Virus record (IMG/VR): IMGVR_UViG_3300036985_002636
Coordinates: 1-29,539 of that record
Length of the DNA: 29,539 nucleotides
Strand: one strand, 5' to 3'
From: a virus
Both the position numbers and the translations under genes were made by a program. This document shows positions 1-29,539 of this stretch, in pieces. The notes below the pieces were generated by a model, which did not search any database, had not been told where the DNA came from, and was given only the letters and a program-made list of their open reading frames with translations. Position 1 is the stretch's first letter. The number at the start of each line of letters is the position of its first letter.

Positions 1-127
1 ACGCTTTGGATTGCGTGAATTGGATTTGGTCTCTGATGATAGCTGCTTGAGCAATCGTCAATCCACCAACAACACCTGCGTATATTATTGGAATTGGTGG
101 TGGTGCCTTTAGAGCCAATGCGTTCAA
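1..127. repeat. Terminal direct repeat marking a circular contig
   Basis: Bases 1-127 are identical to bases 29413-29539. The reading frame of the tape measure gene continues without interruption through the repeat (2932 and 127 are in the same codon phase). This is best read as assembly overlap of a circular or circularly permuted genome. The length of 127 equals a commonly used maximal assembly k-mer, so it is probably not a biological terminal repeat. The unit genome would be 29,412 bp. Confidence 0.95.
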
Positions 128-2932
128 CACAGCGTTTGCTCCTGTTGCTAATGCGGTTGCTAGTGAGAATTGTAGTTCTTGTATTCTTGCCTTTTTCTCA
201 ATCTCAAATCTTTCTTTAGCAAACTTTTTCTGAACTGCTAGTCTTTGAGCATCAATCTTTTTGTTTTCTTTTTCACTTATAGTATTTGCCTCACCAATAA
301 TAGCCAATGCGGTTTCTTGTTTGTATTGTAATTGTTCTAACAATAGTGAGTTCTGTGCGTTTATTAAAGTATTCATCTGACCTAAAATCTGATTAAAAAC
401 CTCTAATACAACATCAGCAATTTCTCTAATAGTTTTAAGAGTTTTGGTAAAACTTTCTTCAGTTTCTGTTGGTAATTGTTTTAATTTATTTTCTATCTCA
501 TTTAAGAGTTTGATAAATGGGTTGTTTTGTAATCCAAACTGATTGGCGAACTCTTCCCCAACAATTTTTAGATATGCTGATAGTTTTTCTAACTCCGCAC
601 GGGACTTACCTTCAATATCGTTGATACCTTCTTCTACCCCACCGAAAATTGCCATCACACCATCTTTACCAAACTTCGCAAGGTATTTGTCTGCGTTGTT
701 GAATATGTCTGTGAATATGGTTGCGAACCCATCAGCATTTTGCTCAAAGTATTCTCTGACCCCTTGTAATGCTTCAGGTTTAATTGGAGCCTCAATTGCT
801 TCTTTATTTGCCTTAATCTTCTCGGTATTCTTTTCAGCCTCATCACCAACTTTTCTTAAACCAATTACGAACTCACTACTGCCTTTAATTTGATTAGCAA
901 TTTCTTTGGTAATATTTCCTAATGATTTTAACTCTTCATTTAATGCGCTAATTCTTTCACCCGCTAATTTCTTTGTATTTTCATCACCTGTCTGTTCTAA
1001 TTTTTTTTGTTCTTTAATTTCATCAAGTATCTTTGCTCGTCTTTCGTCAATCGTTAAATTATCACCACCAATCTTAAATGTCTTACTAACAGCAGCATTT
1101 ATTTGATTTTCAATATCAACAATTCTTTGACCTGATACAGACCTATTCAATAATAGTTTAGCATATAGTTCTTCTATAGCACGAAGATTTTTTAAGTCCT
1201 CTTCTGATGCTAAAGGTGTGAATGAAACATTTTCCCCATTTTGTGTTATACCTTCATAAATCCCTTTGATTGCTGATGCTCTATCTTCAAGGGTCTTAAA
1301 GTAATCTATAAACGCTAATTTACTTTCCTCGTTTACATTTATTAGTTGTTCTGAAATACCAGGATATATTCTTTCAGCAAAATCAACAAAACTTTGGAAA
1401 CCTGTAATTTCAGTTAAATCTAATTTACCACTCTTTAAGCTCTCATCAATAACCTTGAATAACTTATCATAACCATCTTTTAATGCTTCAGCCTCTTTTT
1501 CACTTGGAATAATCTTAAAGAAGGTTTCTTGTAATTCTTTAATAATCTTATTAGAACCTGATTGTAGTTTATCAGCAACACTCTGAAGATATGACGATTG
1601 TTCGTCAATTACCTGTTGTTGTTTTTCCAATATTTCTGATTGAACTTTTAGTTCTGTTTGTCCGTATTTTTGTAATGTAGTATTAAGTTGATTATACAAA
1701 TCAATCTCATTTTGTATTGCGACAAGTTGTTTGTCTTGTGCTTGAGTATTCTTCTGTGTTGCTGTCGTATTACCATTAAGAGCTGTTGTTGCTGACTTAA
1801 CGGCATCTGCCTCATCAATAAATGATAGAGCAACCTTCTTCTGAATATCTAATGTTTTTTGTGTGTTTGCTCTGTTGGCATTATCAACAGCCTCCAAAGT
1901 TTTATTGATTTGTATTGTGCCTTTAACGAAATCTTGTCTACCTGAAGCGTAGGCTTCTTGTAATGATTTTTGACGCTGAACTGCTCTTTCTTCAGCTGTC
2001 TGTTGAAGTTTTAACTCTTCTGTAAAAATCCTTGTAAGTTCATTAAGGGCTGCTCTTGAACGAGCCAACTTACTAACACTTTCAATAAGGTTATCATTAG
2101 CCTTCTTAATGTCTTCTAAACTTACCTTTTCCAAATCCTGATTTTTTAAGTAATCAGGGTATTGTTGTTGAATGGCTTTAATAGCTTTATTTCTATTATC
2201 TTTTGAGATGGTTTCTTTCTCGGTAAGAGCAATAAGGGGAATAACTTTTTTAAGTTCTTCGTCTCTAATCTCAAGACCCTCTTTTGTGATTTTACCAAGT
2301 TCATCTTCTTTTACTTTTAACTCATCAACCGCTAATGTTGTTTTCTTAACACCACTAGTAAAATAAGCATATGCTAAAGTTAGTGCTCCCAAAGCAGCAA
2401 CAACTAAACCAATCGGATTAGCTGCCAGTGCCGCATTAAACGCTGTCTGAACCGCAGTTGCCGCTGTAGTGATTGCTGTTAAAGCCTTCTGTTTAATTGA
2501 TGATAAAGTGATTTGGTTGTCCGCCAATTCCCTTTTGATTTGGAATATACCAAGTGCGGTATTCAACACTCCAAGAGCTTGTGCTTCTGCTCTTTGGACT
2601 GCTTCTAGATTTTCACTATTAGAAACGAAAATACCAATTACACCAGATAGGATTTGGAATGATGATATTAAAACACCGACAGATGCGTTGAGAGCATTAA
2701 ATCTTTTTTCAGCCCCCAATCCTTCGGTTGCCTTATCAATATCATCAATCTTACTTCTTAATTTTTGTATGTTGGCAGTTGTCTCCTGAAACGCTTTACT
2801 ACCAAAGTCCAAAGTTTTTAACTTTGCTTGTAGTGAAGTCAATTCTGTTTCTAACCCCTGTAGGTTTGAGATTACTTTTTCCTGACCTTCAGAAGTAATT
2901 TTAATACCAATCGCAATAGTTTTTTGAGCCAT
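1..2932 (-). CDS. Tail tape measure protein, N-terminal and central part (gene crosses contig ends)
   Basis: Translating from the ATG at 2930-2932 gives an open frame to base 1 with no stop. After closing the circle it continues at 29412 and ends at 29102, for 1,080 aa in total. The protein starts MAQKTIAIGIKI. It is rich in Lys/Glu/Asp/Ser helical segments typical of a rod-like protein lining the tail tube. A hydrophobic stretch near residues 165-190 (around NPIGLVVAALGALTLAYAYF) is typical of tape measures. It follows the 835-aa tail protein after 6 bases. With the usual figure of about 1.5 angstroms of tail per residue, the tail would be roughly 160 nm. That length, the G/GT pair upstream and the absence of sheath or contractile baseplate genes support a siphovirus. 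The function is inferred from size, composition and context; the open frame is seen directly. Confidence 0.88.
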   Translation of the reverse strand, partial: MAQKTIAIGIKITSEGQEKVISNLQGLETELTSLQAKLKTLDFGSKAFQETTANIQKLRSKIDDIDKATEGLGAEKRFNALNASVGVLISSFQILSGVIGIFVSNSENLEAVQRAEAQALGVLNTALGIFQIKRELADNQITLSSIKQKALTAITTAATAVQTAFNAALAANPIGLVVAALGALTLAYAYFTSGVKKTTLAVDELKVKEDELGKITKEGLEIRDEELKKVIPLIALTEKETISKDNRNKAIKAIQQQYPDYLKNQDLEKVSLEDIKKANDNLIESVSKLARSRAALNELTRIFTEELKLQQTAEERAVQRQKSLQEAYASGRQDFVKGTIQINKTLEAVDNANRANTQKTLDIQKKVALSFIDEADAVKSATTALNGNTTATQKNTQAQDKQLVAIQNEIDLYNQLNTTLQKYGQTELKVQSEILEKQQQVIDEQSSYLQSVADKLQSGSNKIIKELQETFFKIIPSEKEAEALKDGYDKLFKVIDESLKSGKLDLTEITGFQSFVDFAERIYPGISEQLINVNEESKLAFIDYFKTLEDRASAIKGIYEGITQNGENVSFTPLASEEDLKNLRAIEELYAKLLLNRSVSGQRIVDIENQINAAVSKTFKIGGDNLTIDERRAKILDEIKEQKKLEQTGDENTKKLAGERISALNEELKSLGNITKEIANQIKGSSEFVIGLRKVGDEAEKNTEKIKANKEAIEAPIKPEALQGVREYFEQNADGFATIFTDIFNNADKYLAKFGKDGVMAIFGGVEEGINDIEGKSRAELEKLSAYLKIVGEEFANQFGLQNNPFIKLLNEIENKLKQLPTETEESFTKTLKTIREIADVVLEVFNQILGQMNTLINAQNSLLLEQLQYKQETALAIIGEANTISEKENKKIDAQRLAVQKKFAKERFEIEKKARIQELQFSLATALATGANAVLNALALKAPPPIPIIYAGVVGGLTIAQAAIIRDQIQFTQSKA

Positions 2933-2938
2933 AATATA

Positions 2939-5446
2939 TTAGCAGGTTGTAAAGTTTTGGAGTAATCCGTTCTCCGCTACTTGATAAATAGTTGGTTGCC
3001 CACTTTCCTTTAGTAGTATACCTTCAGAAACAGGGTTTGATGCTGATGTATCGTAATATACATTACAACCAGCTGAAAGAATACCGCAGTTAGAATACAC
3101 CAATAAACTACCAGCAGTTTCATTACACATATTCAATATGTCGTTTGATGTGAATAGTGTGTATGAGAATGTTGAACCTGTCGGTGTTGGAATGGTTGGT
3201 TCAATTGCTTGTTGGTAAGTTGGGGGTATTAAACCTTCCTCAACAATATCATATGGTAATTTAATAAAATCACACTTTACCAAGTTCACATTCGTAATAT
3301 CCGCATCGTTCATATTCAATAATCTCCACCAAGCGTTTTGGAAGTAGACCCTGTCGTTAAACTGAATATCATTTATTTCCGTTGGGGTGAGCTTAAATGT
3401 CCCCGAGAATATCTTTGTATCATCTGCGTATAACGGGTCAATCCTACTAGTCCAAAAATCGTTATACACATCGTTTATACTATAACCTACATAAGTGTCG
3501 TTTGCTGCCTGCCAGTAATCATACTGACTTCCAATATTCAAGTCAGAGAATATTGATGGGAAATATTCATACGCACTCAAGTGAGAAATCGCACCATACT
3601 TTGTATGTGGAGTTGAAGTAATCCCACTCAAGATGTAGATGTTTACAGGAGAACCTGAAATAGTTGCGTCCATCAAACCATTATAGAAACCTAATCTGAT
3701 ATCAGAACCTAACATCTGAAATTGAGCTTCTATTGTATCGGCACCCCTAATCCAAGTGTAGATGTGTGGGATTAGAATATTACTTTCTGTTTCCCCATCA
3801 AATGTGGCAATCGGTAAAGGTGCGAATGGTATTGTGATTGTCTCTTGTCCGCTGTGGAATGCTGTTGGACTGATGTATCTGAATGTTCCAAAGTTTTGGT
3901 TTCTACTCTGTCTGTTGATTACAGAATATCTATCATCACTATCTTTGTAAGTTATGATGTATTCTTTCTTTAACGAGTTGGTTGGGGATAAAACATACCC
4001 TTGTGATAAATCCAATTTTTGAGACCAGTTCCTATCAATTCCTTGAGAGTAATAAGTGTCCCATTTTTCAATCAAAAGGTTTCTATCACCCTTTGGTATT
4101 ACCACCAAGTTAAACAACGACACGAGACCCTTAAAGAAATCCAAACAGGTTATTTCTGTTGGTAGGTTGTTTTGTATTAAGACATTATCTGATGCTGAAA
4201 TAATTGGTGAAGTCCATAACTCCCAATAAGCCGAATTGATATACAATTCTGCGTCGGGGTCTCCACCTGTGTTTTGTCTTGAGTAGTATAAAGCAACCCT
4301 ACGACCAGCAGGGATTGTTGCGTTTATGAAAACATCACCAACGATGGTCGGTGCCGATAAATTGAAAATGGTAATACCCTGTATCTGATTATAGATTGTT
4401 CCATCATCAACATCTTTAATGGCAACATTCAGATATGTGGCAGGGAGATATGAATATCTTACAGAGATATTAAATCCGAACTTGAACTTGTATGTTCCTG
4501 ATACGGCTGTTGTAAAAAAGTGTCCTCTGTTTTGGAATGAAATAGAGGGGGAGAATATGTTGAGTGGGTCATTTAATTCTTGTCTAAAAATGAAACCCTT
4601 AAAGTAATTTGTATTGTAGTTTCCGTCAGCAAAATCTACATAATATCTATCATCTCTTACACTAAAGATATTGGCGTTTTCTGTAGCAGCACTTGAGGTA
4701 AATGCCCCCATCGTTTGTTGAGTTTTAGCCAGTGCGAATATACCCTCAAAATATGGACTATCAAAAAACGAACTATCATAGGTAAAATTAGCATAATCAA
4801 AGATTTGGTCTACAAGATATTTTACATTCACCCAAGGCGCAAATTGATTTACCGATAAAGGATTTCCACTATTGGTAAAACCTGATGCTCCTGTTTGGAA
4901 ATAACTATAATACTGGTTTGTATCATAACCATAAAAACCGAGTGGGTATACGATTGTCCCTGTAATACCTGTGTAGTTCGCATATGAACCACCAGAGTAG
5001 TTCCAACTTTCTATGATATTATCGTAGGTTAAAGGGTGTGTTAAATCTATAAATGGTAAGTCAGTTAGTTTTCTATCCTGAATGGTATTAGCAAAGTCAG
5101 GTAATGATTGTGTTAAGAACAATTCATAAAACCCCCCGTTAAACGCAATACCAACTTGGGTCAATCTACTCTCACCTACAAACACATCAGCACCTGCGTA
5201 TTTAACCACAGCGTTTACCACAACACTCTCATCAAAATTACTTCCATTCACATTATACACGGATTGAAAGAACTTGTTGTTCTTCTGTGAGAAGGGGACT
5301 TGGAAGGTCTTGGAGTATGTTGATATACGGGTTGTAAAGTCCTCAATATCCTCAAAGGTTTTATTGATGGATATGCTCATTTCTGAACCAGTATCTAACG
5401 AATACCAAACACTATCGGTGTTTGATTGAAGCCATAATTCTATCAT
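2939..5446 (-). CDS. Large tail protein (835 aa), distal tail/baseplate candidate
   Basis: Begins MIELWLQSNTDSVWYSLDTG and resembles tail proteins of Bacteroidota siphophages. Its N-terminal part reads like the 'settings plus deviation' tail domain (FTTRISTYSKTFQVPFSQKN, then GESRLTQVGIAFNGGFYELFL). Most of the protein looks beta-rich with many Tyr, Asn and Thr. The C-terminus (about the last 75 residues) contains four cysteines and resembles a small Cys-stapled beta domain, like repeats in the neighbouring 758-aa protein. It starts 3 bases after that gene's stop and ends 6 bases before the tape measure start. A distal-tail, hub or baseplate role is inferred from position and size; I cannot name an exact family. 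Confidence 0.6.
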   Translation of the reverse strand: MIELWLQSNTDSVWYSLDTGSEMSISINKTFEDIEDFTTRISTYSKTFQVPFSQKNNKFFQSVYNVNGSNFDESVVVNAVVKYAGADVFVGESRLTQVGIAFNGGFYELFLTQSLPDFANTIQDRKLTDLPFIDLTHPLTYDNIIESWNYSGGSYANYTGITGTIVYPLGFYGYDTNQYYSYFQTGASGFTNSGNPLSVNQFAPWVNVKYLVDQIFDYANFTYDSSFFDSPYFEGIFALAKTQQTMGAFTSSAATENANIFSVRDDRYYVDFADGNYNTNYFKGFIFRQELNDPLNIFSPSISFQNRGHFFTTAVSGTYKFKFGFNISVRYSYLPATYLNVAIKDVDDGTIYNQIQGITIFNLSAPTIVGDVFINATIPAGRRVALYYSRQNTGGDPDAELYINSAYWELWTSPIISASDNVLIQNNLPTEITCLDFFKGLVSLFNLVVIPKGDRNLLIEKWDTYYSQGIDRNWSQKLDLSQGYVLSPTNSLKKEYIITYKDSDDRYSVINRQSRNQNFGTFRYISPTAFHSGQETITIPFAPLPIATFDGETESNILIPHIYTWIRGADTIEAQFQMLGSDIRLGFYNGLMDATISGSPVNIYILSGITSTPHTKYGAISHLSAYEYFPSIFSDLNIGSQYDYWQAANDTYVGYSINDVYNDFWTSRIDPLYADDTKIFSGTFKLTPTEINDIQFNDRVYFQNAWWRLLNMNDADITNVNLVKCDFIKLPYDIVEEGLIPPTYQQAIEPTIPTPTGSTFSYTLFTSNDILNMCNETAGSLLVYSNCGILSAGCNVYYDTSASNPVSEGILLKESGQPTIYQVAENGLLQNFTTC

Positions 5447-5449
5447 ATG

Positions 5450-7726
5450 TTATTCGTGGTTTTGTCTAATGGTATCGTAAGCCGATTTATACTCAATATT
5501 GATTTGGTATTTGTTGGAATTGATTTGGTAGTTTGGAACTACAACCTCTGTCTGTGTAATGACGATTGGCATTGGGACACCATCATCACCGATTAAATAA
5601 ACAGAGGGGGATTGGAACAATTCCTCACTCAACCACAACATCTCTGATTGTGGCATATATGATGTATAGATTACACCTGATTGAGAAATGTTCTGTGCCC
5701 ATACATTTCTTTTACTATTCCAACCATAGAACGATGTATCATTCCAACCCGTTGAATAAAGTTCAGGGGCTGATTGGTATATTTGTTTTTCAATACCATA
5801 ACCAACATCTTCTTTTGCTCTAAAGTTGTAGCTGTCCCAAGTCCCAAATGAGTTCATAAAGTAAACCACTCTGTCCCCTCCACCAGGGCTACACTCTTCA
5901 TCAACATAGAAGTAAAACTCTTCTGAAATTATAAGAGGTGCCAAACAAGTGTTTCCCGTGAAATTAGGACAAGGGAATGCTGATAATACCTCACTCTCAC
6001 TATCAAAGATGTAAGGGTATACAAGTGGGACTAATCCACCACCACCATAAGATATAATCTTGTATGGTTCATATTGATAATTGAAATATTGATTAGGGAA
6101 GATTGTTTCACCTGTGTATGAGAAATACATTAGCTCACCATTACAAAGGTTCTCTGCGATGATTGGATTACCCGTAGAGAGTGGGAGTGGTGTTGGTGTA
6201 GGAGTGGGAGTGGGACAAGGTGTTGCCGCACAAACATCTAATAAAGTTTCATTCCAAAGAACTGAACTTGGGAAAGGATAATTAGCACAAAGAATAGTCG
6301 CAACTGATGGGGGGAAACTCTGTGTGATTTCATTTCCACAACAACCTGTGTAGGTAATTGATAAAACATAATCCACATTTGTTGCCACTCCATATTCTCT
6401 ACAATCAGCAGAGAATGGTAAAGGACAAGTCCCCAATTCAACTACAGATAAACCACCAGCATCTACACTACCTTCACAAGCACAAACTATAACACTATCA
6501 TCAGCGGGAACTGAACCTGTTTGTTCGGTGTAATCACAATCACGATAAGTGAATATAGCAGGAAAATCAGGGTCAGGATTTATTATTTCGTAAGTTATAC
6601 AAACACACACATTACATTCGGTAATTGCTGTATAAGTCCAATCTCCTGGTGTCTCAAAACGAATAGAGTTCTGGCAAGCACAGAAGTTAGCAAAAGTTTC
6701 AGGTGCTAGTGAAATGGTTTCTGTTGTTCCACTACAACTCAAATACTCAAACTCTAATAAACTTTCTAATGATGGATTATAAACATCATAAGACCAACAA
6801 GAACACCCGTCAAACTCATCAATCTCGGGGTCTGGTGGAGTTGGAGTATCCAAAGTAGCCTCTAACTCTACCTTGTAGTATTTCGTTCCGTTAGGATAAA
6901 CAATTCCGTGTTCGGTAATGTTTGGAACACCAACCCCCAAGTAGATTACTTGTTGCTCATAAAAGTCAGGTGGGTTAGTCCAAAAGTGGTCGTAGTAATT
7001 ACAGAATGGACGACTTCCACAATTAGCCTCCACATTATAGGTTCTACCAGTATTGAGTAAATTATTATCTTCATCATAAAAACTAAACAACGCAGAATAA
7101 ACCTGACGAGCTGGTAAATCAACTTCAACATCATAATAATTTAATGCCGCTAAAGTTGAGTAATCTGTTGTTCTAATCCATCGGGTTCTTGGTGAGTTGG
7201 TTAAGAACCTTGAGGTATATTGGGGGAATGTCCCTGTCTGTCCCGTCAAATAGAATGGGACAAAGTCATATTGTTTTCCTTGAAACCATTGCTTCGTTCC
7301 GTTGTAGGTATAACTTACATTACTCCTAACTGCTGGCACACCAACACTACCAAAACCATTATAACCAATTATCACACCCGTTGGAGTGGTGGCATATTCT
7401 TCACCAACCATAATGGAGTATCCCAACATATTGTTCTGTAAATAACCCCAAGCAGCCAAGTGAATTGAGGTGTCCCCACTACAACCTTTGTTCGCTAAAT
7501 TGGAATTAGTGTAGTTCATTAAGATTGGGGATAAATCAATCTGACCCCAACCCTCTGATGATGGTGTTATTTTGAGTTGTGCTACTTGACCCTCATTTGT
7601 GAATACATCTACCACATAACGATATTTGTAATACGATGGGTCTGTGGCTGCTGTTGATATAAATTGAAAAACCAAGTTCGCATAAACTGGTTCTATTGAG
7701 TTTGGTTGTGCTAAAAATGTAATCAT
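5450..7726 (-). CDS. Tail protein with three Cys-rich beta repeats and a short PT linker (758 aa)
   Basis: The N-terminal 300 residues (MITFLAQPNSIEPVYANLVF...) form a beta-rich domain resembling tail proteins of Bacteroidota phages. Three Cys-rich repeats follow, roughly at residues 308-372, 374-433 and 437-503. They follow the pattern Cys...Tyr...Asn-Pro...Tyr...Cys...Cys-Ala-Cys...Cys. A short Pro-Thr linker (CPTPTPTPTPLPL, about residues 503-516) leads to a C-terminal domain rich in Tyr, Phe and Gly. The cysteines are odd for a virion protein and may form disulfides after release from the cell. The start ATG overlaps the preceding stop in an ATGA. Position just upstream of the 835-aa tail protein and the tape measure suggests a tail-tip or host-contact component; this is inference. 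Confidence 0.55.
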   Translation of the reverse strand: MITFLAQPNSIEPVYANLVFQFISTAATDPSYYKYRYVVDVFTNEGQVAQLKITPSSEGWGQIDLSPILMNYTNSNLANKGCSGDTSIHLAAWGYLQNNMLGYSIMVGEEYATTPTGVIIGYNGFGSVGVPAVRSNVSYTYNGTKQWFQGKQYDFVPFYLTGQTGTFPQYTSRFLTNSPRTRWIRTTDYSTLAALNYYDVEVDLPARQVYSALFSFYDEDNNLLNTGRTYNVEANCGSRPFCNYYDHFWTNPPDFYEQQVIYLGVGVPNITEHGIVYPNGTKYYKVELEATLDTPTPPDPEIDEFDGCSCWSYDVYNPSLESLLEFEYLSCSGTTETISLAPETFANFCACQNSIRFETPGDWTYTAITECNVCVCITYEIINPDPDFPAIFTYRDCDYTEQTGSVPADDSVIVCACEGSVDAGGLSVVELGTCPLPFSADCREYGVATNVDYVLSITYTGCCGNEITQSFPPSVATILCANYPFPSSVLWNETLLDVCAATPCPTPTPTPTPLPLSTGNPIIAENLCNGELMYFSYTGETIFPNQYFNYQYEPYKIISYGGGGLVPLVYPYIFDSESEVLSAFPCPNFTGNTCLAPLIISEEFYFYVDEECSPGGGDRVVYFMNSFGTWDSYNFRAKEDVGYGIEKQIYQSAPELYSTGWNDTSFYGWNSKRNVWAQNISQSGVIYTSYMPQSEMLWLSEELFQSPSVYLIGDDGVPMPIVITQTEVVVPNYQINSNKYQINIEYKSAYDTIRQNHE

Positions 7727-8316
7727 AGTCCGATGGCTATATTGTATGTTTCTCTTCCGATAAGATTTATTCTATCAAATATGTCTCCCAATTCTTCTCT
7801 TAAAACTGCGTCTACATATTCGGGTCTTTCCATTAAGTTATTCACATAATCGTATGTGTCGTTCATAAAGTCCTCCTGAAATAAAGCATAACCCGCATAA
7901 CCCGCTTCTGATAGATTTTTTGATACTGCGTATGCTACAGATTTTGCTTCAGCAGCAGGGACTTTCATTTTGTTTATTACCCATAATTTAAGTTGTCCTT
8001 CAACAACTTTCTTGGGTAATGGCTTTCTTGGTTTTGAGCCAGTCCCAAATACATAATCAACACCATAGTCATTCATTAAAACGAATATTTCTCCGTCCTG
8101 AATTGTGTATGATACTGACTTGTATAATGAACCTTCTTGAAAATTGGAACTGAAGTTATACCTACCAGGTATTGCTATTGTTCTACCTTTCCAACTTGTT
8201 GACCTAGCCTTTGTTCTTCTTGGTGATTTGGTATACCTGTCCCTCTTGATTAGGATTTCTTCCCTAATCTTCTCAACCATAAACTTACCAACATCATTCA
8301 AGAAGTTTTCAATCAT
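7723..8316 (-). CDS. HK97 gp10-like neck/tail-completion protein candidate (197 aa)
   Basis: I place the start at the ATG at 8314-8316, which overlaps the upstream stop as TAATG. The longer frame from 8334 would need a TTG start. The protein begins MIENFLNDVGKFMVEKIREE. It then has a basic segment (KRDRYTKSPRRTKARS) and a beta segment with LYKSVSYTIQDGEIFVLMNDYGVDYVFGTG. That arrangement is reminiscent of the HK97 gp10-like neck proteins, which end in a 'Y..Y.e.G' type signature. It sits between the G/GT chaperone block and the large tail proteins, consistent with a neck or tail terminator role. The family match is by eye and not firm. Confidence 0.5.
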   Translation of the reverse strand: MIENFLNDVGKFMVEKIREEILIKRDRYTKSPRRTKARSTSWKGRTIAIPGRYNFSSNFQEGSLYKSVSYTIQDGEIFVLMNDYGVDYVFGTGSKPRKPLPKKVVEGQLKLWVINKMKVPAAEAKSVAYAVSKNLSEAGYAGYALFQEDFMNDTYDYVNNLMERPEYVDAVLREELGDIFDRINLIGRETYNIAIGL

Positions 8317-8783
8317 TACACCGATGTATAACAAAGATTTGGATTATCAGGTAAACAAGCTGTTTGTTCTGCTACGATGACGATGTTTGCTTCAACTCCT
8401 ACCACTGCTTCCTTGAACCTGTCTATGAAGGGGGTAAATTGAACGGGTTGTTGAAGATAAAATCCACAATCTGTAAGTTGATTTGTGAAGAACGCATAGA
8501 AGTCATTTAAGATTTCGTGGCACAGAGACAAACTATCTAACTGGTTTGATTGTGCTTCCACCCCCACGAACTCATTTAACAAATCATAAATCATAATAGT
8601 CCAATTAAATGTTGTGTAAGTGTTATCTATACTACTTGGTTGTGGAACGCAGTGTATCGCAGGATATTCCGTAATGTAATCCTCCCTTGAGTAATCACTT
8701 AAATTACCCCAAGACCTTGTCTTCAATAACGGGTGTTGTATAGCGAATGCGTAGAATAATTGTATTTGGTCTGTATAAGTCAT
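8316..8783 (-). CDS. Neck or tail-completion protein candidate (155 aa)
   Basis: Begins MTYTDQIQLFYAFAIQHPLL. It looks like a compact alpha/beta protein of the kind found between connector and tail genes in Bacteroidota siphophages (a helix, then a beta strand region, ending in AVVGVEANIVIVAEQ). It contains four cysteines. Its ATG (8781-8783) touches the end of the GT reading frame, and its TAA overlaps the next ATG. A role in tail termination or head-tail joining follows from position only; I do not recognise the family with certainty. Confidence 0.45.
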   Translation of the reverse strand: MTYTDQIQLFYAFAIQHPLLKTRSWGNLSDYSREDYITEYPAIHCVPQPSSIDNTYTTFNWTIMIYDLLNEFVGVEAQSNQLDSLSLCHEILNDFYAFFTNQLTDCGFYLQQPVQFTPFIDRFKEAVVGVEANIVIVAEQTACLPDNPNLCYTSV

Positions 8784-9549
8784 TATGTGATTGTGTTATT
8801 TTGTTTTTGCCGTTCTTTATTTGCTTTATTCAATCTATAAGATAAATACGATAATACCTCCATCAGATTTAATGCTAAAATAGGGGACACATTTAATATT
8901 GTATCTTGAGCACATAACATTAAAGATTGGTAATAGTAATCCACGACCGATTGGACTACTTCTTGTGGGGTTGATTTTGGTTCGCTTGGGGCTCTTTCTT
9001 CATTTTTGTCTCCATAGAGGATAGGGAACTTTTGGTAAGTTCCTGTGCGAAAATTGTTAAAAAAAAAAGCGCCGACAATACCGACCTGATTGGGAAGTCC
9101 ATAAACTCCTCCATTCTTGACTGGCATTCCCCCAAGTCATATTCAATCAATTCTCTATCCTCACCAAACTTATCTGATGCTAGTGGTCTGTATAAGTGTG
9201 TTGCCAATAACACAACATCTATAGGTGAACGAGCCATAAACACCTCCAAGTTTATCCACTCACCATATGAAATCTGTGAGGGTATAATCAACCCGTAATT
9301 CTTTCCATTAAACTCTAATGTAAGTTCTAATGGTGATTTATCTAACTCTGCTCCCCAATCACTTCTTAAGACATTAGCAACAAACTTAACATCATTCATC
9401 GGTGCTTTGATGATGTCCTCTTTTCTTGCCCCTGTAAACATATGTATAATGTCTAAATCATTTACTTGGGGGTTTAACTCAAGTTCTTTATATTGTCTGA
9501 TGGTTACTGGTTTAACCTCATATGTTTTTTTACCTAATACAATTTCCAT
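8783..9549 (-). CDS. Tail assembly chaperone GT, -1 frameshift product (255 aa)
   Basis: The G frame (from 9549) and the downstream frame ending at 8783 overlap. They can be joined by a single -1 slip on the T10 run at 9059-9068. The fused product keeps G residues to about 164, then continues NNFRTGTYQKFPILYGDKNE and ends RQKQNNTIT. This is the classical G/GT arrangement upstream of tape measure genes, where the minor GT product helps load the tape measure and tube subunits. The downstream part alone has no convincing start codon of its own. The T part is helical with a Tyr/Leu-rich segment. Unusually, four genes separate GT from the tape measure gene. Confidence 0.75.
8956..9549 (-). CDS. 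Tail assembly chaperone G (197 aa)
   Basis: Begins MEIVLGKKTYEVKPVTIRQY, matching the style of gpG-like tail chaperones of Bacteroidota phages (a small beta start followed by helices). It ends with a Lys/Gln-rich tail (KKEPQANQNQPHKK). The start ATG overlaps the stop of the 44-aa basic gene as TAATG. The frame passes through the slippery T run at 9059-9068 and continues past it to a stop at 8956, so both a short (G) and an extended (GT) product can be made. It would act in the host cytoplasm during tail assembly and not be part of the virion. The role rests on the frameshift architecture and position. Confidence 0.7.
   Translation of the reverse strand: MEIVLGKKTYEVKPVTIRQYKELELNPQVNDLDIIHMFTGARKEDIIKAPMNDVKFVANVLRSDWGAELDKSPLELTLEFNGKNYGLIIPSQISYGEWINLEVFMARSPIDVVLLATHLYRPLASDKFGEDRELIEYDLGECQSRMEEFMDFPIRSVLSALFFLTIFAQELTKSSLSSMETKMKKEPQANQNQPHKK
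9025..9068 (-). promoter_or_regulatory. Programmed -1 frameshift signal with slippery run and hairpin
   Basis: On the minus strand a run of ten T (9068-9059) gives, in the G frame, the heptamer T-TTT-TTA (9064-9058). This is the same U-UUU-UUA type used by HIV-1. Fourteen bases downstream lies a perfect 7-bp hairpin (GGAACTT, 5-nt loop, AAGTTCC, at 9043-9025). The shift is -1, shown by codon phase (9549 divisible by 3; the downstream frame is offset by one). Confidence 0.75.
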
Positions 9550-9683
9550 TAGCCTTGTCCTCTTGATTGTTTTTTATAGTGTTTTGACCCCTTGTGATTT
9601 GAGCTCTTTGTTTTTGCGTGAATACCTGTTCTTGAGATTTTACGCTTCTCTTTTTTGGCAGAGACACTCTGACTTTTTTTCAT
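9549..9683 (-). CDS. Small highly basic phage protein (44 aa)
   Basis: A short frame from the ATG at 9681-9683 to TAA at 9549-9551, beginning MKKSQSVSAKKEKRKISRTG and ending NHKGSKHYKKQSRGQG. About a third of residues are Lys or Arg. The stop overlaps the chaperone G start as TAATG, which argues for real, coupled translation. The 'G(I/V)HAKTKSSNHKGSKxYKKxxRGQG' style is one I recall from small conserved proteins near tail genes in Bacteroidota phages, but no function is known to me. The 5' end overlaps the preceding gene by 44 bases in another frame. A nucleic-acid-binding or assembly-accessory role is only a guess from charge. Confidence 0.65.
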   Translation of the reverse strand: MKKSQSVSAKKEKRKISRTGIHAKTKSSNHKGSKHYKKQSRGQG

Positions 9684-9840
9684 AAAAATCTAATAATTGT
9701 TTTATTCCATCTGTGATTTTAACCCCTTTAATAAAGGAAAAATCTTTAATTCTTTTATGGGTTTCTTCATCAGTATAAATAATCTTGTAGTCATATTCAT
9801 ACTTCTTATTCCCCCCTCTTGAGTTTACTTTAATCTTCAT
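9640..9840 (-). CDS. Small basic protein, possible ribbon-helix-helix (66 aa)
   Basis: Begins MKIKVNSRGGNKKYEYDYKI. Residues 23-55 (TDEETHKRIKDFSFIKGVKI then TDGIKQLLDFYEKK) have the strand-helix-helix look of an RHH/CopG-type DNA-binding domain. The ATG overlaps the preceding stop as ATGA. It sits between the methyltransferase block and the tail chaperones. It might be a local regulator, but the RHH reading is by eye. Confidence 0.5.
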   Translation of the reverse strand: MKIKVNSRGGNKKYEYDYKIIYTDEETHKRIKDFSFIKGVKITDGIKQLLDFYEKKSECLCQKREA

Positions 9841-10208
9841 ATTCTTTCTATCATTTTATTAAACCACATATCAAGGTCGTAGTATCTTGACTTACTATCA
9901 ACCTCCATATATTCACCTATTCCGTGATACTCACTCTTACCCCCACCAAACTCACCATAACCACTAACCTTACTTTTTGCTCTATGTCCCTTATTTGTTT
10001 TCATACCATCATTTAACAGGTCATCACATACCAAAAGATTTGGTGTGAACCTACCTTGTTTATCTAATTCATTTCCACTCTTTAACCCAAACAAACTGAA
10101 CTCACCTGTTGCGTTTAATGAACCTGGTGTTGCTGACTTTATATCCCCCTCATCAACAAATGGTATCCTACAATCGTCCAACCACATTATCCCTTTAGCG
10201 TATCTCAT
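9837..10208 (-). CDS. Detached methyltransferase insert-type domain (123 aa)
   Basis: Reads MRYAKGIMWLDDCRIPFVDE, then QGRFTPNLLVCDDLLNDG, then SRYYDLDMWFNKMI. This succession ('..G..ID.CRIP...', '..GRFPaNll.sDd.L..', '..YFDlD.W') is, to my knowledge, normally found inside phage DNA methyltransferases, between the catalytic DPPY-type motif and the HPT.KP segment. Here it is a separate ORF whose ATG overlaps the methyltransferase stop as ATGA, while the upstream 316-aa enzyme lacks it. It lacks SAM-binding and catalytic motifs and cannot be an enzyme alone. Likely a split-off DNA-recognition or structural part that works with the upstream enzyme. Alternatively it is a remnant. The ORF is intact and the overlap suggests selection. 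Confidence 0.6.
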   Translation of the reverse strand: MRYAKGIMWLDDCRIPFVDEGDIKSATPGSLNATGEFSLFGLKSGNELDKQGRFTPNLLVCDDLLNDGMKTNKGHRAKSKVSGYGEFGGGKSEYHGIGEYMEVDSKSRYYDLDMWFNKMIERI

Positions 10209-11155
10209 AACTCCAACTTTGTCTGTGTGTCTTTTTCCATCTTAAAGAACTTTACCAATTCTTCCCTTGAGACAGATAATCTTTCTTCACATATATCAAA
10301 GTATTCTTTTTCCCTTTCAATACCGATGAATTGTCTGTTGATAAGTTTTGAGGCTATACCAGTTGTTCCACTACCTAGAAACGGGTCTAATACCCAATCA
10401 CCTTCCCTTGTGAATAAGGTGATGATGTAGGACATCAGTTTAACTGGTTTGGTGGTGGGGTGAAAGTTCTTTTTTGGTTTAGTAATCCAGTCGGGTTCAT
10501 CACATTTACAATCATCAGGTCTTAACATACTAACACCACATAAACTACAATATCTGTCTAAACCCTGTCCTTTTTGTCCTGTTGTTTTTTCTCCACTTGT
10601 AATACCAAAGTCCTTTTCCTTCTTTGCTGGTTTTGGCACCTGTATAAATGGATAAGTCATTTTGATATTATCAGGTAATGCCTCAAAGTTTAATACATTA
10701 TCAATATAACTTTTTGAGCCGTGGGGTTTCATACCTATGATGATATGTTCCACAGCAGGTTTTGGTTGGAAGCCTAATTTACTACCCTCATATTTATCAC
10801 CTAAATCAACACCTCTTTTATCAATCATTTTACTTGTGTCTGATGCTTTTGGGAAGCCAGTATGATAAGTCCAAAGTAATGGACTGAACGACATATCAAA
10901 CCCCGCATCCTCTAATTTCTGTATCATACGATATAATAAATCACTACGGGGACTACTCATCACCGCAATAAATGAACCAGGTTTTAATACCCTATAACAC
11001 TCCTCAAATATCTCTGTTGAAGGTAATGCCTTGTCCCACTCTTTACCCATAAAATGTAATCCATAACTGGGGTCTGTGGCTAATAAATCCACACTATCGT
11101 CTTTTAATTTTTTTAATACTTCAGCACTATCGCCGTTAAATAAATGTTGTTCCAT
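10205..11155 (-). CDS. DNA methyltransferase, DPSY type (N6-adenine or N4-cytosine, 316 aa)
   Basis: The catalytic motif DPSY is at residues 28-31 (LLATDPSYGLHFMG) near the N-terminus. The SAM-binding motif DPFLGSGTTG is at 257-266 near the C-terminus, after HPTTKPVKLM at 232-241. This catalytic-first order is that of beta-class amino-methyltransferases. A small zinc-ribbon-like insertion, CxxC...CxC (Cys203, 206, 216, 218), precedes the HPTTKP segment. The gene starts 3 bases after the terminase stop. It probably protects phage DNA from host restriction or marks it for packaging or replication. No matching endonuclease is present. The usual variable middle segment is missing and is encoded by the next ORF. 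Confidence 0.9.
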   Translation of the reverse strand: MEQHLFNGDSAEVLKKLKDDSVDLLATDPSYGLHFMGKEWDKALPSTEIFEECYRVLKPGSFIAVMSSPRSDLLYRMIQKLEDAGFDMSFSPLLWTYHTGFPKASDTSKMIDKRGVDLGDKYEGSKLGFQPKPAVEHIIIGMKPHGSKSYIDNVLNFEALPDNIKMTYPFIQVPKPAKKEKDFGITSGEKTTGQKGQGLDRYCSLCGVSMLRPDDCKCDEPDWITKPKKNFHPTTKPVKLMSYIITLFTREGDWVLDPFLGSGTTGIASKLINRQFIGIEREKEYFDICEERLSVSREELVKFFKMEKDTQTKLEL

Positions 11156-11158
11156 TTT

Positions 11159-12328
11159 TTATACAAATGAATATTTTGGTTTTGGTTTATATGCCATCTG
11201 TGAAATCAGGTAGCGGCTACTATCTACTAGGTGGTCTTTGCCTGTGGGTTTTGATGTAATGTTTCCTGACCTGTCTTTAGACCATCTGTAGTTCTTAAAC
11301 TCCTCAATCAGATTGGTTGATGTCTCGTCAATCTGTATCTTGTATTGTTTCATCAGGTTTATCCCAAACAGGACTGAACCAGCTTCTTTCTTAACAGGAA
11401 TAATTTTTTTATACCCCCTCTTTCTTAATTCTTCCAACATACGAGGTTCTGAACTATCGGCAACAATATCAAAGGTTTTTTGTATTCCACCTTCATCTAA
11501 CTTATACGCAATATCATCAACAAGTAATCCCTTCTCATAGAATACTTCCTTAAGGTATATGATGTTGTCTGCTTCGTTGATAAGTCCCCACACACACGCA
11601 CACTCATCTTGAGAATAACCCCAATCCAAACCTACCCCTAACATCTTGGAATAACGGGGGGCTTCACTTACCACTTCCCAATTCACAAAGATGGTCTCTC
11701 TTGGTTTAATTCTTTTACCGAGAGCATAGACCTCATACATTTCAGGGTCAAGGTTCTTGAGGTTCTCAATTGCGTCCACAACCCTCTTCTCTAAAAAGGG
11801 GTTCTGTTTGTAGGTTGAAATAATAAGTTGTGCGTTCTCTTGGGTTTCAAGTTCATACCAATACCACCCGTCTAATGCTGTTGGGTTGTAGTCAGCAATG
11901 ATAAAACCTGTCGTTCTCATATTGAGCTGTGTGAATGGTTCAAGTCCAACATTTGTAATCTCGTTGATGAATACAATATCCTGTTTCATTCCACGAAGTT
12001 TACCACCATCTTCGGCACCCAAGAAACGAATTAAACTACCATTATCAAACTTATAGACAACCTCACTCTTGTTGAAGTTATCAGGGTTATAAAATCCCAT
12101 CTTATCCATCACATCAATAAAGTCAATCAGGACAGAGTTTCTAATTGAAACGAGGGTATCCCTTACAATCGTAATAGTTGTGTGTTTCTGTATTGCCTGA
12201 AGTATCAAATAGGTAATGATTTGATAGGTCTTCCCTGAACGAGATGAACCCCTCAAGGATATCAACCTCTTTCCTGACTTTACTGCCTCGTCAATTTTTA
12301 AGTATAATTCTGATGCTTCTACTACCAT
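11159..12328 (-). CDS. terL: Terminase large subunit (389 aa)
   Basis: Packages DNA into the prohead as an ATPase-nuclease. Walker A is GSSRSGKT (residues 27-34), Walker B is IVFINE (118-123). An adenine-binding/coupling region follows (FIIADYNPT). The RNase H-like nuclease domain has DWGYSQD (235-241), ADSSEP (290-295) and the C-terminal KDHLVDSSRYL with Asp369. The length is at the short end for TerL but both domains are complete. The ATG is at 12326-12328. The gene stands alone after a minus-strand terminator, with a possible -7 box TATATTTA at 12351-12358. It is separated from the likely small subunit by eight small genes. Identification is firm. Confidence 0.95.
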   Translation of the reverse strand: MVVEASELYLKIDEAVKSGKRLISLRGSSRSGKTYQIITYLILQAIQKHTTITIVRDTLVSIRNSVLIDFIDVMDKMGFYNPDNFNKSEVVYKFDNGSLIRFLGAEDGGKLRGMKQDIVFINEITNVGLEPFTQLNMRTTGFIIADYNPTALDGWYWYELETQENAQLIISTYKQNPFLEKRVVDAIENLKNLDPEMYEVYALGKRIKPRETIFVNWEVVSEAPRYSKMLGVGLDWGYSQDECACVWGLINEADNIIYLKEVFYEKGLLVDDIAYKLDEGGIQKTFDIVADSSEPRMLEELRKRGYKKIIPVKKEAGSVLFGINLMKQYKIQIDETSTNLIEEFKNYRWSKDRSGNITSKPTGKDHLVDSSRYLISQMAYKPKPKYSFV

Positions 12329-12370
12329 AAGTTCTATCCCCAGAGTTAAATAAATATATGGTTTAGGGAT

Positions 12371-12400
12371 AAAAAGAAAACCCCACTTTTTAGGGTGGGG
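12371..12400 (-). terminator. Rho-independent terminator ahead of terL
   Basis: On the minus strand the stem CCCCAC / GTGGGG (12400-12395 with 12386-12381) is followed by TTTTCTTTTT (12380-12371). It would end the transcript of the small-gene block before terL. Confidence 0.8.
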
Positions 12401-12425
12401 ACAATAGGGAGCACTATTGTTTTTT
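12401..12425 (+). terminator. Second hairpin, terminator-like on the plus strand
   Basis: ACAATAG (12401-12407) and CTATTGT (12414-12420) form a 7-bp stem. On the plus strand it is followed by a T run (12420-12425). It adjoins the minus-strand terminator directly, so the pair acts as a back-to-back block. No plus-strand gene ends here, so its use as a plus terminator is uncertain. Confidence 0.45.
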
Positions 12426-12627
12426 ATTTTGTGTTGAGGTATTCCTCAATTTTCTCAAACCTTTCTCCAAGTGCTGCGGAGTATCCATTCTCCACATAGT
12501 CAACAAGGACGACTGAAATTGAAACAAGTTCTTTTAGGGTGAGACATTTACCACAAGAATTAGCCCAATCTAATGTGAGTTTTAATTGTGATTGTGTTGC
12601 GATTTGTTTGTCTTTATTCTGTGCCAT
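12424..12627 (-). CDS. Small protein of unknown function (67 aa)
   Basis: Begins MAQNKDKQIATQSQLKLTLD. Predicted mostly helical, with two cysteines (SCGKCL). The last gene of the small-gene block, ending just before the paired hairpins at 12371-12420. It follows the 82-aa gene after 17 bases and probably shares its promoter at 12898-12944. No family recognised. Confidence 0.6.
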   Translation of the reverse strand: MAQNKDKQIATQSQLKLTLDWANSCGKCLTLKELVSISVVLVDYVENGYSAALGERFEKIEEYLNTK

Positions 12628-12644
12628 TTTATTATTTTTTTATT

Positions 12645-12893
12645 TTACCAGTCTTGTTTAATTGTTGCCGCTCCTTTTTCATTTTTAGTAATCTTCATAG
12701 GTGTTGCTTCACTCATAAGTTTTAAGAATACCTTATGTTGTTTCATAAGGTGTTTGTGAAAAGATTGGGTGTCTTCCTTGAAATACTTTCTAATCATTTC
12801 AATTCTGTCTCCACCAAAATAATCTACAAGTGTGTCGTAGATGCCGTCTATTGTTATTGTCTGTCCCATTTCGTTTTGTTTAATTGTTTCCAT
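12645..12893 (-). CDS. Small protein of unknown function under the shared early promoter (82 aa)
   Basis: Start chosen at the ATG at 12891-12893 (METIKQNEMGQT). A longer frame would need a TTG inside the promoter. The ATG lies only 4 nt after a -7 box, TATATTTG, so the mRNA is probably leaderless. The protein has an acidic/aromatic middle (DYFGGDRIEMIRKYFKED) and a Lys-rich end. The first bases around the start are identical over 18 bp to those of the gene starting at 13904. No family recognised. Confidence 0.65.
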   Translation of the reverse strand: METIKQNEMGQTITIDGIYDTLVDYFGGDRIEMIRKYFKEDTQSFHKHLMKQHKVFLKLMSEATPMKITKNEKGAATIKQDW

Positions 12894-12897
12894 ACCA

Positions 12898-12944
12898 CAA
12901 ATATAATACAAGATATTTAATCAGTCAAGTTCCTATAAGAACTT
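12898..12944 (-). promoter_or_regulatory. Early promoter with palindromic operator candidate
   Basis: On the minus strand: -33 TTG (12928-12926), 20-nt spacer, -7 TATATTTG (12905-12898), then 4 nt to the ATG at 12893. Directly upstream and overlapping the -33 is the 18-bp near-palindrome AAGTTCCTATAAGAACTT (12927-12944). It includes the 16-mer AGTCAAGTTCCTATAA (12923-12938) that recurs exactly at 13439-13454 and, inverted, at 17016-17031. Confidence 0.75.
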
Positions 12945-12947
12945 TTT

Positions 12948-13112
12948 TTAATATTTATCTGATAAATGTTGTTCGTAAGCCGAATACTCTTCTTCAAGTT
13001 GTCTCTCTCTCCATAACTCATATTGGTAGTCATCATCTTCCATATTGTTGTAATGAAACATAATCAATTCCTGTAAAGTCATTTCCTCAAATAATTCTTT
13101 AGTCCGTCCCAT
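12948..13112 (-). CDS. Small acidic protein of unknown function (54 aa)
   Basis: I place the start at the ATG at 13110-13112 (MGRTKELFEEMTLQELIMFH), 4 bases after the stop of the preceding gene. The longer frame to 13172 requires a TTG and a 56-base overlap. The protein is strongly acidic and Tyr/Glu-rich (MEDDDYQYELWRERQLEEEY), probably all helical. It ends just before the promoter/operator at 12944. An acidic, DNA-mimic-like composition is visible but no function can be assigned. Confidence 0.55.
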   Translation of the reverse strand: MGRTKELFEEMTLQELIMFHYNNMEDDDYQYELWRERQLEEEYSAYEQHLSDKY

Positions 13113-13116
13113 AGTA

Positions 13117-13410
13117 TTAAGAGTTTCTGTATTCGTTGATGTAATTTTCTTTTGCTTGAAGTTTTTGAGCAACTTGTTCTTCAGTAGGTCTCAATTCAGG
13201 AAATGTCTTTCTAACATTTGTAATTGCCGCTGCTGTGGTATGTGATGATGGTATTTGTCCCGACAGGATATGTAGGAAAAAATCATCTAATGTAGTAATT
13301 CTGTGATGACTACATAATGCTTTACAAACCTCAACCCACAATAAATCATTTGATGCTCTTGTTTCAGGTTTGTGTCTTAAGATTGACGATACGATGTTTT
13401 CTATTTTCAT
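13117..13410 (-). CDS. Phage protein of unknown function under the shared early promoter (97 aa)
   Basis: Begins MKIENIVSSILRHKPETRAS and ends with a charged helical segment (PELRPTEEQVAQKLQAKENY). The pattern 'RkT.PELR.T.e.......Ke.Y..EYR' reminds me of a widespread small phage family in Firmicutes and Bacteroidota phages with no known function. Its ATG lies 4 nt downstream of the -7 box of a promoter carrying the 16-bp shared block, so it is probably translated from a leaderless mRNA. Contains two cysteines and His-rich LCSHHR. It heads a two-gene unit with the 54-aa gene. Confidence 0.65.
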   Translation of the reverse strand: MKIENIVSSILRHKPETRASNDLLWVEVCKALCSHHRITTLDDFFLHILSGQIPSSHTTAAAITNVRKTFPELRPTEEQVAQKLQAKENYINEYRNS

Positions 13411-13414
13411 AATT

Positions 13415-13458
13415 AAAATATAGTAATGATTTGTATTTAGTCAAGTTCCTATAAGAAC
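13415..13458 (-). promoter_or_regulatory. Early promoter with the shared 16-bp block and operator candidate
   Basis: Minus strand: -33 TTG (13444-13442), 19-nt spacer, -7 TATATTTT (13422-13415), 4 nt to the ATG at 13410. GTTCCTATAAGAAC (13445-13458) is the same near-palindrome as at 12929-12942. The shared 16-mer is at 13439-13454. Confidence 0.75.
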
Positions 13459-13459
13459 A

Positions 13460-13654
13460 TTATTTTTTTAATTCTTCGTCCCAATCACAGATGTCGTTGA
13501 ATAGATTATCCAATTCATCGCTATACCAACCTACGCTTCCTTCTTCGTCAATTTCAGGGTTCTTTTCAAGAAAGTCCCCAAAGTCAAAATCACGATACAT
13601 AGATGCCAACATTTTAATTTGTGGTTCGGTCAATTCAATAGTGTAGTTTTTCAT
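13460..13654 (-). CDS. Small acidic protein of unknown function (64 aa)
   Basis: Begins MKNYTIELTEPQIKMLASMY and is strongly acidic afterwards (DFGDFLEKNPEIDEE, DNLFNDICDWDEELKK). The N-terminal 'ieLTepQi.mL' segment looks like a short strand then helix. A good Bacteroidota-type promoter (TTTG, 20 nt, TAATTTTG) lies 32 nt upstream, inside the end of the preceding gene. No family recognised. Confidence 0.6.
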   Translation of the reverse strand: MKNYTIELTEPQIKMLASMYRDFDFGDFLEKNPEIDEEGSVGWYSDELDNLFNDICDWDEELKK

Positions 13655-13686
13655 AGTCGTAGTTTTTATAGTTGTTAAGTGTCTTA

Positions 13687-13718
13687 CAAAATTACATTAC
13701 AGGGGTCATACTGCCAAA
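13687..13718 (-). promoter_or_regulatory. Bacteroidota-type promoter for the 64-aa gene
   Basis: Minus strand: -33 TTTG (13718-13715), 20-nt spacer, -7 TAATTTTG (13694-13687), an exact match to TAnnTTTG. It overlaps the 3' end of the upstream gene and lacks the operator-like block. Confidence 0.65.
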
Positions 13719-13904
13719 TCTTTTTCCATATTTTTTATTGTATTGTTGAATAAGACAATTTGTCTCACTAACAATCATATCGTAGGTATAACCAAATTGG
13801 TTAGTCCAACGCTCAATAACTACAGAATTGTTATTGTTGAAATGTTTGATTACACAAGCCATTTCAGTAATTTCTCTTGATAAGATTTTTTTGTTTGTTT
13901 CCAT
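13692..13904 (-). CDS. Small protein of unknown function (70 aa)
   Basis: Start set at the ATG at 13902-13904 (METNKKILSREITEMACVIK). The longer frame would use a TTG located in the promoter. The 18 bp around the start (13895-13912) are identical to those of the 82-aa gene at 12884-12901, including the TTTG-TGGT-ATG-GAAAC arrangement. The rest is helical with Asn-rich and Tyr/Lys-rich stretches. No family recognised. Confidence 0.6.
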   Translation of the reverse strand: METNKKILSREITEMACVIKHFNNNNSVVIERWTNQFGYTYDMIVSETNCLIQQYNKKYGKRFGSMTPVM

Positions 13905-13908
13905 ACCA

Positions 13909-13939
13909 CAAAGAAACGGCAAATAAGTCAAACTACAAA
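13909..13939 (-). promoter_or_regulatory. Promoter candidate, leaderless type
   Basis: Minus strand: -33 TTTG (13939-13936), 19-nt spacer, -7 TTTCTTTG (13916-13909), 4 nt to the ATG at 13904. The -7 departs from TAnnTTTG at its second base. Same 4-nt spacing as the three 16-mer promoters. Confidence 0.5.
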
Positions 13940-14346
13940 AAGAAATTGAAAAAATCTTCTACATCTTGGTTGTTCTTAATAACCTTACCATTCATATCAG
14001 CCACGAATGCCTCGTTATAGGTGAACCCGAAATAACCCTTCTCGTTTGATATAGTCCATTCATTTGGACTTGGGGTATGGATATTAAGGTTGAGTTCTTT
14101 TGACTTCTCTAAAAGGGATTTAATGATTGATTGGTGTATCTCTTTCTTTTGATTGTCTCTTTTACGGAAGTAGTCAGCCATTTCATAAATCTGCTGTTGA
14201 GACATAATAAGAACGATGTTATCTGGTTCAGGTTTTACTCTACCTTGAACTTCCATACCTACGAAACAATATTGGCTGTCGTCAGGTAGTTGTAGGGTAT
14301 GAACCTCGTTCACCCCCAAGAAAATGTTTTGTTGTGCTATAGACAT
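13933..14346 (-). CDS. Protein of unknown function (137 aa)
   Basis: Begins MSIAQQNIFLGVNEVHTLQL. It looks like a beta-rich N-terminal half (DDSQYCFVGMEVQGRVKPEP), a charged helix around residues 55-85 and an alpha/beta C-terminal half with GYFGFTYNEAFVAD. The C-terminus is Phe-rich (DVEDFFNFFL). A TATCTTTG -7-like box lies 25 nt upstream of the start. Largest of the small-gene block; no family recognised. Confidence 0.6.
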   Translation of the reverse strand: MSIAQQNIFLGVNEVHTLQLPDDSQYCFVGMEVQGRVKPEPDNIVLIMSQQQIYEMADYFRKRDNQKKEIHQSIIKSLLEKSKELNLNIHTPSPNEWTISNEKGYFGFTYNEAFVADMNGKVIKNNQDVEDFFNFFL

Positions 14347-14364
14347 AATTTTAAGTTTTTAGAT

Positions 14365-14685
14365 TTACGACAAAGATAAGAAGAACATTGCTAATGACCG
14401 ACAGGTTTTCTGAAAAAAAGTTTTTTTCTTTGGGACAGGTCTTTGTATGGTTGTATCAAAGATTACTTCCATATTGTTTTGAGGGTATAGGATAGGTCTT
14501 ACACTATCTTTCATAGTGAAGCTTCTAATCTCATCGTTCCATCTTTTTCCGTTCCTTATACGACAAATATGCTGTGTTGATACATTATACAATCTAGCAA
14601 TCTCTTTGTTAGTTAGTTGTGTTGTGTTAAACAGATGTTTCATTTCTTTAACATCTTCTTCGGTAAGTTTGTAAGCGCCAATCAA
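14365..14685 (-). CDS. Helix-turn-helix protein (106 aa)
   Basis: Residues 7-50 (LTEEDVKEMKHLFNTTQLTN, then KEIARLYNVSTQHICRIRNG) form an HTH of the kind that reads 'L...q..eIA..y.VS..hI..I..G', as in small phage regulators and homing-endonuclease tails. It resembles the plus-strand gene at 17061 in this domain. The C-terminal half is unlike a regulator: basic and then hydrophobic (KKTFFQKTCRSLAMFFLSLS). The start lies 1 base past the stop of the 90-aa gene. Probably a DNA-binding regulator; target unknown. Confidence 0.65.
   Translation of the reverse strand: MIGAYKLTEEDVKEMKHLFNTTQLTNKEIARLYNVSTQHICRIRNGKRWNDEIRSFTMKDSVRPILYPQNNMEVIFDTTIQRPVPKKKTFFQKTCRSLAMFFLSLS
14371..14378 (-). promoter_or_regulatory. 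-7 box candidate for the 137-aa gene
   Basis: TATCTTTG on the minus strand matches TAnnTTTG exactly and ends 24 nt before the ATG at 14346. No clear TTTG lies 19-20 nt upstream, so this is tentative. Confidence 0.35.
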
Positions 14686-14686
14686 T

Positions 14687-14959
14687 TTAGTTTCCTCCTT
14701 CTTCTTTTCTTGTTAGAGAACTCTTGGGCTTATTACAATCACAATCACTTATTTGGGCATCGTATGCGTATTCAGGTTGATTGATGGTTGTTGTTCCGTA
14801 ATGGAAACTTTCTCCACTTTCCCATAAGTCATCAAAGATTGTTTCAATGCTCTCACCTTCATCAATTCTTTCTTGGAATGGTGCCCATTCATTATCTTCT
14901 AAAACCACAGAAATCTCTTGAGTGGCAAAGGGTCTAACATAAAATGTAATGTTCTTCAT
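14687..14959 (-). CDS. Acidic protein of unknown function (90 aa)
   Basis: Begins MKNITFYVRPFATQEISVVL, suggesting a two-strand beta start. It continues acidic (DNEWAPFQERIDEGESIETI) and ends with a Cys pair (DCDCNKPKSS) and a charged tail. It is the first gene after the terminator at 14994-15027, so it probably has its own promoter: a TATATTTA -7-like box at 14975-14982 overlapped by a GTTCC half-site. No family recognised. Confidence 0.6.
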   Translation of the reverse strand: MKNITFYVRPFATQEISVVLEDNEWAPFQERIDEGESIETIFDDLWESGESFHYGTTTINQPEYAYDAQISDCDCNKPKSSLTRKEEGGN

Positions 14960-14974
14960 ATTTTTGATTTAATA

Positions 14975-14987
14975 TAAATATAGGAAC
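14975..14987 (-). promoter_or_regulatory. Promoter candidate overlapping an operator half-site
   Basis: Minus strand TATATTTA (14982-14975) is a -7-like box, immediately preceded by GTTCC (14987-14983). The half-site plus TATA (GTTCCTATA) matches the core of the shared operator block. The -33 would fall in the terminator T run. Tentative. Confidence 0.35.
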
Positions 14988-14993
14988 ATTTAT

Positions 14994-15027
14994 AAAATAA
15001 AAAAGGGGGGACTAAAAAAATCCCCCC
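14994..15027 (-). terminator. Terminator after the putative terminase small subunit
   Basis: Minus strand stem GGGGGG / CCCCCC (15027-15022 with 15010-15005), loop ATTTTTTTAGT, followed by TTTTTTATTTT (15004-14994). A strong Rho-independent terminator 46 bases past the stop at 15074. Confidence 0.85.
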
Positions 15028-15073
15028 TACGAAACTACCCAATCTGATGCCCTGTTAGGAAAATGGCGAGAAC

Positions 15074-15499
15074 CTAACTTTCAGGACTTGGCGTAGCAGC
15101 TGGGTAATTATCAGGCAATATAATCTTTACCTCAATAGTATCAAGACCTTTATGGTTGATGTCTATTGAGTGTTTAACCTTATAGTCAGGGTGCCTATTC
15201 TTTAAGAAAAATTGGAGGAGGTTTGGATTTTCGGCAATTGATTGTTTGAGTATCTCCTCTGCCATTTCTAGCTCAATATTGAAATACTCATTTATTGCTT
15301 CCTTAAACTCCTCATCGTATTTCTTCCATCGGTAATACGACTTTTCAGCACACCCACATAGTTGGGTTGATTGCCTTACTGACTTACCTTCAGCTAATTT
15401 ATTAAGCAGACACTGCTGTTTTTGTTTTGTAGTGTGTCTGTTCTTATCTTCCCTTGAGTAGATATAGGTTTTTTTAATTGGTTTGTTTTGCTCTTCCAT
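15074..15499 (-). CDS. Terminase small subunit candidate (141 aa)
   Basis: Start placed at the ATG at 15497-15499 (MEEQNKPIKKTYIYSREDKN); an extension to 15508 would need TTG. The N-terminal part carries a HTH-like segment (KLAEGKSVRQSTQLCGCAEK then SYYRWKKYDEEF). A long helix follows, then LLQFFLKNRHPDYK, a signature I associate with small terminases that bind the packaging site and oligomerise into a ring. The C-terminus is beta-like and acidic. It lies near the non-coding structured region and is followed by a terminator, about 2.7 kb upstream of terL. Confidence is moderate because the family is weakly conserved. Confidence 0.65.
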   Translation of the reverse strand: MEEQNKPIKKTYIYSREDKNRHTTKQKQQCLLNKLAEGKSVRQSTQLCGCAEKSYYRWKKYDEEFKEAINEYFNIELEMAEEILKQSIAENPNLLQFFLKNRHPDYKVKHSIDINHKGLDTIEVKIILPDNYPAATPSPES

Positions 15500-15662
15500 A
15501 CAAATCAATTCTATCTTGTGGGGTAGTTGGGGATTGACCCAATTTATTCATAATGAAATTATCTATCAATTTAATTTCAGACAATGCTAATCTATTGAAA
15601 CCCACTACTTGAATGCGTTTATCAACTTTTTCTAATGGTGATAACTTACAACCACAACCCAT
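15474..15662 (-). CDS. Small protein of unknown function (62 aa)
   Basis: Begins MGCGCKLSPLEKVDKRIQVV, with a Cys-Gly-Cys at the very N-terminus (possible metal binding). The helical body contains LALSEIKLIDNFIMNKLG. It overlaps the putative small terminase by 26 bases and starts 1 base after the 99-aa gene. No family recognised. Confidence 0.55.
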   Translation of the reverse strand: MGCGCKLSPLEKVDKRIQVVGFNRLALSEIKLIDNFIMNKLGQSPTTPQDRIDLYGRAKQTN

Positions 15663-15663
15663 A

Positions 15664-15963
15664 TTATTCTTCTCCTTTATTTTTTTTTATGTCTCCTATT
15701 CTTCTGTGAACCCCCCAAATGAGTTCGTTGAAATAATAAGATAATTCGTATTGTTCTTCTTCAGCCAGTTCTTTAACCCTTAACTCATATTTCCATAGAG
15801 TTTCATTCAATAATTTGGAAGTTTTCTCACCAGTAACTTTAGACAATTTCTGGCAATTCTCAATAACATTATCTACACCCCATTCAATAAGAGCAATCCT
15901 ATCTTCTGTTGGAATGTTAAACAACTCCTTTATTTCTACTTCTTCCATATTAAAGTTTCTCAT
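15664..15963 (-). CDS. Helical protein of unknown function (99 aa)
   Basis: Begins MRNFNMEEVEIKELFNIPTE; an internal Met at residue 6 is an alternative start. Rich in Glu, Lys and Leu, with long helices and a Trp/Tyr-containing segment (SYYFNELIWGVHRRIGDIKK). The ATG overlaps the stop of the membrane-coiled-coil gene as ATGA, so the two are probably co-translated. No family recognised. Confidence 0.55.
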   Translation of the reverse strand: MRNFNMEEVEIKELFNIPTEDRIALIEWGVDNVIENCQKLSKVTGEKTSKLLNETLWKYELRVKELAEEEQYELSYYFNELIWGVHRRIGDIKKNKGEE

Positions 15964-16217
15964 CGTTCCATTTGTTTTCTGAAGTTTGATAACTCTTTAG
16001 ACATCTTATCAATTTGTTTTTCGTAGTCATCAATTTTATTCTTGAGTTCTCTGATTTCAATTTTCAGGTCATTTATCGTTGTTGAATAAACCCCCAATAT
16101 CTCTTTAACATTTTCTATAACAATCTTGTCCGTCTCTGCGTTGTTTTTCCTTGAACCAAACCAGTATCCCAAGAATGTTGTAATTAGGGTAATCAATCCC
16201 GTTAACATTATATCCAT
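15960..16217 (-). CDS. Single-TM coiled-coil protein, holin or membrane-accessory candidate (85 aa)
   Basis: One N-terminal membrane segment (about residues 3-20, MLTGLITLITTFLGYWFG) is followed by SRKNN and a long coiled coil (NDLKIEIRELKNKIDDYEKQ then IDKMSKELSNFRKQMER). This topology fits small phage membrane proteins such as class-III-like holins or i-spanins. No endolysin neighbours it, so lysis is only one option; membrane attachment of replication or packaging is another. It starts 4 bases after the zinc-finger gene stop. Confidence 0.5.
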   Translation of the reverse strand: MDIMLTGLITLITTFLGYWFGSRKNNAETDKIVIENVKEILGVYSTTINDLKIEIRELKNKIDDYEKQIDKMSKELSNFRKQMER

Positions 16218-16221
16218 ATAG

Positions 16222-16533
16222 TTAAATATCTTTGTTGTGTTGTTTTAGTCTGGTTTGGAACCAGTCATCACTATCTTTGTATTTGTAAAACCCTATTTCA
16301 GTTAAAATCCTTTTTACCTCTTCAGCCTCATTATCCATAGTTTTCTTATGTGATATTTTTGACCTACAAGACGAACACATTAAACAATTACCATAGGCAT
16401 CAATATAATTTACACACCCTCTAAACTTATTCTTTGGAAGCCATAACTCGCAATTGTGGCATTCGTATTCCCACTCTCCGTTGGGGTCTACTCTCTTTCT
16501 TCTTACTAATAAATAATCAGGTTGTTCTTCCAT
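16222..16533 (-). CDS. Zinc-finger protein of unknown function (103 aa)
   Basis: Begins MEEQPDYLLVRRKRVDPNGE. Two CxxC pairs (CHNC around residue 25 and CSSC around residue 53), with a Cys between them, frame a segment with LPKNKFRGC. This resembles the zinc knuckle of HNH/endonuclease VII-like or zinc-ribbon phage proteins, but the HNH catalytic His-Asn-His is not visible. It is the first minus-strand gene after the non-coding region. A large GC-rich hairpin sits a few bases before its ATG. Confidence 0.6.
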   Translation of the reverse strand: MEEQPDYLLVRRKRVDPNGEWEYECHNCELWLPKNKFRGCVNYIDAYGNCLMCSSCRSKISHKKTMDNEAEEVKRILTEIGFYKYKDSDDWFQTRLKQHNKDI

Positions 16534-16536
16534 AGG

Positions 16537-16615
16537 TTAAAAAGGGGGAGTAGTAAAAAAAAATATGCCAAGAAATCTTAATGGGAAAAGATTAAAGTAA
16601 AACTTACTCCCCCTT
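16537..16615 (-). promoter_or_regulatory. Leader hairpin (attenuator candidate) before the zinc-finger gene
   Basis: AAGGGGGAGTA (16542-16552) and TACTCCCCCTT (16605-16615) form a perfect 11-bp stem. A second stem lies inside the loop (AATCTT 16574-16579 with AAGATT 16588-16593). Read on the minus strand, the GC-rich side ends in CCCCCTTTTT only a few bases before the ATG at 16533. That looks like a terminator or attenuator placed in the leader. Confidence 0.55.
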
Positions 16616-16640
16616 GAATTATAAATATAATATAAAACAA

Positions 16641-16680
16641 AAAAACCCTAACTAGTATTAGTTAAGGTTTCTTTTTTTAT
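16641..16680. terminator. Bidirectional terminator-like hairpin
   Basis: TAACTA (16649-16654) pairs with TAGTTA (16659-16664), extended by AAACC / GGTTT around a C-A mismatch. It is flanked by an A run on the left (16639-16645) and a T run on the right (16672-16678), so it can act in both directions. Sits between the leader hairpin and the structured non-coding region. Confidence 0.65.
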
Positions 16681-16945
16681 TACTACTAGTTTACGGACTT
16701 AAGTAATAATATCTTTTATAAATTATAATCTTTTTGCTTATCTAGTAAATTGTATCTTATAAGCCAGTAAAAATATATTAGTGGATTTAAGGAAGGTGAT
16801 AAGTCCGCTCTAGATGCTAGTGCTAGAAGCACTTAATCAATCTAGAACCTTATCACTTTCTCAAAGAACTACTAGTGTCTTTTGAGGTTGAAGGGTATAA
16901 GTCCGTTGAATTACCTTCAAGTGAGTTAGAGTATTTCAACCCTAA
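16681..16945. ncRNA. Structured non-coding region, candidate RNA or cis-acting site
   Basis: No ORF on either strand. A long imperfect rod is formed by three nested stems. P1 is 16791-16803 with 16849-16861 (13 bp including two G-U). P2 is TCTAGAT/ATCTAGA (16809-16815 with 16840-16846). P3 is AGTGCT/AGCACT with an AGA loop (16819-16833). A hairpin follows (CTCAAAGA 16860-16867 with TCTTTTGAG 16878-16886). Then come two mutually exclusive stems: TTGAAGG/CCTTCAA (16888-16894 with 16914-16920) or GGTTGAA/TTCAACC (16886-16892 with 16935-16941). TAAGTCCG occurs at 16800-16807 and 16899-16906 region, and inverted at 16694-16701, so long-range pairing is possible. ACTACTAGT occurs at 16682-16690 and 16868-16876. 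It could be an RNA, a packaging site or a replication origin. The strand is unknown. Confidence 0.6.
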
Positions 16946-17015
16946 CATCAATAAATATATCAAATCAAAAATTAGTTTCAATACCCTTACAAAAAAAATA
17001 TGAAAATAATATTTA
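16946..17015. other. A/T-rich non-coding stretch
   Basis: Seventy bases with no ORF or clear hairpin between the structured region and the plus-strand promoter. Strongly A/T-rich (for example aaaaaaaata near 16991-17000), which could help DNA unwinding if the area is an origin. Nothing specific can be called. Confidence 0.4.
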
Positions 17016-17056
17016 TTATAGGAACTTGACTGATGTTCCTAAATATACTATAATTA
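17016..17056 (+). promoter_or_regulatory. Promoter and operator of the plus-strand HTH gene
   Basis: -33 TTG (17026-17028), 20-nt spacer, -7 TATAATTA (17049-17056), 4 nt to the ATG at 17061. The block TTATAGGAACTTGACT (17016-17031) is the exact reverse complement of the 16-mer in the two early minus-strand promoters. Here the inverted repeat is AGGAAC-N9-GTTCCT (17020-17040), placed across the -33, as expected of an autoregulatory operator. Confidence 0.7.
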
Positions 17057-17060
17057 AAAT

Positions 17061-17273
17061 ATGCCACAAATCAAACTATCATTTACACAGGTAAGAAATA
17101 TTAAGAAACTTCTATTACAAGGGAGTTTAACTCACGCACAGATTGCCAAGAGATATGGTGTCTCAAGAGGACATATAACTAAAATAGGGATTGGAATGAA
17201 AGACCCAAGTAAAGATTACGGAAAATGGAAAACTCTTGAACTTATAGAGAAACCACTTGACGATAAAGATTAA
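17061..17273 (+). CDS. Small HTH regulator, only plus-strand gene (70 aa)
   Basis: Residues 6-48 (LSFTQVRNIKKLLLQGSLTH, then AQIAKRYGVSRGHITKIGIG) form a clear HTH. It is followed by a charged tail (KDPSKDYGKWKTLELIEKPL). Predicted to bind DNA, presumably the GGAAC/GTTCC half-sites in its own promoter and in the two early promoters that share the 16-bp block. It faces away from all other genes and ends in its own terminator. The small size and its apparent leaderless mRNA suggest an early repressor or transcription switch. It resembles the HTH part of the 106-aa protein at 14365. The function is inference; the HTH is seen. Confidence 0.75.
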   Translation: MPQIKLSFTQVRNIKKLLLQGSLTHAQIAKRYGVSRGHITKIGIGMKDPSKDYGKWKTLELIEKPLDDKD

Positions 17274-17336
17274 GTTTTTTATATTTTTGTAGAGTTAGTT
17301 TATTACTTGTTCCATAATAATATACAACACAGAAAG

Positions 17337-17362
17337 ACCCCGTAGAAATATGGGGTTTTTTT
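17337..17362 (+). terminator. Terminator of the plus-strand HTH gene
   Basis: ACCCC (17337-17341) and GGGGT (17352-17356) form a stem with a 10-nt loop, followed by a T run on the plus strand (17356-17362). It overlaps the 3' end of the convergent minus-strand gene by two bases. Confidence 0.75.
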
Positions 17363-17549
17363 ATTTCTTCTTTTCTTCCTTAAAAGGTTGTGAGATTGCC
17401 ACTCTCATTTGTTCTGCGTGATTACCACAGATATTCATTCTGTCCTTGGCACTTGGAACTGCTGATACCATTTTTCTTTGAGCAGAACAACGGGACATAT
17501 AACCGATTAGGCTTTCACCTCTTTTGTAGATAGGTAAATAATCATTCAT
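17361..17549 (-). CDS. Free-standing copy of a Cys domain found in the protease fusion (62 aa)
   Basis: Begins MNDYLPIYKRGESLIGYMSR. Residues 11-41 align without gaps to residues 599-629 of the 804-aa protease protein. Conserved positions are GE at the start, RC at the middle (Cys21), KM, an Arg and the closing Cys41. This is the small 'GE...RC....KM......R..VC' domain seen in capsid protease-type phage proteins, here on its own. It ends in a Lys-rich tail. Last gene of the portal-connector unit, 4 bases after the connector stop. Its role in the virion is unknown. Confidence 0.65.
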   Translation of the reverse strand: MNDYLPIYKRGESLIGYMSRCSAQRKMVSAVPSAKDRMNICGNHAEQMRVAISQPFKEEKKK

Positions 17550-17553
17550 AATC

Positions 17554-18120
17554 TTAATACCAGCAATGATTATTCCAACTATATCTTAATCTTCTACCCA
17601 ATACCAATCCACCATTTCTAAACTTTTCACGGGGGTCAGCAGGTTGAAGTCCATTTGTAATCATATAGGTATAGAATGGCTGGTAGAGGTTCTGGTTCCA
17701 ATACAACCAATCATTTGCTCTTTGTGAGTAGTAAGTAGCCAAATCTTCCATTTGGTTCTTTAGAGTTCTCCAAACTGCTAAATCTACAGGGACACTAAAC
17801 TCTGTGTTTTCTTGTTGTAATCCTTTGTTAGCATACTTTGCTAACAAGTTATTGGTAAGATAAACACCCGTCCAATACAACACAACATTCTGTAAGTATT
17901 GGTCTAATACAAACTTCCAATCCTCATATTGAGGTAATAGAATATCTCCGTTGGTAATCAACTCATTCATTCTATCAAACATTCTATCACCGACTAAATC
18001 ACGAGCGTTGATTAGGTGAGCTTGGTTTAATGCTGGTATGATATTACCAGTTAGTAATGAGTAATCAATAGGGAGGTTTTCCCTTACGAAACTCTCGTCA
18101 ATATAATAAACATATGCCAT
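17554..18120 (-). CDS. Head-tail connector (gp6-like, DUF6712-type) candidate (188 aa)
   Basis: Begins MAYVYYIDESFVRENLPIDY. Largely helical with paired Tyr/Trp helices (LDQYLQNVVLYWTGVYLTNN), as in connector proteins that sit below the portal ring. The pattern of an early 'FI.E..L......' helix, then a 'lp.l..ah......lG......' helix, fits the Bacteroidota head-tail connector family. Its ATG overlaps the portal stop (TAATG), so portal and connector are co-translated. The C-terminus is basic (GRRLRYSWNNH). The family assignment is by eye; the adjacency to the portal is strong support. Confidence 0.6.
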   Translation of the reverse strand: MAYVYYIDESFVRENLPIDYSLLTGNIIPALNQAHLINARDLVGDRMFDRMNELITNGDILLPQYEDWKFVLDQYLQNVVLYWTGVYLTNNLLAKYANKGLQQENTEFSVPVDLAVWRTLKNQMEDLATYYSQRANDWLYWNQNLYQPFYTYMITNGLQPADPREKFRNGGLVLGRRLRYSWNNHCWY

Positions 18121-19262
18121 TACGCAGCGAAATTAGGAACTACAAGTTTATTCACAATTTTAACAGGTCTGTCGTATTTTATTGCTAATACATTCTCAAG
18201 AGCGACATTTATCTTTCTCAAGGCTGGTTCAATAACCATAGCCAACATATGTTTTGTGGCAACCACCAACTCATCTGCGTTCTGACTAAATGGATTACTT
18301 CCAAAAGTTTGGATGCCCAATAATAAGGGCGACGAGATTTGGTTTGATGTTAGGATACTTTGGATACACATTTGTAATACCTCTGTGTAGAAAGTATCGT
18401 TTGCTTGGTTTGAGATGGTTTGGATTTCAGGTCTCTCTTCTGCCGTATTGGAGAATGCTAACATTACTTTCTGTCCGTTCTTACCTTGATATGACCTGAT
18501 TAGCTCATCGTAGACACTTTCTTTTTCTTCAGGGGTAGGGTCGCCTATCAAAGACACAAATAAGTTCGGCATAAGAGATGTGGCAATGTTTCGTTTGTGC
18601 CAGTCAAATACCTCGGCTTCTAACACCGCAGCGTTTATACCCGCTTGATAAGGGGTTACTGGATAGTGTTTGTTGTCTGATGGTGTGTATTGTTTCCAAT
18701 AGTAGAGTTGTCTAGCCTCACCTCTCTTGGTTAAATCCAATCCGTGAAACTTGGTAATCTTCTTGTTTTGGACTGGCAACTGCCAGTATTCAGAGTAGTA
18801 AAACCAATCCATTTCTCTATCGTGTTCGTCATAATCTTTCTTACCAACACGGATATTTTGGAAAGGAATATGGTAGATACTTTCAATACCAGTCCCCTCC
18901 CTATTGGGTATACATTCAAGGCTCCAACCTCCAAAAGTCCAAAAATCGTATAATAATTTATAATATAATTCGTTGAGGTTCTCATAACGATTTATCATAG
19001 GGTTTCCAATACCCTCAATTTCTACTCCCTCACCCATACTCATATTCACTTTACTATCAATACAAACTGATAATACAGGTGAGCTCTCCTTGATTTGTAA
19101 TAGGAATTGTGGATAATCGTTATTCACATTTCCCCAAGATACCCAAGGCTTATTTTTTGTTTCAATCTCCATATTCTCACGCACATCAATTCTGTTGATG
19201 CGGTAATCAATAGTGAAGGTCTTGAAGTTTAGGTCTTGTGATTTATCCATATTCATATTCAT
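18120..19262 (-). CDS. Portal protein (380 aa)
   Basis: Reads as a portal of the Bacteroidota phage type: MNMNMDKSQDLNFKTFTIDY, then PWVSWGNVNNDYPQFLLQIK and a segment with VCIDSKVNMSMGEGVEI. A middle helical part follows (ELYYKLLYDFWTFGGWSLEC) and later NQISSPLLLGI and an ending with lengthy helices and VLAIKYDRP. The dodecameric ring at the unique capsid vertex binds the terminase and connector. The length (380 aa) is short for a portal but complete. Unusually, it lies far from terL and downstream of the capsid gene. A stop-start overlap with the connector follows. Confidence 0.8.
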   Translation of the reverse strand: MNMNMDKSQDLNFKTFTIDYRINRIDVRENMEIETKNKPWVSWGNVNNDYPQFLLQIKESSPVLSVCIDSKVNMSMGEGVEIEGIGNPMINRYENLNELYYKLLYDFWTFGGWSLECIPNREGTGIESIYHIPFQNIRVGKKDYDEHDREMDWFYYSEYWQLPVQNKKITKFHGLDLTKRGEARQLYYWKQYTPSDNKHYPVTPYQAGINAAVLEAEVFDWHKRNIATSLMPNLFVSLIGDPTPEEKESVYDELIRSYQGKNGQKVMLAFSNTAEERPEIQTISNQANDTFYTEVLQMCIQSILTSNQISSPLLLGIQTFGSNPFSQNADELVVATKHMLAMVIEPALRKINVALENVLAIKYDRPVKIVNKLVVPNFAA

Positions 19263-19273
19263 AAATAGTTAAA

Positions 19274-20077
19274 TTATCTTATTGTGTGTAAAATGAAACC
19301 AGGCATTCCAGCTGATGTTGTTGAAACCAAAGTCGCACTATCACTACCAGCCCAAGTTGTCGGGAAACTTGAAATTGAATATATGTTATTTCCAATTGCT
19401 GTCGCTGTTGTTGCCGCACTATTAAATGGTGAGATATATTGAGTTCCAGCGTTGTTTAATACAAAACCATTATTCCACATTAAAACACCATTACTAAAAT
19501 AAAAACCCGCATTTATAGCCATTTGCCCAAAACGAGAAACGGGAGTTGATGCGGCAGTAATTTTAATAACAATAAAATAGAAGCCAGGCCCAGTTCCACT
19601 AAACGATAGTGGTGATGAGAATGTCCCCGTCTTAAATCCCGTTGATGCTGCTGAAATGTTTATCGTATCACTCAATTTTTGATATGGGATATATCCGTAT
19701 GTGTCGTTGTATTGTGCGTTATAGAACGCAACATCAACACTTTCACCCGCTCCCAAAGTCAAGCAGTTCATAGTAAATGCTGAATAGGAGTATAAACCAT
19801 TATCATAAAAGAATGATGATATTAAAACATTCTGTGATGCTGCTGGCGGTGTTGTCGTTCCTCCAATACCACTACCATAATATTTGGCTGCCGCTGGTCT
19901 ATAAACATTAAAAAGGTTAGAACCCTCAAATCTGTTTTCTGCGATTAGGACACCCGTGTCGTTTCCAAGACCATCTTGAAGTGCTTGAGTTGTCTGTGTA
20001 ATACCCGTAGTAGCTGTCTCTAAATTAAGGACGCCAGGATATGATGTGTTGATTGGTAATGGTGCTAGATTTGCCAT
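19274..20077 (-). CDS. Virion protein of unknown role (267 aa)
   Basis: Begins MANLAPLPINTSYPGVLNLE, followed by TATTGITQTTQALQDGLGND. It is beta-rich and low in charge, with many Ser, Thr, Tyr and Gly, like a fibre, decoration or tail-surface protein. Sits between the adhesins and the portal, 11 bases before the portal start. I see no Cys-rich repeats or PT stalk in it. Exact function not recognised. Confidence 0.5.
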   Translation of the reverse strand: MANLAPLPINTSYPGVLNLETATTGITQTTQALQDGLGNDTGVLIAENRFEGSNLFNVYRPAAAKYYGSGIGGTTTPPAASQNVLISSFFYDNGLYSYSAFTMNCLTLGAGESVDVAFYNAQYNDTYGYIPYQKLSDTINISAASTGFKTGTFSSPLSFSGTGPGFYFIVIKITAASTPVSRFGQMAINAGFYFSNGVLMWNNGFVLNNAGTQYISPFNSAATTATAIGNNIYSISSFPTTWAGSDSATLVSTTSAGMPGFILHTIR

Positions 20078-20088
20078 CTGTATATTTG

Positions 20089-20304
20089 TTATTCTATAAT
20101 TATCGGCTCAACCCATTCAATTAAAGGTAAGTTTTTTACCCATTCATTTTGGGGGTATATTGACCCATTTATTTCTTCTTGGGATATAATCCAATTAGAA
20201 GGTATGTTTCCGTCTAAAACGGGATAGAAATACCAATCGGGTTGAACTAATTGTCCCTCCAAATCGGTCTTCTGTAATTCTGTAAGTTTTCCAACTAATA
20301 TCAT
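20089..20304 (-). CDS. Small Trp-rich protein of unknown function (71 aa)
   Basis: Begins MILVGKLTELQKTDLEGQLV. Has several Trp and Pro residues (QPDWYFYPVLDG, NEWVKNLPLIEWVEPIIIE). I recall similar small proteins near fibre genes of Bacteroidota phages but cannot name a family. ATG overlaps the long adhesin stop as ATGA, which suggests a co-translated partner such as an assembly factor or small trimer subunit; this is inference. Confidence 0.5.
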   Translation of the reverse strand: MILVGKLTELQKTDLEGQLVQPDWYFYPVLDGNIPSNWIISQEEINGSIYPQNEWVKNLPLIEWVEPIIIE

Positions 20305-23093
20305 AATCTGCCGAGTGCTGTATTAAAGTTAGTAATGATTGTGTTTAATGTAGATACTTGAGCGTTTGTGAATGGGTCAGTAGTAATCATAAACCAGTTG
20401 TAATGTCTTGTAGTTGGACTACCACCTACATTTCTAGCTCTCATTACATACATACTTAATGTTGTTCCACCACCAGCGGCTATTACTTCAGTTCCTAATA
20501 CCGAACCATTACCATAACCTCTAACATCGCTAACATCTAATCTTTGTAGGAAGTTAAATCCAACTGCGGTAGGATTAGAATAACCAAAAATTACTCCACT
20601 AGTATCGTCTTGAATAGTGCCCAACATATTACCACCACTATTACCTCTTGAGTTCATATATGTTCTACGACCAGGGCTTGTAGTTTGTGCTCCCATATCA
20701 TAACGATTATCAGCGTTTGATGGATTGTTTCTTGAATACACACCAAGACCCGTAAGTCCTCCCGCACCATCAACACTTTCAACCCAACTAGTATCACCAA
20801 ATCCGTTTATACCATTACTTTCAACTTGTGATGAACTGAATGTAATACCACCCGCCCAAGTGATATTAAATGTGCCAGGGTTCTTTGCGTTTATTGCGGT
20901 TGATGCTGATGTTCCACCCAATATTGGATATAACACACCAAACTTACTCCACAAACTATTATCCTTCAATTCTGCGAACATAGAATATGTTGCCGCTGAA
21001 ATACTTGGACTTAATGTTCCTCCCGCAGCAACCACCGCATTTAAGTAAGTTGTAGCATCACTATCAGGTGAAGAACTACAACCATTAAATCCTGCTCCTT
21101 GAGGGAAACCACCAACAATATACCAAGTTGCGTAATTACCTACCGACATTTGATTTGAGTAGTAAGCCGTTGGAACGGGGATTGTAAGTGCTGGGTCTAA
21201 ATAAACTTGTTGTGATGTAGTTAAACAAGCCCAACAAGTAAGTCCCCCACTAATACAACCACCACAATTACCTAAATCAGCGGCATAAACATTAAAGTAT
21301 GGTGCTATTTCACAAGCGTCATCTTGAGTTGATGCTGATGAAACCAAGAAGGTTAAAGGTGGTAATGGACTTGCCGATGGAGTTGGGGTCATCGTAGGTG
21401 TCTCCGTTGGTGTATTCGTAGGTGTATTCGTAGGAGTTAAAGTATTCGTAGGAGTTAAAGTAGGAGTTGGGGTAGTAGTTGGAGTAGTCGTAGGAGTTGG
21501 GGTCTTGGTCTGTGTAGGCGTTGGGGTAGGACTAAATGGAGGGACTGGTTGGCAATCACTCCAAGTATTACTATTTGACGACCATACTTCAGTAATAGCA
21601 GACCACGAACAATCAAATCCTGGCGCTGGAGTTGTAGTTGGCGTAGGTGTTGGCGTTGGTGAAGGACAACTACCACCAGCAACTGCCGAACCACCGCCGT
21701 CCCAAGACATAGTATTATCTTTAGCACAAACTTGTCCTATACTTGAACCACTCAAATAAGTGCTTCCCGATATACCATCACAATCAATATAATAAAAATT
21801 AGAACCACTACCACCAGCAATTAGGTTATACAATATACACGCCCCACTTGTTGCTGATGGAGTTGGGGTCATCGTAGGACTTTCCGTTGGTGTAGGTGTT
21901 AAACTCTCGGTAGGAGTTGGGGTCTGTGTATTAGTTGGAGTTAAAGTAGGAGTTGTTGTCGGAGTGCTTGAAGGGCTCACACTAATACTTGGAGTATTTG
22001 TTGGAGTTAAAGTAGGAGTTGTTGTTGCTGTTTGAGTTGGAGTTTGAGTGTTGGTAGGAGTAATCGTAGGAGTAGGAGTTAAACTCTCGGTAGGAGTATT
22101 CGTAGGAGTTGTTGTTGTGGTTTGAGTAGGAGTAATACTTGGGGTAATACTTGGGGTAGGCGTAGGACTAACACTCTCCGTAGGTGTAGTCGTTGGGGTA
22201 ATACTTGGAGTAATACTTGGAGTATTCGTAGGAGTATAGGTCGGCGTTTGTGTTGGACTTTCCGTTGGGGTATTTGTTGGAGTTAAAGTAGGAGTTTGTG
22301 TGGTTGTAGGCGTTGGAGTAGAACTCGCACCAGGACTACCACTTGGACTTGGAGTAATCGTGTTTGTAGGAGTTATGGAAGGAGTTTGTGTGGTTGTTGG
22401 TGTCGTTGTATTGGTAGGAGTAATTGAAGGTGTTAGAGACGATGTAGGAGTATTCGTTGGAGTTGTGGTAGGAGTTTGAGTTGGCGTAGTTGTAGGCGTA
22501 ATTGTTGATGTCGGTGTCTTGGTTGGACTTACCGATGGAGTAATACTTGGGGTATTTGTAGGTGTTGAAGTTGGGGTTTTAGTCGGTGTAGGTGTGCTTG
22601 TCTTGGTTGGGGTCGGGCTTGGAGTTATAGATGTTGTAGGTTGTGGTGTGGCAGAAACATTATAGTAAATTACATTATTAGCAGTATTTGCTGTGTTTCC
22701 TGTGTAGTATTCCAAGTTTTCATCAACAAAAATAAATCCTAATGATGAAACCAATTTATCATAGGTAAGATTTACATTTAAGTTTGTTGGTGATGCTTGT
22801 TCGTAAACACCAATCCAATATTGGTTCTCGTTTTTGAGGTGTAAGTTTACAGGTGTTCCCGCACTAAAAATATAATTTGTCGCACCACTCAAGAATGTAT
22901 TGAACGAAAATACATCATACTTTGACGCATAAGCTGATGGGTAAGTTGAACTAACATTTTCAGGAATAAAAGTATAGCTCTCCTTACTCTGTGAGTTTTG
23001 TAATCTCCAAAGATAAGTTGGATTTGCTAATGTCTTAAACTCACTAGCCAAGACAAAAAGGTTGTTCGTTGCGTTTTGTTGAATGTATAACAT
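20301..23093 (-). CDS. Long adhesin with Pro/Thr stalks and Cys modules (930 aa)
   Basis: The N-terminal domain (residues 1-145, MLYIQQNATNNLFVLASEFK...) is probably the virion-anchoring part. A Pro/Thr/Ser stalk runs from about 147 to 414 (units such as TPTNTPSITPS). A Cys-rich module (about 416-478) follows, then a short stalk, a second small Cys module, a second long PT stalk (about 519-578) and a third Cys module (about 580-670). The C-terminal head (about 671-930) is homologous to that of the 367-aa adhesin: 'D.DA..YL..V.A.GG', 'LYPILGGTSAS', 'KNPG'. Probably a tail- or capsid-borne host-binding fibre. The stalk DNA is repetitive and could vary in length by slippage. It begins 1 base after the shorter adhesin's stop. 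Confidence 0.7.
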   Translation of the reverse strand: MLYIQQNATNNLFVLASEFKTLANPTYLWRLQNSQSKESYTFIPENVSSTYPSAYASKYDVFSFNTFLSGATNYIFSAGTPVNLHLKNENQYWIGVYEQASPTNLNVNLTYDKLVSSLGFIFVDENLEYYTGNTANTANNVIYYNVSATPQPTTSITPSPTPTKTSTPTPTKTPTSTPTNTPSITPSVSPTKTPTSTITPTTTPTQTPTTTPTNTPTSSLTPSITPTNTTTPTTTQTPSITPTNTITPSPSGSPGASSTPTPTTTQTPTLTPTNTPTESPTQTPTYTPTNTPSITPSITPTTTPTESVSPTPTPSITPSITPTQTTTTTPTNTPTESLTPTPTITPTNTQTPTQTATTTPTLTPTNTPSISVSPSSTPTTTPTLTPTNTQTPTPTESLTPTPTESPTMTPTPSATSGACILYNLIAGGSGSNFYYIDCDGISGSTYLSGSSIGQVCAKDNTMSWDGGGSAVAGGSCPSPTPTPTPTTTPAPGFDCSWSAITEVWSSNSNTWSDCQPVPPFSPTPTPTQTKTPTPTTTPTTTPTPTLTPTNTLTPTNTPTNTPTETPTMTPTPSASPLPPLTFLVSSASTQDDACEIAPYFNVYAADLGNCGGCISGGLTCWACLTTSQQVYLDPALTIPVPTAYYSNQMSVGNYATWYIVGGFPQGAGFNGCSSSPDSDATTYLNAVVAAGGTLSPSISAATYSMFAELKDNSLWSKFGVLYPILGGTSASTAINAKNPGTFNITWAGGITFSSSQVESNGINGFGDTSWVESVDGAGGLTGLGVYSRNNPSNADNRYDMGAQTTSPGRRTYMNSRGNSGGNMLGTIQDDTSGVIFGYSNPTAVGFNFLQRLDVSDVRGYGNGSVLGTEVIAAGGGTTLSMYVMRARNVGGSPTTRHYNWFMITTDPFTNAQVSTLNTIITNFNTALGRL
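21367..21535 (-). repeat. Short-period coding repeat, second PT stalk
   Basis: Degenerate in-frame Pro/Thr codon repeats within the 930-aa adhesin, for about 55 residues. Sits between the second and third Cys modules. Confidence 0.75.
21850..22640 (-). repeat. Short-period coding repeat, main PT stalk of the long adhesin
   Basis: Roughly 260 codons of Thr-Pro alternation with Ser, Asn, Thr and Gln variants (for example TPTNTPSITPSITPT). The DNA shows corresponding 6-12-base imperfect repeats such as 'ggagtaatacttgg'. Assembly collapse or strain-to-strain length change is plausible here. Confidence 0.8.
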
Positions 23094-23094
23094 A

Positions 23095-24198
23095 TTATGC
23101 GTTTGTATTTCTACCTAAAGTTGATTGGAATACTAATACAGCATTATAGTAATCGGTTGCTTGAGTATCAGTTATACCAAGACCAAAACTAAAGAATGCG
23201 TATCTTTCACCTGATGGGAAACCTGAACCATTAACTTTCGCAATCGTTATAGTATTTGATGGGTATGTTGTTGGTGCTGTTGTGTTTGTTCCTCCTGAAC
23301 CCCAAGCACCACCATCTAATGAACGGAATACTTTTGTAAGATTTGACGCAGTCCTTGTTCCTAAAGCTGCTCCATAACTAGTAAATGTTCCAGCGGCACT
23401 TACTACCGCATTACTACTAAAGAACTCAACAGCAGGGTGTCCTAATATGAAATATGGGCTAGGTCCAGCACCATCATAAGTTGATGCTCCACAAGACCCA
23501 ACTCTGTTATAATAACCGAACATATGATTACTAGTTGGGTTAAGACTGGTTGCGGCATATTGAGTATCTGCGTAGTTAGCAACATTACAAACTGGTTGAG
23601 CACCCTTATTGTTATGAACCCAAGAACCATTAAATGTTAAAGTTTGAGCACCACCAGGGTTTTTACCTTCAACTGCGTGTGAGTTTTGTGTTCCACCCAG
23701 TATTGGATAGAATGCTGTTAGTCGTGAATAAACACCTGCCGATTTAAGTGAGCCGTATAAAGTATTTGTTGCTGCGGACATCGTAGCATCTACACTACCT
23801 CCTTGAGCAATTACTTGAGCCAAATAAGCCGCAGCATCAGCGTCAAAAGCAGGGCCTGGACTTGCCGATGGAGTTGGGGTATTAGTTGGAGTTCTTGTTA
23901 AAGTAGGAGTAATACTCGGTGTAATACTTGGGGTAATACTTGGAGTAATAGACGGCGTTTGAGTTGGAGTTTTTGTTAAAGTAGGAGTGATACTCGGGGT
24001 AATACTTGGAGTAATACTTGGGGTAATAGTCGGAGTTGGTGTCTGTGTTGGTGTTTTTGTTGGAGTAATCGTTGGCGTTGGTGATGGGCTTGGTGGTGGT
24101 GGTGTCGCACCAAAAATGTTGGGAACTAAACCCCCATAGTTAAACACATATTGACCCTGAAAAAGAGTTCTCTGTAAGGATTTTTGGATTTCAGCCAT
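23095..24198 (-). CDS. Short adhesin with Pro/Thr stalk (367 aa)
   Basis: An N-terminal segment (MAEIQKSLQRTLFQGQYVFN, GGLVPNIFG) is followed by a PT stalk from about residue 29 to 111, including repeated SITP units. The C-terminal head (about 113-367) shares with the long adhesin the pattern 'DADAAAYLAQVIAQGGS', 'YPILGGTQNS', 'KNPGG', and a common ending ('STLGRN' against 'TALGRL'). Head homology suggests duplication followed by divergence, perhaps to widen receptor range or make a heteromeric fibre. Overlaps the 82-aa gene by 8 bases. Confidence 0.7.
   Translation of the reverse strand: MAEIQKSLQRTLFQGQYVFNYGGLVPNIFGATPPPPSPSPTPTITPTKTPTQTPTPTITPSITPSITPSITPTLTKTPTQTPSITPSITPSITPSITPTLTRTPTNTPTPSASPGPAFDADAAAYLAQVIAQGGSVDATMSAATNTLYGSLKSAGVYSRLTAFYPILGGTQNSHAVEGKNPGGAQTLTFNGSWVHNNKGAQPVCNVANYADTQYAATSLNPTSNHMFGYYNRVGSCGASTYDGAGPSPYFILGHPAVEFFSSNAVVSAAGTFTSYGAALGTRTASNLTKVFRSLDGGAWGSGGTNTTAPTTYPSNTITIAKVNGSGFPSGERYAFFSFGLGITDTQATDYYNAVLVFQSTLGRNTNA
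23866..24110 (-). repeat. Short-period coding repeat, PT stalk of the short adhesin
   Basis: About 80 codons of Pro/Thr/Ser/Ile repeats with several near-identical 12-base units (ggagtaatactt, ggggtaatactt) encoding SITP. Confidence 0.75.
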
Positions 24199-24439
24199 CT
24201 ATAATTCTTTTATGTAAATCTTCTATAATTTTATCCACATCAACATCTATACGACCTTTTTGTGTTGGTATAATATATTTTTTTGTAAGAATTAAACTTG
24301 TATCCTTGTAAAACTCTACATCAATAAATAGTTCATTAGTCCATAAATCTAAAGTCAGTAGAGTAAGTTTATATCTATCGCAATAAACATAAACATTTGC
24401 TCTACGAACACGGACTTTTTTGTTGACCTCTAAATCCAT
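24191..24439 (-). CDS. Small protein of unknown function (82 aa)
   Basis: Begins MDLEVNKKVRVRRANVYVYC. Looks like a beta-rich N-terminal region with a basic patch and a helical end (VDVDKIIEDLHKRIIDG). The ATG lies only a few bases after the T run of the terminator at 24446-24471, so it heads the fibre-portal unit. It overlaps the short adhesin by 8 bases. No family recognised. Confidence 0.5.
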   Translation of the reverse strand: MDLEVNKKVRVRRANVYVYCDRYKLTLLTLDLWTNELFIDVEFYKDTSLILTKKYIIPTQKGRIDVDVDKIIEDLHKRIIDG

Positions 24440-24445
24440 ATAATC

Positions 24446-24471
24446 AAAAAAAAGGGGGGAATAGTCCCCCC
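24446..24471 (-). terminator. Terminator between head block and fibre block
   Basis: Minus strand GGGGGG / CCCCCC stem (24471-24466 with 24459-24454), loop ACTATT, then TTTTTTTT (24453-24446). It lies downstream of the capsid and tube-candidate genes, only a few bases before the ATG at 24439. It probably reduces expression of fibre genes relative to capsid (partial read-through). Confidence 0.85.
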
Positions 24472-24494
24472 TCTCTTATGTTGATTAGTGTTTT

Positions 24495-25088
24495 TTATTC
24501 TCTATCAAGACCGATGTTAGAATTAGCAGCCAACCAAGCGGTCAAAGTTTGACCTGGTGCTACATCAATTTGTGGAACTGAAATAGTTTCATTTGATGTA
24601 AGAGTGATAGTGTATAATTGACTATCGCCAGGTAAAGAACCTGAAGCCACAGAAGCACTTTCAATAAACATACCTGAAGGTGATGCCAAGAAATACTTAC
24701 CTGTCTTTAGTTTAACTATGAAAATACTGGCAGTATTTTTCACAATTTCTTGATACAAATTAGTAGCTGATTGATTTAGACCTGGTATGGTAAAAATAAG
24801 TTGTGTGTTAAATGTGAAACCCAAACTTTCCAAGTTGATAGAAGTTGCTTCATTCAGAGCAGCGCTTGAATTACGCACAATATCAATTTTAGCGAACTCG
24901 TTTCCTGTAGTTGATGCGGTTAAACCAATAACCTCACCCGTTCCAGAGTATGCGATAGTTTCCAAATTACAGGTAGTTCCAGTGCCAGGTGTAAGGACAT
25001 ACAGGCTATCTAAACCTGGTATGTTATTGACGCACGACTGGAGCTCTAACCCATTGGTAATACAGCAGTTATATGTAGATGAACTCAT
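24495..25088 (-). CDS. Major tail (tube) protein candidate (197 aa)
   Basis: Begins MSSSTYNCCITNGLELQSCV. The middle has a beta strand pattern, and the sequence ends with KTGKYFLASPSGMFIESASV, then GSLPGDSQLYTITLTSNE. The phrase 'GKYFL...sG......a..G...GD...YT.TLt..E' recalls a protein family just downstream of capsid genes in Bacteroidota phages. In siphoviruses this position and size fit the tail tube subunit, but a head decoration protein is possible. The four N-terminal cysteines are unusual. It is separated from the tape measure by the whole head block. Confidence 0.5.
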   Translation of the reverse strand: MSSSTYNCCITNGLELQSCVNNIPGLDSLYVLTPGTGTTCNLETIAYSGTGEVIGLTASTTGNEFAKIDIVRNSSAALNEATSINLESLGFTFNTQLIFTIPGLNQSATNLYQEIVKNTASIFIVKLKTGKYFLASPSGMFIESASVASGSLPGDSQLYTITLTSNETISVPQIDVAPGQTLTAWLAANSNIGLDRE

Positions 25089-25121
25089 AGTAATTTTAAT
25101 TTAATATTAGATTGTTTATGT

Positions 25122-26048
25122 TTAAGATGCGTAAACTACTTGAGAACCGAATGCTACAGCAGCACCCAACTTCATTGCTAATTTCATACGAACCTGTTGG
25201 AAGTCATTAGACCACCAAGAAATTGGTGATGTAATATCAGACAATAAATCTGTTCCATACATTAAGTTTTCAGGGTTAGTCAATACCATATGACCCGCTG
25301 CGATTTCACAAGAAATAGCCATCGTGTTAGTGAATGGGATTTGGATAACCATTTGTCCGTTCTGTAAAGTAACTGGATTGAAGTTAAACAAGTTTTGGTC
25401 TCTCAAAGCCAACTGAAGTGCTTGGAAATCAGAGTGAGTAAGAGCCATAATAGTTGGAACAACTTTCAATGGGTCAGGAAGGTCTAACAAGTAAGCGTTA
25501 GTGATAGCGATTGCGTTAGAAGGAGTAAGTGCGGTATAACCAACATTTACTACACTACCTGAAATAGCAGCACTTTCCAATTGCTCTAATACACCACTAC
25601 AACCTTCTACTGCTTGAGTAGAGTTCCAGAAGCGTCTTGAAGCATAAACATTAGCCTTTTTAGAGATGTCTGCGATGAAAGCTTCTTCAGTAGCAGCACC
25701 TACGCTCTCGTTGTAAGAACCAGGAGCCAATCTGATAGACATAATTGTTCTATCCAAATCAGCAGGACACCAAGATTTTTCAATCACATACTGGCAGACA
25801 CGAAGTTCTACTTCAGACATAGCAATAGTTCCGCCCGTGAACGAACAACCATTACCAGGGTATGCGATGGTATCAATATCACCCGTCTCAAAAACAGGGA
25901 TAAGTTCACCAAACTTTATGTTAGGGATTACTTTATACATTTGTGCCTCAATAGTATCCATAACGATTTTGTGTAATAACAAATCTGCGTTAGCGTTGAG
26001 GTAGTCAGACATCGCAGTTGTATCAAAGTCAAAATTAAACTTTTTCAT
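25122..26048 (-). CDS. Major capsid protein, HK97-type fold (308 aa)
   Basis: Begins MKKFNFDFDTTAMSDYLNAN. Later segments fit an HK97-type capsid: LIPVFETGDIDTIAYPG, then an E-loop-like stretch, a spine-helix-like region (TEEAFIADISKKANVYASRR) and a C-terminal A-domain-like half (VVPTIMALTHSDFQALQLAL, QVRMKLAMKLGAAVAFGSQV). The length (308 aa) suits a small HK97 capsid. Followed by the tube candidate and preceded by the scaffold, 20 bases upstream. Fold assignment is from pattern and context; no catalytic crosslink residues are claimed. Confidence 0.75.
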   Translation of the reverse strand: MKKFNFDFDTTAMSDYLNANADLLLHKIVMDTIEAQMYKVIPNIKFGELIPVFETGDIDTIAYPGNGCSFTGGTIAMSEVELRVCQYVIEKSWCPADLDRTIMSIRLAPGSYNESVGAATEEAFIADISKKANVYASRRFWNSTQAVEGCSGVLEQLESAAISGSVVNVGYTALTPSNAIAITNAYLLDLPDPLKVVPTIMALTHSDFQALQLALRDQNLFNFNPVTLQNGQMVIQIPFTNTMAISCEIAAGHMVLTNPENLMYGTDLLSDITSPISWWSNDFQQVRMKLAMKLGAAVAFGSQVVYAS

Positions 26049-26068
26049 AATTGTAATTTATTTTTATT

Positions 26069-26632
26069 TTATTTTTTTAGGTTTTCTTTCATCTCTCTCA
26101 ACAGCTCATATCTGTGGTCTGTGAAATTAGATGAAACTAATTTATCCTCTTTTAGAGGTTGATAAGCTGAAGAAGCCTTGAAACCTTCATAATCTTTTTT
26201 CAGTTTCTTCATTTCTTCACTCAACATTTTTAATTCTTCTACGACTGGTGTAAGAGCGTCTACTAACGCAGATACAACATCGGGGGTCATAACATCAACA
26301 ACCTCATCTTTGATTTCAACAGGGACTTCAGCTGCTTCAATAACAACTTCAACTTTTTCTTCGGTTTCTCCCCCGTTTATTTCTGTGAGTTTTCCTTCGG
26401 TATCAGTAATGAATACTCTACCATCAAGGAGTTTGTGTGTGCCACTACCTACAATCGTGTAAGTCCCGTCTTCGTTTTTTAAGGAAACAACATCACCCAC
26501 TTGAAAATCTCCTTCGGTTTGATTGGAAATAACCAATCCACCTTCTAATTCAACTTCCTCAAATGAGTATAATGAGTTAAACTTAAAACCAACCAAGTCA
26601 GCGACTTTTCTTAAGATTTCAATATTTTTCAT
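26069..26632 (-). CDS. Scaffold protein candidate (187 aa)
   Basis: Begins MKNIEILRKVADLVGFKFNS. Residues 25-85 look beta-rich (VISNQTEGDFQVGDVVSLKN). Residues 90-125 are acidic and Val-rich (EEKVEVVIEAAEVPVEIKDE), and residues 125-155 form a charged helix or coiled coil (EELKMLSEEMKKLKKDYEGF). Acidic, helical proteins between protease and capsid genes normally act as scaffolds cleaved during maturation. No Cys. Assignment is by context and composition. Confidence 0.6.
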   Translation of the reverse strand: MKNIEILRKVADLVGFKFNSLYSFEEVELEGGLVISNQTEGDFQVGDVVSLKNEDGTYTIVGSGTHKLLDGRVFITDTEGKLTEINGGETEEKVEVVIEAAEVPVEIKDEVVDVMTPDVVSALVDALTPVVEELKMLSEEMKKLKKDYEGFKASSAYQPLKEDKLVSSNFTDHRYELLREMKENLKK

Positions 26633-26677
26633 AGTGTAATTTTTATTTATTGTTTATTAGTAAATAGTGTGAAAAAA

Positions 26678-29092
26678 TCACAACTCTTTTTTTATTTTGT
26701 TTAACATCTCTGTAAAGAGGTTCATAACATTTTCTGCCTCAAATCCATCAACAGCTTCTTTGTGGGTTTTACAAGGAAACCAGCCATACTCTTCCATAAA
26801 ATGTATACCCTCACAACCAATTTTCAAGCCTGCCTGAGCTGCTTGTGCTGGATAGGGGTAATATGGTGCTCCATCGTGAATACCCATTTGAGCCATATTC
26901 TCACTACGGATTTTTCCACATACCTTGGCAGCAATTTCTTTACTACCATATCTTTTAGTTTGGTCTGAAATACACTTGTCCCAATCGTAAGGCTTAAAGT
27001 TTTCCACAGCCTTTGTATCCAAATCCTTTTTATCGGGGTCTAAATAATCACCCATTCCTTTAGTATTTATTTCCATTTCTTTCTTTGCTTTAATTGGAAC
27101 GCAATTTGGCACTTCTCTACCATCAACGATTTTAGTTCCGATTGGTTCGTATCCTTCCCAACAAGTCCCTTCAGGGAAGTTAAACTTCTTACTCCAATAT
27201 GAATAACACACAGCCAGTCTTTGCTCGTCATTATCATATTCAGCAATCATTTTATCTGATGACGCACAACGAGCAATAAACTCACTCTCGTCTTCACCTG
27301 GTCTTGGGTCTACAAAACTTTCCTTAACATCAAAAAAGTTGAATGGTATTTCTTGGAACATTCCTTCCAAACTTACCCCTTGTGTTTTATTACTCAATAC
27401 AAAGTCCTCAAACATTCTCTTGTCCTTGAAGTGTATTGTAGTCATCCAGGTTCCTGGCTCAAAAGTTCTACCAAATAACTCAAACGACTTATCTTTTTCA
27501 GGGTCATCACCAACCAACCAGTTCTCGTATGTATACACATCATCAGGTGAGAATATCATACCTGAATGCTCAAGGTTTACAACCCCACCTTTACCTTGTT
27601 TCTGTCTTGAAAACTTCAACAACATTTTACGGATTGTCTCTCTACTCATAAACACAAAATAGGGGGAATTGGTTTCCGCATCATAACGATAAATCTTCTG
27701 ATTTGGTTGGAATACAACAGCGGTAATATCACCCTTCATTTCGTTTGATGAGAACGCAACATTCATCTCTGTTCCCTTCTTAATCTCCTTCTCTAACCAG
27801 TTCATAGTTTGGTCGTAAGTTGATGGAGTAAAACCCCAACTCAACATCATCAAATAACCACAACCTTCTTCAATAGATTTAGAACTTTCATAATCTACTT
27901 TATGTCTTGCTCCATAGGAATACATACGGGTCAAAACTTCAAGGGAATGCTCCTGACCTGGTCGTGCCAAATCGTGAGACCTTTGTTTACCCACATCAGT
28001 TCCACAATCACCCCAACCATTTTGTTCTGCGTAGTCCACAGCTCTTTGCGCTGCTTCTCTGATGTAATCAGGAACTTTAGCGAAACTATGTCTCACCTTA
28101 AACTTATCCATAACATCACCAGTTCCCTCAAAGTATTCAGGGTAAATGTCCGCAGCACACCAACCTTCAACACATTCACCTTCAGGTATTGGGTAAATGT
28201 CTCCAGGTTCTCCGTATCCATAGTCATAACACAATTTTACTTTGGTAAGTGTTTGTGTTGTTGGTTCAGCAAGCATTGCTCCAAATCTTGTAGGGTATAC
28301 AAATACACCCATATGAAAAGCAATTGGAGCTGTTGAGTTTTGTTTTGAGAATGTTGCCGAGACTGGCGGTATTACACTCCACTCTGATACAAATGGTCTA
28401 CCAATCATTTCAACTCTCTCACCTTTAGCAATTGCTGGTTGAACCTTGTTAGGAATTGATGCTAATACATCATTAAAGTTCTGTCCCTGTTTGATTGGGA
28501 AGTCAATTTGTTGCCACTTATGACGACAATATTTACCCCCCTTAAAATCAAAGAAATCCACACTTGGTGCGGTTCTTGGACGAAAAACCAAACGGAAACT
28601 ATCTGATGACGAAGTAAGTTGTTGAGAGATACTCATTAGGTCTGATTTGGAATATACACGACCATTCAATATCATCTTACGACATAATGCTCTTGAAGTG
28701 CTTTTTAGTGGAGCCCCTAATGTCGTATCAACAACATAGATGTATCTTGATATGTAAGTCCCTTCAGGATTATCACCAAAACTTAATTGGTTTGGGTTTG
28801 ATGTAATTGGGGGAACTGATACAGGACGGGCAAAGTCCTCTTTGGTAAGTTCAATTTCTACATCTGTTCTCTCTGCCTCAAAGAACATTTTTGCGTCGGG
28901 AACTAACCCACCCAAATTAAGATTATCAATTTGTTCTTTGGAAAAGTCCCCACCTTCAACAGAACAAGTATGGGGTTTGGTATCGTTGAATACCTCCCAA
29001 GCGATTTCTGTCGCTGGTGTTTTAACCAAAGACAAATATTCTACACCAGACATTTCGTCATCTTCGTCAATCGTAAGCTCAAATATTTTCAT
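26678..29092 (-). CDS. Multidomain capsid protease protein, XkdF-like (804 aa)
   Basis: The start MKIFELTIDEDDEMSGVEYL matches the 'i.EL.iDed....gv...slV..PA' lead of XkdF-type proteins. Residues 133-193 hold 'SRALCRKM..NGRVYSKSDL' and 'FDFKGGKYCRHKW', a domain I know from Bacteroidota phage proteins. Residues 338-420 hold the helical domain 'KVPDYIREAAQRAVDYAE', 'CGTDVGKQRSHDLA', 'LTRMYSYGARHKVD', 'GCGYLMMLSWG'. Residues 460-590 are the XkdF-like serine protease: 'QPNQKIYRYD', 'VVNLEHS' (His509), 'NWLVGDD', 'GVSLEG' (Ser574). Then come small Cys domains: 'GEDESEFIARC...VC' (599-629), 'CWEGYEPIG' (644-652) and 'DKCISDQTKRYGSKEIAAKVC' (705-725). A last segment ends near 804. It probably cleaves scaffold and capsid protein in proheads; the extra domains may be structural. 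It follows the tape measure after 9 bases. Confidence 0.75.
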   Translation of the reverse strand: MKIFELTIDEDDEMSGVEYLSLVKTPATEIAWEVFNDTKPHTCSVEGGDFSKEQIDNLNLGGLVPDAKMFFEAERTDVEIELTKEDFARPVSVPPITSNPNQLSFGDNPEGTYISRYIYVVDTTLGAPLKSTSRALCRKMILNGRVYSKSDLMSISQQLTSSSDSFRLVFRPRTAPSVDFFDFKGGKYCRHKWQQIDFPIKQGQNFNDVLASIPNKVQPAIAKGERVEMIGRPFVSEWSVIPPVSATFSKQNSTAPIAFHMGVFVYPTRFGAMLAEPTTQTLTKVKLCYDYGYGEPGDIYPIPEGECVEGWCAADIYPEYFEGTGDVMDKFKVRHSFAKVPDYIREAAQRAVDYAEQNGWGDCGTDVGKQRSHDLARPGQEHSLEVLTRMYSYGARHKVDYESSKSIEEGCGYLMMLSWGFTPSTYDQTMNWLEKEIKKGTEMNVAFSSNEMKGDITAVVFQPNQKIYRYDAETNSPYFVFMSRETIRKMLLKFSRQKQGKGGVVNLEHSGMIFSPDDVYTYENWLVGDDPEKDKSFELFGRTFEPGTWMTTIHFKDKRMFEDFVLSNKTQGVSLEGMFQEIPFNFFDVKESFVDPRPGEDESEFIARCASSDKMIAEYDNDEQRLAVCYSYWSKKFNFPEGTCWEGYEPIGTKIVDGREVPNCVPIKAKKEMEINTKGMGDYLDPDKKDLDTKAVENFKPYDWDKCISDQTKRYGSKEIAAKVCGKIRSENMAQMGIHDGAPYYPYPAQAAQAGLKIGCEGIHFMEEYGWFPCKTHKEAVDGFEAENVMNLFTEMLNKIKKEL

Positions 29093-29101
29093 AGTATTAA
29101 A

Positions 29102-29539
29102 TTACAACCTAGCTAGTTGTGTAATTTTTTGATTTAGTTTAGTTGTATCTTGTATGTCGTTATACAATACATATGCTTTAAGAGGTTGTTTGTTGCCAGT
29201 ATTTTGTGAAGCAATTGCTTGGACTATTCTACTATCATCAATCGTCAGGGCTCTGCCGCCAGTGCTATTATTTATTGACGATATAACATCTCCGAATTGT
29301 CTTACACCCTCCTTATTTACCACGAACTCCCCTCCTTCAAGTAATGCTGGAACTCCACCATTTGCTCCCTCGTGGCTTTCACCCATAATAAGACCACCTC
29401 GTCTACCCACAAACGCTTTGGATTGCGTGAATTGGATTTGGTCTCTGATGATAGCTGCTTGAGCAATCGTCAATCCACCAACAACACCTGCGTATATTAT
29501 TGGAATTGGTGGTGGTGCCTTTAGAGCCAATGCGTTCAA
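29102..29539 (-). CDS. Tail tape measure protein, C-terminal part (gene crosses contig ends)
   Basis: The final 145 codons of the tape measure gene before the stop at 29102; bases 29413-29539 repeat bases 1-127. Contains the C-terminal signature GGLIMGESHEGANGGVPALL, then EGGEFVVNKEGVRQFGDVIS, typical of the end of tape measure proteins (a glycine-rich 'G....E.G.PE.v' like region). The apparent start codon near 29539 is a TTG inside the gene, not a true start. Confidence 0.9.
   Translation of the reverse strand: MNALALKAPPPIPIIYAGVVGGLTIAQAAIIRDQIQFTQSKAFVGRRGGLIMGESHEGANGGVPALLEGGEFVVNKEGVRQFGDVISSINNSTGGRALTIDDSRIVQAIASQNTGNKQPLKAYVLYNDIQDTTKLNQKITQLARL
29413..29539. repeat. Terminal direct repeat, second copy
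   Basis: Identical to bases 1-127; assembly overlap of a circular genome. Confidence 0.95.

Follow-up and report, generated by a model that had tools for sequence, protein, structure and literature searches.

A predicted stand-alone structured RNA gene on the minus strand of a 29.4-kb tailed phage genome

The window, by which we mean the whole 29,539-nucleotide stretch of DNA analyzed here, is a complete phage genome, circular (or circularly permuted) as assembled and ~29.4 kb in length, since bases 1–127 recur at 29413–29539 as a 127-base direct terminal repeat. We refer to this phage as W and to related phage contigs and genomes by L- and G-numbers. W has genes for terminase, portal, capsid, and tail proteins, almost all of them on the minus strand. 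The closest named relatives of its terminase belong to Bacteroides phages (~33% identity), and the matches include many Flavobacterium phages; the host is therefore probably a member of the Bacteroidota. Across the whole genome of this complete tailed phage, no recognized replication, integrase, or repressor gene was found, and the window contains no tRNA. Two small HTH proteins (17061–17273, plus strand; 14365–14685, minus strand) weakly match homing endonucleases in their DNA-binding tail. In the tail region (20301–24198), the encoded proteins have very long threonine-proline repeats (TPTPT/SITPS), which coincide with a local GC-skew peak.

Between the portal and small-terminase genes, in W and its clade, lies an AT-rich intergenic region, which in W is flanked by divergent genes and has no ORF of at least 50 amino acids from 16534 to 17060. 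A preliminary description had placed a structured, ORF-free element at 16681–16945, and inspection of the sequence located all of its repeats and stems: TAAGTCCG occurs at 16800 and 16898 on the plus strand and CGGACTTA at 16694, ACTACTAGT is duplicated (~16682 and ~16869), and the nested rod of GAAGGTGATAAG, TCTAGAT, and AGTGCT is present. The structure also exceeds chance (fold z = -3.85 on the plus strand and -2.53 on the minus strand for the same interval). While the region thus proved real, its strand had been left unidentified and its limits required correction: the functional strand is the minus strand, and the unit appears to span 16639–16948 plus a promoter.

The promoter-like element TTGAAAC-N15-TATATTTAT (16951–16981, minus strand), which can be read directly in the sequence, points leftwards into this unit. 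Its AT box is placed identically in nearly all homologues and is similar to TAnnTTTG, the -7 consensus for flavobacterial sigma-A (PMC9723704). TATATTTAT occurs four times in the window, always on the minus strand (16959, 16629, 14982, and 12358), including sites preceding the next operon and the large terminase; this count is of modest significance (1.06 expected, with 5 of 100 shuffles reaching four). The unit closes with a same-strand intrinsic terminator, AAACCTTAACTA-ATAC-TAGTTAGGGTTT-TTTT (16639–16672), and most homologues end in the same way. The promoter and terminator delimit a predicted 310-nt noncoding RNA (16948–16639, minus strand), whose fold is considerably more stable than those of shuffled sequences (z = -4.68). 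In the reliable helices H4, H3, and core H1a, described below, the minus strand has 32 G·U and no A·C cells across homologues. These 32 cells become A·C mismatches when read on the plus strand, and we reject a plus-strand RNA, which we had folded first, on the basis of this asymmetry and of the orientation of the promoter and terminator. A stand-alone minus-strand RNA gene, composed of a promoter-like box, a structured body, and an intrinsic terminator, is well supported by comparison of sequences, and we infer transcription from its own promoter with a discrete 3' end.

The predicted RNA would fold from its 5' end into three hairpins (H4, H3, and H2) and a branched helix (H1), followed by a fourth hairpin (H5) and the terminator, all on the minus strand. 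H4 (16925–16946) has the stem GTTAGGGT/ACTCTAAC closing a TGAAAT loop; 99.4% of its cells are paired among homologues, and seven of its eight pairs have changed on both sides. H3 (16888–16920; stem TTGAAGG/CCTTCAA) is 92.9% paired, with four of seven pairs changed on both sides, and its loop bears a nearly invariant GGACTTA, the complement of the plus-strand TAAGTCCG at 16898. H2 (16860–16886; stem CTCAAA/TTTGAG) is partly misaligned and 70.8% paired, and its stem letters differ completely among homologues (ACATC/GATGT, TAACC/GGTTA, and others). H1 (16794–16858) consists of an outer helix, H1a (AAGTGATAAG/CTTATCACCT), and an inner module, H1b/H1c, and bears the second GGACTTA, which corresponds to the plus-strand TAAGTCCG at 16800. 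H1a pairs in 92.2% of cells, and with L280 and L329 counted in, both bases have changed in five of its ten pairs. It seemed nearly invariant at first, but L329 forms it from different bases, GGGAGU/ACUCCC replacing the GUGAUAAG/CUUAUCAC helix. The inner module takes one of two forms, TCTAGAT...ATCTAGA or G-rich, which have been exchanged between near-identical phages (W versus L002, and L006 versus L007). The last hairpin, H5 (16678–16711), has the stem TATTATTACT/AGTAGTAATA, and its complementarity covaries with the H3 loop.

The helices were named by hand and their pairs counted, because RNAalifold had recovered only one helix from an anchored alignment. In alignment A5, 22 sequences aligned to a covariance model and hence leaning towards the structure, 83.9% of cells are paired and both bases have changed in 32 of 42 pairs, with a covariation score of 0.427 (0.176 when shuffled), which none of 500 shuffles reached. 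A plain MAFFT alignment of 20 sequences gave 0.293 for the same named structure (0.158 when shuffled, again 0 of 500), and the score fell to at most 0.14 once the structure was slid along the alignment. Comparison among homologues thereby shows the structure, the strand, a loop-loop pairing, and their conservation, and we consider it very probable that the locus is an RNA gene with this fold.

The loop-loop pairing involves the repeated heptamer. On the RNA, the copies become a single AAGUCC near the 3' end and, in the 5' domain, two GGACUUA, of which the first is in the H3 loop and the second adjoins and partly overlaps H1a. The H5 loop, TAAGTCCGT, is complementary to ACGGACTTA of the H3 loop over 9 bp. 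Most homologues display the 3' motif in a hairpin loop, although their stems differ and the display is individually significant in about half of cases; the loop is that of the terminator itself in L284, L229, L272, L280, L260, L124, and L006/L007. The motif was absent from the stretch searched in five homologues, two of them on truncated contigs. The 3' motif follows changes in the H3 loop, as in L155 (UAAGUCCCGA/UCGGGACUUA), L009 (ACAAGUCCU/AGGACUUGU), and L036 (UCCCUAGA/UCUAGGGA). Its complement to the H3 loop averages 8.2 nt versus 7.04 with partners permuted (0 of 2000), a permutation that ignores relatedness, so that part of the signal may reflect clade structure; its complement to the H1 copy averages 7.45 nt versus 7.06. 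The preliminary description had proposed a switching RNA in which the upstream motif pairs with either of two downstream copies. Covariation favors one of these pairings, 16694–16701 with 16898–16906, and the pairing with the copy at 16800 is weaker, which argues against two equivalent partners. Pairing of the H3 GGACUU loop with the H5 hairpin loop, at or near the terminator, is shown to be conserved by this comparison, and may form within one molecule or between two, both being compatible with the sequence.

Relatives were collected from IMG/VR by portal, terminase, and motif scans, and 27 distinct homologues of the RNA were identified in these phage contigs, 26 by an iterated nucleotide profile and one more in L329. 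A covariance model recovered two copies left out of its training (L280, E = 2e-12; L329, E = 2.5e-12). The loose motif scans mostly matched by chance, and their matches were retained only where the profile or the covariance model also found them. The homologues span phages whose portals are, at the lowest, only 22–32% identical. In closer relatives of W the element lies between the same gene blocks, in opposite orientation in L009, and its neighbor in L285-type phages is an early-gene operon, not the portal and terminase genes. The near-identical phages L006 (3783–4474) and L007 (8503–8997) differ in their inner module, which is swapped, and in an insertion that separates the 5' domain from the 3' hairpin, a cassette with a small ORF and a promoter-like box of its own.

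Neither the window nor the homologues matched Rfam 15 above the gathering threshold, and a relaxed search returned only chance-level matches (E of 1.3 or worse). Likewise, blastn against plasmids and 50,697 named phages gave no match to the RNA, and no description of it was found in the literature. Three matches in bacterial genomes are one and the same Lachnospiraceae stretch without the fold and were taken as chance. These searches and the strong covariation bear out the earlier impression of a structured RNA resembling no known class, and the RNA in all likelihood constitutes a previously undescribed family. Like GOLLD and ROOL, ornate RNAs of phages and prophages, it is phage-encoded, intergenic, and structured, and has kissing loops. 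Both are much larger, GOLLD often exceeding 800 nt, and are usually located near tRNA islands (PMC12286853), unlike the ~310-nt RNA of the tRNA-free window, which had no match to the GOLLD or ROOL Rfam models. The new family adds a well-supported structured RNA to phages, in which few are known, and the existence of closely related phages with and without it is a natural experiment through which its function can be tested.

In nine relatives that lack the RNA, its slot is occupied by one of three kinds of gene. This is a DnaB helicase in L016, L018, L048, L065, and L072 (phrog_19, E of 1e-49 to 1e-55), an HTH_36 protein resembling replication initiators in L013 and L035, and a DUF6291 protein in L067 and L335, the last having a terminase 95% identical to that of the RNA-bearing L285. 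None of the three proteins was found in any RNA-bearing contig searched. Replication families occur among the Pfam/PHROGs matches of the RNA-less set, and none occurs among the top 25 listed matches of the complete RNA-bearing genomes W, G001, and G007; the contigs are related, and these counts of presence and absence are accordingly not independent. There are four exceptions, L011 (complete), L317, L331, and L324, which have neither the RNA nor DnaB nor, where searched, DUF6291. A different RNA in the L011 slot was considered and rejected, its fold being no more stable than shuffles (z = 0.43). The slot is also taken by small ORFs in some relatives. In L317 (7019–7640) and L319 (1310–1914) it contains a long noncoding stretch with many CTAGAACTAGCA repeats, and the promoter side of this stretch alone matches the RNA profile.

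Replacement of the RNA by replication-type genes is suggestive, not proof. The ~310-nt RNA would begin near 16948 and stop at the terminator at 16639, with its 3' end returned to the 5' domain by the contact between GGACUU (H3 loop) and AAGUCC (H5 loop). Because helicase- or initiator-type genes hold its slot in RNA-less relatives, we propose that it may serve phage DNA replication as a primer or as a recruiter of the host replisome. Such a role is our preferred reading but a tentative possibility, because the four exceptional relatives also lack the helicase; the explanation as a whole, in which the RNA gene and its fold are blended with replication, is somewhat probable. An origin-related role, raised in the preliminary description, is thus hinted at by the genes found in place of the RNA. 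The GC skew is uninformative in this regard, with no switch at the region and confounded by gene strand, and the region contains no DnaA boxes. Weighing against replication, the role of DUF6291 is unproven and HTH_36 is only replication-like, and small replication proteins without family matches could exist in RNA-bearing phages. In the replication reading, the RNA would resemble ColE1 RNA II/RNA I as a structured loop-loop RNA at the replication locus of an element that encodes no initiator. This likeness is a working analogy only: in W a strong terminator precedes any origin, the sequence is not similar to that of ColE1, and no counter-transcript was identified; a simple pattern search for a plus-strand promoter within 16639–16948, as for an antisense RNA I, found none. 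A simple ColE1-type primer must run into the origin, and the strong terminator argues against one here. If the replication link is true, W would be a tailed phage with an RNA in place of replication proteins, and the start of DNA synthesis in ~29-kb phages without recognizable replication genes would be explained. It is rather doubtful, as a wider generalization, that small tailed dsDNA phages lacking helicase, primase, and initiator genes start DNA synthesis by a kissing-loop RNA interchangeable with DnaB/initiator modules.

The main rival to a replication role, and a serious possibility though short of probable, is a trans-acting regulatory or immunity-type small RNA, which would act on phage or host RNAs via its exposed GGACUU/AAGUCC loops and swappable inner module and have no part in replication, the slot being a variable accessory region. 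The predicted promoter and terminator of its own, the exchange of the module between near-identical phages (W/L002 and L006/L007), the dispensability of the element and its inversion relative to neighbors in L009, and the small ORFs that can occupy the slot all fit this account. However, the slot is otherwise filled mostly by replication-type genes, the loops pair mutually instead of varying like target-specific seeds, and no target was identified.

An unlikely alternative is a cis-acting 5' leader or attenuator, in which contact of the 5' domain with the terminator loop controls read-through to the downstream gene. L260, L124, and L280 do have a small membrane-protein ORF between the 5' domain and the motif-bearing terminator, and L014 and L276 have the motif loop in the leader of the next operon. 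But the downstream genes vary among phages (none, a membrane protein, or other small proteins), many homologues including W have no ORF ahead of the terminator, promoter-like boxes of their own are common among inserted ORFs (L006 versus L007), and no alternative anti-terminator pairing is conserved; nor does the RNA have a fixed place upstream of one gene family on the same strand. It resembles the HK022 put and other processive antitermination RNAs in being a phage RNA with paired stem-loops near the start of a transcription unit, but in W it ends at a strong terminator, and the downstream operon is inconsistent.

A DNA-level element, such as a hairpin origin or a recombination or att site, would suit an AT-rich intergenic location between divergent units, and single-stranded DNA also permits G·T wobble. 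This is improbable, in that the fold is flanked by a promoter and a terminator in sense orientation alone, a double-stranded recognition site would not yield the wobble asymmetry, and the skew, confounded as noted, does not switch here. Least probable of all is a packaging RNA or pac/cos site, also suggested earlier: despite its location in the W clade, where portal and small-terminase genes flank it, and the likeness to phi29 packaging RNA (pRNA), likewise a small phage RNA with complementary loops that uses loop-loop contacts, the RNA does not follow the terminase, being absent from relatives with 72–75% identical large terminases and 58–66% identical portals, has no fixed place beside packaging genes, as the early-operon location in L285-type phages illustrates, has no Rfam match, and has its own predicted promoter and terminator.

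A second conserved leader-like hairpin occurs at 16542–16615 on the minus strand, between a TATATTTAT box and the gene at 16533. Its stem, AAGGGGGAGTA/TACTCCCCCTT, closes a loop containing TTCCCAT and GGCAT, and this closing stem is altered yet still paired in L007, L036, L067, L011, and L014.
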